Notes under the pieces: generated by a model
Seen by the model: the letters and a program-made list of their open reading frames with translations, nothing else
What the model was told of the DNA's origin: nothing
The model's database searches: none
Program-made: the position numbers and the translations under genes
Part shown: in pieces, positions 1-64,000 of the stretch
How positions within the stretch are numbered: the first letter of the stretch is position 1
Layout: each line of letters starts with the position of its first letter
NCBI GenBank assembly: GCA_030537075.1
Contig: JAUNOS010000003.1
Location: 1 to 64,000, forward strand
DNA: 64,000 nt
Origin: Candidatus Saccharimonadota bacterium
GTDB taxonomy: Bacteria > Patescibacteriota > Saccharimonadia > Saccharimonadales > Saccharimonadaceae
Direction of reading: 5' to 3'

Positions 1-672
1 GACCGTGTGTTGGTGGTGTCGAGTCCGGGCTGGAATCACGGCGTCATCGGCATCGTGGCGTCAAAACTGGTCGAGAAATATAAAAAACCGGTGTTTATCA
101 TCGGCGAACGAGGAGACGAGGCGACTGGCTCGGCGCGCAGCTTCGGCGATTTTTCGGCGGCCGATGCGGTGCGAGTGGCCGACGATATTATTCTGCGCGG
201 CGGTGGGCACGGCGCGGCGGCGGGTGTGACGTTGGAGCCTCAGAATATTCCGGCCTTTCGCCAGCGGGTAAATGAATTTTACGATTCGCTGCAACTGACA
301 GCCCAGGAGCGATATTTATTGCCGCGAGCGGATGTGGAAATTGCTGACTTTTCGCAGGTCGATGAGCAGTTAGTGGCGGACATCGCGCGGATGGAGCCGT
401 TTGGCAATGGCAATCCCGAGCCGGTACTGAAGATCGCCCGGGCAACGGTGCTGAGCGTGCGGCGCATGGGTGCGGACGGACAGCATGTCAAACTAGCGCT
501 GCGTGACGCGGACGGCCGGGTACTGCAGGTACTGGCCTTCAATGCCCCAGAGGAATTTTTCCGTGAGCCAGGTGACGAAGTCGCGGCGTGGTTCCAGCCC
601 ACCCTGAATGAGTGGCAGGGTGTGCGGACGGTGGAGGGGCGGTTGCTACACCTGGAGTTGGTGGGCGGGTAG
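1..672 (+). CDS. recJ: RecJ single-strand DNA exonuclease, C-terminal part
   Basis: The reading frame is open from the first base, so the N-terminal DHH catalytic domain lies outside the window. What is present is the DHHA1 part and the final OB-like domain. The DHHA1 part has SSPGWNHGVIGIVASKL near its start and the GGGHGAAAG nucleic-acid-binding loop. RecJ degrades single-stranded DNA 5' to 3' in RecF-pathway and mismatch repair; recF is also in this window at 34-35 kb. A hairpin terminator follows about 30 bases after the stop. Identification is strong from these two motifs; the 5' end and operon partners cannot be judged. Confidence 0.9.
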   Translation, partial: DRVLVVSSPGWNHGVIGIVASKLVEKYKKPVFIIGERGDEATGSARSFGDFSAADAVRVADDIILRGGGHGAAAGVTLEPQNIPAFRQRVNEFYDSLQLTAQERYLLPRADVEIADFSQVDEQLVADIARMEPFGNGNPEPVLKIARATVLSVRRMGADGQHVKLALRDADGRVLQVLAFNAPEEFFREPGDEVAAWFQPTLNEWQGVRTVEGRLLHLELVGG

Positions 673-701
673 CGTCGTTCAGGAAAGAAGGATGGAAACG
701 G

Positions 702-728
702 ATCACTCCCAAAGCGGAGTGGTTTTTT
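702..728 (+). terminator. Rho-independent terminator after recJ
   Basis: ATCACTCC and GGAGTGGT form an 8-bp stem (one G-T wobble) around a 6-base loop, followed directly by a run of T. Confidence 0.8.
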
Positions 729-794
729 GATGTGAAATAAACAACATGGATCTCGGTAAAGATTGTATTTTTTAGAAAAATATGCTGTAGCATC

Positions 795-823
795 TTGACA
801 AATCGAGAGAGAGAGAGTAATAT
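795..823 (+). promoter_or_regulatory. Consensus promoter, copy 1 of a duplicated cassette
   Basis: TTGACA (795-800), a 17-base spacer made largely of GA repeats, and TAATAT (818-823). The same 29 bases occur with one difference at 27142-27170, again in front of an uncharacterised gene; the identity continues into the following GAGT. Confidence 0.8.
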
Positions 824-867
824 GAGTCCATAACATAAATTTGCTAAAAAGCAAGAAAGAAATAAAC

Positions 868-1731
868 ATGGACCCAATACCAAAAAATTATGAACAAGAA
901 AATAATCTTGATCCGCGCGTGGAATCACTAGCAATTCCACTAGCGAGGGATTATGCTGAGAAAAATTATCCAAAACGCGAGGATGGTACATTTGAGCCAG
1001 CATGGCGTGGTGTGAATGGTGAAAAAGAATTGCGCGGTAAGTCACCAGCTGATGTCGCTGAGACGTTGGTGGCTGATGGCTGGACGCAAGAGGCTGCCGA
1101 AGCGCAGGCTGAGGCCATGGTTATCGATATCGCCAATACACCGTATGATCAGTTTTCAGAGCACTGGAAAGAGCAGAACCGTGGTGGCGCAGAGTTCTTG
1201 GCCGGCATGGTTGATAAATATGGCGAGGATCGAATCCGAAGCCTTAACCTCCAGGACCCAAATGTTGTCATCGGATTTGGTACACTTATACATGATAATT
1301 GGCTTACTCGTAATGAGTGGGTCTTGCATCCCGACTATGGCAACCCAGATCTAGCGAAGCCCTTTGCTGAACTGTCAGATGAAGAGAAGAAAAAAGATAT
1401 CGATCAGCTTAGTGTGCTTCAGAAATGGCTAGAGCAGCAACTTCTGGGTGAGTATGGTTACGACGAAGGAGAAGAGGAGAGGTATGCCTACGCGAAGGTC
1501 CGAGAGGAGCAACTGGTAGAATCCCTCGCTGCGAGCGATCCGCAGCAATTTGATATCAAGTATCCGGGTAATATTGGAGATAGGGGCGTGCTCATTGCGC
1601 TGGCAGACGAGGTAAGCAAGCAATTAAGCAAAGAGATTGGTCAGCTAAACCGCCAGCGATTTGTCGGATACAAGGCTATCAAGGGCGGCAAGCCTCGGTC
1701 GGCTATCAAAAAGATTCTCAGTAACGGCTAG
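868..1731 (+). CDS. Uncharacterised protein with RyR-like segment
   Basis: This 287-residue, acidic, soluble protein has no signal peptide or membrane segment. The ATG at 868 is preferred over an in-frame TTG at 841, which would leave almost no room after the promoter at 795-823; AAGAAAG lies just upstream of 868. Around residues 130-170 the pattern LIHDNW...HPDY...PFAELSDEEKKKD resembles the RyR domain (IHxxW ... PYxxLxxxEKxxDR), which occurs in ryanodine receptors and in some bacterial and phage proteins. That is a pattern match only, and no function follows. The C-terminus is basic (KGGKPRSAIKK). The gene is more AT-rich than its neighbours, which may indicate acquisition. Confidence 0.6.
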   Translation: MDPIPKNYEQENNLDPRVESLAIPLARDYAEKNYPKREDGTFEPAWRGVNGEKELRGKSPADVAETLVADGWTQEAAEAQAEAMVIDIANTPYDQFSEHWKEQNRGGAEFLAGMVDKYGEDRIRSLNLQDPNVVIGFGTLIHDNWLTRNEWVLHPDYGNPDLAKPFAELSDEEKKKDIDQLSVLQKWLEQQLLGEYGYDEGEEERYAYAKVREEQLVESLAASDPQQFDIKYPGNIGDRGVLIALADEVSKQLSKEIGQLNRQRFVGYKAIKGGKPRSAIKKILSNG

Positions 1732-1761
1732 GCACTTCCTGGGCCGCAAGCCTGTAATGTG

Positions 1762-1809
1762 ATAATAGGGTGCGTGCAGCTTGTACGGTGCCTTATTATC
1801 TGTTATAAT
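1762..1809 (+). promoter_or_regulatory. rpsU promoter overlapped by a hairpin
   Basis: TTGTAC (1781-1786), a 17-base spacer and TATAAT (1804-1809) precede rpsU. An imperfect dyad pairs ATAATAGGGTGC (1762-1773) with GGTGCCTTATTAT (1787-1799) using several wobbles. It sits across the promoter and has no T-tract, so it looks more like an operator or chance dyad than a terminator. Confidence 0.5.
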
Positions 1810-1819
1810 GGTGAGCGAT

Positions 1820-2035
1820 ATGGTACAAGTTACACGGAAAGATCAGAAGGAAGCGAACGAGAATATTATCCGTCGCTTTAACCGCAAGGTGCTGCAGAGC
1901 GGCGTCCTGGCGAATGCGAAGGCGGTGATGCGGTTTGCAAAGCCAATTTCGAAGTCTGAGCGACGCAAGAAGGCGATTATCCGTCGCCAGCATCGTGCGG
2001 ACAAAGTAGCTAAGATGCGCCTTGGGGTGCGTTAA
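1820..2035 (+). CDS. rpsU: Small ribosomal subunit protein bS21
   Basis: This 71-residue, strongly basic protein has the bS21 pattern: NIIRRFNRKVLQSGV followed by the KSERRKKAIIRRQHRADK tail. bS21 sits on the 30S platform near the anti-Shine-Dalgarno and helps initiation. The ATG at 1820 is chosen because an upstream ATG at 1808 lies inside the -10 box. The start is only 10 bases past the -10, so the mRNA should have a leader of 3-4 bases. The stop overlaps the next start (TAATG). The rpsU-yqeY pairing is common in bacteria. Confidence 0.9.
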   Translation: MVQVTRKDQKEANENIIRRFNRKVLQSGVLANAKAVMRFAKPISKSERRKKAIIRRQHRADKVAKMRLGVR

Positions 2036-2493
2036 TGGCGGCGCTGAAGCAGCGCATCTCTGACGAAATGAAAGCCGCTCTTCTGGGCGGCGATCGTTTT
2101 CGTGGTGATGTTCTTAGAAATCTGAAGGCGGCTTTGTTGAACGAAGAGGTGGCAGCCGGCAAGCGTGATGAAGGCTTGAGCGATGCGGAGGTGGAAAAGG
2201 TGCTCGCGCGCGAGGTGAAGAAGCGCCTCGAGTCGGCGGCATTATACCGCCAGAACGGCCGCGATGAGTTAGCGGAGCCTGAGGAGCAGGAGGCGGCGAT
2301 TTTGCAAGAATTTCTACCTGAGCAGTTGAGTGAGGCGGAGGTGAGGACTGTGGTCGCTGAAGTCGTCGGCAGCATGGGTGATGTCACAGTGCAGCAGATG
2401 GGTCAGGTCATCGGCGCGGTGAAGGCGAAGGTTGGCAATGCAGCCGATGGAGCGCTGGTGGCAAAAATTGTTAAAGAAACACTAAGTTCGTAA
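2035..2493 (+). CDS. yqeY: GatB/YqeY domain protein
   Basis: This 152-residue, helical and soluble protein aligns with the YqeY family. It shows the N-terminal block MKAALLGGDRFRGDVLRNLKAALLNEE, the central EEQEAAILQEFLPEQLSE motif and the C-terminal MGQVIGAVKAKVGNAADG block. The family is homologous to the tRNA-binding tail of GatB and GatE, but the stand-alone protein has no settled function. It is translationally coupled to rpsU by a one-base overlap, which fits a link to translation. Family assignment is firm; the role is not known. Confidence 0.9.
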   Translation: MAALKQRISDEMKAALLGGDRFRGDVLRNLKAALLNEEVAAGKRDEGLSDAEVEKVLAREVKKRLESAALYRQNGRDELAEPEEQEAAILQEFLPEQLSEAEVRTVVAEVVGSMGDVTVQQMGQVIGAVKAKVGNAADGALVAKIVKETLSS

Positions 2494-2508
2494 CAGAGGA
2501 GCAAACGT

Positions 2509-3066
2509 ATGATCATCTTTTTTGGACCGGCTGGTGCTGGTAAGAGTGTGCAGGGGCAAATTTTAGCAGCTCGACATGGCTGGCGCTGGATGAGTGCTGG
2601 GCAATTACTGCGCGATACGCATGACGCAGAGCTGATTCAGCGAATGCAGTCGGGCGATCTGGTACCGCCAGAGGTGATCAATCGCATCATCGGCCAGTCG
2701 CTGGACTCGGCGCGTGACCTGGACGGTGTCATTTTGGATGGATATCCGCGCGAAATGGCGCAGGCCGAGTGGTTGGTGGAGAGTAAGACGCATCACGGGC
2801 GCGATATTAAATTGATCGTGGTGCTAGAGGTGCCGCGACAGGAGATTATCGAGCGTCTCAGGGTGCGGGGTCGGGTGGATGATACGCCAGAAGCTATCGA
2901 CAAGCGACTGAGTATTTACCGCCGGGAGATTTACCCGATGTTGGATTATCTGAATGATCAAGGTGTGCCAATCGTGCACCTGAGCGGTGTCGGCACGGTG
3001 GGTCAGGTGCATGACGCCATCGAGGAAGAGTTGCGCCATCGCGGTATCGTGGCGGAGGCAGCATGA
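2509..3066 (+). CDS. adk: Adenylate kinase
   Basis: Catalyses ATP + AMP to 2 ADP in the cytoplasm. The P-loop GPAGAGKS is at residues 6-13, with the AMP-binding LDGYPR motif around residue 75 and the RVRGRVDD lid hinge near 124. At 185 residues it is the short-lid form and has no zinc-binding cysteines. A good GAGGAG Shine-Dalgarno lies 7 bases before the ATG. The last four bases (ATGA) overlap the start of map. The adk-map pair is the remnant of the secY-adk-map arrangement of many bacteria; secY and ribosomal protein genes are not adjacent here. Confidence 0.93.
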   Translation: MIIFFGPAGAGKSVQGQILAARHGWRWMSAGQLLRDTHDAELIQRMQSGDLVPPEVINRIIGQSLDSARDLDGVILDGYPREMAQAEWLVESKTHHGRDIKLIVVLEVPRQEIIERLRVRGRVDDTPEAIDKRLSIYRREIYPMLDYLNDQGVPIVHLSGVGTVGQVHDAIEEELRHRGIVAEAA

Positions 3067-3827
3067 GCTTGGTGACGGGCGAAAAAACCCCGCAGCAGCT
3101 GGCGGATATGCGTGAGTGTGGCACGATGCTGGCGACGATTTATGATGAGCTGCGCGCGCGCGTCACGGCGGGTATGAGCGAGCTGGATGTCAATGACTTT
3201 GTGGCGGGGCGCATCAAGGATTTTGGTGCCGAGGCGACCTATCTCACTGATGAGGTGAAATTTCCGGGGGTCATTTGTGTGTCGACAAATGAACAATTAG
3301 TACACTCACCAGCAACTGACTACGTGTTTGAAGCGGGTGATGTGGTCAGTTTTGATCTGGTGATCAGCTATCGCGGCATGAAAACTGACAGCGCCTTTAC
3401 CATGGTGGTGGGTGAAAAGCCGGCTGGGGCGAAGAAGCATTTGCTGCAGGCGACCGAGCAGAGTTTATATGCGGGTATCGATGCGATTCGTGGCGCTGGG
3501 ACGCGAGTGGGAGATATCTCGGCGGCCATCGAGGCGGTACTGACGAAGGCGAAATTGGGTATTATCCGTGAGCTGGTGGGGCATGGAGTGGGCCTGGAAA
3601 TGCATATGCCACCAGAGGTACCGAACTGGGGTCGTCGCGGCACGGGTGCGCTGCTGATGCCGGGCGATACTATCGCGATTGAGCCGATGGCTGCTTTGGG
3701 CGGCGAGAAAATTGTTACTGAAGATGACGGCTGGACGATCAGCATGAAAGATGGCAGTTTAGGCGCGCATTTTGAGCATACGGTGCTTATCACAGAGACG
3801 GGTGCGGAGATTTTAACGCAGCTATAA
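3063..3827 (+). CDS. map: Methionine aminopeptidase type I
   Basis: This 254-residue metalloprotease removes the initiator methionine from nascent proteins. Family landmarks are present: VSFDLVISYRGMKTDSA with the two metal-binding aspartates, GHGVGLEMHMPPEVPNW with the metal-binding histidine, IAIEPM and HFEHTVLIT with the two glutamates. There is no N-terminal zinc-finger extension, so this is the simple type I form. It overlaps adk by four bases and is probably cotranscribed with rpsU-yqeY-adk. Confidence 0.93.
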   Translation: MSLVTGEKTPQQLADMRECGTMLATIYDELRARVTAGMSELDVNDFVAGRIKDFGAEATYLTDEVKFPGVICVSTNEQLVHSPATDYVFEAGDVVSFDLVISYRGMKTDSAFTMVVGEKPAGAKKHLLQATEQSLYAGIDAIRGAGTRVGDISAAIEAVLTKAKLGIIRELVGHGVGLEMHMPPEVPNWGRRGTGALLMPGDTIAIEPMAALGGEKIVTEDDGWTISMKDGSLGAHFEHTVLITETGAEILTQL

Positions 3828-3849
3828 GAGGTGGAATCTGACCGACATC

Positions 3850-3879
3850 TTGTCAAAGTAGTGTAAATTCCTATATACT
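3850..3879 (+). promoter_or_regulatory. ftsA promoter
   Basis: TTGTCA (3850-3855) and TATACT (3874-3879) with an 18-base spacer. The -10 ends 8 bases before the ftsA ATG and no Shine-Dalgarno is present, so a leaderless ftsA message is expected. Confidence 0.6.
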
Positions 3880-3887
3880 ATAAGCAT

Positions 3888-5108
3888 ATGCAAGAACAAT
3901 CTCGGTATGTAGTAGGAATTGATATCGGTACGCGGACGGTCCGGTGTGTAGTGGGGCACGTCGGTGAGTCGGGTGTGCCAAGGATCGTGGGTGTAGGCGT
4001 AACGGATAATAGCGGTATGCGCAAAGGCGTGGTGTCGCACCTGGCGGGGCCAGCGGCGGCCATCGATAAGGCGCTAGAATCTGCGGAGCGGATGAGCGGC
4101 TACCAGATCAATGAAGCAACTCTCAGTGTCAATGGTGCTCATATTCTGAGTACAAAAGCAGATGGTATGATCGCCGTGGGGACGCATGACGGTGAAGTAA
4201 CGCATGAAGATGTCTACCGGCTTGAGGAAGTAGCGACGACGGGCAAGGTGCCAGCAAATCGAGAGATTGTGGAAATTGTGCCGCACGCCTATCGACTGGA
4301 CGGTCAGGACAATATAAAAAGCCCTATCGGTATGAGCGGTACTCGCTTGGAGCTGAAGGCGAATGTCGTGTCGGGCCTGGCGCCCTATATCGCTAATGTC
4401 CGCAAGTCAGCGGAGATGGCTCATGTGACGGCACGAGGTGTCGCACCGAGTGTCTTGGCAGCGGCGCGGGCTGTTCTGACAGAGTCGCAATTGGAAAATG
4501 GCGTTGCTGTCATCGACCTCGGCGCAGCAACGACTAGCGTCGCGGTCTTTGAGGAGGGCGATCTGCAGCACGTGGCAGTTATCCCGATGGGGGCGCAAAA
4601 TGTCACGAATGATGTGGCGATTGGCTTACAGATTGATCCAGAGATCGCTGAGGTGGTTAAGGTGGCGCATGCGCAGCTGGATGGTGCGGCCTCTGGTCGC
4701 GCTGAGACGAAGTACGAAAAGCAGGTGTATGCGTTTGAGCAGCGTGATATCGATGAGATTATTGAGGCACGCTATGAGGAGATTTTTGAGCTTATCGCGA
4801 AGGAGCTCAAAAAGGCTGGCGGGATCGGTCGCTTGCCAAGTGGCGTAGTGTTAGTGGGTGGCGGCGCGAAAGTGCGCGGTATCGTCGACTTTGCGAAGAA
4901 AACACTCGGTGTGGCGGCGAAGGTGGGTGTACCGACGGGTTATGCAGGTGTTAGTGATGAGGTCAGCGGTCCGGAGAGTGCTGCCGTGATCGGCCTTATG
5001 CTCATGGACGGCATGACTGACGATGAGCAGCCGTCGGCGAGCCGTGCCAGTGAGGTGACGAAGAAAGCGGGGGGATTTATTAGTAAATTATTTGCGAGGT
5101 TTAAGTAA
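3888..5108 (+). CDS. ftsA: Cell division protein FtsA
   Basis: This 406-residue actin-like ATPase tethers FtsZ filaments to the membrane. The phosphate-1 motif is VVGIDIGTRTVRCVVG at residues 8-23; the phosphate-2 region is VIDLGAATTSVAVF. The SHS2 insertion follows the first subdomain. The adenosine motif is VVLVGGGAKVRGIVD. The protein ends in a short amphipathic, basic helix (GGFISKLFARFK), the usual membrane-targeting tail. It is followed at once by ftsZ, as in most bacteria, but ftsZ has its own -10 and Shine-Dalgarno. No ftsQ, ftsW or mur genes lie upstream, so the classical dcw cluster is broken here. Confidence 0.95.
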   Translation: MQEQSRYVVGIDIGTRTVRCVVGHVGESGVPRIVGVGVTDNSGMRKGVVSHLAGPAAAIDKALESAERMSGYQINEATLSVNGAHILSTKADGMIAVGTHDGEVTHEDVYRLEEVATTGKVPANREIVEIVPHAYRLDGQDNIKSPIGMSGTRLELKANVVSGLAPYIANVRKSAEMAHVTARGVAPSVLAAARAVLTESQLENGVAVIDLGAATTSVAVFEEGDLQHVAVIPMGAQNVTNDVAIGLQIDPEIAEVVKVAHAQLDGAASGRAETKYEKQVYAFEQRDIDEIIEARYEEIFELIAKELKKAGGIGRLPSGVVLVGGGAKVRGIVDFAKKTLGVAAKVGVPTGYAGVSDEVSGPESAAVIGLMLMDGMTDDEQPSASRASEVTKKAGGFISKLFARFK

Positions 5109-5124
5109 GCAGCTCCCGGTGTGG

Positions 5125-5150
5125 TATACTGGGGAGGAGAAAGAGGGAGA
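5125..5150 (+). promoter_or_regulatory. ftsZ extended -10 and Shine-Dalgarno
   Basis: TGGTATACT gives an extended -10 (hexamer 5125-5130). Two purine-rich blocks follow (GGGGAGGAG and GAGGGAGA); the second lies 7 bases before the ATG at 5158. Unlike ftsA, ftsZ therefore has a conventional led message. Confidence 0.6.
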
Positions 5151-5157
5151 ATAGTTA

Positions 5158-6363
5158 ATGCCGCAGATTACACCAACTGAAGTTCAAACATTTGCTAGTA
5201 TCAAGGTTGTCGGCGTCGGTGGCGCTGGTGGCTCGGCGGTGAATCGCATGAAAGATGCTGGCCTGAGCGGCGTGCAGTTTATCGCCATGAATACCGATGC
5301 GCAGGCGCTGCATAACTCTAAGGCCGACATCAAGATCCACCTGGGTCATCAGACGACGAATGGCCTGGGGGCGGGTGCCGACCCAACCGTTGGTGAAGCA
5401 GCAGCGCAGGAGTCGCGCGAAGAGATTCGAGCGGCACTGGATGGTGCAGATATGGTGTTCGTCACTATCGGTGCCGGTGGCGGTACTGGTTCTGGCGCTG
5501 GTCATGTGGTTGCGGAAATCGCCAAAGAGCTGGGAGTGCTGGTAGTCGGCGTGGCGACACGGCCGTTTAGCTTTGAGGGCGAGAAACGCCGGGTGAATGC
5601 CGACTGGGCGATTACCCATCTGGGTCGGCAGGTTGATACCTTGATCACCATTCCGAATGATCGACTATTGCAGACGATTGATCGCCGAACGCCGCTTTTA
5701 GAGACGTTCAAGATTGCCGATGATGTGCTGCGTCAGGGTGTGCAGGGCATTTCGGAGCTGATCACCGAGCATGGGCTGATCAACCTCGACTTTGCCGATG
5801 TGAAGGCCATCATGAAAAATGCTGGTTCAGCCCTGATGGGTATCGGTCGAGCGAGTGGTGAAAATCGCGCTGTCCAAGCAGCACAGCAGGCCATTGAAAG
5901 TCCACTTATCGAAGTGTCTATCGATGGTGCAAAGGGAGTGCTGTTTAATGTCACGGGTGGTTATGACATGAGCATGGCCGAAATCCAAGAAGCGGCTGAA
6001 GTTATCACCAGCGCAGTCAGTCCTGATGCAAATATCATCTTTGGTGCGACTCTGAAGCCAGAGCTAGAAGACGAGATTATCATTACTGCTATCGCGACCG
6101 GTTTTGATAGCGAGAGCTATCATGACCAGGAGGTAACACTCCACCCCGAGGCCACTCGCGCTCAGGCGCCAGAGGTAAATGATGCAATGGTGCGCGATAT
6201 CGACATGGAGCTCCGCGATGCGCCAGATGAGCATCGCCCAGCAACGGATTTTCACTCAGATGAAGAGGAAAATATCTGGGACCAGCCAGCGGAAGAGGAG
6301 GCGGAAGAAGAGGATGACACTCCTGCCTTCTTGCGTCGTCGCAAAAAACAGAAGGAGGACTAA
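5158..6363 (+). CDS. ftsZ: Cell division protein FtsZ
   Basis: This 401-residue tubulin-like GTPase forms the division ring. GTP-binding landmarks are [14 protein letters not shown] near residue 19 and the tubulin signature [12 protein letters not shown] near 105. The synergy-loop residues [11 protein letters not shown] follow. An acidic linker rich in Glu and Asp leads to a C-terminal peptide [12 protein letters not shown], matching the FtsA-binding tail (DIPAFLR-type) of other bacteria. It begins an overlapping gene run: the stop codon shares a base with the nrdR start. Confidence 0.96.
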
Positions 6364-6818
6364 TGAGCGGACTCAATATCGGTGACAGCCGAGTGATCGA
6401 ATCGCGTGAGGTGTCGGACGGTATGGCAATTCGCCGTCGTCGTGAGACTGCGGACGGGCGGCGCTTTACGACATATGAGCGTATCGAGAAGCCAAACCTC
6501 ATCGTGATAAAGAAAAACGGCAATCGTGAGCTGTTCGACAGGCTCAAGCTAACGACTGCGGTCCGCCAGTCGGTTGGTAAGTTTCTCAAGTCTGATGAGG
6601 AAGTCGAATCCATCATCAATGCGGTCGAAGAAGAGCTTTACTCACTTGGCACTTCGGAGGTTGTCTCACGCCATATCGGCGAGTGTGTCCTTGATGAACT
6701 TGCGAAGTGTAACGAGGTGGCTTACGTGCGTTTCGCGAGTGTGTTCCAGAAATTTGAGACTCTTGATGATTTTGTTGCAATCTTGGAGCAGCGCAAAAAG
6801 AAAGGCGCTACTGCGTGA
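6363..6818 (+). CDS. nrdR: NrdR-like repressor lacking the zinc ribbon cysteines
   Basis: NrdR is an ATP-cone repressor of ribonucleotide reductase genes. The family framework is clear: DSRVIESREVSDGMAIRRRRE, GRRFTTYERIEKPNL, then an ATP-cone starting VIKKNGNRELFDRLKL. However, the N-terminal CxxC that normally opens the protein is absent (it starts [10 protein letters not shown]). The second pair, usually CPEC before GRRF, is replaced by TAD. All four zinc ligands are therefore gone although the rest is conserved. The start cannot easily move upstream because it overlaps the ftsZ stop (TAATG) after an AGGAGG Shine-Dalgarno. Retained ATP sensing is likely; DNA binding is uncertain. Confidence 0.85.
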   Translation: MSGLNIGDSRVIESREVSDGMAIRRRRETADGRRFTTYERIEKPNLIVIKKNGNRELFDRLKLTTAVRQSVGKFLKSDEEVESIINAVEEELYSLGTSEVVSRHIGECVLDELAKCNEVAYVRFASVFQKFETLDDFVAILEQRKKKGATA

Positions 6819-7075
6819 GGGTCGTCATCGTCTACCGCCAAGAGAGTGACTACGCTCGTGATGTTGCCAGCTTTTTGCGCGACTTCAGTCGACAGACGGG
6901 TCATGTGCTGGAGGAGATGACGCCAGATTCCCCTGAGGGAGATAGCTTTTGCCGTACATATGACATCGTCGAATATCCGACTATCATCGCGCTGAGTGAC
7001 ACGGGGCAGGTGCAGCATATGTGGCGGGGGCGAATGCTGCCGACCATCAGTGAGGTGAGCTACTATGTTAGCTAA
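6815..7075 (+). CDS. Thioredoxin-fold-like small protein without CxxC
   Basis: An 86-residue product starting at a GTG that overlaps the nrdR stop (GTGA). Its pattern is a beta-alpha-beta start (RVVIVYRQESDYARDVASFL), then YDIVEYPTIIAL with a cis-proline-type YPT, then a short strand and helix. This is what a thioredoxin or glutaredoxin fold looks like. At the place of the active-site CxxC it has YRQESD, and its only cysteine is Cys46. It overlaps the VKOR gene by 11 bases, so a role alongside VKOR is likely, perhaps as a non-catalytic partner. The fold is inferred from pattern only. Confidence 0.6.
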   Translation: MRVVIVYRQESDYARDVASFLRDFSRQTGHVLEEMTPDSPEGDSFCRTYDIVEYPTIIALSDTGQVQHMWRGRMLPTISEVSYYVS

Positions 7076-7658
7076 GTGGCGCCAAGAGGTTGCGCTTTGG
7101 GTGCTGCTCACGGGCGCCATCATTGGTTTGGTGGCATCCTTCGTTCTGTCTATCGAATCGCTACTGCTCGCTAAGTCAGCCGGTGCTGTCCTGAGCTGCG
7201 ACCTGAATGCCGTGCTGAGTTGTAGCTCGGTCGCAAAGCACTGGTCAGCTCAGCTACTGGGCTTCCCAAATAGTTTCATCGGACTTATCACATTGCCTGT
7301 TGTCATCACCATCGCGGTGGCGCTGCTTGCAAAAGCAAGTTTTCCAAAGTGGTTTCTGCAGGCTGCTCAAGTCGGCGCGGTCGCTGGTCTACTGTTTGCC
7401 ATTTGGATGTTCTATATGAGCTTTATTCATATCGGCGCACTATGTCCATGGTGTCTAACGCTCGATGTCGGAATGGTCTTTATCTTCTTTGGCATGATGC
7501 AGTACATGGCGTTGCGCGGAATGCTCATCGGCGGTGAGCGCTGGGGGCGTGTCGCTAAGGTCTGGGCAACTAAGGGCTATGGCTGGCTCGTGATGTGGAG
7601 TGTGCTTGTGCTGGGAGTGGTGGCTATTATCGCAAAATTTGGGAGCGAACTATTCTAA
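7065..7658 (+). CDS. Vitamin K epoxide reductase family (VKOR) membrane protein
   Basis: This 197-residue protein has about five hydrophobic segments. Bacterial VKOR re-oxidises periplasmic or extracellular thiol oxidases using quinone. The family cysteines are visible: the loop pair Cys45 and Cys53 (SCDLNAVLSCSS) and the quinone-side CPWC at 127-130 (ALCPWCLTLD). It is embedded in the ftsZ-nrdR run and followed with a one-base overlap by an exported serine hydrolase. Disulfide formation in exported wall or surface proteins is the likely purpose. No DsbA-like protein with an intact CxxC was recognised nearby. Confidence 0.88.
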   Translation: MLAKWRQEVALWVLLTGAIIGLVASFVLSIESLLLAKSAGAVLSCDLNAVLSCSSVAKHWSAQLLGFPNSFIGLITLPVVITIAVALLAKASFPKWFLQAAQVGAVAGLLFAIWMFYMSFIHIGALCPWCLTLDVGMVFIFFGMMQYMALRGMLIGGERWGRVAKVWATKGYGWLVMWSVLVLGVVAIIAKFGSELF

Positions 7659-9385
7659 TGCAGCGATATATTCAGCGCGCAGCGAAGTACTACCGTCATC
7701 ATCGAACTACGGTATGGTATGTCGGTGGTAGCGCCCTGGTATTGATAACCCTTGCGCAACTACTCATATTTGCGGGGCGACTGCCGCTTTTTTCGGCTAT
7801 CGATGGTCGGTCAGTCGGCGGCTGGCACGCCAAGGATGCGGCGTGGCAATTGGAGCGGGATTATGAGGCGACGCCAGTCGCGCTGTCGCTCAAGGGTGGC
7901 CAGCAAGTGCTGCGAGAGGTTTCGGCGAAAGAGGCTGGCCTGACGGTATCGATGACTGAGCGCGTTAAGGCATCGGCTATGCCGTGGTGGCTTCGGCTGG
8001 TGCCAACATCACCGCTATGGGCCGGGGTGTTTGTTCGCCCTGCTGGGCCTGAGACCCGAGTCGATGAAGCGGCTCGCGATGCATTTATGAAGGCGACTTT
8101 CGGCGATGCATGTTTTGTGTCGGCGCAGAATGCCAGTATTCGCACTGAGGCTGAGTCGTTGGAGGTTGTGGCGGCGAAAGATGGTATTCGCTGCCAGAGG
8201 GATGATGTGATGCGAGCGCTGAGCGAGGTCAAGTTAGTGCGGGCGCAGACCTATCGACTAGCACTTCCGGCGGAGCCAGTGAAGCCGAAGATCGATGATA
8301 AGGCTGCTGAAACGCTGAAGGAGATGATACAAAATCGGCTGGCGCAGGGTGTGCAGCTAAAGGCAGGAGAGAAGAAGGTGGCACTGGCGCGCGTAGATGT
8401 CATCAAATGGCTGCGCATCGACAACCAGGGCGAGGCGCTCCAAGTGATACTAGATCAGGAGGCATCTGATGGCTTTTTCAACGAGAAAGTGGCACCACTT
8501 GTGACTCGTCAACCGGGGGTCTCAAAGGTGAAGACGCATGACTTTGTTGAGGTATCGCGTGTCAACGGTGCAAATGGTGCAGGGCTGGATTATGCGGGGA
8601 CACGGGGGAGCGTCGCGGCGTACCTCAGTGGTCGGGCTGATGAGGCGACCGCTAAAACGACCGTGGTTCCACCACGCGTCGAATATACGCGGACCTACAG
8701 TGCTACCGATGCGGGCTTTTCGGCGATGCTGAAACATGCGACCGAGGGGCGCTCGGGGCGTCATGCAGCAGCAGTTATAGAGCTATCTGGTAACCGCCGC
8801 AGTGCGAGTGCGAACGGTGATGAACAATTTGTTTCGGCCAGCACCTACAAGCTGTTTGTTGCCTTTAGCGTCCTCAAGCGCATCGAAGAAGGTCGCATGT
8901 CATGGAGCGACCAGGTATCGGGCGGGCGAGATGCAAGTCGCTGCTTTGACGACATGATCGTCCGTTCGGATAACGCCTGTCCGGAGGCGTGGATTCAGAA
9001 GATGAAGCCGTCGCAGCTACAGGCTGACGCAGCATCGCTGGGCATGAAAGGGACGAATTTCTTGGATAAGGAGGCAGTGCGCACGACGGCCCATGACCTG
9101 GTGAAATTTGTCGCTATGCTGGAGTCGCGGCAGCTGCCCATCTCGCGTGCATCCCAGGACAAGCTTATCGCTGCGATGCGACGGAATATTTACCGCCAAG
9201 GCATCCCGGCGGGCGCTAGTGGTCCGGTCGCAAACAAGGTCGGTTTCTTGAGTGGCTACTTGAACGATGCCGGCATCGTGTATGCACCGAATGGCACCTA
9301 CGTGGTCGCCATCATGACTGAGGGGAGCACGTGGGGTGCGATCGCTGATATCACCAAGAAGATAGAAGCATTTCGTAGCTCGTAA
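7658..9385 (+). CDS. Membrane-anchored serine hydrolase of the beta-lactamase/PBP fold
   Basis: This 575-residue protein starts at the ATG overlapping the VKOR stop. A single membrane anchor lies at about residues 20-45. A long N-terminal region (IDGRSVGGWHAKDAAWQLERD onward) resembles the PG-binding-4 type repeat seen before VanW and YkuD domains. The C-terminal third has the penicilloyl-serine transferase triad of motifs: S395-T-Y-K398 (SxxK), S437-D-N439 and K527-V-G (for KTG). It resembles class A beta-lactamase-like enzymes. Whether it cuts peptidoglycan, modifies the wall or degrades beta-lactams cannot be decided from sequence; a wall role fits its ftsZ-linked position. Confidence 0.8.
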   Translation: MQRYIQRAAKYYRHHRTTVWYVGGSALVLITLAQLLIFAGRLPLFSAIDGRSVGGWHAKDAAWQLERDYEATPVALSLKGGQQVLREVSAKEAGLTVSMTERVKASAMPWWLRLVPTSPLWAGVFVRPAGPETRVDEAARDAFMKATFGDACFVSAQNASIRTEAESLEVVAAKDGIRCQRDDVMRALSEVKLVRAQTYRLALPAEPVKPKIDDKAAETLKEMIQNRLAQGVQLKAGEKKVALARVDVIKWLRIDNQGEALQVILDQEASDGFFNEKVAPLVTRQPGVSKVKTHDFVEVSRVNGANGAGLDYAGTRGSVAAYLSGRADEATAKTTVVPPRVEYTRTYSATDAGFSAMLKHATEGRSGRHAAAVIELSGNRRSASANGDEQFVSASTYKLFVAFSVLKRIEEGRMSWSDQVSGGRDASRCFDDMIVRSDNACPEAWIQKMKPSQLQADAASLGMKGTNFLDKEAVRTTAHDLVKFVAMLESRQLPISRASQDKLIAAMRRNIYRQGIPAGASGPVANKVGFLSGYLNDAGIVYAPNGTYVVAIMTEGSTWGAIADITKKIEAFRSS

Positions 9386-9414
9386 CACTTGACAATTTGT
9401 GGTATAATACAGCT

Positions 9415-10083
9415 ATGAAAAAGAACCTTCTCCTTAGAGTGTTCTTCGGCCTTATGGTTGTAGCGCTCGGCGTGATTCTTCTTCTGCAGAATCTCGGTGT
9501 TATCAATTACGATATATGGCAGCAGTACGGTGCTCTGTTCTGGGGATCGGCATTGACTGTCGCGGGGGTGCTAGCGATGGTGGCCAATCGTCATTTCTGG
9601 ATTATCGGCCTGCCGCTTGTTATCGTTGGCCTGGGGATGATATTACGCAGCACGGGTATTGTTGATATTAATCTATGGAAGTTGTTCTGGCCAGTGCTCC
9701 TCATTGCGGTAGGTCTGGCAGCGGTGTTCCGACCAAAAGCATCGCGTCAGCAGCCTGTGAAGAAAGACGTGGTTGCGGTCTTTTATGGTGATGAATCGCG
9801 CGTGAAGGGTCAATACGACGGTGGTTCGCTGACCGCTATCTTTGGCGGTGTTGAGCTGGACCTACGCGACGCGAAGATTACGAATAATGCAGTCATCGAA
9901 GTGCTGGTGTTCTGCGGCGGGGTGAGCGTACTGGTGCCGGAGAATGTCGTCGTCGAGAATGATGTGCGAGGTATCCTAGGCGATAGTGATGATAAGACGT
10001 CTGCGAGCGCTTCGGCGAAGACGAAGCTGTATATTCGCGGGGAGTGTATTTTGGGTGGCTTTGAAGTAAAGACAAAGGCCTAG
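9415..10083 (+). CDS. LiaF-like membrane protein
   Basis: This 222-residue protein has three to four N-terminal hydrophobic segments (to about residue 105), then a soluble beta-rich domain (VAVFYGDESRVKGQ, GGSLTAIFGGVELDLRDAKI). That combination matches the LiaF / cell-wall-active-antibiotics-response family, whose members influence envelope-stress signalling in Firmicutes. No LiaRS two-component system is near. A TATAAT at 9403-9408 ends 6 bases before the ATG and no Shine-Dalgarno is present, so the message should be leaderless. The next gene, tag, starts one base after the stop. Confidence 0.7.
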   Translation: MKKNLLLRVFFGLMVVALGVILLLQNLGVINYDIWQQYGALFWGSALTVAGVLAMVANRHFWIIGLPLVIVGLGMILRSTGIVDINLWKLFWPVLLIAVGLAAVFRPKASRQQPVKKDVVAVFYGDESRVKGQYDGGSLTAIFGGVELDLRDAKITNNAVIEVLVFCGGVSVLVPENVVVENDVRGILGDSDDKTSASASAKTKLYIRGECILGGFEVKTKA

Positions 10084-10656
10084 ATGTCTGATATCGTACG
10101 CTGCAAGTGGGCTGAGGTGTCTGACAGCGAGCGGCACTACCATGACGAAGAGTGGGGCGTGCCGCTTTATGACGACCAGCGGCTGTTCGAACTGCTTTGC
10201 CTGGAGGGCGCGCAGGCGGGCCTCAGCTGGCGCACCGTGCTGGAAAAGCGAGCGCACTACCGGCAGGCGTATCATCAATTTGACATTGTTGCGGTGGCGG
10301 CTATGACGGACGATGAGCTGGAGGCGCTCCTGGAAGATAAGGGGATTATCCGCAATCGCCTGAAAGTGTTTGGCTTTCGTAAAAACGCCCAGGCGGCCCA
10401 AAAAATAATCCAGCAGTATGGGAGCCTGGCGCAGTATCTGTGGCAGTTTGTGGATGGCCAGCCTGTTGTGAATCATTGGCAGTCTGAGGCTGACGTACCA
10501 GCACAAACCGAGCGGTCTGATGCTATGAGTCGCCAATTGAAAAAAGACGGCTTCACTTTTGTGGGGAGTACTATTTGCTACGCATTTATGCAGGCCAGTG
10601 GGATGGTAAACGACCATGTGGTGGGTTGTTGGCGGCATCCTGATAATTTGCTATAA
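10084..10656 (+). CDS. tag: DNA-3-methyladenine glycosylase I
   Basis: This 190-residue base-excision repair enzyme removes 3-methyladenine. It is close to the classical Tag family: RCKWAEVSDSERHYHDEEWG at the start, LCLEGAQAGLSWRTVLEKR, then GFTFVGSTICYAFMQASG and DHVVGC near the end. The zinc ligands of the family (an N-terminal Cys, the His in HYHDEEWG, and the His and Cys in DHVVGC) are all present. The stop codon lies inside the -10 box (10652-10657) of the downstream T-box transcript. Confidence 0.93.
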   Translation: MSDIVRCKWAEVSDSERHYHDEEWGVPLYDDQRLFELLCLEGAQAGLSWRTVLEKRAHYRQAYHQFDIVAVAAMTDDELEALLEDKGIIRNRLKVFGFRKNAQAAQKIIQQYGSLAQYLWQFVDGQPVVNHWQSEADVPAQTERSDAMSRQLKKDGFTFVGSTICYAFMQASGMVNDHVVGCWRHPDNLL

Positions 10657-10657
10657 T
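10652..10657 (+). promoter_or_regulatory. -10 element of the T-box/ileS transcript
   Basis: TATAAT overlaps the tag stop codon; a weak -35 (TTGGCG, 10629-10634) lies 17 bases upstream. Transcription should begin near 10664, just before the T-box stem I. Confidence 0.6.
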
Positions 10658-10663
10658 AAAGCT

Positions 10664-10880
10664 GAAGCGTTTGAGTGGCTATCACCCACGAAAAGTTTTG
10701 AAGAAACTTTACGCTGCGGGAAGAAAGGCGTGTGCCGAGTAGACTCCGCCGTGATTCGCTGCGACAAAGCGAGCAAATCAAGCGCTAAAAGAATCACTTC
10801 TTTTGGAATCGAGATGGTACCGTCCGCCAGGTAAAATCACAGCGGATTCTCGAAGTCAGGAGAGGTGATTTTTATTATAA
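10664..10880 (+). promoter_or_regulatory. Isoleucine T-box riboswitch
   Basis: The leader has the T-box hallmarks. A structured 5' part (AGCGT with ACGCT enclosing GTGG/CCAC and AAAGTTT/AAACTTT hairpins) presents ATC, an isoleucine codon, at 10681-10683. The antiterminator is explicit: CGAGA (10810-10814), bulge TGGTACCG (10815-10822), TCCGC (10823-10827), loop, GCGGA (10842-10846), TCTCG (10848-10852). The TGGT matches the 3' end ACCA of tRNA-Ile. The competing terminator pairs AAAATCAC (10833-10840) with GTGATTTT (10865-10872) and ends in a T-run. Uncharged tRNA-Ile should permit read-through into the nuclease-like gene and ileS. The specifier hairpin is very short compared with Firmicute T-boxes. 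Confidence 0.88.
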
Positions 10881-10901
10881 AAGGGAGCACTACAAGAAGA
10901 A

Positions 10902-11993
10902 ATGGCGATTGTTTTTCGAAAAGGTAATCAAACTGCGCAGGTTCTTAATGAAGTGGCGTTTGCGCAGGAAGACACGATGCAGAAATATTTGCTTGACAAT
11001 CCAGAAATTGTGCCGATATACGATATCGACGACGATGCGCGGCTATTGGTGGCAGCTCGTGAATTTTCAACCATGAGCGGTCCGATTGATGCGCTTGGCT
11101 TTGACGCGAGTGGAAATATTTATGTAATAGAAACAAAATTGTTCAAAAATCCCGACAAGCGAACGGTGTTAGCGCAGGCGATGGATTATGGTGCGGCGCT
11201 GTGGAAGCACCATGCTGACGCACGGGCTTTTTTTGATCAACTCAACGACCATACTCAAAAGCAGTTCGAGCAAACCTTTGCCGAAAAGCTTACGGATTTT
11301 TTTCAATTAGAGGATGTTGATGATGTCTTAAAAAATATCACGACTAATCTTGAGGATGGTTCGATCAAATTTGTGGTATTGATGGATAAACTTGAGGGAC
11401 GCCTGAAAGATTTAATCGCATATATTAATCAGAACTCTAAATTTGACGTGTATGCGGTGGAGATTGATTTCTACAGGCATGATGAGTTTGAAATCGTCAT
11501 TCCAAAGCTATACGGCGCCGAAGTGAGAAAAGAGGTGGCGACCAAAACATCATCGGGGCAGCAGCGTCGCAAGTGGGACGATGCGGCCTTTCGCGCCAAG
11601 GTTGCTGAGCTTCCTGAAGTCCAACGGCGGGCCGTGCTGGCGATATATGAGTGGTCTCGTGAAAAGGCGGATAAAATTGTTTTTGGCACCGGAGTTAAAT
11701 ATGCGTCAGTGAATCCGCGTTTTTTGCGATTTAATAGAAACTCATTTTTCACACTATTTTCCGATGGTAGACTTTCGATCAATTTTGGTTATGTCGATAG
11801 TGATGAGGGGCGGATGGCATTAATGAATTTTCTTGACGACCATTTTGGGTTTACTCGTTTTGGTTACGATGCAGACCAGCTAGCAAGCCAGTATCCGACC
11901 ATCGGCAGTGATGCGGTAATGGAACATTATCAGCGAATTATCGAGGTTTTTGAGCAATTTATCACGAACTATGAAAAGGAGGAGGTATCATGA
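10902..11993 (+). CDS. PD-(D/E)XK nuclease-like protein in the ileS operon
   Basis: This 363-residue soluble protein carries GPIDALGFDASGNIYVIETK around residues 60-80. This has the spacing of a PD-(D/E)XK nuclease core (D, then ExK after a turn), followed by a helix with AQAMDYGAALWKH, as in DUF91/NucS-like and related restriction-type proteins. The C-terminal half (SINFGYVDSDEG, MEHYQRIIEVFEQF) is not recognised. The gene sits between the isoleucine T-box and ileS and shares an ATGA overlap with ileS, so it is expressed under isoleucyl-tRNA control. It is more AT-rich than ileS, suggesting later insertion. The nuclease fold is inferred; the substrate is unknown. Confidence 0.6.
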   Translation: MAIVFRKGNQTAQVLNEVAFAQEDTMQKYLLDNPEIVPIYDIDDDARLLVAAREFSTMSGPIDALGFDASGNIYVIETKLFKNPDKRTVLAQAMDYGAALWKHHADARAFFDQLNDHTQKQFEQTFAEKLTDFFQLEDVDDVLKNITTNLEDGSIKFVVLMDKLEGRLKDLIAYINQNSKFDVYAVEIDFYRHDEFEIVIPKLYGAEVRKEVATKTSSGQQRRKWDDAAFRAKVAELPEVQRRAVLAIYEWSREKADKIVFGTGVKYASVNPRFLRFNRNSFFTLFSDGRLSINFGYVDSDEGRMALMNFLDDHFGFTRFGYDADQLASQYPTIGSDAVMEHYQRIIEVFEQFITNYEKEEVS

Positions 11994-14900
11994 AATTCAA
12001 ACACGGAACACGTCGGCGCGCACTACAGTATGAAAAGGACTGGGCGGAGCGCTGGAAAGCGAACAAAACATTTGAACAATCGGTGGAGCAGCGGAGCGCG
12101 GATAATGCTTACGTGTTTTACGATGGGCCGCCGTTTATCACTGGCGTGCCGCACCATGGCACCTTGCTGAGCTCTATCGTGAAGGACGCGGTGCCGCGCT
12201 ACTGGACGATGAAAGGCAAGCGCGTCGAGCGGGTGTGGGGCTGGGATTGCCATGGTTTGCCAGCCGAAAACTTCGTCGAAAAGCAGCTGAATATTACGGA
12301 TCGACGGCAGATTGCAACCTGTAGCGACTGCGAACCGCCGCTTGATAAAGATGGCAATCCGCTGCCGACCATTAGCCTAGAAAAGTACATCACTAAGGCT
12401 CGCGAAAGCATGGTGGCAAACAGTGAAAGCTGGCAGGGTGTGATTGACCGCATTGGCCGCTGGGTTGACTTTACGGGCGCTTACCGCACCATGGATAAAG
12501 ATTTTATGGAAAGCGTTTGGTGGGCGTTTAAGCAGCTGTACGAAGCGGGCAAAATCTACGAAGGCGAAAAGGTGCTGATGTATGACACCAAGTTCGCCAC
12601 TCCAGTTTCAAAGGCCGAGGTGACGATGGATAATGACGCCTACCAGACCGTCACCGATCCGAGCCTTTATGTGAAGTTTCAACTTGAAGAGCGTCAAGAA
12701 AATGTCAATAATCTACGCGTTGTTAAGCGCGAGATCGTCGGTGGTACTCTCGTATCGGCCGATGGAAAGATTTTGCTAGGCAAAAATAAGCCGGGTGGCG
12801 TTTTTGAGGGCTATGTAGTTATGCCAGCTGGCGGTGTTGACGAGGGTGAAACTCAGCTCGAGGCCTTGCATCGCGAAATTCTCGAAGAAGTCGGCGTGGA
12901 TATTAGCGGTGCGAAGATTGAAAAAGCCAATTTGGTTATGCACGGCACGAGTGAAAAAACTCTGCGAGAAACAGGTGAGCGGGTTTTTGCAGAGATGGAT
13001 TTTCACAATTACACAATTTTTCTTGATAAGAACGCTGCCGAAGTTCACGTTTCAGCCAATGACGACCTAGAGGATGCGACGTGGTATTCGAAAGAGGAGC
13101 TGCTTGATCTGACGTTTTCGCCAACGACCGCACGCCACCTAAAGCATATCAATGTTTTGCCAGCAGATTTCAAAAATTCTGCTGATGCTGAGCCTGTCTC
13201 TATCCTAGCCTGGACCACCACGCCATGGACGCTGCCAGCCAACCTGATGCTGGCGGTGAGCCCTGAACTCACCTACTGCGAGGTGCTGGTGGACGGTGAA
13301 AAGCTGATCATCGCCGAGGAGGCCTTGGAGCGAACGCTGAAAGATGAAAAGAACAAGCCGATTGAATATGAAGTACTGCGAAAATTCCCAGGTAGCGAGC
13401 TGGTTGGCAAGGCGTATCAGCCGCTGGCTACCGGTTCGACCTGGCCCGAAAGTGACAAAGTACACAAAATTTATGCAGCAGATTTCGTCAGTCACGAATC
13501 TGGTACGGGCATCGTCCATATTGCACCAGCCTATGGTGAGGATGACTTTGAGCTCGCCAAAAGCCACGGCGTGGCGGCCTTTCATGTGATTGATGACAAT
13601 GGCTACTACACCGACACGATTTACCAGGGCAAGGAAGTGTGGGAGAGTAACAAATTCATCGCCAAAGACCTGAAGGAAAAGGGTATTGCTTGGAAGATTG
13701 AGTACATTCGCCACGAGTATCCGTTCAATCCGCGCTCAAAGCAGCGCATCATGTACCGGGCAATCCCATCATGGTTCTTTGCCATCCAAGGTCAAAAGCC
13801 GCTGATGCTGGAAGAAAACGAACATATCAATTGGTTCCCAGGCCACCTGAAACACGGGCGATTCGCCAAAAATATCGAGCAAGCCCCAGACTGGAACCTC
13901 AGCCGCGACCGTTTTTGGGCGACGGCCATGCCGGTCTGGAAGGGTGACCGCGGCACGGTGAAGGTGGTGGGTAGCTACGCTGAGCTGAAAGAGCTGAGCG
14001 GCGTGGAGCTAGAGGATTACCACCGCCCGTGGGTCGATGATATCACCTTTGAGATTGATGGTGAGAAATTCACGCGCGTCGACAAAGTGCTAGACTGCTG
14101 GTTTGAATCGGGCTCGATGCCATTTGCCCAGCTGCATTATCCGTTCGAAAATCGCGAAAAGTTCGAGAAAAACTATCCAGCCGATTTCATCGTCGAGTAT
14201 GTGGGGCAGGTGCGGGCGTGGTTTTACTATGTTCATGCGGTGAATGTGGCGCTGGCCGAAATTGGTGCGTTTGGTGCGGACTGTAAGCAAAAAAACGCCT
14301 TCAACAACGTGATCACCACTGGTGTGGTGGCGGGTAACGACGGCCGCAAGATGAGCAAGTCCCTCGGTAACTTTACTGACCCGAATGAGCTGATGGATAA
14401 GTTCTCGGCAGATAGCCTGCGCTTCTTGCTGCTGAGTTCGCCGCTGCTCAACGGTGAAGATTTTGCCCTGCACGACAAAGACGTCGGCGACGTGGCTCGT
14501 AAATTATCAATGATCTGGAATATGTACGATTTCTTCACGATGTACGCGGAGGTCGATGGCTGGGAATTTGACCCGACCAAGCCATTTACGCTCAACCCTG
14601 ACGACCTCACCAATCCGCTGGACAAATGGATCGTCAGCCGTGTTCACCAGCTAAACGAGGAAATCACGCGGAATATGGACGACTACAATATCCCCGATGC
14701 GATGAACCCGATTTTGCCATTTCTCGATGACGCCAGTAACTGGTACGTGCGCCGCAGCCGCCGCCGCTTCTGGAAATCAGAAGATGATGGCGACAAAAAC
14801 GACGCCTACCGCACGCTGCACTACGTGCTGCTGAAGCTCAGTGTCCTACTCGCGCCATTTACGCCGTTTTTGGCCGAGGAATTGTACCACAATGTGACGG

Positions 14901-15502
14901 GCAGCGATGAGTCGGTGCACTTGCTCAACTGGCCGGGCAACACCACGGTCGACCAAAAGGTGCTGGACGACATGGCGCGTACTCGCGAGCTGATCAACAA
15001 CGGCCTTGGCTTGCGTATGAAAAAGGACGAACATCAGGAGTCCATCAAAGTGCGCCAGCCGCTGCAGTCTGCGTCATATGCTGGCGAAAAACTTGCGGCA
15101 TATTATGAGCAAATCATGGCCGAGGAGCTCAATGTCAAAGAGATTCGCCATATTGAGAATTTGCCAGAACATTTGGCTGATTACGACCTGACCGAAGGCG
15201 ACATTCGGGTCGAACAGTGGATGGAGATCAACAAAACCATCACCCCCGAACTCAAGCGCGAAGGCTTGATGCGCGAAGTCATCCGCCACATTCAAGCAGC
15301 GCGCAAGAGCGCTGGTTTGCAGGTGGATGACCGTATCACTTTGAGACTCCAAGCCAGCGATGACGAACTACAGCAGGCCATCGACGAACACGCTGAAACC
15401 ATCGCCACAGAAACCTTAGCGACTTTCGGTGAGGCTGCCGAGCATCAAACAGCGGTCAGCATCGAAAAGAAAGGGCTTACTATAAGTCTTGAGCGCTTAT
15501 AG
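11990..15502 (+). CDS. ileS: Isoleucyl-tRNA synthetase with inserted Nudix domain
   Basis: This 1170-residue class I synthetase charges tRNA-Ile. The HIGH-type motif is PHHGT (54-58) and the KMSKS motif is at 787-791. The sequence style (YDGPPFITGVPHHGTLL, WYVRRSRRRFWKS) is that of the eukaryote-like type 2 enzymes, which are often mupirocin-tolerant. The editing-domain motif TTTPWTLPAN is at 409-418. Just before it, at roughly 232-398, lies a complete extra domain. It carries a perfect Nudix box: G281, E287, R295-E296, E299-E300, G302. Flanks match IleS without a gap, and the insert uses different, less GC-rich codons. Expression is under the upstream T-box. Confidence 0.93.
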   Translation: MKFKHGTRRRALQYEKDWAERWKANKTFEQSVEQRSADNAYVFYDGPPFITGVPHHGTLLSSIVKDAVPRYWTMKGKRVERVWGWDCHGLPAENFVEKQLNITDRRQIATCSDCEPPLDKDGNPLPTISLEKYITKARESMVANSESWQGVIDRIGRWVDFTGAYRTMDKDFMESVWWAFKQLYEAGKIYEGEKVLMYDTKFATPVSKAEVTMDNDAYQTVTDPSLYVKFQLEERQENVNNLRVVKREIVGGTLVSADGKILLGKNKPGGVFEGYVVMPAGGVDEGETQLEALHREILEEVGVDISGAKIEKANLVMHGTSEKTLRETGERVFAEMDFHNYTIFLDKNAAEVHVSANDDLEDATWYSKEELLDLTFSPTTARHLKHINVLPADFKNSADAEPVSILAWTTTPWTLPANLMLAVSPELTYCEVLVDGEKLIIAEEALERTLKDEKNKPIEYEVLRKFPGSELVGKAYQPLATGSTWPESDKVHKIYAADFVSHESGTGIVHIAPAYGEDDFELAKSHGVAAFHVIDDNGYYTDTIYQGKEVWESNKFIAKDLKEKGIAWKIEYIRHEYPFNPRSKQRIMYRAIPSWFFAIQGQKPLMLEENEHINWFPGHLKHGRFAKNIEQAPDWNLSRDRFWATAMPVWKGDRGTVKVVGSYAELKELSGVELEDYHRPWVDDITFEIDGEKFTRVDKVLDCWFESGSMPFAQLHYPFENREKFEKNYPADFIVEYVGQVRAWFYYVHAVNVALAEIGAFGADCKQKNAFNNVITTGVVAGNDGRKMSKSLGNFTDPNELMDKFSADSLRFLLLSSPLLNGEDFALHDKDVGDVARKLSMIWNMYDFFTMYAEVDGWEFDPTKPFTLNPDDLTNPLDKWIVSRVHQLNEEITRNMDDYNIPDAMNPILPFLDDASNWYVRRSRRRFWKSEDDGDKNDAYRTLHYVLLKLSVLLAPFTPFLAEELYHNVTGSDESVHLLNWPGNTTVDQKVLDDMARTRELINNGLGLRMKKDEHQESIKVRQPLQSASYAGEKLAAYYEQIMAEELNVKEIRHIENLPEHLADYDLTEGDIRVEQWMEINKTITPELKREGLMREVIRHIQAARKSAGLQVDDRITLRLQASDDELQQAIDEHAETIATETLATFGEAAEHQTAVSIEKKGLTISLERL

Positions 15503-15556
15503 CGAGCAGGCAGTCTGTCTGTGGTATACTGAAAACATATTCATAAGGAGGGATAT

Positions 15557-16159
15557 ATGGCAAAACAACGAACTGAAGCCGAAGAAAAACAATATGTCGA
15601 GGAGCAGCGTGCGAAAATCGCCAAGGGTGGATTCTTTCACAATGCTGCGGTGTGGCTGCTGAGTCGCTTTCCGCTGACCAAGCATAAGTATCAGAACTGG
15701 ACGAAGGGTCGCCGCATTCTCATCGGTTGGCTGCTGTGGATCATCTGTCTGCCGATCATCCCAGCGGTTGCTATCGCGGTGTGGTATTTCAATGACCCAG
15801 AAGGCTTTAAGAAGTCACCATGGGCGAAGGGCTTGATCGCGCTGTTTATCGCCTGGCTGGGTGCTTTCGGTTGGATTGCTACCAACCCGTCAGAAATTGA
15901 TCAGAACGGTCGTTTTTCGCCAATTCAGACGCAGCCTGATGGCGAGACTAAGATTGTCAATGACAATCCAGCGGCGGTTGCGACTGAGGCTGCTAAGCAA
16001 AAAGTCGCGAATCAAAAGGAGAGTAACGACTCAAAGGGTCGTAAGTTCGAAAACTGCACCGAAGCCTTTGAGGCGGGCGTGTTCAATATTCGCCGCAGCA
16101 ATGCCAGCTACGAAAAGAAGCTGGACCGTGATGGCGACGGTATCGCCTGCGAAAAATAA
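15557..16159 (+). CDS. Membrane protein with C-terminal excalibur domain
   Basis: This 200-residue protein has a basic N-terminus, two hydrophobic segments (about residues 55-75 and 92-110) and an exposed C-terminal part. It ends with an excalibur calcium-binding motif, NCTEAFEAG...LDRDGDGIACEK, whose DxDxDG core and flanking cysteines are typical. Excalibur domains occur in extracellular bacterial proteins, often with nucleases or wall enzymes; here there is no other recognised domain. AAGGAGG precedes the ATG, downstream of an extended -10 (TGGTATACT). The function is unknown; a surface calcium-dependent role is a guess. Confidence 0.75.
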   Translation: MAKQRTEAEEKQYVEEQRAKIAKGGFFHNAAVWLLSRFPLTKHKYQNWTKGRRILIGWLLWIICLPIIPAVAIAVWYFNDPEGFKKSPWAKGLIALFIAWLGAFGWIATNPSEIDQNGRFSPIQTQPDGETKIVNDNPAAVATEAAKQKVANQKESNDSKGRKFENCTEAFEAGVFNIRRSNASYEKKLDRDGDGIACEK

Positions 16160-16175
16160 CCCGCACAGGGAGTGC

Positions 16176-16204
16176 TTGACTAATTGAGTGTTTTGTGCTA
16201 TCAT
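16176..16204 (+). promoter_or_regulatory. Promoter of the small acidic gene
   Basis: TTGACT (16176-16181), 17-base spacer, TATCAT (16199-16204), about 26 bases before the ATG at 16231. Confidence 0.6.
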
Positions 16205-16230
16205 AAAAGGGTAGGATACAAAACACAAAC

Positions 16231-16446
16231 ATGAAAATTTTACCAAGCTTTTTCACTCCATCAGTTGCTTTTCAGCCCGTTGACCCCTTGGCCGACGGGC
16301 TTGCTGATGATATCGCCTTGGAACAGCAGGAGCCAGAGGCGATTCACCTTGATGCTGATGACACGCTCCTTGTTGAGCAGTTTTGGCAGGAAGTTGACCG
16401 CGATATTCATTCGGGTGGCGGCCTGAGCTTTTCAGACGACACTTAA
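16231..16446 (+). CDS. Small acidic hypothetical protein
   Basis: A 71-residue acidic product (many Asp and Glu, e.g. HLDADDTLL, VEQFWQEVDRD) without membrane segments or cysteines. It is supported as a gene by its own promoter, GC-biased codon use like its neighbours, and a close fit between the flanking genes. I do not recognise the family. No clear Shine-Dalgarno precedes the ATG. Confidence 0.5.
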   Translation: MKILPSFFTPSVAFQPVDPLADGLADDIALEQQEPEAIHLDADDTLLVEQFWQEVDRDIHSGGGLSFSDDT

Positions 16447-16463
16447 CGCGCTACAATGGAGTT

Positions 16464-17795
16464 ATGGATGGTTCAGCATTCTTGTTTCTGGTGACATTTT
16501 TCGCCCGGGCAGGTGGTGGCGGCTCTGACAGCGGTGGTGTCGAGCTTATGGCACTGCCTGGATTGGCGGCAGCTGGCGTGGCGGGACTTGTTCGGAAGAA
16601 GACCGGCTCAAAGCTCGCCGGCATCATGGTTGGCGTGGCAGCCGGCACGGTGGTGAGCGCGCTGTATCTGCTGGGTGGCTTGTTTTGGTTCTTGTTTGCG
16701 CTTGTTTCGGTGATTATCGGTGCTCCAGCTGGCGCCTTTGCTGATAAGCTTAGCCGCTGGCGAGGAAATAGCCAGGCGGCGAAGTTAGTGGCTCAAAAAG
16801 CAGCCGCTGGCGATGGGATGTGGGATCAGCAGCAGATTATTCAGCATGCCACGACGGTATTTCATCGGTTCCAGTATGATTGGCAGCGCATGGACCTGAT
16901 GTCGATAAAGCAATACACGACCACTGAATATGCGAAACACGTCGGACTGATGCTCTATGCGATGCAGCAGATGGGGCGGGTCAACCGCATGGGGCAGGCT
17001 ACTGTCTCTGAAGCCCTGCTTACTGGGGCGCATGATGATGTCGATGATGGCCGAGATAGTGTGAGTATCGGGTTTGTTGCGCAGGCAAAGGATGAGCTTG
17101 TCGAAGTCGCATCGGGCAAGGTACTGCGGACTGACACGGCGGAATTTGGTGAACAGTGGCACTTTAGGCGCTCGGGCCAGACATGGCTCCTGAGTGGCAT
17201 CGACCAAAGCACCGAAGATCCTTCGCAGCTTATGCAACCTCTGCAGCAGTTTGCTCATCATTATGGCATGTATTATAGTCCTGACTGGGGAAATTTACTC
17301 CTGCCGACGCGCGGTCAGTTATTTAAGCGAGGCTTTGGCGGGGCTGATATCAATAACCACATCATCGGGTTTTGGACTGGCGACCTCTTAGTGCAGCTTT
17401 ACACCTATCGCACTATCGACAGTGGCAGTCCGCGAGATCACTACATTGTCGGGCAGGTGGTTCTGCCAAAGTCCTATGGCGGTATCCTGGTGGAGCGGCG
17501 TGATGGGCTACTAAAGGGTCGCTTGATGGTACCGCGCGGCTATAAAAAGGTGACGCTAGAGTGGGGTGATTTTCATACCAAGTATCACGTTTATGCTACG
17601 CAGGAAAATATGGTCACAAGTTTTGAGCTGCTGAATCCGGCCTTTATGGCCTGGTTATACGACCGCGATATCAAGGTCAATATCGAGGTGGTTGATACGG
17701 TGGTGTACCTGTATGCAAAAATAAAAGCGGGCGAGCAGCGATATGAAGATATGATGACGATTTTACAGCGAGCGTATAAAGAACTAAAGATGTAG
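16464..17795 (+). CDS. Tim44-like domain membrane protein
   Basis: This 443-residue protein has a short N-terminal hydrophobic stretch, a Gly/Ser-rich stretch, and two further hydrophobic segments near residues 50-95. A soluble domain at about 120-255 (IIQHATTVFHRFQYDWQRMD, then WHFRRSGQTWLLSGI) resembles the Tim44-like/NTF2-like fold. The C-terminal half resembles bacterial DUF3137-type proteins but with lower certainty. TACAAT (16452-16457) ends 6 bases before the ATG, giving a likely leaderless message. The galU start follows 9 bases after the stop and has its own Shine-Dalgarno, so the two are probably cotranscribed. The function is unknown. Confidence 0.6.
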   Translation: MDGSAFLFLVTFFARAGGGGSDSGGVELMALPGLAAAGVAGLVRKKTGSKLAGIMVGVAAGTVVSALYLLGGLFWFLFALVSVIIGAPAGAFADKLSRWRGNSQAAKLVAQKAAAGDGMWDQQQIIQHATTVFHRFQYDWQRMDLMSIKQYTTTEYAKHVGLMLYAMQQMGRVNRMGQATVSEALLTGAHDDVDDGRDSVSIGFVAQAKDELVEVASGKVLRTDTAEFGEQWHFRRSGQTWLLSGIDQSTEDPSQLMQPLQQFAHHYGMYYSPDWGNLLLPTRGQLFKRGFGGADINNHIIGFWTGDLLVQLYTYRTIDSGSPRDHYIVGQVVLPKSYGGILVERRDGLLKGRLMVPRGYKKVTLEWGDFHTKYHVYATQENMVTSFELLNPAFMAWLYDRDIKVNIEVVDTVVYLYAKIKAGEQRYEDMMTILQRAYKELKM

Positions 17796-17804
17796 GAGGA
17801 TAAA

Positions 17805-18632
17805 ATGATTACTAAAGCAGTTATTCCAGTGGCCGGGTGGGGAACGCGCATGTTGCCGATCACTAAATCAATCGAGAAATGCATGCTGCCGGTCGGCATG
17901 AAGCCGGTCATTGACTATGTGGTGCAAGATGTGCTGCGTGCCGGTGTGACGGATATTTATTTTGTGGTGGGCGAGCAGAGTACGCAAATTCAGAGTTATT
18001 ACCGCACAAATATTCAGCTGAACGATTATCTGAGGCGAGCGGGCAAAGAGGATAAGTTACCGATGGTGGCAGCACTGAAGGGGGCGAATATCCATTTCAT
18101 CACCCAGCCCAGTACTGGCGGCTATGGCACCAGTGTGCCAGTGGGGCTGGTAAGCGAATTTATCGAGGACGGCGAGTCGGCCTTCGTGATCATGGGCGAT
18201 CAGTTTTTCTGGCGGCGAGATGGCGGATCGAATGCAGCTGATCTGGCCCGATTAGTGGCGGAGCGAGGCTTGACGGCTGGGCTTTTAGGTAATCCAGTGG
18301 AGGATGATTTCATCCCATTGACTGGGGTGATAGAAAAAGATAGCGAGGGGAACTTCGTACGCATCGTGGAAAAGCCGAAGCTAGAAGAGGCGCCAAGCAA
18401 CCTCAGCAACTCCAGTTTTTACGTCCTGCCAAAGGAGATTTTCGAGTTGGCGCGGACATTGCCAGCCAACCCGGTGCGCGGTGAATTTGAGCTGACTGAT
18501 GCCATCAACGCCTATGTGGCGGCAGGTGGTAAATTGGTGGTCGGCGAGGCGCAGGGTGATTACATGGAGTGTGGTTCGCCAAAGGGCTGGCTGAAGGCGA
18601 ATCGTGAAATGTTCGAGCTCCTCGGGCTGTAG
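17805..18632 (+). CDS. galU: UTP-glucose-1-phosphate uridylyltransferase
   Basis: This 275-residue enzyme makes UDP-glucose from glucose-1-phosphate and UTP for surface polysaccharides. The nucleotide-binding start is AVIPVAGWGTRMLPITKSIEKCMLPVG, with the G-G-T-R and catalytic lysine pattern. FIITQPS-like ITQPSTGGYGTSVPVGL and the VVEKP-type IVEKPKLEEAPSN block follow. Family identity is strong; closely related nucleotidyltransferases for other sugars cannot be excluded. TAGGAGG lies 7 bases before the ATG. Confidence 0.88.
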   Translation: MITKAVIPVAGWGTRMLPITKSIEKCMLPVGMKPVIDYVVQDVLRAGVTDIYFVVGEQSTQIQSYYRTNIQLNDYLRRAGKEDKLPMVAALKGANIHFITQPSTGGYGTSVPVGLVSEFIEDGESAFVIMGDQFFWRRDGGSNAADLARLVAERGLTAGLLGNPVEDDFIPLTGVIEKDSEGNFVRIVEKPKLEEAPSNLSNSSFYVLPKEIFELARTLPANPVRGEFELTDAINAYVAAGGKLVVGEAQGDYMECGSPKGWLKANREMFELLGL

Positions 18633-18638
18633 GACCTT

Positions 18639-18667
18639 GCTTTTTGGGCGTGCCTCTGGTAAAATGA
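18639..18667 (+). promoter_or_regulatory. rplU promoter
   Basis: A TTGCTT hexamer, 17-base spacer and TAAAAT (ending about 18667). The rplU start lies about 30 bases downstream with an AAAGGAA Shine-Dalgarno, so this is a led message. Confidence 0.5.
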
Positions 18668-18699
18668 GACAGATTGAATAATTAATTTAAAGGAACGAA

Positions 18700-19005
18700 A
18701 TGAAAGCAGTCGTAAAAATCTCTGGCAAGCAGTATCTTGTTAGTGAAAAAGAGTCCCTCCTGGTGGATCTCCTCCCTGAAGGTACAAAAGAACTCGCCCT
18801 CGACGCACTTTTGGTAGTGGATGGCGATAAAACGAAAGTCGGCACCCCAACGGTCAAGGGTGTAGTGGTAAAGGCGAAGGTCGTCGAAGATGAGGTGAAG
18901 GGCGATAAGCTCCGCATCATTCGCTACAAATCAAAAAAGCGTGTCCACAAAGAAATGGGTCACCGCCAGAAGTACACGAAGATTCAGATTACGTCTATCA
19001 AATAG
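18700..19005 (+). CDS. rplU: Large ribosomal subunit protein bL21
   Basis: A 101-residue protein with the bL21 pattern: KAVVKISGKQYLVSEKESLLVD at the N-terminus, the VVKAKVVEDEVKGDKLRIIRYKSKKRVHKEMGHRQ block and the ...TKIQITSI end. bL21 binds 23S rRNA in the large subunit. In most bacteria rpmA (bL27) follows directly; here a strong terminator follows instead and no bL27 gene is in the window. Confidence 0.93.
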   Translation: MKAVVKISGKQYLVSEKESLLVDLLPEGTKELALDALLVVDGDKTKVGTPTVKGVVVKAKVVEDEVKGDKLRIIRYKSKKRVHKEMGHRQKYTKIQITSIK

Positions 19006-19030
19006 GCTATCGTTCCTTCGTTACATTAGT

Positions 19031-19061
19031 AGTCGCTCCGCCATGGAGCGACTATTTTTTT
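19031..19061 (+). terminator. Strong terminator after rplU
   Basis: AGTCGCTCC (19031-19039) and GGAGCGACT (19045-19053) form a perfect 9-bp stem with a 5-base loop, then A and seven T. Confidence 0.92.
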
Positions 19062-19129
19062 GCGGTTCTCGTACATTGTGATACAATAAAACTAATGCTA
19101 TATAGTTATAGGGTAGCGAGGAGATAAAC

Positions 19130-20320
19130 ATGTCAGCACAATTCGCAGGGGAACATATCAAACGCAAAACCATCATCGGTATCATCATCGTGGTGCTTTT
19201 GGTGATAGGCGGGGGCATCGCAGCAGTATATGCGTTGCGTAGTTTGGGCGGTAACGATAAGACCGCACAGACCCCATCGCCATCATACCAGCGACGACCA
19301 CTCGCCACGGCTGATACGCCGCAGCGTAGTGTTGACGAGGAGCGCAGTGACACGGGTACTTCACAACGCGAAGACACCGCGACATCCGATAAGCCAGCTG
19401 CCGACTCGTCGACATCAGGCCAGCAAGCTCAAGGCGGCGGCTCGCAGTCATCAAAGCCGGGGGCTCCTGCGGTTCCTGCGCCAAAAAAGAAGCCTCAGCG
19501 TCCAGGTACCCCAGCTACGCCAGGGGTGCCACCTCATCGACCAGCGCCGTCACCGACACCTGTGCCGCCGCCAGTACCGCAGCCGCAGCCAACACCTCCT
19601 ATTCCTTCACCAAACTTCACTCAGGCGCAGGCAGAGATTCCTGGCTGGCGCATCGACTTCTTTGATGGATTTAACAAGCCGATCGAACAGACGCAGTGGG
19701 AGCGTTATGGATGGGGAGATCCACCGGTTGGTCACGGCGCCATGGGAGTGATGTCGCAGCGTAACTCGTTCACGCGTGATGGCAAGCTCGTTATCCGCAC
19801 TCAATACGAGAATGGCCAGTGGAGCACTGGTGGTGCGGGTTCGACAAATGTCTTTACTGCATCGCGCGGTCGCTGGGAAGTTCGTGCAAAGTTCCCACGT
19901 GCTAAGGGTATCGGCTATGCATTCTTGCTATGGCCACAAGATCAGGGTTGGCCGCCAGAGGTTGACTTTGCCGAAGGGCGCGTCAATGGCCCGCAGGTGA
20001 TGGGTGTCTACCACTGGGATCCAGATAATAAGCAAGCGCACCGCTTCTTTGATAATAACGACATGCAGGGATGGCATACCTACGGCGTGATCGTTGAGAA
20101 GGACCATATCATCTTTACCTTTGATGGCAAGGAGTGGGGGCGTATCGACCATCCGAACGTGACGGATAAGCAAATGTTTGTTGGCTTCCAGGCTGGCGCT
20201 ATGGATCCAAAGGGCTGGCAGCGCAACACCGAGACAGTTGACAATGGCGTGCCAGGACCACTGACACCAGCGATTGCTGATATCGAAATCGATTACGTTG
20301 CGCACTACGTTCGCCGCTAG
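19130..20320 (+). CDS. Membrane-anchored GH16-like glycoside hydrolase
   Basis: This 396-residue protein has an N-terminal anchor (TIIGIIIVVLLVIGGGIAAVY) at about 14-35. A low-complexity linker rich in Pro, Ser, Thr and Gln runs to about residue 160, followed by a catalytic domain of some 230 residues. The domain has the GH16 active-site pattern E277-V-D279-F-A-E282 (ExDxxE: nucleophile and acid/base glutamates). Surrounding features fit the beta-jelly-roll family (DFFDGFN, GRWEVRAKFPRA, WHTYGV). GH16 enzymes cut beta-1,3/1,4-glucans and related galactans. An outward-facing enzyme on a stalk would suit an epibiont acting on its own or a host's surface polysaccharide. The substrate is unknown. 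It starts after a GAGGAG Shine-Dalgarno. Confidence 0.82.
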   Translation: MSAQFAGEHIKRKTIIGIIIVVLLVIGGGIAAVYALRSLGGNDKTAQTPSPSYQRRPLATADTPQRSVDEERSDTGTSQREDTATSDKPAADSSTSGQQAQGGGSQSSKPGAPAVPAPKKKPQRPGTPATPGVPPHRPAPSPTPVPPPVPQPQPTPPIPSPNFTQAQAEIPGWRIDFFDGFNKPIEQTQWERYGWGDPPVGHGAMGVMSQRNSFTRDGKLVIRTQYENGQWSTGGAGSTNVFTASRGRWEVRAKFPRAKGIGYAFLLWPQDQGWPPEVDFAEGRVNGPQVMGVYHWDPDNKQAHRFFDNNDMQGWHTYGVIVEKDHIIFTFDGKEWGRIDHPNVTDKQMFVGFQAGAMDPKGWQRNTETVDNGVPGPLTPAIADIEIDYVAHYVRR

Positions 20321-20388
20321 AAAACCCTGTCTTATTCGCGTAGCGACCAGCGGGTGTGCTATAATGGAGTAAGCAAAAGGGGTATTTG

Positions 20389-21156
20389 ATGACAAGCATT
20401 ATTGCGATTACGAACCAAAAAGGTGGTGTTGGTAAGACGACGACGAGTGTCAATCTAGCGTATTTTCTAGCAAAAGCAGGCAAAAAGACTTTGCTGGTTG
20501 ACTTTGATCCACAGGGAAACGCGACAAGTGGCCTAGGGATTGACAAGCAGCAACTCGGTGCAACCATGACAGAGGTGATCACCGGGCAGATACCGATGGA
20601 AAATGTGATTTTGCCCACCGACTTTAAGCGGCTCTTTTTGGCGCCGTCAACACCACACCTTGCAAACACCGAGGTGGAGCTGGCGCAGGCTGAAGGACGA
20701 TTTGTACGCTTGCGTCGGGCACTCGAGAAGCTAGAGGGGTATGACTATATTATCATCGATAGCCCTCCTAGCCTCAGCCTCCTCACGGTTAATGGGCTGA
20801 TCGCGGCGCGTTATGTACTTATTCCGGTGCAGGCCGAGTTCTATGCGCTGGAGGGAATGGGGCAGCTTATCGAGACGATGAAATTGATCCGTAAGGGGCT
20901 CAACCCGCAGCTGGAGATTCTCGGTGTATTGCCAACCATGATGGATTCGCGAACAACTCTGTCGGGGCAGGTGCATGATGAAATTAAAAAGCATTTTCCC
21001 GATAGGATCTTTAAGACGACGATCCCGCGAAATATCCGCCTCGCCGAGGCGCCAAGTCATGGGGTGCCCGTGGGTGATTATGATCGATTTTCAAAGGGCG
21101 CGCGTGCCTATAAGTTGCTAACGAAAGAGGTGATGGAAAGGATTGGTGAGGCGTGA
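20389..21156 (+). CDS. parA: ParA/Soj chromosome-partitioning ATPase
   Basis: A 255-residue deviant Walker ATPase that drives segregation with ParB. The deviant P-loop KGGVGKTTT is near residue 11, Walker A' is LLVDFDPQGNATSGLG, and Walker B-type is YIIIDSPPSLSLLTVNGL. The C-terminal IPRNIRLAEAPSHG motif is the Soj signature. The ATG at 20389 follows an AAAAGGGG block. The last four bases overlap the parB GTG start. Confidence 0.94.
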   Translation: MTSIIAITNQKGGVGKTTTSVNLAYFLAKAGKKTLLVDFDPQGNATSGLGIDKQQLGATMTEVITGQIPMENVILPTDFKRLFLAPSTPHLANTEVELAQAEGRFVRLRRALEKLEGYDYIIIDSPPSLSLLTVNGLIAARYVLIPVQAEFYALEGMGQLIETMKLIRKGLNPQLEILGVLPTMMDSRTTLSGQVHDEIKKHFPDRIFKTTIPRNIRLAEAPSHGVPVGDYDRFSKGARAYKLLTKEVMERIGEA

Positions 21157-22001
21157 AAAAGGGTTTAGGGAGAGGCTTTGATTCACTTATTCCGACAAAT
21201 TTGTTGAACGAGGCATTTGATCCAACGGCGCAGCAGGATGGCAAGATGTCTCAGCTTGTAGAGATCCCGCTAGGCGATATTGAGCCCGATAAAGAGCAGC
21301 CACGTCGGTTTTTTGACGAGGAGGCACATGGCGTCGTGCAGCCTATCGTGGTGACGCCGCACCAGGGAAGTTACACGATTGTCGCTGGTGAGCGACGTTG
21401 GCGTGCAGCTGCGTTAGCGGGCCTGACGACCATCCCGTGCATTGTCCGCAGCCTAAATGATCAGCATCGTCTGGAGGTGTCGCTGATAGAAAATCTGCAG
21501 CGTCGTGACCTGAACGCACTGGAAACAGCCACGGCCTACATGAAGCTGCGCGACCAGTTTAACATGACTCTGGAAGAAATTGGCCAGCGGGTAGGCGGCA
21601 AATCAGTGAGCGCAGTGAGTAACACATTACGCCTCCTTAAGCTTCCGCAGTCCATTCAAAAGGCACTGTTTGACAATCAGATCTCTGAAGGACAAGCGCG
21701 ACCGCTGGTGGGTTTGCCAGAGGAGGTGGCGCAGGATCTGATGGAGCGCACGATCAAAGAGGGCTGGAGCGTGCGAAAGATTGAGCAAATGATCACGCTG
21801 TGGAAGCAGGAGCGAAACAAGAGTCCGTACGAGACGAAAAAGCCGCTACTGGAGAAGCCGCATGCCGAGTCGGTGGCGCGGCTGTCGAAGCGGCTGGGAG
21901 CGGAAATTAAGGTGCGGACGAACACCAAGGGCGCAGGGCAGATCGTTATCCCGTTTAAGAATAAACTTGATTTTGAGCGTATCCGCGATCTTATCGGCTA
22001 A
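21153..22001 (+). CDS. parB: ParB/Spo0J partition protein with shortened N-domain
   Basis: A 282-residue DNA-binding CTPase-family protein for parS loading. The start is GTG in a GTGA overlap with parA. KKGLGRGFDSLIP is the usual opening; GERRWRAAALAG (from 79) is the CTP/arginine-rich motif; LIENLQRRDLNALETA and the helix-turn-helix region GQRVGGKSVSAVSNTLRLLKLP follow. Between FDEEA (54-58) and HGVVQPIVV (59-) about ten residues present in other ParB proteins (the LxxLxxSIxx helix) are absent, in frame. No canonical parS site was seen in the window. Confidence 0.92.
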   Translation: MKKGLGRGFDSLIPTNLLNEAFDPTAQQDGKMSQLVEIPLGDIEPDKEQPRRFFDEEAHGVVQPIVVTPHQGSYTIVAGERRWRAAALAGLTTIPCIVRSLNDQHRLEVSLIENLQRRDLNALETATAYMKLRDQFNMTLEEIGQRVGGKSVSAVSNTLRLLKLPQSIQKALFDNQISEGQARPLVGLPEEVAQDLMERTIKEGWSVRKIEQMITLWKQERNKSPYETKKPLLEKPHAESVARLSKRLGAEIKVRTNTKGAGQIVIPFKNKLDFERIRDLIG

Positions 22002-22603
22002 AAGCCGCGGATTTTGGTGAATGGAAATATCCGCATCGATACCGGTCCGACGACGTCGAACAGGGGAATGTTTCCCATGCAATTGCGTGAGTCGCAGGAA
22101 AAGTTGCCCTCGCGATTATCGCCCATCACGAAGAGTGTTCCTTCGCTGACTGTGGTGTCTACGGTGCCAGCTGTTGGCTGCTTCGGCTCATTTTTGGCGA
22201 CGGTTGTATCGGGATTAAAGCCATTGGGGTGTTCGGTATTGTAGACGGTCGTGACGCCATCCTTGACCGTGACGCGCTCGCCGGCAAAGGCGATGACTCG
22301 CTTGACGATATATTCCTCATGGCCGAGAGTGCTGTTGTAGTGAGGATTTTTGAATACGATCACCTGACCGCGCTCCGGGATGTAGGGTTTGTTTTGGATA
22401 CGGGCGATAGTGACCGGTAGGCGATTGACGATGAGTCGGTCATTGGTGAACATCGTATTTTCCATGCTCGGCCCCTGTACGGCAAAGCTGCGGAAGACGA
22501 AGGTGTTGATCAGGATGGTACCGATGACAACACCGATGATAAAAATGACCAAGCCAAAGCTATCTCGTAGTCGCGGATGTCGATCCATAAATGTTGCGTC
22601 CAT
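21998..22603 (-). CDS. lepB: Signal peptidase I
   Basis: This 201-residue membrane protease cleaves Sec signal peptides. One membrane anchor (LVIFIIGVVIGTILINTFVF) is followed by box B FAVQGPSMENTM with the catalytic serine. Box D YIVKRVIAFAGERVTVKDG carries the catalytic lysine, and box E is the later FVMGDNREGNFSCDSR. I chose the ATG at 22603 because an upstream ATG at 22612 lies inside the -10 box (TATAAT, 22616-22611); this leaves a 7-base gap and a leaderless message. It converges on parB with a four-base overlap. Confidence 0.92.
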   Translation of the reverse strand: MDATFMDRHPRLRDSFGLVIFIIGVVIGTILINTFVFRSFAVQGPSMENTMFTNDRLIVNRLPVTIARIQNKPYIPERGQVIVFKNPHYNSTLGHEEYIVKRVIAFAGERVTVKDGVTTVYNTEHPNGFNPDTTVAKNEPKQPTAGTVDTTVSEGTLFVMGDNREGNFSCDSRNCMGNIPLFDVVGPVSMRIFPFTKIRGF

Positions 22604-22673
22604 TTCTCCCATTATACTTTGTTTTCTTACGAAAAACAAAAGCAGGACACGACTGGCTGTGGTATAATTGGTA

Positions 22674-24329
22674 GTGGTGAAAAGTTCGAAACGAAATGCA
22701 GTAGATGGGTTTGCGCCACGTCGTGTTGAGCGCACTGCTCTTGATCGTCCTCGACCACAGAGTGATGGCATGGCGACGACGGCGCCGCTCGGGCGAAGTG
22801 GTAGTGCTTTAGGGCGCTCTGATCAGTCAGACCGTCCGCTTACCAGTGCAGGGAGTGAGACGTCGCAGTCGATGCGGCAAGACATCGGTAGTTCATTGCG
22901 CGATATTGATGCGACAAAGCCAGTCAGTCCTCGCGAGAAGCGAAAAAAACATCGCAAGAAGCGTCGCTGGGTCAGGATAGCAATCATCACGGTTATTGTG
23001 CTTATCTTGGCGGTCGCCGGATACCTTGGCTACAAGGCGTGGAGTGCTGTCGGTCAGGTGTTTAAAGGTGGTAACCTTGTCGATCTCTTTCATAGCCAGC
23101 CACTGAAGACCGATGCGCATGGCCGCAGTAATCTCCTTATCGTTGGTACCACTGATGAGGATCCGAGCCGTGGCAGTGGACACCTCACGGATTCCATCAT
23201 GATAGTCAGTATTGATCAAAAGAAGCACGATGCCTATATGTTCAGCATCCCGCGCGACCTTTACGTGCGCTTTGAGCGTACCTGCATCTCTGGTATGGCC
23301 GGTAAGATTAACGAATATTTTGCCTGTTCTGCCCAGGGTGATTCTGAAGAAGCAGAGCGTCAGCGCATGGACGCAACCCGCGAATTTATCGGCAAGATCG
23401 TGGGGATGGATATCCAATATGTGGCGCATGTCAATTCACTGGTCATCCGTGATGCAGTGAACGCAGTCGGTGGTGTGACAGTGGATGTGCAGAGTGATGA
23501 CGGGAGTCCTGGTGTGCAGGACTGGGCGGCTGATTTTCTCTGTAAAGAAAAGGGCATTACTGCGGCAGAACGAAAGCAGCGTTGTCCTCGTGGCCACTAT
23601 ATTGATTTTCCAAATGGCCCGAAGGAAATGAACGGCGAGCAGGCTCTCTGGTTCTCGCGTGCTCGAGGTACGTTTGGTGGCTATGGCTTGCGCGGCTCGA
23701 ACTTCGCTCGTGAGAAAAACCAGCAACTGGTGCTAACGGCGCTGAAGACAAAGGCGACGTCGAGCGGTACACTGACTGATATCGGGAAGGTCTCAGCCCT
23801 CATCGATGCTATGGGTAAAAATCTCCGCACTAATATCGAGGCAAAGGAGATTCGTACTATCATGGATGTCGCCGCGAAGATGGACGACAGTAAGGTTCAT
23901 CGTCTGAGCTTTATTGAGGAGGGCAATGTTCTCATGGGCTCGGGTACTATCGGCGGCTCGAGCATTGTGCAGCCGACTGCTGGCCTGCATGACTATAGTG
24001 CCATCCGCGCCTTCCTGAAAGCAGAAATTTATGGTGATGCCTTTACGAAAGAGCGCGGCACTGTCGCAGTGCTGAATGGGAGCGGTATCGCTGGCGCTGC
24101 AAAAACTGAGGCTGACAAGCTGGGCGAGGCGGGCATCAAAGTCACTCAGGTCGGTAATGCGCCACGTTCATCAGGAAAATATACGATATATCAACTCGAG
24201 TCAGGCGCCAAGAAGCAGGCAACTGCGGCGAAGCTCAAGGAGTTGTTTGGCGTCCAGCCAACTCAGGGGATGCCATCAGGGGTGACGCCGCCAGCGGACA
24301 CTGACTTTCTGGTGATTATCGGTGTGTAA
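22674..24329 (+). CDS. LytR-CpsA-Psr (LCP) family protein with LytR C-terminal domain
   Basis: LCP enzymes attach wall polymers to peptidoglycan at the outer membrane face of the cytoplasmic membrane. A basic, Ser-rich cytoplasmic N-terminus of about 95 residues precedes one membrane segment (RIAIITVIVLILAVAGYLGY). The LCP core includes LLIVGTTDEDPS, SIMIVSIDQ, FSIPRDLYV, the VGGVTVDV block and WFSRARGTFGG...NFAREKNQQ, with the family arginines and aspartates. The end (GTVAVLNGSGIAGAAKTEADKL) is a LytR_C domain. The start is GTG, either 22674 or 22677, 5-8 bases after TATAAT (22663-22668), so probably leaderless. It is divergent from lepB. Confidence 0.9.
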   Translation: MVKSSKRNAVDGFAPRRVERTALDRPRPQSDGMATTAPLGRSGSALGRSDQSDRPLTSAGSETSQSMRQDIGSSLRDIDATKPVSPREKRKKHRKKRRWVRIAIITVIVLILAVAGYLGYKAWSAVGQVFKGGNLVDLFHSQPLKTDAHGRSNLLIVGTTDEDPSRGSGHLTDSIMIVSIDQKKHDAYMFSIPRDLYVRFERTCISGMAGKINEYFACSAQGDSEEAERQRMDATREFIGKIVGMDIQYVAHVNSLVIRDAVNAVGGVTVDVQSDDGSPGVQDWAADFLCKEKGITAAERKQRCPRGHYIDFPNGPKEMNGEQALWFSRARGTFGGYGLRGSNFAREKNQQLVLTALKTKATSSGTLTDIGKVSALIDAMGKNLRTNIEAKEIRTIMDVAAKMDDSKVHRLSFIEEGNVLMGSGTIGGSSIVQPTAGLHDYSAIRAFLKAEIYGDAFTKERGTVAVLNGSGIAGAAKTEADKLGEAGIKVTQVGNAPRSSGKYTIYQLESGAKKQATAAKLKELFGVQPTQGMPSGVTPPADTDFLVIIGV

Positions 24330-24351
24330 TTTGGTATAATAGGATACGTTT

Positions 24352-25122
24352 ATGGAGTTTTTAAAATCAGCCAAACAACGTTCTCTGCTAAGCACCATCG
24401 TGTACTATGTGCTTAATCTTGGCCTGGTCGGTGTCCTCTTCGCTATGTCGCAGACAGTGCAGTATCCTGCTGCGGCTATCATCCTCGTGCTGATGAGTAA
24501 GTGGCGTACACTTTTGGTGCGACCGAAGTTCTGGTGGACGAACATTCGAGCAAGCCTTGTCGATGTTATCGTAGGGCTGGGTGTCGTAGTGCTGATGTAC
24601 GCGCCGCAAGCTGATTTGTATCTGCAGGTGGGGCTGGCGGTGTTTTATGCGGTGTGGCTAATCATCCTGAAGCCTTTGTCAAAGCGCTGGCAAATGGCAT
24701 TTCAGGCGGCAGTCGCCCTTGTTATCGGCGTTTCAGCGCTCTTTGTCGTGTCTCATGACTGGCCAGCAGTAGTAGTGGTGGCGCTGGTTATGCTTATCGG
24801 CTACAGCACCGCGCGTCATTATCTGTCGACCTATGAGGAGGCGCACATCACGCTTCTAAGCGCCACTATGGCAGTTATCTTTGGTGAGCTTGGGTGGCTA
24901 GCGCATTACTGGACATTTGGCTATCCACTCCTTGGTATTAGTTCGCTAGCGCTGCCGCAGATCACCATTATCTTGCTCTGTGTGGCATTTTTGGCAGAGC
25001 GCGTCTACGTCTCGCATCGTCGTCGCGGGGCGGTGGTGCTACAAGATGTACTAGGGCCGGCCATCTTGGTATTCGCACTGATTTTGACGATGCTGATATT
25101 CCTTAACTCAGTGGAGATATGA
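24352..25122 (+). CDS. Polytopic membrane protein of unknown function
   Basis: This 256-residue protein is hydrophobic almost throughout, with about seven membrane segments and short charged loops (SKWRTLLVRPKFWW, KPLSKRWQ, ERVYVSHRRRG). I do not recognise the family. An extended -10 (TTGGTATAAT, hexamer 24335-24340) lies 11 bases before the ATG. It overlaps no neighbour but is only 4 bases from htrA, so the two are probably coexpressed. Confidence 0.6.
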   Translation: MEFLKSAKQRSLLSTIVYYVLNLGLVGVLFAMSQTVQYPAAAIILVLMSKWRTLLVRPKFWWTNIRASLVDVIVGLGVVVLMYAPQADLYLQVGLAVFYAVWLIILKPLSKRWQMAFQAAVALVIGVSALFVVSHDWPAVVVVALVMLIGYSTARHYLSTYEEAHITLLSATMAVIFGELGWLAHYWTFGYPLLGISSLALPQITIILLCVAFLAERVYVSHRRRGAVVLQDVLGPAILVFALILTMLIFLNSVEI

Positions 25123-25126
25123 TCCC

Positions 25127-26266
25127 ATGCAGGACCAAGTGACGCAACGACCAAGGCAGCGCCGTAGCAGGGCCATTCTGCGAGCAGTGGTGTTTTTCAT
25201 CTCGCTCAGCATCATGATGATTGGAGCTGGTGCGGTCGGTGCCTACTTGATGTCGCTCACCTCGCGTTCAACGCAGCCGCCGTTGCTTACTCCTGCGACT
25301 GACGGGAATAAGTTGATTACCTCTGAGGAGCAGGCTATCGACAACGTAGTACACTCGGTCTCAAAAAGTGTCGTCTCTATCATTACGACGGGCGGCGGGC
25401 AGCAGGGCGCTGGAACGGGGATTATCATCAGTCAGGATGGCTATATTTTAACGAATAAGCATGTTGTGAGTGGCGCTCGCGCTATCGAGGTGATAGCCAG
25501 CGATGGCACGCGCTATGATGATGTGGTGCCGGTGGGCGAGGATCCGCTTAACGATATCGCGTTTGTGAAGATTCGAAAAGCGCGCGACCTTCCTGCGGCT
25601 ACGCTCGGTGACTCGGGAACGACTCGTGTCGGGCAGAGAGTTATCGCTATCGGTAACTCACTTGGCCAGTACCAGAATACGGTGACCAGTGGCATCATCT
25701 CTGGAAAGGGGCGCCCTATTCAGGCGGCGCTCGATGAAGACGGTAGTGCGGTAGAGAGCCTATCTGACCTCATTCAGACAGACGCCGCTATCAACCACGG
25801 CAATTCTGGCGGTCCGCTTATCAATATGTCAGGCCAGGTTATCGGTATCAATACCGCCATCGTTTCAGGTGCACAAAGTATCGGATTTGCCATCCCTATC
25901 AATGCCGCAAAGGGGTTGGTACGTGGGGTGCTCGCCTCTGGTGAAATCAAGAAATCATACATCGGAGTGAGCTACTTGGCCATTACGCCGGACGTCAAAT
26001 CAGAATATAATTTGAAGGTAAATAGTGGCGCTTATATCGGTGGCGCTGGTTCTCGGCCTGTCGTGGCGCGTGGCGGACCTGCAGAGAAGGCGGGGATTGT
26101 CAAAGGGGATATTATCACCAAGGTGAATGATAAAACGGTCGGCGACCACGGTGGTCTCGGGAGTCTCTTGGCGGAATTTTTGCCTGGAGAGACAGTGAAG
26201 CTAACGCTGCTTCGCGATGGCCGTGAGATGGTGGTGGAGCTAACGCTCGGCCGCTACCAGTCGTAA
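25127..26266 (+). CDS. htrA: HtrA-family serine protease with PDZ domain
   Basis: This 379-residue membrane-anchored trypsin-like protease performs envelope protein quality control. The anchor is at about 20-43. The catalytic triad is visible: His112 (ILTNKHVVSG), Asp143 (DPLNDIAFVKI) and Ser227 (NHGNSGGPL). One PDZ domain covers the last hundred residues (GGPAEKAGIVKGDIITKVND). The 3' end overlaps the convergent prmC by 27 bases. Confidence 0.92.
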   Translation: MQDQVTQRPRQRRSRAILRAVVFFISLSIMMIGAGAVGAYLMSLTSRSTQPPLLTPATDGNKLITSEEQAIDNVVHSVSKSVVSIITTGGGQQGAGTGIIISQDGYILTNKHVVSGARAIEVIASDGTRYDDVVPVGEDPLNDIAFVKIRKARDLPAATLGDSGTTRVGQRVIAIGNSLGQYQNTVTSGIISGKGRPIQAALDEDGSAVESLSDLIQTDAAINHGNSGGPLINMSGQVIGINTAIVSGAQSIGFAIPINAAKGLVRGVLASGEIKKSYIGVSYLAITPDVKSEYNLKVNSGAYIGGAGSRPVVARGGPAEKAGIVKGDIITKVNDKTVGDHGGLGSLLAEFLPGETVKLTLLRDGREMVVELTLGRYQS

Positions 26267-27064
26267 TGCGACGATAAAGCCTTGTGTCGCTTCATGGGTA
26301 AATCCGCGCGTCTGTGCATGCTGTATGATGGCCTCGTGCTGCTGAGGATCGGCTTCAAGGAGCATAAGGCCGCCTGTCGCGAGGTGGTGAGGCGCTTGGT
26401 CGATGAGGCGGTTGATGAGGGCAAGTCCCCGCTCGGGTGCATACAGTGCTGCATATGGCTCGTGTCTGAGCTCTGGCGAGGTCTCCCAGGCTGGGTCGAC
26501 ATACGGCAGGTTCGCGATGATATAATCAAGCGGCTCGATGTGCCCCGTCAGCAATGACTGCTCCTCCAGCGTCACATTAACGCCGAGTTGTTCGGCATTT
26601 TTTGCGGCAATTTTCAGGGCGTCAGCACTCACATCGGCCAGGATAACGCGCCATTCGGGCCGCTCGCACTTGGCGGTGATCCCGAGGCAGCCAGAGCCCG
26701 TCCCGACGTCTATCAGTGTCTTTGGGGTAATCTCCTCGGCAGTGAGCGTTAGGAGGAGCGTGATCATATCCTCCGACTCAGGACGTGGCACCAGGACGCT
26801 CGGCGTCACTGTAAAACGCCATCCGTAAAACTCCTTGTAGCCCAGGATATAGGCTAGTGGCACGCGGTCCAGCCGCAGGTCCAGCCGCGCCTCAGCGATA
26901 TCCAGCCGCCGCGGGTCGATCGGTTCATCCAGGTGGGCGTGCAGGTAGGTGCGTTCACGGCGCAGAGTGTTTGCCAGTAGCAGCTCGGCGTCCAGCCGCG
27001 CCGACGCGATGCCGATGTCTTTCAGTCGCTTGGTCGCTTGGATAAGCCAGGCGGAAATATTCAT
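26240..27064 (-). CDS. prmC: Release factor glutamine methyltransferase
   Basis: This 274-residue SAM-dependent enzyme methylates the GGQ glutamine of release factors. The N-terminal helical domain includes ARLDAELLLANTL and the SAM-binding motif I is LIDVGTGSGCLGI. The catalytic tetrapeptide reads NLPY (IIANLPYVDP) where the family normally has NPPY. The start at 27064 is 7 bases after TATAAT (27077-27072), so the message is probably leaderless. Both substrates, RF1 (27.8 kb) and RF2 (60.6 kb), are in this window. Confidence 0.9.
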   Translation of the reverse strand: MNISAWLIQATKRLKDIGIASARLDAELLLANTLRRERTYLHAHLDEPIDPRRLDIAEARLDLRLDRVPLAYILGYKEFYGWRFTVTPSVLVPRPESEDMITLLLTLTAEEITPKTLIDVGTGSGCLGITAKCERPEWRVILADVSADALKIAAKNAEQLGVNVTLEEQSLLTGHIEPLDYIIANLPYVDPAWETSPELRHEPYAALYAPERGLALINRLIDQAPHHLATGGLMLLEADPQQHEAIIQHAQTRGFTHEATQGFIVALRLVAAER

Positions 27065-27141
27065 GTTGTTAATTATACTACGAAAAGGCGAAGGAGTAAA
27101 GTGGTAATGCTTGTAAAATTTGGAAAATATGGCAAAAAGTA

Positions 27142-27170
27142 TTGACAAATCAAGAGAGAGAGAGTAATAT
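27142..27170 (+). promoter_or_regulatory. Consensus promoter, copy 2 of a duplicated cassette
   Basis: TTGACA (27142-27147), 17-base GA-rich spacer, TAATAT (27165-27170). It differs from 795-823 at one base. The -10 ends 8 bases before the ATG at 27179, so this copy should give a leaderless message. Confidence 0.8.
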
Positions 27171-27178
27171 GAGTATTC

Positions 27179-27769
27179 ATGGACAAGCACTCGACAGATG
27201 TCATAAGAATAGACGACTACGAATACGGTACTCCCTTGAAAGATATTGCGCGACAGTATGGACTAGATGAATTTGCCTCTTCTGGCGAGGACTGGAGAGG
27301 GGATGCTATCCACGGTCTATTGAAGATGCGGCAATTCAATCTTGGCAGACTGGGGGTTCTGCTTGCAACAGGCACTGATCGCGATGAGACGAGTGATAGT
27401 AAGCGCTATAATGGTCTATACGATGCAGAAATACGTCTCACGCAAGAAGATGCTCGGCGAACTAACACGCGGCTAGACCGGTATACCTATGCGGATACAC
27501 TTTGGCTTGATAGCCCCGGGAATACTGCGTTATATACCCTCCATGATACCGTAGCCATCTATCGATACGACTCGATGACCGAGCTGTATGGCGACAATAT
27601 CAATGGATTACACCGCTTTGACATAGACCCGCGGGAGGCGCTAGTGGCAGTGATCAGAGGGAGTGAAGATCTTGCTATTCATGAGGCGCAGCTCAAGAAA
27701 AATCACCCCGGAGTCGCGTCAGGATCTGTCAATGTGGCTAATTTACGCGGCCAGAAGCGCACTTGTTGA
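27179..27769 (+). CDS. Uncharacterised soluble protein
   Basis: This 196-residue protein is rich in Asp, Arg and Tyr, without membrane segments or signal peptide. Visible stretches such as GTPLKDIARQYGLDEFASS near the start could be a helix-turn-helix-like helix pair, but this is weak. I do not recognise the family. It is driven by the same promoter cassette as the RyR-like gene at 868, which suggests coordinated expression or recruitment together. It lies between prmC (divergent) and prfA (convergent). Confidence 0.55.
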   Translation: MDKHSTDVIRIDDYEYGTPLKDIARQYGLDEFASSGEDWRGDAIHGLLKMRQFNLGRLGVLLATGTDRDETSDSKRYNGLYDAEIRLTQEDARRTNTRLDRYTYADTLWLDSPGNTALYTLHDTVAIYRYDSMTELYGDNINGLHRFDIDPREALVAVIRGSEDLAIHEAQLKKNHPGVASGSVNVANLRGQKRTC

Positions 27770-27774
27770 TGCTT

Positions 27775-28845
27775 CTATAAGTTGGCGTTCTGCGCCTTCA
27801 GCTCCCGTTCGAACTTCTGTAGCTGCTCGATGAGGTCGCTGATATCCCCGTCCATCGCGGCGGGGATGTTGCTGCGGCTGTATTTGATGCGGTGGTCGGT
27901 GATGCGGTCTTGCGGGAAATTATAAGTGCGGATTTTCTCTGACCGGTCGCCCGAACCGATGAGACCGCGCCGCTCGGCACTCAACTTGGCATTCTCTTCG
28001 TCAATCTTCATCTGCAGCAGACGAGAACGCAGCACGCTCAATGCCTTTTCCTTATTTTTAATCTGTGACTTTTCATCTTGGTTTTGCACTACTAGTCCGG
28101 TCGGCAGGTGGGTGATACGCACCGCCGAGTCGGTGGTGTTAACGCTCTGGCCGCCATGGCCGCCGGCGCGGTAGACGTCGACGCGCAGGTCATTCGCGTT
28201 AATCTCAATGTCTGCTTCTTCCGCCTCTGGTAGTACCGCTACGGTGACGGTGCTGGTGTGGACGCGGCCCTGGCTTTCAGTGACAGGGATGCGCTGTACG
28301 CGGTGGACGCCAGACTCGAATTTGAGCTGCGCGTACGGTGCGTCGCCCTTGACGCCGAACACTACTTCTTTGTAGCCGCCAGAGTCATTGGCTGATTCGC
28401 TGATCAGTTCGGTTTTGTAGCCGTTTGCTTCGCACCAGCGCAGGTACATGCGGTACAGTTCCGCTGCGAACAAGCTGGCTTCGTCGCCACCCGCACCGGC
28501 GCGGATTTCCATGATGATATTTTTCTCATCGTTTGGGTCCTTTGGCGTGAGGAGGATGAACAACTCTTCCTCTAGCTCCCCCAGGCGGGCCTCGGTTTCG
28601 GTAATCTCTGCCTTGGCTAGTTCTGCCAGCTCATCGCCGCCCGTCGCCAGCTCACGCGCCTCGACGAGGTTTTGCTCCAATGTTTGGCGCTCCTCGGCCT
28701 TCGCGATGAGGGTCTCTAGCTCAGTAAAGCGCTTATTTTTGGTCATAAAATCAGGCGCATTATACGCATCAGGGCGCGCCAAAAACGCCCCCAGCTCAGC
28801 ATGCTCGGTCTTCAGTGCGGTGATATCAAGAGAAATTTTGGTCAT
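27775..28845 (-). CDS. prfA: Peptide chain release factor 1
   Basis: This 356-residue factor reads UAA and UAG. The GGQ loop is [16 protein letters not shown]; the recognition motif PxT appears as [14 protein letters not shown]. The N-terminal coiled region is standard in length. TATAAT (28859-28854) ends 8 bases before the ATG, with no Shine-Dalgarno, so a leaderless message is expected. It stands apart from its modifying enzyme prmC by one unrelated gene. Confidence 0.95.
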
Positions 28846-28885
28846 ACCGCTTTATTATAGCACGAACAGGCAGAGGTGCGGACAG

Positions 28886-28931
28886 ATTGTATGAAAATTG
28901 TATTGACAAACGAATACAATTTCTATACAAT
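28886..28931 (+). promoter_or_regulatory. Toxin-antitoxin operator: four half-sites in a nested palindrome over the promoter
   Basis: Half-sites ATTGTAT at 28886-28892 and 28897-28903, then ATACAAT at 28914-28920 and 28925-28931. Members of each pair start 11 bases apart and the whole array is symmetric about 28908.5. The promoter lies inside: TTGACA 28903-28908, 17-base spacer, TACAAT 28926-28931. Binding of RHH dimers to this array would block the polymerase. Confidence 0.8.
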
Positions 28932-28938
28932 GAAGCAC

Positions 28939-29217
28939 ATGAGAACACAAACGTTTAATATTTCGTTTCCGCGGGAGCTGGTTGAGCAAATCGACATGAT
29001 TGCGAAGCGTCAGTTTGGTAGTCGGAGTGATTTTCTGCGTACCGCAGCACTTGATTATATTCGGCGGGAGCGGTTATGGGAGTATGTGTTAGATGAGGGA
29101 AGGCGCATCGGGGCGGATGCTGAGCAGCTCTCAGAGGAAGCAGTGGCTCAGCTGGTTGTGCAGCGGCGACGAGCCGCGCGGCGAGTGGCGGGACCAGTCA
29201 GTTGTCCTGGACAGTAA
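28939..29217 (+). CDS. Ribbon-helix-helix antitoxin
   Basis: This 92-residue protein has a CopG/ParD-like RHH domain: strand RTQTFNISFP, helix RELVEQIDMIAKRQF, turn GSRSDFLRTAALDYI. The C-terminal tail is Arg- and Ala-rich and presumably contacts the toxin. The ATG at 28939 is chosen over upstream in-frame ATGs because it lies 7 bases past the -10 box; upstream ones fall inside the promoter. The nested operator implies autorepression. It overlaps the PIN toxin frame. Confidence 0.85.
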   Translation: MRTQTFNISFPRELVEQIDMIAKRQFGSRSDFLRTAALDYIRRERLWEYVLDEGRRIGADAEQLSEEAVAQLVVQRRRAARRVAGPVSCPGQ

Positions 29218-29590
29218 TGTCTGGCTGAGCGGGCTGCTCTTTGGTGGGCAAGCGGCGCGGGTACTGCAGCTGGCGCGCGCTCATGCACGACTGCTCAGTT
29301 GCGATGCCATCACGCACGAAGTGCTGTGGCATGTTAGGCGCCTGGCACCGAAAACACCGCGCCGGTTTTTAGTGGCGCTCGAGCATGGCCTGAGTGAGTT
29401 GGCGCTTCCTGTACGGACTGGTCGGTCGGTTGCGGTGCGCGATCTGAAGGATGAACCGATTATCCAGTTGGCGCTAGAATATCATGCGATTATCATCACG
29501 GGAGATCAGGATATTCTGACCTGCCCGGATGTGACGGCGCTTACGACGGCCGAGGGTGTTGAATTGTTTATGAGTGCGAAGGATGATTAA
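29156..29590 (+). CDS. PIN-domain toxin
   Basis: A PIN-family ribonuclease of about 145 residues. Conserved acidic positions are visible in VVLDSNVWLSGLLFGG, CDAITHEVL, DLKDEPIIQLALEY and IITGDQDIL, the last resembling the TIGR00305 type of PIN toxins. The start is uncertain: the frame has no ATG or GTG near the domain boundary. A TTG at 29156 is proposed, overlapping the antitoxin by about 60 bases; an ATG at 29093 would overlap much more. The overlap implies translational coupling. The likely activity is RNA cleavage when the antitoxin is lost. Confidence 0.78.
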   Translation: MCSGDEPRGEWRDQSVVLDSNVWLSGLLFGGQAARVLQLARAHARLLSCDAITHEVLWHVRRLAPKTPRRFLVALEHGLSELALPVRTGRSVAVRDLKDEPIIQLALEYHAIIITGDQDILTCPDVTALTTAEGVELFMSAKDD

Positions 29591-29598
29591 ATGGAACT

Positions 29599-30261
29599 AT
29601 GAAATACCACACCTGGCGCGAATTTGTCGAAGCAGAAGCCGAGCAGCCGTATTTTCGGCAGCTGATGAATCGGGTGGATGCCGAGCGTCAGCGCTATGAG
29701 GTCTATCCGCCGCGGGAGGACATGTTTTCGTGCTTTCGGTACTGTCCGCTGGATGCGGTGAAGGTGGTGATCATCGGGCAGGATCCGTACCATGGGCCGG
29801 TCCAGGCGCATGGCATGAGTTTTTCGGTGCGACCTGGGGTAAAACTGCCGCCGAGTTTGCAAAATATTTTTAAGGAATTACACGATGACGTCGGTGTGGA
29901 GGCGCCGACTAGTGGCTTTTTGGAGCCGTGGGCGCGGCAGGGGGTGCTGCTGATGAACACCGCCTGGAGCGTGCGGCGCGGACAGGCGGGCAGTCATGCC
30001 GACTATGGCTGGGCGGAGTTTTCCCAGCATGTGCTGCAGCTGTTGAATGACTATGAGCAGCCTCTGGTGTTTATCCTGTGGGGTGCGCACGCCCAGAAAG
30101 TCGGGCAGGTCATCACCAGCCCGCGCCACTTGAAAATCACCAGCGCCCATCCGTCGCCGTTCTCGGCCGCCCGGGGCTTCTTCGGCAGTCGGCCGTTCAG
30201 CCGGGCGAATCAGTTTTTGGCTGAACACGGGCGTGGTGAGATTGATTGGCGGCTGCCTTAG
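29599..30261 (+). CDS. ung: Uracil-DNA glycosylase family 1
   Basis: This 220-residue repair enzyme removes uracil from DNA. The catalytic-water loop is GQDPYHGPVQAHGMSF with Asp62, the Leu-loop is HPSPFSAARGFFGS, and LLMNTAWSVRRGQ is the uracil-binding region. All are intact and the length matches the family. It follows the toxin gene by 8 bases and may share its transcript. A bidirectional terminator follows. Confidence 0.95.
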   Translation: MKYHTWREFVEAEAEQPYFRQLMNRVDAERQRYEVYPPREDMFSCFRYCPLDAVKVVIIGQDPYHGPVQAHGMSFSVRPGVKLPPSLQNIFKELHDDVGVEAPTSGFLEPWARQGVLLMNTAWSVRRGQAGSHADYGWAEFSQHVLQLLNDYEQPLVFILWGAHAQKVGQVITSPRHLKITSAHPSPFSAARGFFGSRPFSRANQFLAEHGRGEIDWRLP

Positions 30262-30277
30262 AGGTGTCATGAGATAT

Positions 30278-30311
30278 AAAAATCGCCCCCACTGATGAGG
30301 AGGCGATTTTT
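30278..30311. terminator. Bidirectional terminator between ung and rpmE2
   Basis: AAAAATCGCC (30278-30287) pairs perfectly with GGCGATTTTT (30302-30311); A-tract and T-tract flank the GC core, so it can serve both converging genes. Confidence 0.85.
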
Positions 30312-30323
30312 AGTAGAAAAGAC

Positions 30324-30683
30324 TTACTTGTCAGTTTTCTTGCTTGGCTTTTTAGCGTCCTTGGCCGGCGCAGCCTTGGCGGCTTTCTTAGCGTTCGCTT
30401 TCTTTGCCTTGTTTGCCAGCGCCTTTTTGCGCTCTTCAGCGGCCTTCATACGAGCAGCGAAGCGGTCAACGCGACCTTCGGTGTCGATGATCTTTTCCTC
30501 ACCGGTGAAGTACGGGTGAGAGGCTGATGAAATGTGGACCTTGACCAGTGGGTAGGTGTTGCCATCCTCCCAAACGATGGTGTCGTCCGTCTGCGCCGTT
30601 GACTGAGTCAAGAACGCAAAGCCCGCTTGATCGTCGCTAAATACGACCGGGCGATAGTTCTGTGGGTGAATACTGCTTTTCAT
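30324..30683 (-). CDS. rpmE2: Large ribosomal subunit protein bL31 type B with Lys/Ala tail
   Basis: A 119-residue protein with the type B pattern: [39 protein letters not shown] and [13 protein letters not shown]. It lacks the CxxC zinc motif of type A. A C-terminal extension of about 40 residues rich in Lys and Ala is unusual; typical type B proteins are 80-90 residues. TACAAT (30698-30693) ends 9 bases before the ATG, so a near-leaderless message is likely. Confidence 0.9.
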
Positions 30684-30746
30684 AACTCATACATTGTACT
30701 AGAGACGGGCGAAAAAGTCAAAGAGGTGTCTGTGAAATGCTATTGC

Positions 30747-30775
30747 TTGCACATAGGGAAATTCTGAGGTATAAA
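30747..30775 (+). promoter_or_regulatory. Promoter of the gene at 30790
   Basis: TTGCAC (30747-30752), 17-base spacer, TATAAA (30770-30775). Confidence 0.55.
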
Positions 30776-30789
30776 AGCAGGTCAGAGGT

Positions 30790-31722
30790 ATGACAGAATG
30801 CGTTTCTAGTGCTGATAATAGGATGGAGTATGAGTGTGCCCCCATATTGGCACCTTTATTCCTGGATCAGGTAAGTGAGCCTGAGCGGATAAATGAAATA
30901 ACTTGTTATCTGGATGCCGATGGGGGGGTAATTTCGAATGAAAAGCTGCCAGTGTTCATGACCGAACATGCTGCACTGGTAGGACTAGACTATTTTTTAC
31001 AGACTGTACAATCAAGCCCCTCCGTATACGCCAAGCATGCGGAAATAATACGAGATACCCTTACGTTTATTGGGAAAAAAGAGTATGATGCCGCCATCAA
31101 GGGAATTGCGAGGCGCTGGATGAACCTATTGGATAGAGACCAGAGACTATTGCTCCATGTGGCATCCGACGGGCTTGCGAGCGACCCCTGCTATGCAGGC
31201 ATGGCAAAAAGCAGCGACTATTTGTTGGCAGGTATTCTTTCGACATTTAGCGAACAGGAGTGGGTGAAATACGGTGAGAGGATATTTCTTGAGGGCCCAT
31301 ATGATGCGACTGATAATGGCTACAGAGTGCGAACTATTTTACTTGATGATTGGACGATTAGCGGGGCGCAGATTAGCGATGCGTACAATACGCTCATTGC
31401 ACGCTATCCCGAGGCCGAAGGCACAGTTGAGGTGCAGCTTATCGTTGCGCACCCAGACAAGATACAGCATGGCTTTGAGGTGCTCTGTAGCGGTGCGCTA
31501 AGTACTACAAGATACTTACCCGTTTATGCGTATTATCAAGCGCGTCCATCAGAGATTGCCCACACGGGGGCGCATATCACTGGCTTTCATTCATCAGTTG
31601 ATTTTGATTTTGAGAATATCTTGAGGGCGATGGCTAAGGACATGTCTCGACTTACTGGCGAGTCAGTACCCATGCCGCCGCTCACGAACATCGTGCGGCC
31701 ATACCGTAGCGGCTACAGATGA
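30790..31722 (+). CDS. Uncharacterised protein with phosphoribosyltransferase-like loop
   Basis: This 310-residue protein is soluble and mostly helical in its first half. Residues near 185-200 read RTILLDDWTISGAQISDAY, resembling the PRPP-binding loop of type I phosphoribosyltransferases (hydrophobic strand, DD, small residues, TGAT-like turn), followed by a strand (VEVQLIVAHPD). No further PRTase landmark is certain. Codon use is more AT-rich than neighbours, hinting at acquisition. The 3' end overlaps the convergent gene by 10 bases. The function is unknown. Confidence 0.55.
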   Translation: MTECVSSADNRMEYECAPILAPLFLDQVSEPERINEITCYLDADGGVISNEKLPVFMTEHAALVGLDYFLQTVQSSPSVYAKHAEIIRDTLTFIGKKEYDAAIKGIARRWMNLLDRDQRLLLHVASDGLASDPCYAGMAKSSDYLLAGILSTFSEQEWVKYGERIFLEGPYDATDNGYRVRTILLDDWTISGAQISDAYNTLIARYPEAEGTVEVQLIVAHPDKIQHGFEVLCSGALSTTRYLPVYAYYQARPSEIAHTGAHITGFHSSVDFDFENILRAMAKDMSRLTGESVPMPPLTNIVRPYRSGYR

Positions 31723-32171
31723 AACCGCGACTTCTTTGTGCCGGGGTCTTCGTCATGCCGGCGGGCTTTTTCAGCGCTGATTTTTTCGTGCAATTTTTCT
31801 AGCGCCCGACGCGAGGCGGGCAGGTGGGTGATGGCGCGGATCTCTTCCTCGATGTCGGCTAACTCTTGGTCGCTGAAGCCCTCGAGGCCGACATAGCGCA
31901 TGCGTGCGCCCTTGGTGGAGCGGATGAGCTCATCGAGTTTGAGCTGGATGGCCTTCGTGTCGCGGTTCTGGGTGTTTTGGATCAGGAAGACCATCAGGAA
32001 AGTGACGATGGTGGTGCCAGTATTGATGACGAGCTGCCAGGTGTCAGAAAAATTGAACATCGGACCTGTCACTACCCAGACGACGATGGAAAGCGTAGCG
32101 AGGATGAAAACAAATGCCGAACCGGCGAGATTTGAGACGCGCGTGGCGACCTTGCGAAAACGTTCTTTCAT
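31713..32171 (-). CDS. Low-affinity iron permease-like membrane protein
   Basis: This 152-residue protein has two membrane segments (SAFVFILATLSIVVWVVTGP and WQLVINTGTTIVTFLMVFL) followed by IQNTQNRDTKAIQLKLDELI and a charged C-terminal tail. This arrangement and the NTQNRDT motif match the family named after yeast low-affinity iron transporter Fet4. The bacterial members are short and untested as transporters. TATGCT lies 6 bases before the ATG at 32171. Confidence 0.75.
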   Translation of the reverse strand: MKERFRKVATRVSNLAGSAFVFILATLSIVVWVVTGPMFNFSDTWQLVINTGTTIVTFLMVFLIQNTQNRDTKAIQLKLDELIRSTKGARMRYVGLEGFSDQELADIEEEIRAITHLPASRRALEKLHEKISAEKARRHDEDPGTKKSRFHL

Positions 32172-32243
32172 ACCATAAGCATAACAGAAAGCTGTGCTTC
32201 TGAAAATAGCCGCCACTCCTTGCGATAACAGGGAGGAGTGTGG

Positions 32244-32320
32244 TATAATGACCGGGTAATCAATTTTAACGACACAATCTGTTCGCACTCCAAATTAGCG
32301 ATCAGATGAGGCAAAAGGAG
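32244..32320 (+). promoter_or_regulatory. rpsB-tsf promoter and leader
   Basis: An extended -10 (TGGTATAAT, hexamer 32244-32249) implies a start near 32256 and a leader of about 70 bases ending in an AAAAGGAG Shine-Dalgarno (to 32320). The leader is long for this window and may carry S2 autoregulation; no known structure was recognised. Confidence 0.6.
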
Positions 32321-32326
32321 AAAGCG

Positions 32327-33055
32327 ATGTCTGTAAAGGTAGACATTAAGGCTTTGCTGGAGGCCGGTGTTCATTTTGGACACAAGACCAGCCGGTGGCA
32401 CCCAAAGATGGCGCCATATATTCACTCAAAGCGGCAGGATAGCCACATTATCGACTTGGTGAAGACAGTCGAAGCGCTGGACAAGGCGCTGCCAGAACTG
32501 ACCAAGATCGCAGCAAGTGGCCGCAAGGTGCTGTTTGTTGGCACCAAGAAGCAGGCCAAGGACGTGGTGCGCCAGGCAGCTGAGAAGATTGATCAGCCAT
32601 ACGTGGTAGAACGCTGGATCGGCGGTATGCTGACCAACGCGGCAACCGTGACGCAGCAGATCAAGAAGCTGAAGAATCTGGAAAAGCGCATGGCGTCAGG
32701 CGACCTGGAAAAGCGCTACAACAAGCTGGAAGTGCAGCGGTTCCAGGAGGAAATCGATAGCCTGAACCTGAAGTATGGCGGCATCAAGGACCTGATGGGC
32801 AAGCCAGGAGCGGTGGTCGTGGTTGATGCGCTGACCGATGCTAACGCGGTGCGCGAGGCGCAGACCCTGGGCGTGCCAGTGTTCGCAGTGGTGGACACTA
32901 ATGTCAACCCAACCGGTATCGACCACGTTATCCCAGGCAACGACGACGCCATCAAGAGTCTGCAGGTACTACTTGATTACTTTACTGCAGCGGTTGCCGA
33001 GGGCGCCGGTAGCGTGAAAACTGAAGAAAAGCCAGTGAAGAAAGAGGAGAAATAG
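32327..33055 (+). CDS. rpsB: Small ribosomal subunit protein uS2
   Basis: This 242-residue protein has standard uS2 landmarks: LLEAGVHFGHKTSRWHPKM, VLFVGTKKQAKDVV, WIGGMLTNAATV and PVFAVVDTNVNPTGIDHVIPGNDDA. The ATG at 32327 is selected over the ATG at 32306 because AGGAG sits 6 bases before it. A short charged tail (KTEEKPVKKEEK) ends the protein. tsf follows after one base. Confidence 0.95.
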   Translation: MSVKVDIKALLEAGVHFGHKTSRWHPKMAPYIHSKRQDSHIIDLVKTVEALDKALPELTKIAASGRKVLFVGTKKQAKDVVRQAAEKIDQPYVVERWIGGMLTNAATVTQQIKKLKNLEKRMASGDLEKRYNKLEVQRFQEEIDSLNLKYGGIKDLMGKPGAVVVVDALTDANAVREAQTLGVPVFAVVDTNVNPTGIDHVIPGNDDAIKSLQVLLDYFTAAVAEGAGSVKTEEKPVKKEEK

Positions 33056-33056
33056 G

Positions 33057-33653
33057 ATGGGTGTTTCTGTCGATGATATTAAGAAACTGCGCGAACTGAC
33101 TGGTGTCGGTCTGACTGACGCCAAGCAGGCTTTGGTGGAAGCTGACGGTGACTTTGACAAGGCGCTGGAAGCGATGCGCAAAAAAGGCCTGACCAAGGCT
33201 GAGAAGAAGGGTGACCGCGAGGCGCGCGAAGGGCTGATCGAGAGTTATGTGCACTCAGGTCGCATCGGTGTTATCGTTGAGGTGAACTGCGAGACTGATT
33301 TCGTGGCACGCCTGGATGACTTTAAGACCTTGGCGCACGAAATTGCTATGCAAATCGCGGCGATGAACCCAACCTACGCATCTGAGGCGGATATTCCGAC
33401 TGAGGAGATGGAGCGGGTGAAGGCTGAGCTGCTGAATTCAGACGCCCTAAAGGACAAGCCAGCGGACATGCAGGAGAAAATCGTCGAAGGCCAGCTGAAG
33501 AAGCACTTTGCCGAGCAGGTGCTCCTGAACCAGGCCTACATCCTGGATGACTCAAAGACGGTCGAGCAGCACATCAAGGAAGCTATCGCCAAGCTTGGCG
33601 AAAACATCGTGGTGCGCCAGTTCCGTCGCATCGAGCTGGGCGTGAGCGAATAA
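33057..33653 (+). CDS. tsf: Elongation factor Ts (short form)
   Basis: This 198-residue nucleotide exchange factor for EF-Tu opens with the UBA-like domain (DIKKLRELTGVGLTDAKQAL) and then the core (GRIGVIVEVNCETDFVAR with the TDFV motif). It is about 100 residues shorter than the E. coli protein, lacking the second core subdomain, as in several streamlined bacteria. AGGA overlaps the rpsB end. pyrH, normally next, is absent; a terminator follows. Confidence 0.94.
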   Translation: MGVSVDDIKKLRELTGVGLTDAKQALVEADGDFDKALEAMRKKGLTKAEKKGDREAREGLIESYVHSGRIGVIVEVNCETDFVARLDDFKTLAHEIAMQIAAMNPTYASEADIPTEEMERVKAELLNSDALKDKPADMQEKIVEGQLKKHFAEQVLLNQAYILDDSKTVEQHIKEAIAKLGENIVVRQFRRIELGVSE

Positions 33654-33673
33654 TTCAACCCAGGCATACTTGA

Positions 33674-33704
33674 AAATCAACCTCGAGAGCGGGGTTGATT
33701 TTTT
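33674..33704 (+). terminator. Terminator after tsf
   Basis: AAATCAACC (33674-33682) pairs with GGTTGATTT (33693-33701), followed by further T. Confidence 0.88.
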
Positions 33705-33729
33705 ATGTCGAGAGTGGTATAATAGAATA

Positions 33730-34053
33730 ATGAATGAGAAGCTAATAGGTACTATTACAGAAATTGATGAGAATGATCCAACGCTGAATACAGTCGAGGC
33801 CGTCGAGGCTCAGGAGCGTATCGCAGAGGCTCAGGCGCAGGCTGCGGTTGAGGCAGAGAGAGAAGCACAGGCAGCATTGCGTAACGTGAAGATTGCGAAA
33901 GACCTTGCTCGTGCGGCCCGCTTGAGCAGCCAGGAGGGGGGGCATATGGTTCCTACTGGCAGTCCTGATTATCATAACCCCTACGCAAGCGACGATGACA
34001 TCTCGCCAGTTGACGAGGGGTATGGTGGCTTCGGTATCTCGTCTCGTCGTTAA
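33730..34053 (+). CDS. Small Ala/Glu-rich hypothetical protein
   Basis: A 107-residue product with a central helical, heptad-like stretch rich in Ala, Glu and Gln (AQERIAEAQAQAAVEAERE), probably a coiled coil, and a disordered polar tail (SPDYHNPYASDDD). TGGTATAAT (hexamer 33718-33723) ends 6 bases before the ATG, which fixes the start and implies a leaderless message. I do not recognise the family. Confidence 0.6.
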   Translation: MNEKLIGTITEIDENDPTLNTVEAVEAQERIAEAQAQAAVEAEREAQAALRNVKIAKDLARAARLSSQEGGHMVPTGSPDYHNPYASDDDISPVDEGYGGFGISSRR

Positions 34054-34081
34054 TCCACTTTCTTTCGTCTTACAGAAAAAG

Positions 34082-34111
34082 AACCACTTCGCATTATGCG
34101 AGGTGGTTTTT
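34082..34111. terminator. Hairpin terminator between the small gene and recF
   Basis: AACCACTTCGCA (34082-34093) pairs with TGCGAGGTGGTT (34097-34108) with one T-G wobble, loop TTA, then T. The recF 3' end lies inside it, and an A-tract upstream allows reverse use. Confidence 0.85.
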
Positions 34112-35161
34112 GGTAGCGATAATTACGCAATCATCTTTTCGGTGTCGCGCGTCAGTCGTGGTGACGATAAATTGATGCTGTCGGATGGTTTCCTGGAGTA
34201 GTTTTTCGCGCTCGGCATCCAGTTCTGAAAAGACGTCATCCATCAGGATGAGCGGGCGGGTGTCATGCAGGGCGGTTTGTCGCTCCAGCTCCAGGAGTTT
34301 AAAGGCCAGCATGATAGTGCGCATTTCCCCGCGCGAGGCGACTTTCACGGCGGGCTGACCATGCAGGGAAATGACGAAATCTTCGCGCTGCGGACCAGCG
34401 GCGGTGAAGCCGGCGGCGGTTTCGTAGTCGCGCGCTCGGCCGAGACGGTCGAGTAGAGCCTGTTCGTAGCCTTCCAGAGGTACCGACGGCAAATATTCCA
34501 CTGAGAATGGTGTATCTTTACCAGCGAGTGAGGCGTACAAGGTGCGCAATTGGCCTTCGTGTTGGTACAAAAAGTGAGCTCGGGCCTGAGCCACCTGGGC
34601 GGCAAGCTGGACGAATTTGACATCCCACGCAAACAGGTGGTCGCGCCAGCCAGCAGCGCCTTCTTCGTGGCGCTTCAGGAGTTCATTGCGCTGGAGCAGG
34701 GTGCGGTGAAAGGCGCGCAGGGTGGTCTCAAACTGCCCGTCTAGTCGCGCGAGCAGCCCGTCCAGAAAATCCCGCCGACGTGACGGTGAAGAAGAGATCA
34801 GGCGCAGGTCATTTGGCTCGAACAGCACCACGGGCAGGCGATGCTTGCGGGTGAGGAGTTTGGCGCGGGAATCATTGATGATAAATTCCTTGTTCAGAGC
34901 GCCGCCATTGCCGCGCAGCAGCTGGACGCGCCGCACTTCATCATCGGTCTCAAGGTGAATGATGGTCTGTGCCTGGTCGTGTCGCATGCAGTCGCCCAGC
35001 GACCCCCGAAAACTGGCCCCGCGTAGCGCCACGTAGACTGCCTCCAGCAGGTTGGTTTTGCCGGTGCCATTCGGCCCAACGATCACCGTGCCGCCGCTGC
35101 CCAGCTCCGCCTCGTAGAGGTCGTAGGAGCGGAAATTGTATAACTTTATCCTCGAAATCAC
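34094..35161 (-). CDS. recF: DNA repair ATPase RecF
   Basis: This 355-residue SMC-like ATPase loads RecA at gaps. It has the N-terminal KLYNFRSYDLYEAEL, P-loop VGPNGTGKTNLLEAVY, the FEPNDLRLISSSPSRRRDFLD block and Walker B LILMDDVFSELDAER. The start is GTG (35161), 7 bases after TAAAAT (35174-35169), consistent with a leaderless GTG. It is not next to dnaA or dnaN, so this is not the origin region. Confidence 0.94.
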   Translation of the reverse strand: MISRIKLYNFRSYDLYEAELGSGGTVIVGPNGTGKTNLLEAVYVALRGASFRGSLGDCMRHDQAQTIIHLETDDEVRRVQLLRGNGGALNKEFIINDSRAKLLTRKHRLPVVLFEPNDLRLISSSPSRRRDFLDGLLARLDGQFETTLRAFHRTLLQRNELLKRHEEGAAGWRDHLFAWDVKFVQLAAQVAQARAHFLYQHEGQLRTLYASLAGKDTPFSVEYLPSVPLEGYEQALLDRLGRARDYETAAGFTAAGPQREDFVISLHGQPAVKVASRGEMRTIMLAFKLLELERQTALHDTRPLILMDDVFSELDAEREKLLQETIRQHQFIVTTTDARHRKDDCVIIATKNHLA

Positions 35162-35188
35162 TAATGTTATTTTAGCACGCGAGATAAC

Positions 35189-35443
35189 TTAGTATGAAAA
35201 GTTACCGTAATTACCGATCAGTTTATTTAAAAAGGCGGTCTGTGAGGCCGGATTGTCGCCGTGAGAGCCGAGAATGATGATAATGAGGTGGCGCCTACTC
35301 TCAAGCGGCGGGTTGGTTGTAAAATAAAGCCGCGCTTTTCCGGCGACACGAATCTCATAAACATTGCCTGCCTCGGCATTTCGAAGACTGAGCTTTTTGA
35401 TCGATTGGCTATCGATGTTAAATATCTGGGGCATGCGTCTCAT
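35189..35443 (-). CDS. Possible RelE-fold small protein
   Basis: This 84-residue product has a core YEIRVAGKARLYFTTN followed by HLIIIILGSHGDN and QTAFLNKLI. This resembles the strand order of RelE/HigB-type toxins (YEIR-GKYRV-F, then a hydrophobic strand), but catalytic residues cannot be assigned. Alternative starts are 35434 (MPQIF) and 35488. It overlaps the upstream WhiB-like gene, so the two would be coupled. The toxin assignment is tentative. Confidence 0.4.
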   Translation of the reverse strand: MRRMPQIFNIDSQSIKKLSLRNAEAGNVYEIRVAGKARLYFTTNPPLESRRHLIIIILGSHGDNPASQTAFLNKLIGNYGNFSY

Positions 35444-36050
35444 CGTTGGAGGTTGCGAGTGTGAGTAGTTTGCTATGTAGTGTCTCACTTTCTTTGACCG
35501 TCGCCGGAGTTAGGCCGTCATGCTGAATAATGGGCGAGGCATCGATGATGGTGACGGGTGGCTGATTGGCGATAGAGACAGTATCCAGGGCAGTGGCAGT
35601 AGCACGCTTATTGATGATAATCCCTGGGTCAAGCGTGTCTATCACAGACGTCGTAGGTGTTGTCGTGATGGTGGTTTCTAGGGAAAGGTTTTCACGAACG
35701 GAGCGAATGAGCTGACCATCGCGAGCAGATTCCGGTTCGCGTGATTGATAGGTCGCGCGACGCATTTCGCTCAAAAGACCAAGTCTCCACTCGACGATAC
35801 ACACGGCACGCAGGGTGCATTGACCGCAGGCTCTTCGGGCTCGCGTGGCAGCCGACCCTGATTCGATGGCGTTTTCTGGAATATCAAACGTTGCGGCGTA
35901 GTCACGCTCTCGCTCGCCAGCGATGTCATCCATGATCGGCTCAGCACTAGGTTCATCCATCAGTGACGCGGCGGTTGCTGGGTCATCTCCAAAGTATTTA
36001 CAGACTGGCTGACAGGGAGGTAAAAGCGTTTCTTGATTTTTGTTTGCCAT
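35418..36050 (-). CDS. WhiB-like cysteine-motif protein
   Basis: This 210-residue soluble protein carries Cys75-x2-Cys78-x5-Cys84 (RACGQCTLRAVCIVEW), the exact spacing of the WhiB iron-sulfur motif. An upstream cysteine (Cys13 or Cys17, CKYFGDDP) could be the first ligand. A helix rich in Arg follows (LLSEMRRATYQSRE), but the GVWGG turn typical of WhiB is not evident. The last hundred residues are Thr- and Ile-rich and unassigned. The promoter (TTGACT near 36100, 17 bases, TAATGT) is followed by AAGGA before the ATG. WhiB proteins are otherwise largely actinobacterial; many Saccharibacteria live on Actinobacteria. Confidence 0.5.
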   Translation of the reverse strand: MANKNQETLLPPCQPVCKYFGDDPATAASLMDEPSAEPIMDDIAGERERDYAATFDIPENAIESGSAATRARRACGQCTLRAVCIVEWRLGLLSEMRRATYQSREPESARDGQLIRSVRENLSLETTITTTPTTSVIDTLDPGIIINKRATATALDTVSIANQPPVTIIDASPIIQHDGLTPATVKESETLHSKLLTLATSNDETHAPDI

Positions 36051-36122
36051 AGGAAAATCCTTATTTTAACATTAGCATAAATTACTTAAAAAGTCAAGTA
36101 TCACAAGGGGCGGGTACTCTGC

Positions 36123-36148
36123 TATAATAGGGAGGAAATAATTGGAGG
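36123..36148 (+). promoter_or_regulatory. frr -10 and Shine-Dalgarno
   Basis: TATAAT 36123-36128 and TTGGAGG ending at 36148, 4 bases before the frr ATG. It overlies the intergenic region divergent from the WhiB-like gene. Confidence 0.6.
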
Positions 36149-36152
36149 TCAT

Positions 36153-36707
36153 ATGTTTGATACAAAACCCTATGAAGATAAAATGGCGCAGGCTTTCGGG
36201 CATTTTGAGGATGAACTGAAAAAGGTGCGGACTGGCCGGGCGCACGCTGGGATGCTGGAGGGCGTGATGGTCGAGGCGTACGGCGCCAAGGTGCCGCTGA
36301 ACCAGGTGGCGAACGTGACAGCCCCCGAGGCGCAGCTCTTGGTGGTGACGCCATTTGATCCAAGTAATATCACAGCGATCACCACTGCCATCCGGGACAA
36401 TCAGTCACTCGGCTTTAACCCTTCAGACGACGGCCGCGTGGTGCGCGTGCCAGTGCCAGCCCTGACCGAGGAGCGCCGTCATCAGCTGGTCAAGCAGGTC
36501 AGTGAGAAGGTGGAGGAAGCGCGCATCGCCATGCGCACCATTCGCCAGGATGCCCTGAAGGATGCCAAGCGTATGAAGGACGCTAAGGAGCTGAGCGAGG
36601 ACGACCTGAAGCGGGTGGAGAAGGAAATTGATAGCCTGATGAGTAAGATTCAGGCGAAGATTGACGAAGCGTTTAAGGCCAAAGAAAAGGACGTGCTGAC
36701 GGTCTAA
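36153..36707 (+). CDS. frr: Ribosome recycling factor
   Basis: A 184-residue protein of standard length. Conserved stretches are LKKVRTGRAHAGMLEGVMVEAYG, PLNQVANVTAPEAQLLVV, PFDPSNITAI and VPVPALTEERRHQLVKQV. It splits post-termination ribosomes together with EF-G. The stop shares one base with the next start (TAATG). It heads a cluster in which pyrH upstream is missing. Confidence 0.95.
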   Translation: MFDTKPYEDKMAQAFGHFEDELKKVRTGRAHAGMLEGVMVEAYGAKVPLNQVANVTAPEAQLLVVTPFDPSNITAITTAIRDNQSLGFNPSDDGRVVRVPVPALTEERRHQLVKQVSEKVEEARIAMRTIRQDALKDAKRMKDAKELSEDDLKRVEKEIDSLMSKIQAKIDEAFKAKEKDVLTV

Positions 36708-37141
36708 TGAGTCTATCAGCCGATGCAATGATAGGGCGCGTCAAAGCCTTGGGTCTTCCCCAGGGCAGCTTCGTCGTCATCGGGAGTGGAATTCTGACGG
36801 CGCTCGGTATTCGCCAGAGTAGTGATATCGACCTGGCGGTGGACGGCGCAACGTATGAGATGCTGGCGCAGTCGAGCGAGTGGACCGAGGAAGACACCGG
36901 GCATGGTATGCGGCTGGTGAGCGCTGACGGGGGAGTAGTCGAGGTGTGGCGTAATTGGCATGACACTCCTGATGGGGTGTGGACCGTCGAGGAACTGTTA
37001 CGTGATGCAGTGGTAATTGATGGGGTGGCATTCGTGTCACTGGAGCGGGTACGGCGCTGGAAAGAGTGGCGCGGTCGTGAAAAGGATGTGCGCGATGTGT
37101 CGCTGATCGATGCATACCAGAGGGAGGCGAAAGATGAGTGA
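36707..37141 (+). CDS. Nucleotidyltransferase-fold protein
   Basis: This 144-residue protein has the minimal nucleotidyltransferase signature GSGILTALGIRQSSDIDLAV (GS ... DxD, residues about 26-45). The rest resembles small NTases that lack a second domain (FVSLERVRRWKEWRGREKD). Substrate unknown; family members include aminoglycoside-type and toxin-antitoxin MNT proteins. It overlaps frr by one base and uppS by eight, so it is embedded in a highly conserved housekeeping cluster. Confidence 0.72.
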   Translation: MSLSADAMIGRVKALGLPQGSFVVIGSGILTALGIRQSSDIDLAVDGATYEMLAQSSEWTEEDTGHGMRLVSADGGVVEVWRNWHDTPDGVWTVEELLRDAVVIDGVAFVSLERVRRWKEWRGREKDVRDVSLIDAYQREAKDE

Positions 37142-37826
37142 GCAGGTGGTGCCGCAGCATATTGGCTTTGTCGTTGATGGCAATCGGCGGTGGGCAAAGC
37201 AGCATGGACTGCCGGCCTATGAGGGGCATTTAGCGGGCTACAATAGCCTGAAGGAAGTGCTGCTGGAAACCTTGCGGCGTGGTGTGAAGTATGCCAGTGC
37301 CTACGTGTTTAGCACCGAAAATTGGAAGCGGTCACAGGAGGAGGTTGGGCACCTGATGGGGTTGCTGCTGAAGGTGCTGGAGGCGGACGTGCCAGTCTTT
37401 TTGGAGCATAATGTGCGACTGCGCGTTATCGGCTCGCGCGAGGGGCTGTCGGAGACGTTGGTGAAAGCCATTCGGCGAGCAGAGGAGAAGACGGAAGGAT
37501 TGACGGGCGGTGAGCTGTTGCTGTGCCTGAATTATGGCGGGCATCTGGAGATTGCTGATGCGGTCAAAAAAATTGTTCAATCCGGCGTGGGCGCTGATGA
37601 CGTAACCCCAGAACTGGTGGCTGAGCAGCTGTATGCACCAGATGTGCCGCCGTGCGATCTCATCGTACGGACCAGTGGTGAGCAGCGGCTGAGTAATTTT
37701 ATGCTGTGGCGCGCAGCCTATAGCGAGCTACTTTTTCTCGAGAAACATTGGCCGGATATGCGCGCGGAAGATGTCGAAGCAATCTTAGCAGAGTATAGTA
37801 AACGTCAACGAAGGTTTGGTGAGTAA
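37134..37826 (+). CDS. uppS: Undecaprenyl diphosphate synthase
   Basis: This 230-residue cis-prenyltransferase makes the C55 carrier for wall synthesis. The catalytic start is GFVVDGNRRWAKQHGLPAYEGH with the essential Asp, then YASAYVFSTENWKRS and the C-terminal DLIVRTSGEQRLSNFMLW, all family hallmarks. A GAGGGAGG Shine-Dalgarno lies inside the upstream gene. cdsA and dxr, which usually follow uppS, are absent; rseP follows after two bases. Confidence 0.94.
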   Translation: MSEQVVPQHIGFVVDGNRRWAKQHGLPAYEGHLAGYNSLKEVLLETLRRGVKYASAYVFSTENWKRSQEEVGHLMGLLLKVLEADVPVFLEHNVRLRVIGSREGLSETLVKAIRRAEEKTEGLTGGELLLCLNYGGHLEIADAVKKIVQSGVGADDVTPELVAEQLYAPDVPPCDLIVRTSGEQRLSNFMLWRAAYSELLFLEKHWPDMRAEDVEAILAEYSKRQRRFGE

Positions 37827-37828
37827 AA

Positions 37829-38989
37829 ATGTTGTTCATAGGAATTATCATCGGGTTAATCGTCTTAGTTATCTTGGTGGCGCTGCACGAATTAGGGCAC
37901 GCTATCGTAGCACGGCGCAATGGCGTGCGGGTGGAAGAATACGGGATTGGCTTCCCGCCAGCTGCTAAAAAGTGGCGCCCGAAGCAGAGTTTTTTGGGTA
38001 AGGACGTGACCTTTAGCCTGAACTGGCTGCCGCTGGGCGGCTTTGTGCGGCTGAAGGGCGAGCATGATGCGGCGCGTGGTGCGGGCACCTACGGCGCGGC
38101 CAGTTTTTGGGTCAAGACCAAGATTTTACTGGCGGGCGTGGCAGTGAACTGGCTGACGGCCGTGGTGCTCTTTTCAGTGCTGGCGGTGGTGGGGCTGCCG
38201 AAACTCTTGCCGCATCAAGTGGTGCTGCCATTTGACAATCGCGTGGAGCGCTCGGTGCTGACGGTCGGCGCCATCACTAAGGGGTCGCCAGCCGAGCATG
38301 CAGGGCTGCAGGTGGGCGATCAGGTGCTGCGCGTCGGCGATACAGAAGTGGCCACACCGAGCGAGCTCTCAGCCGCTACGAAGGCGCAGGCTGGGCGGTC
38401 AGTCGAAGTTGTGCTGGTGCGAGGTGAGGAGAGGCTGACGAAGCAGGTAGCGCTTCAGTCGCCTGAGCAAGCCAAAAATGGCGGCTATCTGGGGGTTGGT
38501 CCGCAGCAATCAGAAAAGATATACGCCACCTGGTCGGCACCGCTGCTGGGCCTGGCGACCACTGGACAGCTGACATTCGAGACCATCAAAGGCGTGGGCG
38601 ATATCTTGGCGAAGACAGTCACCGGCACAGTTGGACAACTTTTTGGTTCAGCAGAGCAGAAGCGGGCGGCTAAAGCCGACATCGCGGCGGTCGGTGCCAG
38701 CGTGGCGGGACCAGTCGGTATCCTGGGCGTGCTGTTTCCATCGGTGCTGAGTTCGGGGTTGACACACCTGGTGCTGTTGGCGGCGCTCATTTCGCTGACG
38801 CTGGCGGTGATGAATATCTTGCCTATTCCAGCGCTGGATGGCGGACGCTGGTTTACTATGGCAGGCTTTCGACTGTTCAGGAAAGAATTGACCAAAGAAC
38901 GCGAAGAGACCATTCAGGCGACTGGCTTTTTAGTGCTGATGGCATTGACGGTGCTGGTAACGTGGAGTGATATCGCGAAGTTATTTTAA
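37829..38989 (+). CDS. rseP: RseP-type site-2 protease
   Basis: This 386-residue intramembrane metalloprotease carries the zinc motif H20-E21-L-G-H24 in the first membrane segment. The second metal-binding motif is LPIPALDGGRW near residue 335. A single PDZ domain (AEHAGLQVGDQVLRVGD) lies between. At least four membrane segments are visible. Substrates are unknown; relatives cut anti-sigma factors and leftover signal peptides. Confidence 0.92.
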   Translation: MLFIGIIIGLIVLVILVALHELGHAIVARRNGVRVEEYGIGFPPAAKKWRPKQSFLGKDVTFSLNWLPLGGFVRLKGEHDAARGAGTYGAASFWVKTKILLAGVAVNWLTAVVLFSVLAVVGLPKLLPHQVVLPFDNRVERSVLTVGAITKGSPAEHAGLQVGDQVLRVGDTEVATPSELSAATKAQAGRSVEVVLVRGEERLTKQVALQSPEQAKNGGYLGVGPQQSEKIYATWSAPLLGLATTGQLTFETIKGVGDILAKTVTGTVGQLFGSAEQKRAAKADIAAVGASVAGPVGILGVLFPSVLSSGLTHLVLLAALISLTLAVMNILPIPALDGGRWFTMAGFRLFRKELTKEREETIQATGFLVLMALTVLVTWSDIAKLF

Positions 38990-38997
38990 GAGGAGGG

Positions 38998-39816
38998 GTG
39001 ATGAAACAGACATTCAGACAACGTATGCGCTTACAGAGCAATTGGTGGTATCTTTTAGTACTGCCGCTGTGGGTGTATGGGGCATTTTTATTAGCGAATC
39101 TATTCCTGGGGTTCATCGCGGGGGCTTTCACATCGTTTGGTGCTGACCTCAGCGCTGTCAATCCAGTGCTTCTTGCAACGACTGGTGCCGCCATCGCATA
39201 TATACTCTCGATGCTCCTTGTCGTCGCTGTGCCGTGGTGGCTATGGCGTCGCCGGACAACCGCCAAAGAATTGGGGGTCACCAGCCTACCCTCATGGTGG
39301 GATATTCTCATTACGCCACTTGCATATGTGATATATCTCGTCTTTACGGCGATTTTGCTCATGGTGGCGACAAAATTCCTGCCAGTGAACCTTGAGCAAC
39401 CACAGGCGCTGCCGTTTACTCAGTCCATGCTGGGCGCACAGTGGCAGTATGTGCTGGCATTTTTAACCTTGGTCGTGATGGCGCCGATCGCCGAAGAACT
39501 ACTGTTTCGCGGGTATCTGTATGGCAAGCTGCGCACTTTCGCACCAGTGTGGATATCAGTGTTGGTGGCCAGTATCGCTTTCGGACTGGCGCATGTGTGG
39601 ACAGGCGGGACAGATGCGCCGCTGCAGTGGGCGGTAGCGATTGATACCTTTGCGCTCAGTCTCGTGATGTGTCTGGCGCGGGAGTATACGGGCGCTATCT
39701 GGGTGCCGATGCTGATGCATATGGCGAAGAATGGTCTGGCGTTTTATCTGTTATTCATCAATCCGACATTCATTGATCAATTGAAGCAGGCAGCCGTGCT
39801 GCTCATAGGAGGATAA
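38998..39816 (+). CDS. CPBP family intramembrane metalloprotease
   Basis: This 272-residue protein has about eight membrane segments. The CPBP/Abi motifs are present: EELLFRGYLYGKL (EExxxR), FGLAHVWTGG (FxxxH) and MLMHMAKNG with a third histidine. Family members are Rce1-like proteases implicated in peptide-bacteriocin self-protection or surface-protein processing. It follows rseP by 8 bases with AGGAGG and precedes proS. Confidence 0.88.
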   Translation: MMKQTFRQRMRLQSNWWYLLVLPLWVYGAFLLANLFLGFIAGAFTSFGADLSAVNPVLLATTGAAIAYILSMLLVVAVPWWLWRRRTTAKELGVTSLPSWWDILITPLAYVIYLVFTAILLMVATKFLPVNLEQPQALPFTQSMLGAQWQYVLAFLTLVVMAPIAEELLFRGYLYGKLRTFAPVWISVLVASIAFGLAHVWTGGTDAPLQWAVAIDTFALSLVMCLAREYTGAIWVPMLMHMAKNGLAFYLLFINPTFIDQLKQAAVLLIGG

Positions 39817-39821
39817 AAGTC

Positions 39822-41075
39822 ATGCGAATGAGTCAATTATTTACTAAAACAAGCAAGACGACGCCAGCTGATGAGGTAGCGAAAAATGCCCAGCTGCTGA
39901 TGCGGGCGGGCTTTGTACACAAGGAGATGGCGGGCGTCTATGCCTATCTACCTCTGGGGCTGAGGGTGCTGGAGCGCATCAAGCAAATCGTGCGCGAGGA
40001 AATGAACGCGGTGGATAGTAGCGAGCTTATTATGACTGGTTTGCAGCGTAAGGAAGTCTGGGAAAAGACACGCCGCTGGGATGATGAGGTGGTTGATATT
40101 TGGTTCAAAACTAAGCTCAAAGACGAGACGGAAGTGGGCCTGGGGTGGAGTCACGAGGAGCCGATCGTCCAGATGATGCAGTCATTTGTGCATAGCTATA
40201 AGGACTTGCCGGCGAGCGTGTATCAGTTTCAGACTAAGATGCGTAATGAGCTGCGTGCCAAAAGCGGTATCATGCGTGGCCGCGAGTTCGTGATGAAGGA
40301 TATGTATTCGTTCCATGCGACCAAGGAAGATCTGGATACATACTATCAGCGGGTCATCGAGGCGTACAAACGCTGCTATGACCGCCTCGGCATCGGTGAA
40401 GATACCTATGTGACATTTGCCAGTGGCGGGGCCTTTACGAAGTTCAGCCACGAGTTCCAGACTATCTGCGAAGCAGGCGAGGACATCATTTATCTGCATC
40501 GTGAAAAAAATATTGCAGTGAATGAAGAGGTCGTCGATGAGGCGGTGGCTGAGCTCGGTATTCACCGTGACGAGCTGGAGCCGGTAAAGACGGCCGAAGT
40601 GGGAAATATTTTCAATTTTGGCACGCAGAAAACAGATGAGATGGGCCTGTACTACACCGGCGCAGACGGCAAGCAGCAGTCCCTGTACCTTGGTTCATAC
40701 GGCATCGGTATCACTCGCGTGATGGGCGTGATCGTTGAGAAGTTTGCTGATGAGAAGGGCCTGGTATGGCCGGAGAATGTAGCGCCGTTTCGCTACCATC
40801 TGGTGGCTATCGGCGAGAAAGCGACCGCTGTGGCGGATGAGTTGTATCTGGCAGCGCAGGCAGCAGGCATAGAGCTGCTGTATGATGACCGGGCGGAGCG
40901 TCCAGGAGCCAAGTTTGCTGATGCGGACCTTATGGGGATGCCATGGCGTATCGTTATCGGCGACAGGGCTCTAGAGTCTGACGGGCTGTTTGAGCTGGTG
41001 CATCGCCAGACTGGCGAGGTGCAGAAGCTGCCGCTGGAGGAAATTCGGCGTCGGGTGTTGGGCGCTGAGGCTTGA
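39822..41075 (+). CDS. proS: Prolyl-tRNA synthetase without the editing domain
   Basis: This 417-residue class II synthetase has motif 2 MRNELRAKSGIMRGREFVMKD and motif 3 YLGSYGIGITRVMGV. The roughly 180-residue INS editing domain that sits between motifs 2 and 3 in E. coli is missing; instead FTKFSHEFQTICEAGED leads directly on. An anticodon-binding domain ends the protein. AGGAGG lies 9 bases before the ATG. Misacylated Ala-tRNA-Pro would then need another deacylase, which is not in the window. Confidence 0.93.
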   Translation: MRMSQLFTKTSKTTPADEVAKNAQLLMRAGFVHKEMAGVYAYLPLGLRVLERIKQIVREEMNAVDSSELIMTGLQRKEVWEKTRRWDDEVVDIWFKTKLKDETEVGLGWSHEEPIVQMMQSFVHSYKDLPASVYQFQTKMRNELRAKSGIMRGREFVMKDMYSFHATKEDLDTYYQRVIEAYKRCYDRLGIGEDTYVTFASGGAFTKFSHEFQTICEAGEDIIYLHREKNIAVNEEVVDEAVAELGIHRDELEPVKTAEVGNIFNFGTQKTDEMGLYYTGADGKQQSLYLGSYGIGITRVMGVIVEKFADEKGLVWPENVAPFRYHLVAIGEKATAVADELYLAAQAAGIELLYDDRAERPGAKFADADLMGMPWRIVIGDRALESDGLFELVHRQTGEVQKLPLEEIRRRVLGAEA

Positions 41076-41192
41076 CATGAGCAGAATGCAGTTGCTATAA
41101 TCGACAAGTTATTCGGGGGAAGGTGACGCATTATACGCTATATCTAGCGTGTGTAGTGCGACAAGAACACTATCGAAAGGAATGTTTAGATT
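41072..41192 (+). promoter_or_regulatory. greA promoter and structured leader
   Basis: TTGACA (41072-41077), 18-base spacer, TATAAT (41096-41101), then a leader of about 85 bases. ACGCTA (41136-41141) and TAGCGT (41146-41151) form a perfect small hairpin with loop TATC. AAAGGAA precedes the ATG. The promoter overlaps the end of proS. In a window of mostly leaderless genes this leader stands out. Confidence 0.65.
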
Positions 41193-41648
41193 ATGAATAA
41201 GACGTATCAAATTACAGATGAGGGGCGCCAGGAGTTGGAGCGCGAGCTCGAGGAGCTGAAGGGCCGTCGTGGTGAAATTGCTGATAAAATTGCGACGGCT
41301 CGCGGGTTTGGTGACCTGAGCGAAAATGCCGAGTACGACACGGCGCGCGAAGAGCAAGGGCTGCTGGAGACGCGTATCGCTGAGATCGAGGATATTTTGC
41401 AGCACGCATCGATCATCCAGAGCAGTGGTACCTCGGAGATCGGTCTGGGGAGTACGGTCGAGCTGAAGAGTGACGACAAGACGGTAACTTATACCGTGGT
41501 CGGCCCGGTGGAAGCAAACCCGCTAGAGGGGAAGATTTCAAATGAGTCGCCAATTGGCCAAGCCTTGATGGGTAAGAAGCTTGGTGACGAGGTCGTCATC
41601 TCGACACCAAAAGGCGAGACGACGTATCACGTAGTGGCTATTTCGTAG
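41193..41648 (+). CDS. greA: Transcription elongation factor GreA
   Basis: This 151-residue protein has an N-terminal coiled-coil (ELERELEELKGRRGEIADKIATARGFGDLSENAEYD) with the acidic tip residues, then the FKBP-like domain (IGQALMGKKLGDEVVISTPKGETTYHVV). It rescues backtracked RNA polymerase by stimulating transcript cleavage. The 3' end overlaps the convergent gene by 11 bases. Confidence 0.95.
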   Translation: MNKTYQITDEGRQELERELEELKGRRGEIADKIATARGFGDLSENAEYDTAREEQGLLETRIAEIEDILQHASIIQSSGTSEIGLGSTVELKSDDKTVTYTVVGPVEANPLEGKISNESPIGQALMGKKLGDEVVISTPKGETTYHVVAIS

Positions 41649-42174
41649 TCGCTGGGCGTTGTAGATTTTCATTTGCTCGTCGTATCATGGCGCGCTGCTC
41701 TTCGAGAATGCGCTGTTGGTCTGCTGCTTCGTGACGCTTGATGCTTTTGTCAAGGAGGCGCGTGGCAGTAGCAATAATGCCGATTTGTCCCAGGCGGGGG
41801 TGGAGTACGGCAGTCCGATAGGTATTATAGACGTCGCCAGGCGGCAGCTGTGGGGCGATTTCTTGTACCGTGCGGAGCAGTGTCGGGGTGGCAGGGTGAT
41901 TCTCATTTTGGAGAAGGTCGTAGCCTCTGAATGCGAGTGTCATATGCCGGAGGAGTTCTGGAGAGTGTGGTAGGTGATGCGTCATGTCGGACACGAGTCT
42001 AGCGAGATCTGCAAGCGCTGTGCCGTGGTCAGCGGCCTCTGTCTCGCCATTTTCTATCGCCGTGAGGCGGTTGCTGAGCTCGTCAGCAATGCGCATACAG
42101 AGGACGTCAGACATCGAGGGGCCGATGGGCTCCCGATCTAACGTGGTGTGTTTTGGGGTGGTGCGTCGGTGCAT
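41638..42174 (-). CDS. Uncharacterised helical protein
   Basis: This 178-residue protein is predominantly helical with many Leu, Arg and Ala and no membrane segment. It ends with a basic, possibly coiled stretch (AADQQRILEEQRAMIRRANEN). I do not recognise the family. TATAAT (42186-42181) ends 6 bases before the ATG at 42174, so it should be leaderless. Confidence 0.55.
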   Translation of the reverse strand: MHRRTTPKHTTLDREPIGPSMSDVLCMRIADELSNRLTAIENGETEAADHGTALADLARLVSDMTHHLPHSPELLRHMTLAFRGYDLLQNENHPATPTLLRTVQEIAPQLPPGDVYNTYRTAVLHPRLGQIGIIATATRLLDKSIKRHEAADQQRILEEQRAMIRRANENLQRPATTK

Positions 42175-42249
42175 TCTTTTATTATATCATAAAATGCAGA
42201 AAAATACTATAGTCCGCAAGCAGTGATATCTGGTATAATGAGGAGGATT

Positions 42250-43752
42250 ATGGCAACACTACAAGATTACCGAAATGAACGATTACGAAAATTAGCGGCG
42301 CTGAGGGAGCTGGGCGTTGACCCGTTTCCGGCGCGGGCTGAGCGGACGCATACGTGCGCTGAGGTGCTGGAGCAGTTTGATGAGCTGGCGGGCCAAGAGG
42401 TCGTGGTGGCGGGCCGCGTGGTGTCGGTGCGCAGTTTCGGTAAATTGGCATTTCTCAAGCTCCGTGACCAGTCGGGTGAGGTGCAGCTGTATTTGCAGCG
42501 TGACGAGGTGGCGGAATTGGACGCGGCGCGCGGCGTGCTGGGCATGAAGCAGCTGAAGCTGCTCGACACCGGCGATTTCGTCGAGGCGCGCGGCGTGATG
42601 ACCACCACGCAGACCGGCGAAAAGTCAGTCGGTGTGCGCGAACTGCGACTGCTGACGAAAGCCCTGCGCCCGATGCCGGAAAAGCTGGAAAACAAAGAAG
42701 AGCGCTTCCGTCGCCGCTACGTTGATATGAACGTCAATCCTGAAGTGCGCCAGCGGTTTATTCGCCGCAGTACGTTTTGGCAGGCGACGCGTGATTTCCT
42801 AAATAGCCGCGGTTTTTCTGAGGTCAATGTGCCAGTGCTGGAGCACACCACGGGTGGTGCCGACGCCAACCCGTTCGTGACGCAGATGGACGCGCTGGGC
42901 GACCAGTCGTTTTATCTGCGCATTTCGCACGAGTTGCCGCTCAAGCGGTTGATTGGTGCTGGCTTTGAAAAAGTCTATGACCTGGGCCCGCGTTTTCGCA
43001 ATGAAAATTACACTGACGAGCATCTGCCAGAGCACATCGCCATGGAGTGGTACGCGGCGTACTGGGACTGGCGAGAAGGTATGCGCTTCATGGAGGAGAT
43101 GTATAAGTACGTCCTGCAGCAGACCTTTGGCACCTTGCAGTTCAATGTCCGCGGCTTTGAGGTGGATATGAGCGGTCAGTGGGAAGTGTGGGATTATGCC
43201 GAGGTGATCAAAAAGCATTATGGGATTGATGTCTACGCTGCGACGATTGATGAGGTGGCAGCCAAGCTGAAAGAGCATGGCCTGGAGGTCGAAAAGACCG
43301 ATTCTATCCCGCGCGGGATTGATAAATTGTGGAAGAACATCCGTAAAGACGTGGCGGGGCCGGTGTGGCTGGTGAATACGCCGAAGTTTATTTCGCCGCT
43401 GGCCAAGACCAACCCGCAGGATCCGCGGGTGGTGGAGCGGTTCCAGCCGGTGATCGCCGGGTCAGAGCTTGGCAATGGCTATTCGGAGCTGAATGATCCG
43501 CTTGATCAGCTGGAGCGTTTTGTCGAGCAACAACAGATGCGCGACGCTGGCGACGACGAGGCGATGATGCTGGATATCGACTTTGTGGAGATGCTGGAAT
43601 ACGGCATGCCGCCGACCTGCGGCTATGGCTTTAGCGAGCGGGTATTCTGGATTTTTGAGGGCGTGACGGCCCGTGAAGGCGTGCCATTCCCGCAGCTGCG
43701 GCATGAGATTGACGAGACGACGCGAGCGATTTATCCGCAGGTTGAGCTGTGA
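42250..43752 (+). CDS. lysS: Lysyl-tRNA synthetase, class II
   Basis: This 500-residue class II enzyme has an N-terminal OB-fold (VVVAGRVVSVRSFGKLAFLKLRDQSGEVQLY). Motif 2 is FEKVYDLGPRFRNENYTDEHLPEHIAMEW and motif 3 is FVEMLEYGMPPTCGYGFSERVFW. An extended -10 (TGGTATAAT, 42234-42239) is followed by GAGGAGG overlapping the likely first bases of the RNA; the ATG is 10 bases after the -10. Confidence 0.94.
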   Translation: MATLQDYRNERLRKLAALRELGVDPFPARAERTHTCAEVLEQFDELAGQEVVVAGRVVSVRSFGKLAFLKLRDQSGEVQLYLQRDEVAELDAARGVLGMKQLKLLDTGDFVEARGVMTTTQTGEKSVGVRELRLLTKALRPMPEKLENKEERFRRRYVDMNVNPEVRQRFIRRSTFWQATRDFLNSRGFSEVNVPVLEHTTGGADANPFVTQMDALGDQSFYLRISHELPLKRLIGAGFEKVYDLGPRFRNENYTDEHLPEHIAMEWYAAYWDWREGMRFMEEMYKYVLQQTFGTLQFNVRGFEVDMSGQWEVWDYAEVIKKHYGIDVYAATIDEVAAKLKEHGLEVEKTDSIPRGIDKLWKNIRKDVAGPVWLVNTPKFISPLAKTNPQDPRVVERFQPVIAGSELGNGYSELNDPLDQLERFVEQQQMRDAGDDEAMMLDIDFVEMLEYGMPPTCGYGFSERVFWIFEGVTAREGVPFPQLRHEIDETTRAIYPQVEL

Positions 43753-44276
43753 AACAACATATTGAATATGCACCACAACGAACAGTGGACATGGTTCGCT
43801 TGGGCGAGTTGGCTTCTGAGATGCAGCGGCAGTATGCGGATGCGTATCGAGAGGCTATCGAGCCGCTATACGGCGATCAGTCATATAACATTGAGCGGCT
43901 GCTGCGGGGCGACGACAGAGAAACACACATTCTGATGGTTGATGGCGAAATGATGGGAACGCTCATATACAAAAAGGCACTGCAGGATGAGTATGGCGCT
44001 CGTCAAGCATTTGAGATTAAAACGTTGTGCTTGTTTAACGAATCTCAGAATAGCGGTCGGGGCTATGCGGCGCAGCTACTGGATGTCGCCGAGCAAGCCG
44101 CGATGAAATTGGGTGCGCAGTCAATGTTTGTGACTATTGCTGAAGATCGCCCTCAGGTAATTGATTTCTTCCAAAAACACGGATTTGTCTGTTCGGTGCG
44201 ATTACCAGAGAGGCACCGACAGAGTGTTGATGAATTGGTGTACATCAAACAAGTAGACATGAGCGAGGCGGTATGA
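43749..44276 (+). CDS. GNAT-family N-acetyltransferase
   Basis: This 175-residue protein starts at a GTG overlapping the lysS stop. The acetyl-CoA-binding core is FEIKTLCLFNESQNSGRGYAAQLLDVAEQAAMKLGA (a variant of the Q/RxxGxG/A loop). FVTIAEDRPQVIDFFQKHGF is a typical GNAT motif-B end. It overlaps the ASCH gene by four bases (ATGA). The pairing with an RNA-binding-like domain suggests an RNA or translation-related substrate, but this is inference. Confidence 0.8.
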   Translation: MKQHIEYAPQRTVDMVRLGELASEMQRQYADAYREAIEPLYGDQSYNIERLLRGDDRETHILMVDGEMMGTLIYKKALQDEYGARQAFEIKTLCLFNESQNSGRGYAAQLLDVAEQAAMKLGAQSMFVTIAEDRPQVIDFFQKHGFVCSVRLPERHRQSVDELVYIKQVDMSEAV

Positions 44277-44617
44277 ATCTGACGGTGCAAAAGTGTTATT
44301 TTCGGGCAATTGCTGCGGGAGAAAAGACGGCAGAGGGCCGAATTGCTAAAGAAAAATACCTCCAGTTGCGGCCTGGAGATACGATCACTTTTCATAACGC
44401 GACGAATGAGGCGGAGATGTTGACAGTAAGGGTGCTCCAGGTGCGGCGCTATGATTCATTTCGGGCGATGTTGGAGGCGGAAGGCGTCGCGGCGATGCTG
44501 CCAGGCATGACGTCGCTAGATGAAGCGATAAGAGTGTATGAATCATTCGGCGATTATAAAACAGCCGTGCAGCAATACGGCGCAGTTGCGATTCGATTTG
44601 GGCGAGTAGGAGCATAG
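44273..44617 (+). CDS. ASCH domain protein
   Basis: This 114-residue protein matches the ASCH pattern: IAAGEKTAEGRIAKEKYLQLRPGDTITFHN, with the GxKxxExR motif and the PGD turn. ASCH domains are PUA-related beta-barrels; E. coli YqfB of this fold removes acetyl groups from N4-acetylcytidine. It is translated in an ATGA overlap with the acetyltransferase, so an acetylation/deacetylation or RNA-modification pair is conceivable. Confidence 0.8.
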   Translation: MNLTVQKCYFRAIAAGEKTAEGRIAKEKYLQLRPGDTITFHNATNEAEMLTVRVLQVRRYDSFRAMLEAEGVAAMLPGMTSLDEAIRVYESFGDYKTAVQQYGAVAIRFGRVGA

Positions 44618-44620
44618 GAT

Positions 44621-45580
44621 ATGAATGTGTATGATGGACTAATGGTGATCGTGGCGGTGGGGCTGCTATTTTTAAGCGGGGCGTTTTCGGGACTGAATAT
44701 CGGCCTGATGATGGCCCGTCCAGATGATTTGAAGCGCAAGGCCGAGCAGGGCGACCGGATCGCCGCGCGGGTCTACAAGTACCGCCGCGACGGGTATTAT
44801 TTGATATTTTGTATTTTGCTGGGCAATGTCGGGGTAAATACGGCCATGTCGATTTTACTGGGTAATCTCACCAGTGGCGTTATCGGTGGGCTGCTGGCGA
44901 CGGCGCTGATCACGACCTTTGGCGAGATTTTGCCGCAAGCCATTTTCACCCAGCGCGGTTACCGCGTGACGCGTTACTTTTTCTGGCTGCTGGACGTTAT
45001 CTATGTGTTGTTTTGGCCGCTGGCGCGTCCGGTGTCAAAGTTGCTAAATCGATGGATCGGCAGCGAGCCGCCGCAGCTGTATACGCACCATGAGCTGGAG
45101 CAATTGATTCACGAGCACGCGGTGCATTCGGATAGCCCGGTGGATTTTGATGAAAGCCGGATCGCGGCTGGGGCGCTGCATTTTAGCAAAAAGACAGCTG
45201 GGGATATCGCAACGCCGCTGGATGAAGTGCTGACGGTGGCGCTGGATGACGAGCTAGATGCGACGCTGGTGGCGCAGCTGAAGCACGCCGGGCACTCGCG
45301 AGTGCCGGTATGCTCCGGGGATGAGCTGGTCGGATTGTTATACCTGAAAGATTTGGTGGGGCAGGAGTTGCCGCTGCCAGTTAGCCAGGCGTATCGCGAC
45401 AAAATTCATGATATCGACGCGCGCTCGCACCTGGACACGGTACTGAGCCGCTTTATCCAGACGCGCAGCCACTTGTTCGTGGTGATGGACGAGGAGCGGG
45501 AAGTGGGCATCGTGACGCTGGAGGACGTGATTGAGGAGATTATCCGGCGTGAGATTGAGGATGAGTTCGACGGCGTATAG
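44621..45580 (+). CDS. CNNM/CorC-type membrane protein with CBS pair
   Basis: This 319-residue protein has an N-terminal DUF21 (CNNM transmembrane) domain with four segments (GLLFLSGAFSGLNIGLMM, ILLGNVGVNTAMSIL, TTFGEILPQAIFTQRGY). A two-CBS module follows (DIATPLDEVLTVA ... HLFVVMDEEREVGIVTLEDVIEEII). The C-terminal CorC_HlyC domain of longer relatives is missing. The family is linked to magnesium or cobalt efflux and tolerance. AGGAG lies 8 bases before the ATG. Confidence 0.88.
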   Translation: MNVYDGLMVIVAVGLLFLSGAFSGLNIGLMMARPDDLKRKAEQGDRIAARVYKYRRDGYYLIFCILLGNVGVNTAMSILLGNLTSGVIGGLLATALITTFGEILPQAIFTQRGYRVTRYFFWLLDVIYVLFWPLARPVSKLLNRWIGSEPPQLYTHHELEQLIHEHAVHSDSPVDFDESRIAAGALHFSKKTAGDIATPLDEVLTVALDDELDATLVAQLKHAGHSRVPVCSGDELVGLLYLKDLVGQELPLPVSQAYRDKIHDIDARSHLDTVLSRFIQTRSHLFVVMDEEREVGIVTLEDVIEEIIRREIEDEFDGV

Positions 45581-45621
45581 GCGGGCTTTGTAGTCCATAG
45601 TGAGAAAAATTGCCTAGGTGC

Positions 45622-45656
45622 TTGACTTTTCAAACTACCTTGTATAACATAGTAGT
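45622..45656 (+). promoter_or_regulatory. Promoter with inverted repeat before the first ABC exporter
   Basis: TTGACT (45622-45627) and a -10 of TAACAT (45645-45650, 17-base spacer) or TATAAC (45643-45648). ACTAC (45634-45638) and GTAGT (45652-45656) frame an imperfect 23-bp palindrome over the -10, a candidate operator for the PadR regulator encoded 2 kb downstream. Confidence 0.5.
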
Positions 45657-45678
45657 ATGAATAACAAAAGGAGCAAGC

Positions 45679-46947
45679 ATGAAACGAAGTGATATTATCA
45701 GGCGAGCGGGGCGTAATTTGCGGCGCGCTAAGGGGCGAACCATCTTGACGGCGCTGGCGATGAGTGTCGGCGCTTTAACCATCGCGCTGGCGCTCGCGGC
45801 TGGCGAAGGTGGTCGGCGCTACACTGAGAGTTTAGTGAGTGGCTCGGGGGATGCCGAGGTGATCTTTGTGGCGCCGAAGCGACTTGACAGCGATAAGGGA
45901 GAGCAACTGCCAGAATACGGCGAGCCTGAACAGACGGCTGCCGCAACCAAGGCGGGTGTCGGTCGGCTGACTGACAAGGACATTGCGAAGATTCAGCAGA
46001 TGGCGCATGTCAACAGGGTGGTGCCGACGTATTCGCTGGACAGCGTACAGTATGTCAAGAGCGGGGCGAACGGTAAAAAGATTATCGCACCACTGACCGT
46101 GAAGGATGATAAGACGCGGGTGAATGTCGTGGCGGGGTCGCTAGAGCAGCACCGTCCGGGACCTGGGCAGGCGGTGATCGCGGAGGCTTTTTTGGCGCAA
46201 TTTGGCTATGCGGATGCGGCCAGTGCTATCGGCCAAACGATCACGCTGCATGCCGAGAAAAATGGCGCAGTCAAAGAAGTGCCACTGAGAATTACGGCAG
46301 TGGACAAAGAGTCGGAAACCCTGGTGTATTATCAGCCGTCGGTGCGTATCGCGCCGGAGGATGCGCGGGTGGTGTACGAGCTGGGACGGGTGGCTGACGC
46401 ACCAGCTGAGTATTACGGCGTGAATGTGTTCGCGGATGGGGCGGCGAATGTGGAGAAATTGCAAGAGGAATTGAAGAAAGAGTATGAGGCGTTTTCACTG
46501 CAAGACGTGCGCAAGACCTTGCTAGCGCTGGTAGGGACGGCGCAGTACGGCTTGATGGGCTTCGGCGCGTTGGCGCTCCTGGCCAGTGTCTTCGGCATCA
46601 TCAACACCATGTACATCTCTGTCCTCGAACGCACCCAACAAATCGGTCTCATGAAAGCTCTCGGCGCCTCAAAGCGCGACATTGGTCGGCTCTTCCGCTA
46701 TGAGGCGGCGTGGGTTGGGTTGTTCGGTGGGTTGATCGGCGTGGCGGGTGCAGCGGCAGTGACCCTGCTCAACCCGGTGATCGCAAATGTGCTGAAACTC
46801 GAGGCGGGCACGCAGCTGCTGGTGCTGACGCCGGTGCCGATCATACTGCTGCTGACCGGGCTGGTGGTGCTGGCGATTCTTTCGGGCTGGCTGCCAAGCC
46901 GCCGCGCGGCGAAACTTGATCCAATCGAAGCACTGAGGACAGAATAG
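45679..46947 (+). CDS. MacB/FtsX-type ABC exporter permease 1
   Basis: This 422-residue protein has one N-terminal membrane segment, a large extracytoplasmic domain (about residues 45-280), then three membrane segments in a FtsX domain (LMGFGALALLASVFGIINTM, AAWVGLFGGLIGVAGAAAV, LLLTGLVVLAILSGWLP). It ends LDPIEALRTE, the coupling-helix type end of the family. It pairs with the ATPase that follows after 9 bases. Residues around 304-345 are encoded by DNA nearly identical to permease 2. Confidence 0.88.
   Translation: MKRSDIIRRAGRNLRRAKGRTILTALAMSVGALTIALALAAGEGGRRYTESLVSGSGDAEVIFVAPKRLDSDKGEQLPEYGEPEQTAAATKAGVGRLTDKDIAKIQQMAHVNRVVPTYSLDSVQYVKSGANGKKIIAPLTVKDDKTRVNVVAGSLEQHRPGPGQAVIAEAFLAQFGYADAASAIGQTITLHAEKNGAVKEVPLRITAVDKESETLVYYQPSVRIAPEDARVVYELGRVADAPAEYYGVNVFADGAANVEKLQEELKKEYEAFSLQDVRKTLLALVGTAQYGLMGFGALALLASVFGIINTMYISVLERTQQIGLMKALGASKRDIGRLFRYEAAWVGLFGGLIGVAGAAAVTLLNPVIANVLKLEAGTQLLVLTPVPIILLLTGLVVLAILSGWLPSRRAAKLDPIEALRTE
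46588..46715 (+). repeat. Near-identical 128-bp segment, copy 1 (permease 1)
   Basis: By eye only four of 128 bases differ from 51864-51991; all differences are synonymous. The rest of the two permease genes has diverged strongly. Confidence 0.85.
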
Positions 46948-46956
46948 GAGACGACA

Positions 46957-47667
46957 ATGATTGAACTACGACATATCACGAAACGCTACGGCAAAAAACA
47001 ACACACCTTTACGGCGCTGAAGGATGTCAGTCTGACGATACCGGAGGGCGTGAGCGTCGCCATTCTCGGAAAATCCGGCTCCGGCAAATCCACCCTTATG
47101 CACGCTATCTCTGGCCTGGACAAACCCCAGGAGGGGCAAGTCATGGTGGGCGGGCAAGACATCCTGAAGCTCAAGCCCCGCGCCACTGACCAATTCCGCG
47201 CCCAAAAAATGGGCTTCATCTTTCAGAGTTTCTTCGTCGAGGGCGGGGAGACGGCTATCGAGAACGTCAGTCTGCCGCTGGAAACGGCGGGCGTGCCGCG
47301 GGCGGAGCGTGCGGCTAAGATTGCGGCGGCGCTCAAGGCGGTGGATTTGTATGACAAGCGCAAAAACAAAGCTAAAGATCTCTCGGGCGGACAGAAGCAG
47401 CGCCTGGCTATCGCGCGGGCGATTGTCAATAATCCTGCTATCTTGTTCGCTGACGAGCCGACGGGCAACCTGGACAGTGAAACGGGTGCGCGCATCGAGG
47501 AGTTGCTGTTTCGGCATAATAAAGAGCAGGGGACAACACTTGTGATCGTGACGCATGACGAGGAGTTGGCGGCGAAGTGCCAGTACCGCGTGATCATCAA
47601 AGACGGTCAGGTGGTGAAGACGGATCTGCCGCAAGGAGGACGAAATGGACGCCAAGCAGTACGCTGA
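46957..47667 (+). CDS. ABC exporter ATPase 1
   Basis: This 236-residue ATPase has Walker [19 protein letters not shown], signature [14 protein letters not shown], and Walker [15 protein letters not shown] with the H-loop VTHDEEL. It belongs to the MacB/LolD-like class acting with FtsX-type permeases. The end overlaps padR by 23 bases. It is strongly similar to ATPase 2 at 50149, including long near-identical DNA around Walker A. Confidence 0.92.
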   Translation: MIELRHITKRYGKKQHTFTALKDVSLTIPEGVSVAILGKSGSGKSTLMHAISGLDKPQEGQVMVGGQDILKLKPRATDQFRAQKMGFIFQSFFVEGGETAIENVSLPLETAGVPRAERAAKIAAALKAVDLYDKRKNKAKDLSGGQKQRLAIARAIVNNPAILFADEPTGNLDSETGARIEELLFRHNKEQGTTLVIVTHDEELAAKCQYRVIIKDGQVVKTDLPQGGRNGRQAVR

Positions 47668-47992
47668 TGGATTGGCGACGCAGCTGCGCAAGGGTTTTAT
47701 GGCCTACTGCGTGCTGCTCATCTGCGAAAAAGAGGCGCAGTACACCGGTGAAATTGTCCGGCGACTAGCGGAGGCTGACATGGTGGTGGTAGAGGGGACG
47801 ATTTATCCGCTGCTGAACCGCCTGCAAAAGGATGGGCTACTGGCGTATAATTGGCAAGAGAGCGAGCAGGGACCGCCGCGCAAATATTATGCAGCAACTG
47901 AACTGGGGATGGCGGTGGCGGCAGCGCTGAAAATCCATATGAAAACACTGAATACGACGCTAAAAACACTAGAGAAAGGAGCGGTGAAATGA
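47645..47992 (+). CDS. PadR-family transcriptional regulator
   Basis: This 115-residue protein has a winged helix characteristic of PadR: MAYCVLLICEKEAQYTGEIVRRLAEADMVVVEGTIYPLLNRLQKDGLL, then YYAATELGMAVAAAL. PadR proteins repress export and stress operons and are often relieved by the exported compound. It lies inside the operon it probably controls; AAGGAGG precedes the ATG. The next gene overlaps by ATGA. Confidence 0.9.
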   Translation: MDAKQYADGLATQLRKGFMAYCVLLICEKEAQYTGEIVRRLAEADMVVVEGTIYPLLNRLQKDGLLAYNWQESEQGPPRKYYAATELGMAVAAALKIHMKTLNTTLKTLEKGAVK

Positions 47993-49275
47993 AAGAAATA
48001 GTGCGGGTGCATTTAGCGAAAACCGGCTATGACATTGAGGTGGAGGCCAAGAAGGCGCTGGCGAGCTATCTGGAAGGCATCGAGCGGGCCATGGGGTCGG
48101 AAGAGGTGATGTATGAGATCGAGGCGCGCATGGTGGAACTGCTGGCGGAGCGCGGCGTCGCGGCAGGGAGCGTGATCACCAAGGCTGATGTGGCGGCACT
48201 GCGAGAACAAATGGGTGAGCCGCAGGAATTCTTCGACGGTGATGCACATAGCGCGACGGATGCTGAGGTCGGAGCTGAGGGCGAGCGCCCCGCCAAGCGC
48301 CTGATGCGCGACCCTGACAATGCATTGCTGGGCGGCGTCTGTGCTGGTCTGGGTGCCTACTGGGGCATTAACCCCCTATGGGTGCGTCTCTTGTTCATCA
48401 TCTCGCCGTTTATCACGGTCGGCGTGTCAATCTTGATCTATTTGGTGCTCTGGGTGTCTATGCCGGAGGCTCGGACGGCGGCAGAGAAGCTGCAGATGCG
48501 CGGCAAGGCAGTGACGTTTGATGCCCTGAAGCAAATGTCGGTCAGTGAAGAGACAAAGACTCATACCAAGGTGGCGCTGGTAAAAACCTTGCAGATTTTT
48601 GTGACAGCTGTGCTGCTACTTATGACACTGGGACTGCTAACGGCGCTCATCTTCGGTATGGTGATGGGAACGGCAGCCACGGTGGCATTGGATGGCTTTC
48701 GTGCACAGGGATGGGCCTGGGGGCTACTGGCGTCTCTCGTGCTGGGTGGTGCAGCTGCGGTCACTATGTCGGGTGTTTTGACTTCTATGGCGGGACGCTG
48801 GAAGGTGACGAAGACAGCGCTGGTGGCAGTGGTCGTGTCGCTGGTGATCGGGGCGCTGAGCGCATCGAGCATCGCTCTGTTTGGGGCGCGGATGGCGAAT
48901 GAGATGGCGGCGGATACGCAGCGCTTCACCAAAGTGATGCATGTCGATGTGCCACAAGATCTCCAAGGTGTGACGCGTGTCGATGTGCGCAGTGATGATC
49001 CGGTACACTATGAGTCGCTATATGCGGAAAAGCCGCGTATCGAGGTACACTACTTTGACCGGAGCGGCACCACTCAGCCACCGAAAGTGACGGTTCGGAC
49101 TGAGGGCGAGGTTTTGAGAGTGGAGGTTGACCAGCAAGATGATAATCGCCGGTGCGGCTGGCAACCATTTCTGTCACCAGCGGTCTGCCTGGAGTATGTT
49201 CGCGTGCGGGTGTACGGCCCATTTCAGCAGCAGCCAGCGCCAATTGTCATTCCTGACGCTGAGCTGCACACCTAG
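47989..49275 (+). CDS. PspC-domain envelope protein
   Basis: This 428-residue protein has an N-terminal helical region (VEAKKALASYLEGIERAMGSEEVMYEIEARMVELL) resembling PadR-linked DUF1700-type proteins. A PspC domain follows (RLMRDPDNALLGGVCAGLGAYWGINPLWVRLLFI). Several membrane segments lead to an external C-terminal beta-rich domain with its own cysteines (CGWQPFLSPAVC). Translation is coupled to padR. The PadR and PspC combination is usually an envelope-stress sensor arrangement. Confidence 0.8.
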   Translation: MKEIVRVHLAKTGYDIEVEAKKALASYLEGIERAMGSEEVMYEIEARMVELLAERGVAAGSVITKADVAALREQMGEPQEFFDGDAHSATDAEVGAEGERPAKRLMRDPDNALLGGVCAGLGAYWGINPLWVRLLFIISPFITVGVSILIYLVLWVSMPEARTAAEKLQMRGKAVTFDALKQMSVSEETKTHTKVALVKTLQIFVTAVLLLMTLGLLTALIFGMVMGTAATVALDGFRAQGWAWGLLASLVLGGAAAVTMSGVLTSMAGRWKVTKTALVAVVVSLVIGALSASSIALFGARMANEMAADTQRFTKVMHVDVPQDLQGVTRVDVRSDDPVHYESLYAEKPRIEVHYFDRSGTTQPPKVTVRTEGEVLRVEVDQQDDNRRCGWQPFLSPAVCLEYVRVRVYGPFQQQPAPIVIPDAELHT

Positions 49276-49293
49276 CGTGGTACAATAGATACT

Positions 49294-50136
49294 ATGGATA
49301 TGAGTTGGTGGCAGGCGATCATTCTGGGTATCGTCGAGGGGATTACCGAGTTTTTGCCGATTTCAAGTACGGGACATTTGACCATCGTCGAGAAGCTGAT
49401 GGGGATGCCACTGGATGACAAGAGCCTGATCGCGTTTACGGCCATCATTCAGATCGGGGCAATTTTCGCGGCCATCCTCTATTTCTGGCAGGACATTTGG
49501 CGGGTACTGAGTGCCTGGTGGCGCGGCCTGTGGTGGAAGCGGGCGCGGCGGTCGTTTGACTACCATTACGGCTGGGCGATCATCATCGGCTCGGTGCCAA
49601 TCGCCCTGATCGGACTGACGTTTAAAGATGAAATCGAGACCGTGCTGCGCAGCCTGTGGTTTGTGGCTGGGGCGCTCATCCTGTGGAGCGGCGTGATGTG
49701 GCTGGCGGATCGGTACGCGGTGGCAAAGCGCGGCGAAGGGGAGACCACTTGGAAAGATACGCTGATCATCGGCCTGGGGCAGTGTCTGTCGCTCATCCCG
49801 GGGGTGAGCCGGTCGGGTGCGACCATCTCGGTGGGTCTGCTGCGCGGCTTTGACCGGGTGACGGTGACGAAACTGAGCTTTTTCCTGGGCATCCCGGCAC
49901 TGGTGGCGGCTGGTGTCTTGCAGGCGGTGACGGAGTACCAGCACATCGCTGGCGGCGTGGGCTGGGGCGCGACCCTGCTGGCGACCGCGGTGTCGTTCGT
50001 GGTGGGCTACGTGTCTATCGCCTGGCTACTGAAATTTGTCGCCAGTAACACTTTCTCATTGTTTATTTGGTATCGCCTGGGGTTGGGCCTGGTGATCGTT
50101 GGATTATTAGTCAGCGGAGTCATAACCGCGGTATAG
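49294..50136 (+). CDS. uppP: Undecaprenyl-diphosphatase (BacA type)
   Basis: This 280-residue membrane protein recycles the C55 carrier. Both catalytic motifs are intact: GIVEGITEFLPISSTGHL at the start and PGVSRSGATISVGLLRGFDR near residue 170. It has about eight membrane segments. Overexpression of this family gives bacitracin tolerance. TACAAT (49281-49286) ends 7 bases before the ATG, so it may also be expressed on its own leaderless message within the module. Confidence 0.94.
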   Translation: MDMSWWQAIILGIVEGITEFLPISSTGHLTIVEKLMGMPLDDKSLIAFTAIIQIGAIFAAILYFWQDIWRVLSAWWRGLWWKRARRSFDYHYGWAIIIGSVPIALIGLTFKDEIETVLRSLWFVAGALILWSGVMWLADRYAVAKRGEGETTWKDTLIIGLGQCLSLIPGVSRSGATISVGLLRGFDRVTVTKLSFFLGIPALVAAGVLQAVTEYQHIAGGVGWGATLLATAVSFVVGYVSIAWLLKFVASNTFSLFIWYRLGLGLVIVGLLVSGVITAV

Positions 50137-50148
50137 AAAGGAGCGCGT

Positions 50149-50856
50149 ATGATAGAGGTGCAAGGCATCACGAAAATATACGGCAAAAAGAAAAACGCCT
50201 TCACGGCGCTAAAGAACGTCAGTTTGGAGATCCCAGGCGATGTGTCAGTGGCAATTTTAGGGAAATCCGGCTCTGGTAAATCCACTCTCATGCACGCCAT
50301 CTCCGGCCTCGACAAGCCCCAGGAAGGAAAGGTTCTGGTGGATGGCGAGGATATTTTACAATTGAAGCCTCGGGCGACCGACGTCTTTCGGGCGCAAAAA
50401 ATGGGCTTCATCTTCCAAAGTTTCTTCGTCGAGGGCGGCGAAAGTTGTTATGACAATGTCAGCCTATCGCTCGAAACCGCTGGCGTGCCGCGTCATGAGC
50501 GCAAAGACCGCATCGTTCAAGCCCTGGAGGCAGTGGATCTCGGCGAAAAGGTAAAATCACGCGCCAAAGATCTCTCGGGCGGACAGAAGCAGCGTCTGGC
50601 TATCGCGCGGGCCATCGTCGGTGAGCCGGATATCTTGTTCGCGGACGAGCCGACCGGCAACCTCGACTCAGCGACCTCTGCAGTGGTGGAGGATCTGTTG
50701 TTTGATTATCAAAAGCGTAACAAGGCGACGCTGATCATCGTGACGCATGACGAGGAATTGGCCAGCCGCTGCCAGATGATTGTGCGAATTAAAGACGGCG
50801 AGATTGTCGAAGTGAAGACGGCCGCTGCGAAGCGCCCACGAAAGGAGACAAAGTAA
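50149..50856 (+). CDS. ABC exporter ATPase 2
   Basis: This 235-residue ATPase has Walker [19 protein letters not shown], signature [14 protein letters not shown] and Walker [15 protein letters not shown]. It is a paralogue of ATPase 1 in the same module. AAAGGAG precedes the ATG and the stop overlaps the permease start by one base (TAATG). Confidence 0.92.
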
Positions 50857-52223
50857 TGAAAGTGACTGATATCATCCGCCGCGCCGGCCGGAACCTCAAG
50901 CGCGCCAAGATGCGCACCTTCCTCACTAGCGTGGCCATCGCCGTGGGCGGCTTCGCTATCATGGGCAGTCTGATGGCGGGCGAGGGTGCGCGGCAGTACA
51001 TCGACCGCATCATCAGTAGTAATATCGATCCGCAAGGACTGCTGATTGCTAAGGGTGACGAGACCTTCCAGGTCGGTGGTGGCGGTGGCAAGAAGGCACT
51101 GAAGGAGTATAATCCAGACGCCGGTATGTACTATGGCCGTGATTTTAAGCCTGTCACTCCCGATGACGTTGCCAAATTACAGGCGCGGAGCGATCTAAAA
51201 AACGTTAGCCCATATTATCAGTTGCAGCCAAAATATTTTGTCATGAGCGCCAAGTCAGACAAAAAATACACTGGCGAGGTGATGATGCGCGATAGTGGTA
51301 TTCGTGTTGAGGTGGCGGCCGGCAAGGCGATGGACAAGGGTGTGCAGTTGGCCGACCACGAAGCCATGGTGCCATCCGCTTATGCTGAAGAATTAGGCGT
51401 ATCGGCTGAGTCGCTCATCGGTACGAAATTGACCCTGACGGTCGAACAAGTGCCGCAAAAAGTCAGTGAGGCTGATATCATGAAGGCCTACCAGGCGCGC
51501 GGTGAGGCGGGTGTGCGCGAATTGACCAGCGGCAAAATGCTTGATAAAGAGCTGACCATCGTCGCAGTTTCGAAAAAATCACCAGACCAGGCAACGAACA
51601 CACCGAATACGTATGTCAGTACGGGTACGGCCAAGGAATTGAGTGAGTTTGCCACCCTGGGGACCGATCAGTATCAGAAATATGTCAGCGTCAGCGCTAC
51701 TGTCGTTGATGGCAAAAATCCTGAGGATGTCAAGAAGGCGCTGAAGGACGAGCTGGGGCTGTCAGCGATGACCTCAAAAGACGTACAGGGCTTGCTCTTT
51801 ACCTTTGTGAACGTGCTGCAGGGTATCGTTATGGGCTTTGGGCTGCTAGCGCTGGTAGTGAGCGTCTTCGGCATCATCAACACCATGTACATCTCTGTCC
51901 TTGAACGCACCCAACAAATCGGTCTCATGAAAGCCCTCGGCGCCTCAAAGCGCGACATTGGCCGACTCTTCCGCTATGAGGCGGCGTGGGTCGGCTTCCT
52001 GGGCGGCGCGCTGGGTGTGCTGGCTGCGTGGGGTATCGGCACAGCGTTGAATCCGTGGATTTCGAAGTCTATCGGCCTGGGTGAGCATCATTTGCTGGTC
52101 TTCCAACCGCTGTTCGCGGTGGGCGTGGTGCTTGTGCTGATGCTAGTGGCCATCGTGGCGGGCTTCTTGCCGAGCCGCAAGGCTGCGAAACTTGACCCAA
52201 TCGAAGCACTGCGCACTGAATAG
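50856..52223 (+). CDS. MacB/FtsX-type ABC exporter permease 2
   Basis: This 455-residue protein has the same architecture as permease 1, with a longer extracytoplasmic domain that shares little with permease 1. The end LDPIEALRTE and the segment VFGIINTMYISVLERTQQIG are identical to permease 1. The differing external domains suggest different substrates or partner proteins for two exporters under one control region. Confidence 0.88.
   Translation: MKVTDIIRRAGRNLKRAKMRTFLTSVAIAVGGFAIMGSLMAGEGARQYIDRIISSNIDPQGLLIAKGDETFQVGGGGGKKALKEYNPDAGMYYGRDFKPVTPDDVAKLQARSDLKNVSPYYQLQPKYFVMSAKSDKKYTGEVMMRDSGIRVEVAAGKAMDKGVQLADHEAMVPSAYAEELGVSAESLIGTKLTLTVEQVPQKVSEADIMKAYQARGEAGVRELTSGKMLDKELTIVAVSKKSPDQATNTPNTYVSTGTAKELSEFATLGTDQYQKYVSVSATVVDGKNPEDVKKALKDELGLSAMTSKDVQGLLFTFVNVLQGIVMGFGLLALVVSVFGIINTMYISVLERTQQIGLMKALGASKRDIGRLFRYEAAWVGFLGGALGVLAAWGIGTALNPWISKSIGLGEHHLLVFQPLFAVGVVLVLMLVAIVAGFLPSRKAAKLDPIEALRTE
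51864..51991 (+). repeat. Near-identical 128-bp segment, copy 2 (permease 2)
   Basis: Partner of 46588-46715, about 97% identical at DNA level by eye, within otherwise diverged paralogues. Confidence 0.85.
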
Positions 52224-52246
52224 TCGCTGGGCCCCAGGGAAAGCGT

Positions 52247-52270
52247 CGTCGCTGCGGTGGCGACGTTTTT
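52247..52270 (+). terminator. Terminator at the end of the ABC module
   Basis: CGTCGC (52247-52252) pairs with GCGACG (52260-52265) over a 7-base loop, followed by five T. Confidence 0.75.
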
Positions 52271-52292
52271 ATATCTGTAGTACAATTGGAGT

Positions 52293-53537
52293 ATGTTAGA
52301 TATTCGCTTTATTCGAGAAAACGCCGAGCGCGTCCAAGAGGCGGCGCGCCAAAAGGGCTACGACGTGTCGATCGCTGACCTTTTGACGGTGGATGATCGC
52401 CGCCGCGAATTGCAGCAGGCGGTCGACGAGCTGCGCGCCAAGCGCAATGACATCGCGGCCCAGATGAAGGGCGGGCAGCCGGAGCCAAGCCTCATCGAGC
52501 AGGGCAAGCAGATCAAGGCCCAACTGGCCGAGCAAGAAACCTCCCTCAGGAACGCTGAAGAAGGTGTCGCGGTCCTACTAAGCCAAGTGCCGAACGTGAC
52601 GGCGGACGATGTGCCATTGGGCGGCGAAGACGACAGCGTCGAGGTGAAACGCTGGGGTGAACAAACGACGGGCGCTATGGACCACTTGGAGTTTGCCGTG
52701 AGGCGCGGGTGGGTTGACTTTGAGCGCGGCGCGAAGGTCGCGGGGGCGAAATTTTACTACCTCAAGGGCGATTTGGCGCTGCTGGAAAACGCCATCACTC
52801 AGTTTGCGCTGAACTTTTTGATCCAAAAGGGCTTTACCTACATGACGGTGCCGCACTTGGTCAATTCGCGCACCGCCGCGGGCGCTGGCTTTGCGCCAAA
52901 GGGTGAGTCGAGTGACGACCAGTACTTTGTCGAGGGCGAGGACCTGACACTGATCGGGACGGCGGAAATGCCACTGACCGGCTATCACGCGGATGAAATT
53001 CTGGATGAAGCAGAATTACCGCTGCTCTATGCTGGCTACAGCCCATGCTACCGTAAAGAGGCGGGGACGTATGGCAAGCACGCACGCGGGCTCTTTCGCG
53101 TCCATCAGTTCAACAAATTGGAAATGTACGTATTTTGTACGCCAGAGCAGTCGCGCGACATGCACGAAAAGATTTTGGCGCTGGAAGAGGAATTGTGGCA
53201 GGCAATTGGCATCCCGTACCATGTGGTCAATATCGCTGCGGGCGATCTGGGTGCGCCAGCGGCCAAGAAATATGACATTGAGTACTGGTCGCCAGTGGAC
53301 GAAAAGTATCGCGAGCTGACCAGCTGTTCGAATTGTACAGACTTTCAAACGCGGTCGCTTGGCATTCGGGTGCGTCGAGCGGACGGCAGTGTTGAGGTGG
53401 CGCATTCGCTGAACGGCACGGCGGTCTCTTTGGCGCGCAGCCTGGTGGTAGTGCTGGAACATTTCCAGAACGCGGACGGCACCTTGACCGTGCCAGAAGT
53501 CCTGCGCCCCTACATGAACGGCCGGGAAGTGCTATAA
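52293..53537 (+). CDS. serS: Seryl-tRNA synthetase
   Basis: This 414-residue class II enzyme has an N-terminal long coiled-coil arm for tRNA-Ser (about residues 25-105), motif 2 GYSPCYRKEAGTYGKHARGLFRVHQFNKLE and motif 3 LNGTAVSLARSLVVVLEHFQ. TACAAT (52281-52286) ends 6 bases before the ATG; no Shine-Dalgarno is present. The last codons contain the -10 box of hpf. Confidence 0.95.
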   Translation: MLDIRFIRENAERVQEAARQKGYDVSIADLLTVDDRRRELQQAVDELRAKRNDIAAQMKGGQPEPSLIEQGKQIKAQLAEQETSLRNAEEGVAVLLSQVPNVTADDVPLGGEDDSVEVKRWGEQTTGAMDHLEFAVRRGWVDFERGAKVAGAKFYYLKGDLALLENAITQFALNFLIQKGFTYMTVPHLVNSRTAAGAGFAPKGESSDDQYFVEGEDLTLIGTAEMPLTGYHADEILDEAELPLLYAGYSPCYRKEAGTYGKHARGLFRVHQFNKLEMYVFCTPEQSRDMHEKILALEEELWQAIGIPYHVVNIAAGDLGAPAAKKYDIEYWSPVDEKYRELTSCSNCTDFQTRSLGIRVRRADGSVEVAHSLNGTAVSLARSLVVVLEHFQNADGTLTVPEVLRPYMNGREVL

Positions 53538-53543
53538 TAAAAC

Positions 53544-53942
53544 ATGAAGCCAATAACAGGAGGGATGATGATCAAGCATATCACTATCACAGGGGTAAAG
53601 TACGAGCTGAACGACACGACGAAGCGCTATATTGAGAAGAAAATTGGTGCACTGGACCGCTTTTTGCCACGCCATGCCCGCAAGTCAGCGACGGCGGACG
53701 TGAAAATTAAGCAAATTGACAATCCAGGCGGCAATAAATACGAAGTTGAGGTGATCATCAACGTGCCGGATAAGGTGATCACCGCGAAAGATTCGACCAT
53801 GAACGTGCTGGCGGCGGTGGATATCGTCGAGGCGAAGCTCAATGGCCAGCTGCGCCGCTACAAAGATGACGTTCTGGCGCATGTCGGCCGCAGCCGCGGC
53901 GTCCTAGCACGCTTTAAGCGGAGTTTCGCGCGCGAGCGGTAG
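53544..53942 (+). CDS. hpf: Ribosome hibernation-promoting factor, short form
   Basis: A 132-residue protein if the leaderless start is used (TATAAT 53533-53538, five bases before the ATG at 53544); internal ATGs at 53565 and 53568 directly follow an AGGAGGG and give 125 or 124 residues. The HPF/YfiA domain is clear: ITITGVKYELNDTTKRYIEKKIGALDRF ... EVEVIINVPDKVITAKDS. The C-terminal dimerisation domain of long HPF is absent. It blocks idle ribosomes. Confidence 0.88.
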   Translation: MKPITGGMMIKHITITGVKYELNDTTKRYIEKKIGALDRFLPRHARKSATADVKIKQIDNPGGNKYEVEVIINVPDKVITAKDSTMNVLAAVDIVEAKLNGQLRRYKDDVLAHVGRSRGVLARFKRSFARER

Positions 53943-53959
53943 AAACCGGCGATAGGGAG

Positions 53960-53986
53960 AAAAAGCACTCACCTAGGGTGCTTTTT
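53960..53986 (+). terminator. Terminator after hpf
   Basis: AAAAAGCAC (53960-53968) pairs with GTGCTTTTT (53978-53986). Confidence 0.85.
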
Positions 53987-54063
53987 ACTTTTCAAATACC
54001 GCTAAAACAGGTATAATGAGAACAGTTTTTGAAAATGCCTGAAAGTGAGGGAGTTGGAAGCAT

Positions 54064-56691
54064 ATGGCAATGAATAGACAAAAAGCGCTGAGTAAGGTGT
54101 TTGGCGACCCGCAGAAGAAGATTTTGGCACGGCTGAAAAAGCGCGTTGAGGTGATCAATGGTCTGGCGGAGACTTATAAAAAGATGTCAGATGAAGAGCT
54201 GGCAGAGCAGACCGAGGTCCTGCGTAAGCGCCTGAAGAAAAAGGGCGTGACGCTTGACACCATCTTGCCCGAGGCTTTTGCGGTCGCGCGCGAAGCGGCT
54301 GACCGGACGCTGGGGATGCGGCCGTTTGATGTCCAGCTCATCGGTGGTATGGCGCTGCATGAGGGCAATGTCGCTGAGATGAAAACTGGTGAGGGGAAGA
54401 CCCTGGTGGCGACACTACCGAGCTATCTGAACGCGCTGGAAGGCAAGGGCGTTCATGTGGTGACGGTGAACGACTACTTGGCGCAGCGCGACGCTGGCTG
54501 GAATGGCGCCATGTTTGATTTTCTGGGTCTGAGCGTCGGTGTCATCATCAACGAGGCGTCATTTGTCTATGACAAGGAGTATAACAATGAGGCACATGAT
54601 GACCCGCGGATGCGCAAACTCCGCCCTGTCAGTCGCAAGGAGGCCTACGCTGCTGACATCACGTACGGTACGAACAATGAATTTGGCTTTGACTACCTGC
54701 GCGATAACATGGTTAACGATGTCGAGTTTTTGCGCCAGCGCGAGCTGAATTTTGCCATCGTTGACGAAGTGGACTCTATTCTCATCGATGAAGCGCGTAC
54801 GCCGCTCATCATCTCAGCGCCGGCTGCGGAAAATCCAGATAGCTACTACACCTTCGCGAAGATTGCTGCGAAGTTGGTGCCAGATGACTACGTACTGGAC
54901 GAAAAGCGCCGTAGCGTTGCCTTGACCGATGAGGGTGTCGAGAAGGTGCAGAAGCTGCTGGGAGTAAAAAATTTGTACACCCCAGACCATGTCCGCAGTG
55001 TCTATCACATGGATCAGGCGCTGCGTGCCCAGACGCTGTTCAAGCGCGATAAAGACTATGTGGTAACGAATGACGGCGAAGTCATCATTGTCGATGAGCA
55101 TACTGGCCGTCTGATGCAGGGTCGCCGCTATAACGAAGGTCTCCATCAGGCCATCGAGGCGAAGGAAAACGTGCCGGTGCTCCAGGAAAGCATGACGCTT
55201 GCGACCGTGTCCTTCCAGAATTATTTCCGTCTGTACGACAAATTGAGCGGTATGACTGGTACGGCCTTCACTGAAGCTGAGGAGTTCCAGCAGATTTACT
55301 CGTTGGACGTGATCCAGATTCCGCCGAACAAACCAGTAATTCGCGAAGACAAAGAGGATTTGATCTTCAAGACAGAGAAGGGCAAATTGCGCGCTGTGGC
55401 GGAAGCTATCAAGGAATATCACAAGCAGGGTCGTCCGGTGCTGGTGGGCTCAGGTTCTATCGCCAAAAATGAGCAAATTGCCAAATATTTGGAAAAAGAG
55501 GGCATTAAGTTCGAGATCTTGAATGCGAAGAATAATGAGCGCGAGGCGGCCATCGTCGAGAAGGCGGGGCAGAAGGGTGCCATCACTTTGGCGACCAACA
55601 TCGCCGGTCGCGGTACCGACATTAAGCTGGGCGAGGGTGTCAAGGAGCTGGGTGGCCTGGTGGTGATCGGTTCAGAGCGGCATGAGTCGCGCCGTATCGA
55701 TAATCAGCTGCGCGGTCGTGGTGGTCGTCAGGGCGATCCTGGTGAGACTCAGTTCTATGTGTCGACCGAGGATGACTTGATGCGGATTTTCCAGGGCGAG
55801 CGCATCGCGGCGTTGATGGATCGACTGGGTGTGGATGAGGATACGCCGATTCAAAATCGTGCGGTTTCGAAGACTCTGGAGGCAGCCCAAAAGCGCGTCG
55901 AGGGCTATAACTTTGATACGCGCAAAAATGTTGTTCAGTATGACAACGTGATCAACCGTCATCGCCGTGTGGTCTATACCATGCGCCATAAGATTCTCGA
56001 GGGAGACAATATTCAGCCGGAAATCGAACGTTTGCTACATGAGCGGGTGGATGAGCTCGTGGCACTACCAGCAAAGAACAATCCAAAGTTCGTCAAAGAA
56101 TTTGTCGCGGCGTTCCCAGTCGATGAAGATGAGGTCACGGCAGTTGGCCAAGAGAAGAAAGACAAGGTACGTTTGACAAAGGCGCTAGAATTAGCAGAAA
56201 AAGCGTATGCCGAGAAGGAGCAGGAAATTGGTGCCGAGGACCTGCGTGGCGTGGAGCGCGAGGTGTACATGGCGGTGCTCGACACACTGTGGATGCAGCA
56301 TCTGGAGAATATGCAGCACTTGCGCGAGGGTATTCACTGGCGCAGTGTCGGCCAGCGCGACCCGCTGGTGGAGTATCGCTCGGAGTCACAAAAATTGTTC
56401 AATAGCCTGCAGTCAAATCTGCGTAACGAAGTTTTGAACACAATTTTTCACATTCGCAAAACTGATGCTGTCGTTCGTCAGTCGCAGGACGAAGAGTATG
56501 ACACTGAACTGACGCGTCTAGCAGAGGCGGCGGTGGAGCAGGGTGTGAATGAGATCGGCTCGGGTGAGGCGAACCGTGATGATGATTTCACGGTGAAGAA
56601 GGGCAAGACCGCAGCAGAGGCAAATCGTGCCAAGAACGCTGCGCGCAAGAAGAAAAAAGCTCAGCGCCAAAACCGAAAGAAGAGCCGCTAA
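54064..56691 (+). CDS. secA: Preprotein translocase ATPase SecA
   Basis: This 875-residue motor drives Sec export. Walker A is AEMKTGEGKTLVA, DEAD-type DEVDSILIDEARTPLIIS follows, and the second RecA domain has TNIAGRGTDIKLG and QLRGRGGRQGDPG. The C-terminus is basic (KKKKAQRQNRKKSR) and lacks the zinc-binding cysteines of E. coli SecA. An extended -10 (AGGTATAAT) lies about 45 bases upstream, and GAGGGAG is the nearest ribosome-binding block, rather distant from the ATG. Confidence 0.96.
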   Translation: MAMNRQKALSKVFGDPQKKILARLKKRVEVINGLAETYKKMSDEELAEQTEVLRKRLKKKGVTLDTILPEAFAVAREAADRTLGMRPFDVQLIGGMALHEGNVAEMKTGEGKTLVATLPSYLNALEGKGVHVVTVNDYLAQRDAGWNGAMFDFLGLSVGVIINEASFVYDKEYNNEAHDDPRMRKLRPVSRKEAYAADITYGTNNEFGFDYLRDNMVNDVEFLRQRELNFAIVDEVDSILIDEARTPLIISAPAAENPDSYYTFAKIAAKLVPDDYVLDEKRRSVALTDEGVEKVQKLLGVKNLYTPDHVRSVYHMDQALRAQTLFKRDKDYVVTNDGEVIIVDEHTGRLMQGRRYNEGLHQAIEAKENVPVLQESMTLATVSFQNYFRLYDKLSGMTGTAFTEAEEFQQIYSLDVIQIPPNKPVIREDKEDLIFKTEKGKLRAVAEAIKEYHKQGRPVLVGSGSIAKNEQIAKYLEKEGIKFEILNAKNNEREAAIVEKAGQKGAITLATNIAGRGTDIKLGEGVKELGGLVVIGSERHESRRIDNQLRGRGGRQGDPGETQFYVSTEDDLMRIFQGERIAALMDRLGVDEDTPIQNRAVSKTLEAAQKRVEGYNFDTRKNVVQYDNVINRHRRVVYTMRHKILEGDNIQPEIERLLHERVDELVALPAKNNPKFVKEFVAAFPVDEDEVTAVGQEKKDKVRLTKALELAEKAYAEKEQEIGAEDLRGVEREVYMAVLDTLWMQHLENMQHLREGIHWRSVGQRDPLVEYRSESQKLFNSLQSNLRNEVLNTIFHIRKTDAVVRQSQDEEYDTELTRLAEAAVEQGVNEIGSGEANRDDDFTVKKGKTAAEANRAKNAARKKKKAQRQNRKKSR

Positions 56692-57969
56692 ATGAAGCAT
56701 ACGGTCGAAGAAGTCAGGTTGCGCAACGGTGCACGGGGATTGCTTATCGATGTGCCTGATGCAACGGTGATGAGTTACCAGATTCACTTTCGGGCGGGCA
56801 ACCGCTATGTGCGCGATAAAGAAATTTACGAAACGGCGCACATCATGGAACATATGGCCTTCGGTGCAAATGAGCGGTTCCGCTCGGAGCACGCCTATGA
56901 GCAGGAGTTCATCAAAAACGGTGCCTATCATAACGCGTACACCTCTGATTTTTCGATGGTGTACGAGGCGGCCTGCGCGGACTTTGAGTGGGATCGTATC
57001 TTAGATTTGCAGCGGCTGGCGATCACGACACCGCGCTTTAACGCCGAGGAGCTGGAGGCGGAAAAGGGCAATGTGCGCTCGGAACTGACTGGCCATTTGA
57101 ACAATCACACGCGGGTCATGTGGCCACGCGTGCAGCAGGCTCTGGGCGAGGACATCTTGACCTATAACCAGCGCCTCAAGACAATTCAGAATATTACGCT
57201 AAAGGACATCAAGGAGCATCATAAGCGGACGCATACCTTGCAGAATATGCGCTTTGTGATAGCGGGAAAGTTGACAGGGCGAAAAGCGACGATTATCGAG
57301 GAGCTGGAAGGCTGGGGGTTGGAGCCTGGTGAGCGCTTTGCGGTGCCGCATGACGAGTTGCGGCGCGCCAATCCAGTGCTCATCCGACGAAAAGAGGCCA
57401 CAAACTTGAATTTTGCTTGGTCGATGATCGCGCCGCGTGAGTTGAGCATGGAAGAGTCGAACGCAATGGACTGCTTGAATCATATTCTTACGGGGACGAT
57501 GAGCTCGCGAATTTTTGGTGCGGCGCGCAAGAAGGGGCTGGCGTACGGCGTCTTTAGCGATGCTTCGGTCGGTTTTTACGATTCGGCATGGGATTTCGGT
57601 GGACAGGTTAATCTCGAGACGGCCGAGGAGCTGTTCGACATCATTGTCCGTGAGCTGAAGCGGGTCATCAGCGGCCATGTGTCTGCAGAGGATATCGAGG
57701 GCGCGAAATCGTATAGTCTCGGCCGTTATCAGATGGGCGCGCAAACCGTGGCGCAGATCAGCGGCTTTTACACCGGGCGATACTTCTACGATGATTTCGT
57801 GAAAGATTATGACAGTGTGCCAGCGGCAATTTTGGCGGTGACTGATGAGCAAATTGTGAAGATTGCGCGAGAATTTTTCGCCGCAAATACCTGGGTGCTG
57901 GCGGGCGTGAGCTCATGCGAGAAGGATCTGATACATCGACTGCAGGCGAAGCTGGAGGGGTTGTTTTAA
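56692..57969 (+). CDS. M16-family zinc peptidase
   Basis: This 425-residue peptidase carries the inverted zinc motif H50-I-M-E53-H54 (HxxEH) and a downstream glutamate in NVRSELTGH. The second half is the inactive M16 C-domain (MSSRIFGAARKKGLAYGVFSDASVGFYD). Relatives process small peptides or bacteriocin precursors; the substrate here is unknown. It starts immediately after the secA stop, so coexpression with secretion is likely. Confidence 0.9.
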   Translation: MKHTVEEVRLRNGARGLLIDVPDATVMSYQIHFRAGNRYVRDKEIYETAHIMEHMAFGANERFRSEHAYEQEFIKNGAYHNAYTSDFSMVYEAACADFEWDRILDLQRLAITTPRFNAEELEAEKGNVRSELTGHLNNHTRVMWPRVQQALGEDILTYNQRLKTIQNITLKDIKEHHKRTHTLQNMRFVIAGKLTGRKATIIEELEGWGLEPGERFAVPHDELRRANPVLIRRKEATNLNFAWSMIAPRELSMEESNAMDCLNHILTGTMSSRIFGAARKKGLAYGVFSDASVGFYDSAWDFGGQVNLETAEELFDIIVRELKRVISGHVSAEDIEGAKSYSLGRYQMGAQTVAQISGFYTGRYFYDDFVKDYDSVPAAILAVTDEQIVKIAREFFAANTWVLAGVSSCEKDLIHRLQAKLEGLF

Positions 57970-57971
57970 GA

Positions 57972-59339
57972 ATGAAGATTGCCATTGCTGGTTACGGGGT
58001 GGAGGGTCATTCAAACCTGAGGTATTTTCGGTCACGCTTTCCAGAGGCAACGTTTTTTATCGCTGATGAGCGGCCAGTGAATGATGCGCCAGAGGACGTG
58101 ACGGTGCTGATGAGTGAGAGGGTATTTGTGCAGCAGCTCAAAGAGATGGATATGGTAGTACGGACGGCGGGGCTGCCGCCGCGGGAAATTGTCACCAATG
58201 GCAAGGTATGGTCAGCGACTAATGAGTTTTTTGCCCGCTGCCCAGCGCCCATCATCGGCGTAACGGGGACAAAGGGCAAGGGGACGACCTGTAGTCTTAT
58301 CGCGAGCATTTTGCGGGCGGCAGGTAGGACGGTGCATTTGGTCGGGAATATCGGTGTGCCAGCGCTGGACGTGTTAGGCGATATTCGGTCGGAGGATGTG
58401 GTGGTGTATGAGCTGAGTAGCTTTCAGCTGTGGGATTTGGAGCGTTCACCGCAGATTGCGGTGGTACTGATGATTGAGCCGGATCACCTGGATGTCCACG
58501 CTGATTTTGAGGAATATATCACGGCAAAGGGCAATATTCGCCGCCATCAGCATATTTGGGACACCTGCCTATATCATCCGACGAATCATCACAGCGAAGC
58601 AGTTGCAGCGACGCCGTTTACGGGCTTGTTGGATACTGAAGGGGTGGCATCGTGTGATATGTGCGGTGACAGCGGACTGCGATTTGCGTCACGGTATGGT
58701 ATCCCTGACGATGGTGAAGTCTATGTGAAGGACGCGACGTTCTATAAAGGTGACCACGCTATATGTGGGGTCGACACGCTACATATAGCGGGTCAGCATA
58801 ATGTAGAGAATGCGTGTGCGGCTATCAGTGCGGTGTATGCGCTGGATGAATCGGTGAGTGATGAGGCGGTGGCGCAGGGGCTGAGTGCCTTTACGGGTCT
58901 GCCGCATCGGCTCAAGTTTGTCGCAGAAAAAGACGGAGTACGGTTTTATGATGATAGTATTTCGACGACACCTGGCAGTGCGATTGCTGCGCTGCGGGCA
59001 TTTAATCAGCCAAAAGTCATGATTTTGGGCGGCTCTGACAAGGGCGCCGACTATAGTACGCTTGCTCAGGAGTTTGTCAATTCTGACTCGCTGCGCAGCG
59101 TCTTGCTCGTTGGGAGTAATGCTGAGCGTATTGCAACAGTGTTGCGACAAGCAGGGCTATCAGATGCGCTGATGATGCAAAAAGGACGTATTTCCATGAC
59201 GGAGGTTGTTCAGGCTGCTATTGACCTTGCTCGGCCCGGTGACGTCGTTGTCCTTAGTCCGGCTGCCGCTAGTTTTGATCAGTATAAAAATTACAGCGAT
59301 CGTGGCGAACAGTTTGTGGCGGCGGTCGAAGCGCTATGA
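57972..59339 (+). CDS. murD: UDP-N-acetylmuramoyl-L-alanine-D-glutamate ligase
   Basis: This 455-residue Mur ligase adds D-glutamate to the wall precursor. It has an N-terminal Rossmann domain (KIAIAGYGVEGHS), central ATP loop IGVTGTKGKGTTCSLIASIL, ELSSFQLWDL, EPDHLDVHADFEEYITAKGNI and the C-domain motif FYDDSISTTPGSAIAAL, all MurD-like. The P-loop reads GTKGKGTT instead of the more usual GTNGKTT. The ATG at 57972 follows the M16 stop by two bases. Its 3' end overlaps murI by six bases tail to tail. Confidence 0.93.
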   Translation: MKIAIAGYGVEGHSNLRYFRSRFPEATFFIADERPVNDAPEDVTVLMSERVFVQQLKEMDMVVRTAGLPPREIVTNGKVWSATNEFFARCPAPIIGVTGTKGKGTTCSLIASILRAAGRTVHLVGNIGVPALDVLGDIRSEDVVVYELSSFQLWDLERSPQIAVVLMIEPDHLDVHADFEEYITAKGNIRRHQHIWDTCLYHPTNHHSEAVAATPFTGLLDTEGVASCDMCGDSGLRFASRYGIPDDGEVYVKDATFYKGDHAICGVDTLHIAGQHNVENACAAISAVYALDESVSDEAVAQGLSAFTGLPHRLKFVAEKDGVRFYDDSISTTPGSAIAALRAFNQPKVMILGGSDKGADYSTLAQEFVNSDSLRSVLLVGSNAERIATVLRQAGLSDALMMQKGRISMTEVVQAAIDLARPGDVVVLSPAAASFDQYKNYSDRGEQFVAAVEAL

Positions 59340-59957
59340 TTCTTCAATAACGCGAGCAATTGCCGCGCTGGGCTCGATAATAGTGCAGTACGGGAATTCC
59401 TGCTCGAGGCGATCTTTGAGCGCAAGATAGTGCGTGCAGCCAAGAATAATCACGTCGCTGCCTTGAGCGACACTTGCTGCAACCTCTTTAAGTGAAATCG
59501 TCTCGGGATGCCCCTGATCGATACGCTTCGCCCAGTCAGTCGTGTCAGGCATATCGATAATTAAACCTGCACCATGTTCGTCGATCAGCTTTTTGAGTCG
59601 TCGACTGCGTTTGGTAGCGGCGGTAGCGAGCAGTGTGACGCGTCCCGTACGGGTGAGGCGCGCGGCTGGCTTGATCATCGGCTCAAATCCGATAAAAGGT
59701 AGATGAGGGTATCGTTGACGTAAAGTGTCGATGGCGGCAGCCGTGGCGGTATTGCACGCTAGGACAATCTTGTCACACCCAAGGAGCGGCTGAATGGCGG
59801 CGTTGGTGAGCGCAATAATTTCGTTCTCGGGCCTATCGCCATAGGGAGCGTGCGCCAGATCATTGACGACAGTGTAGTTATGATGAGGCAAGAGGCGGCG
59901 CAGCTGTTCGCCTACGAGGCGACCACCAGCACCAGTGTCAAAAATACCGATGTGCAT
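59334..59957 (-). CDS. murI: Glutamate racemase
   Basis: This 207-residue enzyme makes D-glutamate from L-glutamate. Catalytic landmarks are IFDTGAGG with Asp7, LACNTATA with Cys68 and ILGCTHY with Cys174. It is about 50 residues shorter than usual. TATAAT (59969-59964) ends 6 bases before the ATG, so it should be leaderless. It faces murD, the enzyme that uses its product. Confidence 0.93.
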   Translation of the reverse strand: MHIGIFDTGAGGRLVGEQLRRLLPHHNYTVVNDLAHAPYGDRPENEIIALTNAAIQPLLGCDKIVLACNTATAAAIDTLRQRYPHLPFIGFEPMIKPAARLTRTGRVTLLATAATKRSRRLKKLIDEHGAGLIIDMPDTTDWAKRIDQGHPETISLKEVAASVAQGSDVIILGCTHYLALKDRLEQEFPYCTIIEPSAAIARVIEES

Positions 59958-59985
59958 AGCATTATTATACCATTACTCACCGCGG

Positions 59986-60525
59986 TTATCTCTCATACAC
60001 CTCAGCCTTCAACACCCCCACATACGGCAGATTGCGGTACTGCTGGCGGTAGTCGAGGCCGTAGCCGACGACGAATTCGTTCGGGATGCTTAGGCCGACG
60101 TAGTCTGCTGTAACATCGACCGCGCGGCGCTCGGGCTTGTCGAGCAGGGTGCAGACTTTCACCGAGGCTGCCTGCCGTGTCGCGAACAAGTCGAGCAATT
60201 TCGCCAGCGTCCGCCCCGAATCGACGATATCCTCCACGATGAGCACATGCCGCCCCGTCACGTCAGTGTCGAGATCTTTGAGGATGCGCACATTGCCCGA
60301 CGACTCCAGCGCGTCGCCGTAGCTCGACACGTCCATAAAATCAATTTCCAGGTAACAATCCATGGCCCGCACCAAGTCCATCATAAACGGCGCCGAGCCG
60401 CGCAAAATGCCGACCACCAGCGGATTTTTATCCTGATATTCAGCGGCTAGCTGGGCGCCCAGTCGGTGCACTGCTTGAGCAATCTCCTCAGCGGAGCACA
60501 GTATTTTTTCGATGTCATTATTCAT
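59986..60525 (-). CDS. hpt: Hypoxanthine phosphoribosyltransferase
   Basis: This 179-residue purine-salvage enzyme carries the PRPP loop [37 protein letters not shown] at the N-terminal and [13 protein letters not shown] at the C-terminal. It converts hypoxanthine or guanine to nucleotides, fitting an organism that imports bases. TACAAT (60537-60532) ends 6 bases before the ATG at 60525: leaderless. It is divergent from prfB, their -10 boxes only 5 bases apart. Confidence 0.93.
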
Positions 60526-60531
60526 GCACTC

Positions 60532-60548
60532 ATTGTAACTGGTATAAT
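60532..60548. promoter_or_regulatory. Back-to-back -10 boxes of hpt and prfB
   Basis: TACAAT for hpt (60537-60532, reverse) and TATAAT for prfB (60543-60548, forward) are separated by five bases; the start codons are only 30 bases apart. The two polymerases cannot occupy the site at once. Confidence 0.7.
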
Positions 60549-60555
60549 GAGATAT

Positions 60556-61641
60556 ATGCAACCACTCAAAAAACGCATTCACGCTCTCCGTGAGGAGGTC
60601 GCCCAGGCCAAAGTCGCGCTGGGGTTTGATGCGTTGTCAGAGGAAGTGGCGGTGCTGGATGAGCAGCTGGCTCAGCCGGAAATTTGGCACAATCCCGACC
60701 ACGCTCAGGCGCTGGCGAAAAAGGCGGCCAGCCTACATCAGACGGTGGAGCCGTGGCGGACGCTGGGCGTGCAGTTGGATGATATCGAGGAGCTGATGGC
60801 GCTGGGTGATGACGACCTGCTGCCGGAGTTTGAGGCGCAGGTGACGGCCATGGAAGCGGAGTTTGCCAAGCGCAAGACGGATTTGCTGTTCAGCGGGCAG
60901 TACGATAATCGCGAGGCAGTGGTGCGTATCTCGGCAGGCGTGGGCGGGTTGGATGCGCAGGATTTTGCCCAGATGCTGGAGCGGATGTATCTACGTTGGG
61001 CGGAGAAATCCGGCATGAAAACAGAGGTACTGGAGCGCTCGACGAATGATGACGGCGGGCTAAAAACGGTGGTGCTGGAGCTGTCGGGGCCGTTCGCCTA
61101 TGGGAAATTACGCTCCGAAAATGGCGTGCATCGACTGGTGCGCCTCAGTCCGTTTAACGCGGATAATCTGCGCCAGACCAGCTTTGCGCTAGTGGAGGTG
61201 CTGCCAAAAATTGATGCGCCAGATGAGATTGACCTGGATATGAACGATGTGAAAATCGACGTGTACCGCAGTGGCGGCAAAGGCGGGCAGAGCGTCAATA
61301 CCACTGACTCGGCCGTGCGCGTCACGCATGTGCCGACTGGCATCACGGTGGCCATCCAAAACGAGCGCAGCCAGATTCAAAACCGCGAAACAGCGCTCAA
61401 AATCCTCCGTTCGAAGCTGCTGGCCATGAAGCTGGAGCAGCACGCCGACACCTTGTCTGACCTGAGGGCAGGCGAGTCGGCCAACTGGGGTAGTCAGATT
61501 CGCAACTACGTGCTGCACCCGTACACGCTGGTCAAGGACACTCGCACCAAGCACGAAGACCGCGACGCTCAAGGGGTGCTGGACGGCAAACTCGATGAGT
61601 TTATGACGGCGTATCTGACGGCACAGGCTGAGGCTTCTTAG
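60556..61641 (+). CDS. prfB: Peptide chain release factor 2
   Basis: This 361-residue factor reads UAA and UGA. The discriminator motif SPF is present ([16 protein letters not shown]), and the GGQ loop is [16 protein letters not shown]. The frame is continuous from ATG 60556, with no sign of the +1 programmed frameshift of E. coli prfB, so autoregulation by that route is absent. The ATG lies 7 bases after TATAAT. It overlaps the convergent membrane gene by 41 bases. Confidence 0.95.
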
Positions 61642-62392
61642 TGGCTTGCCAGGCCAAGATACTGCCGACGATGATCCAGTAGCCGATAGCAGCCGCCATT
61701 ACCACGAGGATTGGTGAGGCGGGCAAAAAGTGATTAAAAATGACGGTGTCAAGCGGATAGTGGCCCCGAAGCGTGGTGGCAAGGTGGTGATTTGGTGCGA
61801 TGGTGTCCATGAGTAGCCAGCACAGGGGTATCGTATAGAGCGCCACGAAGCACTGAGTCCGCCAGTTGCCGACACGATATGCGACGAGTAGTGGCACGAC
61901 CAGACACGACGCCGCCAAAGTTAACCAAGCGTAGGGCTCCCACATGGTAAGTAGCGCATGCACGATGGCGATGTCTGGCGTCGCCCCGCCAGAGAGAACG
62001 AAGATAATCCATAATGATAACATAAGGAGTGTGAATAGCCAGATAATAACCGCACACCCGATGAGACTGGAGTGCCCAAAGCGCTGCCGTAAGGAAGAAG
62101 TGGTATGCGGACGAAGGGGTGATTGGCTCGTGACAGGGGTGCTCCTCGCTAAGAATGCTCCCCATGCGGCACCAAGGAGCATTAGTGTGCCTATGATGAA
62201 AAGTGGCCAGCGCCAGCTATTTGTAGTTTGCGGTGGCGCCATGCAGCAGCCCCATGTTTCATTGGGCCGTGCTGGGTCGAAGGGGTCGGGGAGAAGCTCG
62301 CTGCTATTGCTCAGTGCGATCATTCCGACGCCAAGGATAGTTACGAAGCCGAGTATCATGCTGACGTGTAGCCGCGATATGCTTAATTTCAT
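61601..62392 (-). CDS. Polytopic membrane protein of unknown function
   Basis: This 263-residue protein has about seven membrane segments. Between the first two is an external loop ELLPDPFDPARPNETWGCC with a Cys pair, then long hydrophobic stretches. An AAGGAGG lies just upstream of the ATG at 62392, one of the few well-led starts on this strand. I do not recognise the family. Confidence 0.65.
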   Translation of the reverse strand: MKLSISRLHVSMILGFVTILGVGMIALSNSSELLPDPFDPARPNETWGCCMAPPQTTNSWRWPLFIIGTLMLLGAAWGAFLARSTPVTSQSPLRPHTTSSLRQRFGHSSLIGCAVIIWLFTLLMLSLWIIFVLSGGATPDIAIVHALLTMWEPYAWLTLAASCLVVPLLVAYRVGNWRTQCFVALYTIPLCWLLMDTIAPNHHLATTLRGHYPLDTVIFNHFLPASPILVVMAAAIGYWIIVGSILAWQATKKPQPVPSDTPS

Positions 62393-62490
62393 CCTAACCT
62401 CCTTGATGATATGCCCTCTAGTATACCATAAAAATGCCCTTGCCGTATAACGCTCGCGCTTTTTCCCAAAAGCTGGTATACTAGACCCAT

Positions 62491-63174
62491 ATGATTCTGT
62501 TAGATAGGGTAACCAAGACATATAACAAGACGAGCAAGCCAGCCCTGAACCGCGTCAGTGTGCATGTTAGTGCGGGTGAGTTTGTCATTCTCGTGGGGAC
62601 ATCTGGCGCAGGTAAGTCGACACTTCTCAAGCTCCTGACACGCGAAGAAAAGCCAAGCTCGGGGAAGATCGTCGTCGGCGGCATCGATTATGACACGTTG
62701 AAGGATAAGCACATCCCTATGCTGCGCCGTAAGATCGGGGTGGTGTTTCAGGACTTTAAGTTGCTACCGAACCGCACTGTTTTCGAAAACGTCGCTTTTG
62801 CGCTCGAGATCGCCGGTATGACGAACCGCGAGATCAAATCGACCGTCCCAAAAGTCATCGAACTTGTCGGTCTAAAGGGCAAGGAGAAGAGCTTTCCGCA
62901 CCAGCTCTCTGGTGGTGAGCGCCAGCGGGTGGCTATCGCACGTGCGGTGGTGCGTCAGCCGAAGATTTTGATCGCTGATGAGCCGACCGGAAACCTCGAC
63001 CCAAAGCACTCGTGGGATATCGTGCGCCTGCTAGAGAAGATCAACAAATACGGCACGACGGTGCTTCTGACAACGCATAATGTAGAGATTGTGAACAAGT
63101 TGAAACGCCGCGTCATCACCATCGACCATGGTAAAATTACCTCTGATCAAGCGAAGGGGAGTTATAAGCAATGA
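62491..63174 (+). CDS. ftsE: Cell division ABC ATPase FtsE
   Basis: This 227-residue ATPase works with FtsX to activate wall hydrolases at the septum. Walker A is VGTSGAGKSTLLKLL, signature LSGGERQRVAIARA, and Walker [18 protein letters not shown], which is FtsE-like. An extended -10 (TGGTATACT, 62477-62482) ends 8 bases before the ATG. The stop overlaps the ftsX start (ATGA). Confidence 0.94.
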   Translation: MILLDRVTKTYNKTSKPALNRVSVHVSAGEFVILVGTSGAGKSTLLKLLTREEKPSSGKIVVGGIDYDTLKDKHIPMLRRKIGVVFQDFKLLPNRTVFENVAFALEIAGMTNREIKSTVPKVIELVGLKGKEKSFPHQLSGGERQRVAIARAVVRQPKILIADEPTGNLDPKHSWDIVRLLEKINKYGTTVLLTTHNVEIVNKLKRRVITIDHGKITSDQAKGSYKQ

Positions 63175-64000
63175 GCCAGCCACGACAACAAAAGCAAAAG
63201 CACGTGAAGCAGCGCCGTCGCCGCATGTTGACTTTCTGGCGAATGTGTCGCTACGGGGTCAATAACTTCAGTCGTAACGCGTGGCTTACCATCGCAGCCA
63301 CGGCAGTGATGGCGGTGACGCTGCTCATTATCTTTATGACTATCGCGGCGCGCCAGGTATTGGTCAGCACTGTCGAGGAAGTATCGCGCAAGACGGAGAT
63401 TTCACTGTATCTGAAGGGTTCGACCGAGCAAAAAATTATCGATGAGATGCGCGACCGTTTGACAAAACTGGATAATGTGACTGGTGTACGCTATATTTCA
63501 CCGCAGGAAGCTCGCCAGGAGCAAATCGAGAGCCTGAAGGGAGACCCAGAGGCACTTGAGGCCATCAAAGAGTCAGAAAACAAGATGCCGGCAACCTTGC
63601 GCGTGACGCTGAAAGACCTCAGTAACCGTGGGGCAGTTGAGCACTTTATCGCCCACGACGAAGCGTATTCGAAGCATAACGACCCGACGAAGAAGCCGTC
63701 GTCTTCAAATGAGCGCCGCTCGGCCATCAATACCATCAGTGGTTGGGTGCGGTTCGCCAGCATCGGCGGCTCGATAGCGACTATCGTCTTCGTCATCATC
63801 TCCTCACTGGTGGTCTTTAACACCATTCGTATGGCAATTTTCCACCGCAAGGATGAGATCCAGATGATGAAGCTCATCGGTGCTGACAGGGGCTTTATCA
63901 GGGGTCCATTTATCGTCGAGGCCATCATGTACGGCTTTATCGCGGCCATCGTCGCGACTGGTGTCGGCTATGGGTTGATCCGCTGGGCGGAGGCGCCGCT
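63171..64000 (+). CDS. ftsX: Cell division permease FtsX, N-terminal part
   Basis: This gene runs off the end of the window after about 276 residues. It has a basic N-terminus, first membrane segment (AWLTIAATAVMAVTLLIIFM), an external domain (EISLYLKGSTEQKIIDEMRDRL, YISPQEARQEQ), then segments of the FtsX domain (IATIVFVIISSLVVFNTIRMAI, RKDEIQMMKLIGAD). It is paired with ftsE by a four-base overlap. Whatever hydrolase it activates is not identified. Confidence 0.94.
   Translation, partial: MSQPRQQKQKHVKQRRRRMLTFWRMCRYGVNNFSRNAWLTIAATAVMAVTLLIIFMTIAARQVLVSTVEEVSRKTEISLYLKGSTEQKIIDEMRDRLTKLDNVTGVRYISPQEARQEQIESLKGDPEALEAIKESENKMPATLRVTLKDLSNRGAVEHFIAHDEAYSKHNDPTKKPSSSNERRSAINTISGWVRFASIGGSIATIVFVIISSLVVFNTIRMAIFHRKDEIQMMKLIGADRGFIRGPFIVEAIMYGFIAAIVATGVGYGLIRWAEAP

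Follow-up and report, generated by a model that had tools for sequence, protein, structure and literature searches.

Two nearly identical promoters that lie 26 kb apart in a Saccharibacteria genome belong to a small family of sigma-70-type promoters that is almost certainly real and under selection. Its members hold fixed places in the genome, and we are highly confident that the genes found behind them (here called cargo) differ.

The window, that is, the whole stretch of DNA analysed, comprises bases 1–64000 of contig C4 from a genome (G000) of 810,516 bp in 5 contigs. G000 forms one genus together with G001, G002, G003, G004 and G008; G118 represents another genus of the same family. The names of the flanking genes are our assignments from established knowledge, presumably correct for recJ, rpsU, prmC and prfA. 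The features of the two loci are as follows:

7–672, + strand: 3′ part of recJ, left flank of locus 1, conserved in 116 of 121 relatives
700–725, + strand: terminator-like hairpin behind recJ, parting recJ from the cargo unit (consensus match; a comparable hairpin was seen by eye in G008)
795–823, + strand: promoter copy 1 (recJ/rpsU locus), with −35 TTGACA, a 17-bp spacer of AATC and GA tract, AATCGAGAGAGAGAGAG, and −10 TAATAT
805–817, + strand: GA tract of copy 1, GAGAGAGAGAGAG
824–867, + strand: leader of copy 1, GAGTCCATAACATAAATTTGCTAAAAAGCAAGAA..., almost identical in an alignment with G008
868–1731, + strand: cargo gene 1, 287 aa, acidic, no family match, native-like codon usage
1820–2035, + strand: rpsU (ribosomal protein S21), right flank of locus 1, found by tblastn in 20 relatives
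26240–27064, − strand: prmC (release-factor methyltransferase), left flank of locus 2
27110–27141, + strand: AT-rich upstream element of copy 2, TTGTAAAATTTGGAAAATATGGCAAAAAGTA, of a type common to other copies in the genus
27142–27170, + strand: promoter copy 2 (prmC/prfA locus), with TTGACA, a 17-bp spacer, AATCAAGAGAGAGAGAG, and TAATAT
27153–27164, + strand: GA tract of copy 2, AGAGAGAGAGAG; G002 and G001 have one unit more
27179–27769, + strand: cargo gene 2, 196 aa, best-scoring frame, weak codon usage
27775–28845, − strand: prfA (release factor 1), right flank of locus 2

Two copies of one promoter

The two copies (795–823 and 27142–27170) differ at a single position in 29 bp and each is followed by GAGT, exactly as an earlier note on this DNA had described them. 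Both score 10/12 against the −35 and −10 hexamers at a spacing of 17 bp, within the 16–18 bp range of the sigma-70 criterion; the hexamer TAATAT itself matches the TATAAT consensus at 4/6 positions. TTGACA-N16-18-TAATAT occurs twice in the window against 0.02 occurrences expected from dinucleotide shuffling, and none of the shuffles reached two. Their spacers have 16 of 17 bases in common; among the window's promoter-like sites with 17-bp spacers, the next best pair has 7 of 17. GA or AG runs of at least four units number only three in the 64 kb, and two of the three are the spacers of copies 1 and 2.

The genes behind the two copies (868–1731 and 27179–27769) have no detectable similarity to each other, in agreement with the earlier note, which had also taken both for orphans. 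This is strictly true of the second gene, for which no relatives were found anywhere searched; the first does have relatives. Residues 72–198 of its product are similar to proteins of five other Saccharibacteria, with 62% identity in G011 and weaker similarity in four more genomes. A likeness of the same protein to RyR-type domains, noticed by eye, found no Pfam support. The start codon of cargo gene 2 lies 8 nt behind the −10 hexamer, so that its transcript is probably leaderless; the leader of copy 1 contains a small TTGCT/AGCAA hairpin (identified by eye, without folding). No Rfam match was found in the window. A reading of GAGAG-TAAT-ATGAGT as a leader peptide or ribosome site was rejected: copy 1 would yield just M-S-P-stop, and the other copies are without the ATG.

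About 33 bp are common to the window pair, and each copy has orthologues at the locus where it lies. Both carry GAG(T) behind the −10 hexamer (795–827 and 27142–27174), where the other copies of the group mostly have AGG. That copies 26 kb apart have GAGT in common suggests a short gene conversion or a parallel change. No repeats of at least 12 bp (terminal inverted, terminal direct or target duplication) were found around either unit, which speaks against an insertion sequence, transposon or other mobile element.

Beside locus 2, at 28876–29587, a Ribbon-helix-helix/HicB-like antitoxin-type gene overlaps a PIN-domain gene: a probable toxin-antitoxin pair.

Extent and anatomy of the promoter family

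The promoter is not a peculiarity of two genes, as had been supposed. With both hexamers fixed, the two window sites are the only tract-bearing sites in the genome; with the −10 hexamer left free, the search for further copies that the earlier note had proposed returned a third exact copy of TTGACAAATCAAGAGAGAGAGAG (the −35 hexamer plus GA tract), outside the window at C1:187335-187357. It has a 19-bp spacer and TATTAT, lies between genes that we read as coaE and polA, and stands ahead of an unrelated gene, whose 304-aa product has a hydrophobic N-terminus and a weak lipobox. ATGTCAAATCCAGAGAG at C1:208184 is probably not a fourth copy, being without a −10 hexamer, and an initial search pattern that combined TATAAT with a short GA run gave no match. 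The GA promoter is rare in its own genome, and not the common feature that the earlier note had allowed for.

Among 394 genomes of the window's family, the pattern TTGACAAATCN(AG)6 with at most three mismatches occurs at 33 sites in 16 genomes (3 sites for a reversed-pattern control), a figure that includes non-promoters, namely three coding repeats in G429 and a few sites without a −10 hexamer. We read 26 sites in detail, all in Saccharibacteria of this family. Their core is TTGACAAATCRAG(AG)n-TA[TA]T[AT]T-AGG, with −10 forms TATTAT and TAATAT, and the order of parts is constant: a near-constant TTGACA, AAATCR or a variant of it, the GA tract, TA[TA]T[AT]T or a near variant, and mostly AGG. 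In all 26 the tract joins TTGACAAAnn directly to TANNNT, and a simple repeat lies between −35 and −10. The −35 hexamer and tract served as the search pattern and the reading script demanded a TA-initial hexamer, so that their conservation is partly selected; not selected for are the final T of the hexamer (26 of 26), the AGG and the nearby start codons. An open reading frame of at least 50 aa begins within 126 nt of the promoter at 25 of the 26 sites. In the window's genus and in G118 there is in addition an A-rich upstream stretch, typically TTGCAAAA, followed by GGNAAAA immediately before the −35 hexamer. The earlier note had regarded the identity of the two spacers as unusual, and the family bears this out: the spacer is conserved far beyond what is seen in ordinary promoters.

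Spacer length varies by whole GA units between fixed ends: 17 bp at 15 sites, 19 bp at eight and 15 bp at three, the last class being under-counted because a shorter spacer costs mismatches in the search pattern. The 15- and 19-bp members fall outside the 16–18 bp sigma-70 spacing criterion. One further site, at a contig edge in G029, has a spacer that reads as 23 bp.

Spread throughout the phylum was rejected: across Patescibacteria the pattern occurs in only 5 of 380 genomes, and three of these five are doubtful. A relaxed scan of all prokaryotes returned similar, perhaps related GA-spacer TTGACA/TAATAT sites before open reading frames at L018 3089 (a MAG), L021 7025 (Microgenomates) and L023 7109- (Doudnabacteria); its further matches we take as chance, and a single match on a viral contig lies inside a coding region and is without a good −10. 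It is such scattered promoter-like sites in unrelated bacteria that would favour a mere coincidence of low-complexity sequence, with GA repeats that happen to fall near TTGACA. For the family itself this explanation is barely credible, being excluded by the shuffles, by the reversed-pattern controls and by conservation at orthologous loci.

Fixed loci and changing cargo

Relatives carry each window copy, conserved, at the corresponding locus; the copies are not unrelated there, the other outcome that the earlier note had considered. Three loci anchor the family: two species have the promoter at recJ/rpsU, three at prmC/prfA (where a fourth has a probable relic) and two at rpsT. At recJ/rpsU, G008 has the same promoter site (L100 6452-, 28 of 29 bases kept) and the same leader, but a gene of 222 aa; between its product and the 287-aa protein of G000 there is at most a very remote similarity (one comparison gave a BLASTP E of 0.006). 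The corresponding gap in G002 is empty and 47 bp long. At prmC/prfA the promoter is also present in G002 and G001, and the three cargo proteins (196 aa in G000, 178 aa in G002 and 198 aa in G001) have no detectable similarity to one another. In G008 a 116-bp gap retains a recognisable upstream part and a seemingly decayed promoter (the probable relic), and G003 has another gene with an ordinary promoter. At rpsT the neighbours are common to G008 and G118, and the promoter drives a 281-aa lipoprotein-like gene from a 15-bp spacer in the former and a 144-aa gene from a 17-bp spacer in the latter. Furthermore, the closest relative of cargo gene 1, in G011, has no GA promoter. Since unlike genes occupy the same locus, and since this relative is without the promoter, the promoter goes with place and lineage rather than with the gene. 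Unlike cargo at one locus may reflect replacement or, in some cases, divergence beyond recognition.

The base that follows AATC is specific to the locus: G at recJ/rpsU (G000 and G008) and A at prmC/prfA (G000, G001 and G002). Because this distinguishing base is common to orthologues, the window copies must have sat separately at their loci since before the species split. The earlier note had suggested a duplicated or mobile promoter cassette; for the window pair a recent duplication is consequently not supported, and the units are without terminal repeats. A duplicated cassette does suit G127. In that genome two sites (L155 and L156) agree almost base for base through promoter, leader and 26 initial codons (MSASEKMSPWGSQKK...), after which the encoded proteins are unrelated; the spacers are 17 and 19 bp, exactly one GA unit apart, and the common stretch contains hardly any point mutations. 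This pair is a duplicated cassette with a change in length.

The recJ/rpsU and prmC/prfA gaps are also enlarged in many relatives that are without the GA promoter (L068/L102 of G003, L034-L063), and look like general landing spots. In G118 (L094 6471-10456) a reverse transcriptase gene, broken at a G-run, lies directly upstream of the GA promoter unit near rpsT and adjoins a possible target protein of a diversity-generating retroelement.

It is conceivable that a strong constitutive promoter has simply been copied around and inherited: the GA spacer would be a passive passenger, kept alike by recent ancestry and by gene conversion, and cargo would turn over in intergenic spots that tolerate insertion. 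The duplicate cassettes of G127 and the extra DNA in the recJ/rpsU and prmC/prfA gaps of relatives without the promoter fit this account, as does the presence of TAATATGAGT in both window copies, which suggests conversion. We nonetheless think it improbable, for the spacer, normally free to vary, has been kept across genera while flanks and leaders diverged; passenger tracts, moreover, should decay, and only 1 of 26 is interrupted (in a search that favours intact tracts).

Of the products encoded at the 25 sites with a nearby reading frame, three are lipoprotein-like (two with canonical lipoboxes, one with a weaker one), one more is secreted-like and one is pilin-like; neither of the window's two cargo proteins has an export signal. 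Searches of Pfam, PHROGs, NCBIfam, PADLOC, PDB, and phage, plasmid and viral sequences returned nothing usable on cargo function, and single-sequence AlphaFold models of the two proteins (mean pLDDT 42 and 34) were too poor for a structure search. The cargo is lineage-specific and plausibly used at the cell surface or towards a host.

The GA tract as a possible switch, and known parallels

Sigma-70 promoters work near their optimum with 17 bp between the hexamers and weakly with 15 or 19 bp. At one and the same locus, repeat number differs by whole units between species (one genome per species was compared): spacers are 17, 19 and 19 bp at prmC/prfA in G000, G002 and G001, and 15 and 17 bp at rpsT in G008 and G118. 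Such whole-unit steps at fixed spots suggest a putative genetic on/off switch, and it is from the spacing dependence of sigma-70 that we infer switching. The earlier note had offered a binding site inside the GA tract; a tract whose ends are fixed and whose length changes by whole units rather suggests slippage.

The mechanism would work as follows. The GA tract would be a slippage-prone dinucleotide repeat between −35 and −10. With 17 bp between the hexamers RNA polymerase would fire well, and the gain or loss of one unit would leave it with poor spacing; slippage during replication would therefore toggle the accessory gene on or off in part of the population. New cargo would enter by recombination in the common promoter and leader, or in the housekeeping flanks. 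That the tract thus serves transcriptional phase variation of accessory genes is a proposal to which we give slightly less than an even chance. Several observations count against it. The tracts are short (5–7 units); copy 1 is interrupted in G008 (GAGATAGAGAGAG) and keeps its 17 bp all the same; and the 19-bp spacers at 8 of 26 sites could mean that the promoter works at 19 bp with help. Conservation also extends to the AATC block and the A-rich upstream element, further than slippage alone would call for. The main caution comes from Haemophilus, in which dinucleotide tracts of five units are mostly constant in length between strains and do not behave as switches (PMC2651432).

The conservation of AATC, GA tract, AGG and A-rich upstream element across genera is what one would expect if a transcription factor bound the AATC block and GA tract as its operator, or if these were part of what a special sigma factor recognises, and the sites made up a conventional accessory regulon, with the differences in length as tolerated drift. 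Within a single genome, copies at separate loci have remained similar although their flanks diverge, and TAATATGAGT stands in both G000 window copies in place of the AGG found elsewhere, as co-evolution with one factor might give. Against this, the GA tract is without dyad symmetry, shifts of 2 bp turn the AATC block by about one fifth of a helical turn relative to the −10 hexamer, no candidate regulator is linked to the sites, and nothing that the cargo genes have in common would mark them as a regulon. We regard such a regulon as rather unlikely.

For switching by slippage there appears to be a precedent within the window's bacterial family. In G429 (L160 = C10:96000-104000, − strand; L133) a (CT)7-17 tract immediately follows the conserved start, ATGAAAAAGCGTG, of each of six paralogues that resemble type IV pilins. 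Only one of the six, with 17 units, has this start in frame with the pilin, and by eye some of the paralogues have LamG-like C-terminal parts. The arrangement has the appearance of phase variation of Saccharibacteria pilins at the level of translation, that is, dinucleotide-repeat switching by frameshift, and we count these tracts as a same-family precedent for switching by the GA tract.

Taken further, the data raise the possibility, which we hold tentatively and as somewhat doubtful, that the loci are scattered phase-variable expression sites: a fixed GA-repeat platform, switched by slippage, on which unrelated lipoproteins, pilin-like proteins and cytosolic orphans are exchanged between species. 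If true, this would explain how epibionts with genomes of ∼0.8 Mb vary accessory proteins against different hosts or phages, and would point to host-interaction candidates among unannotated orphan genes. We found no description of repeat-driven phase variation in Saccharibacteria or Patescibacteria in the open-access papers searched.

Promoters of the MerR type have 19-bp spacers, as do some GA sites, but most GA sites have 17 bp; a MerR-type spacer was rejected, there being no palindrome in the GA spacer. Mobile promoters, or horizontal regulatory transfer, leave a promoter sequence common to unrelated genes that outlives the gene behind it. Here, in contrast, it is the cargo that changes while the promoter keeps its locus, and there is no sign of a promoter-moving element; literature searches on this subject returned general papers only. 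In Mycoplasma hyorhinis the vlp promoters contain a homopolymer tract and drive clustered, variable lipoprotein paralogues with a common promoter and N-terminal region and unlike downstream parts. The G127 cassettes resemble these in repeat tract, common promoter and N-terminal region, and unlike downstream sequence; the present family differs in its GA repeat, scattered loci and unrelated cargo. The hifA/hifB promoter of Haemophilus influenzae contains (TA)9-11, whose repeat number has been proposed to alter the spacing of −35 and −10 (PMC2651432). It is like the GA family in tying a dinucleotide tract to this spacing, in its whole-unit changes and in driving surface genes (PMC2651432); it differs in that here the repeat is GA and not TA, has 5–7 rather than 9–11 units and lies in one-way promoters of many unrelated genes for which switching is proposed. 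On this comparison the Haemophilus hif promoter is, in our assessment, the closest described case.
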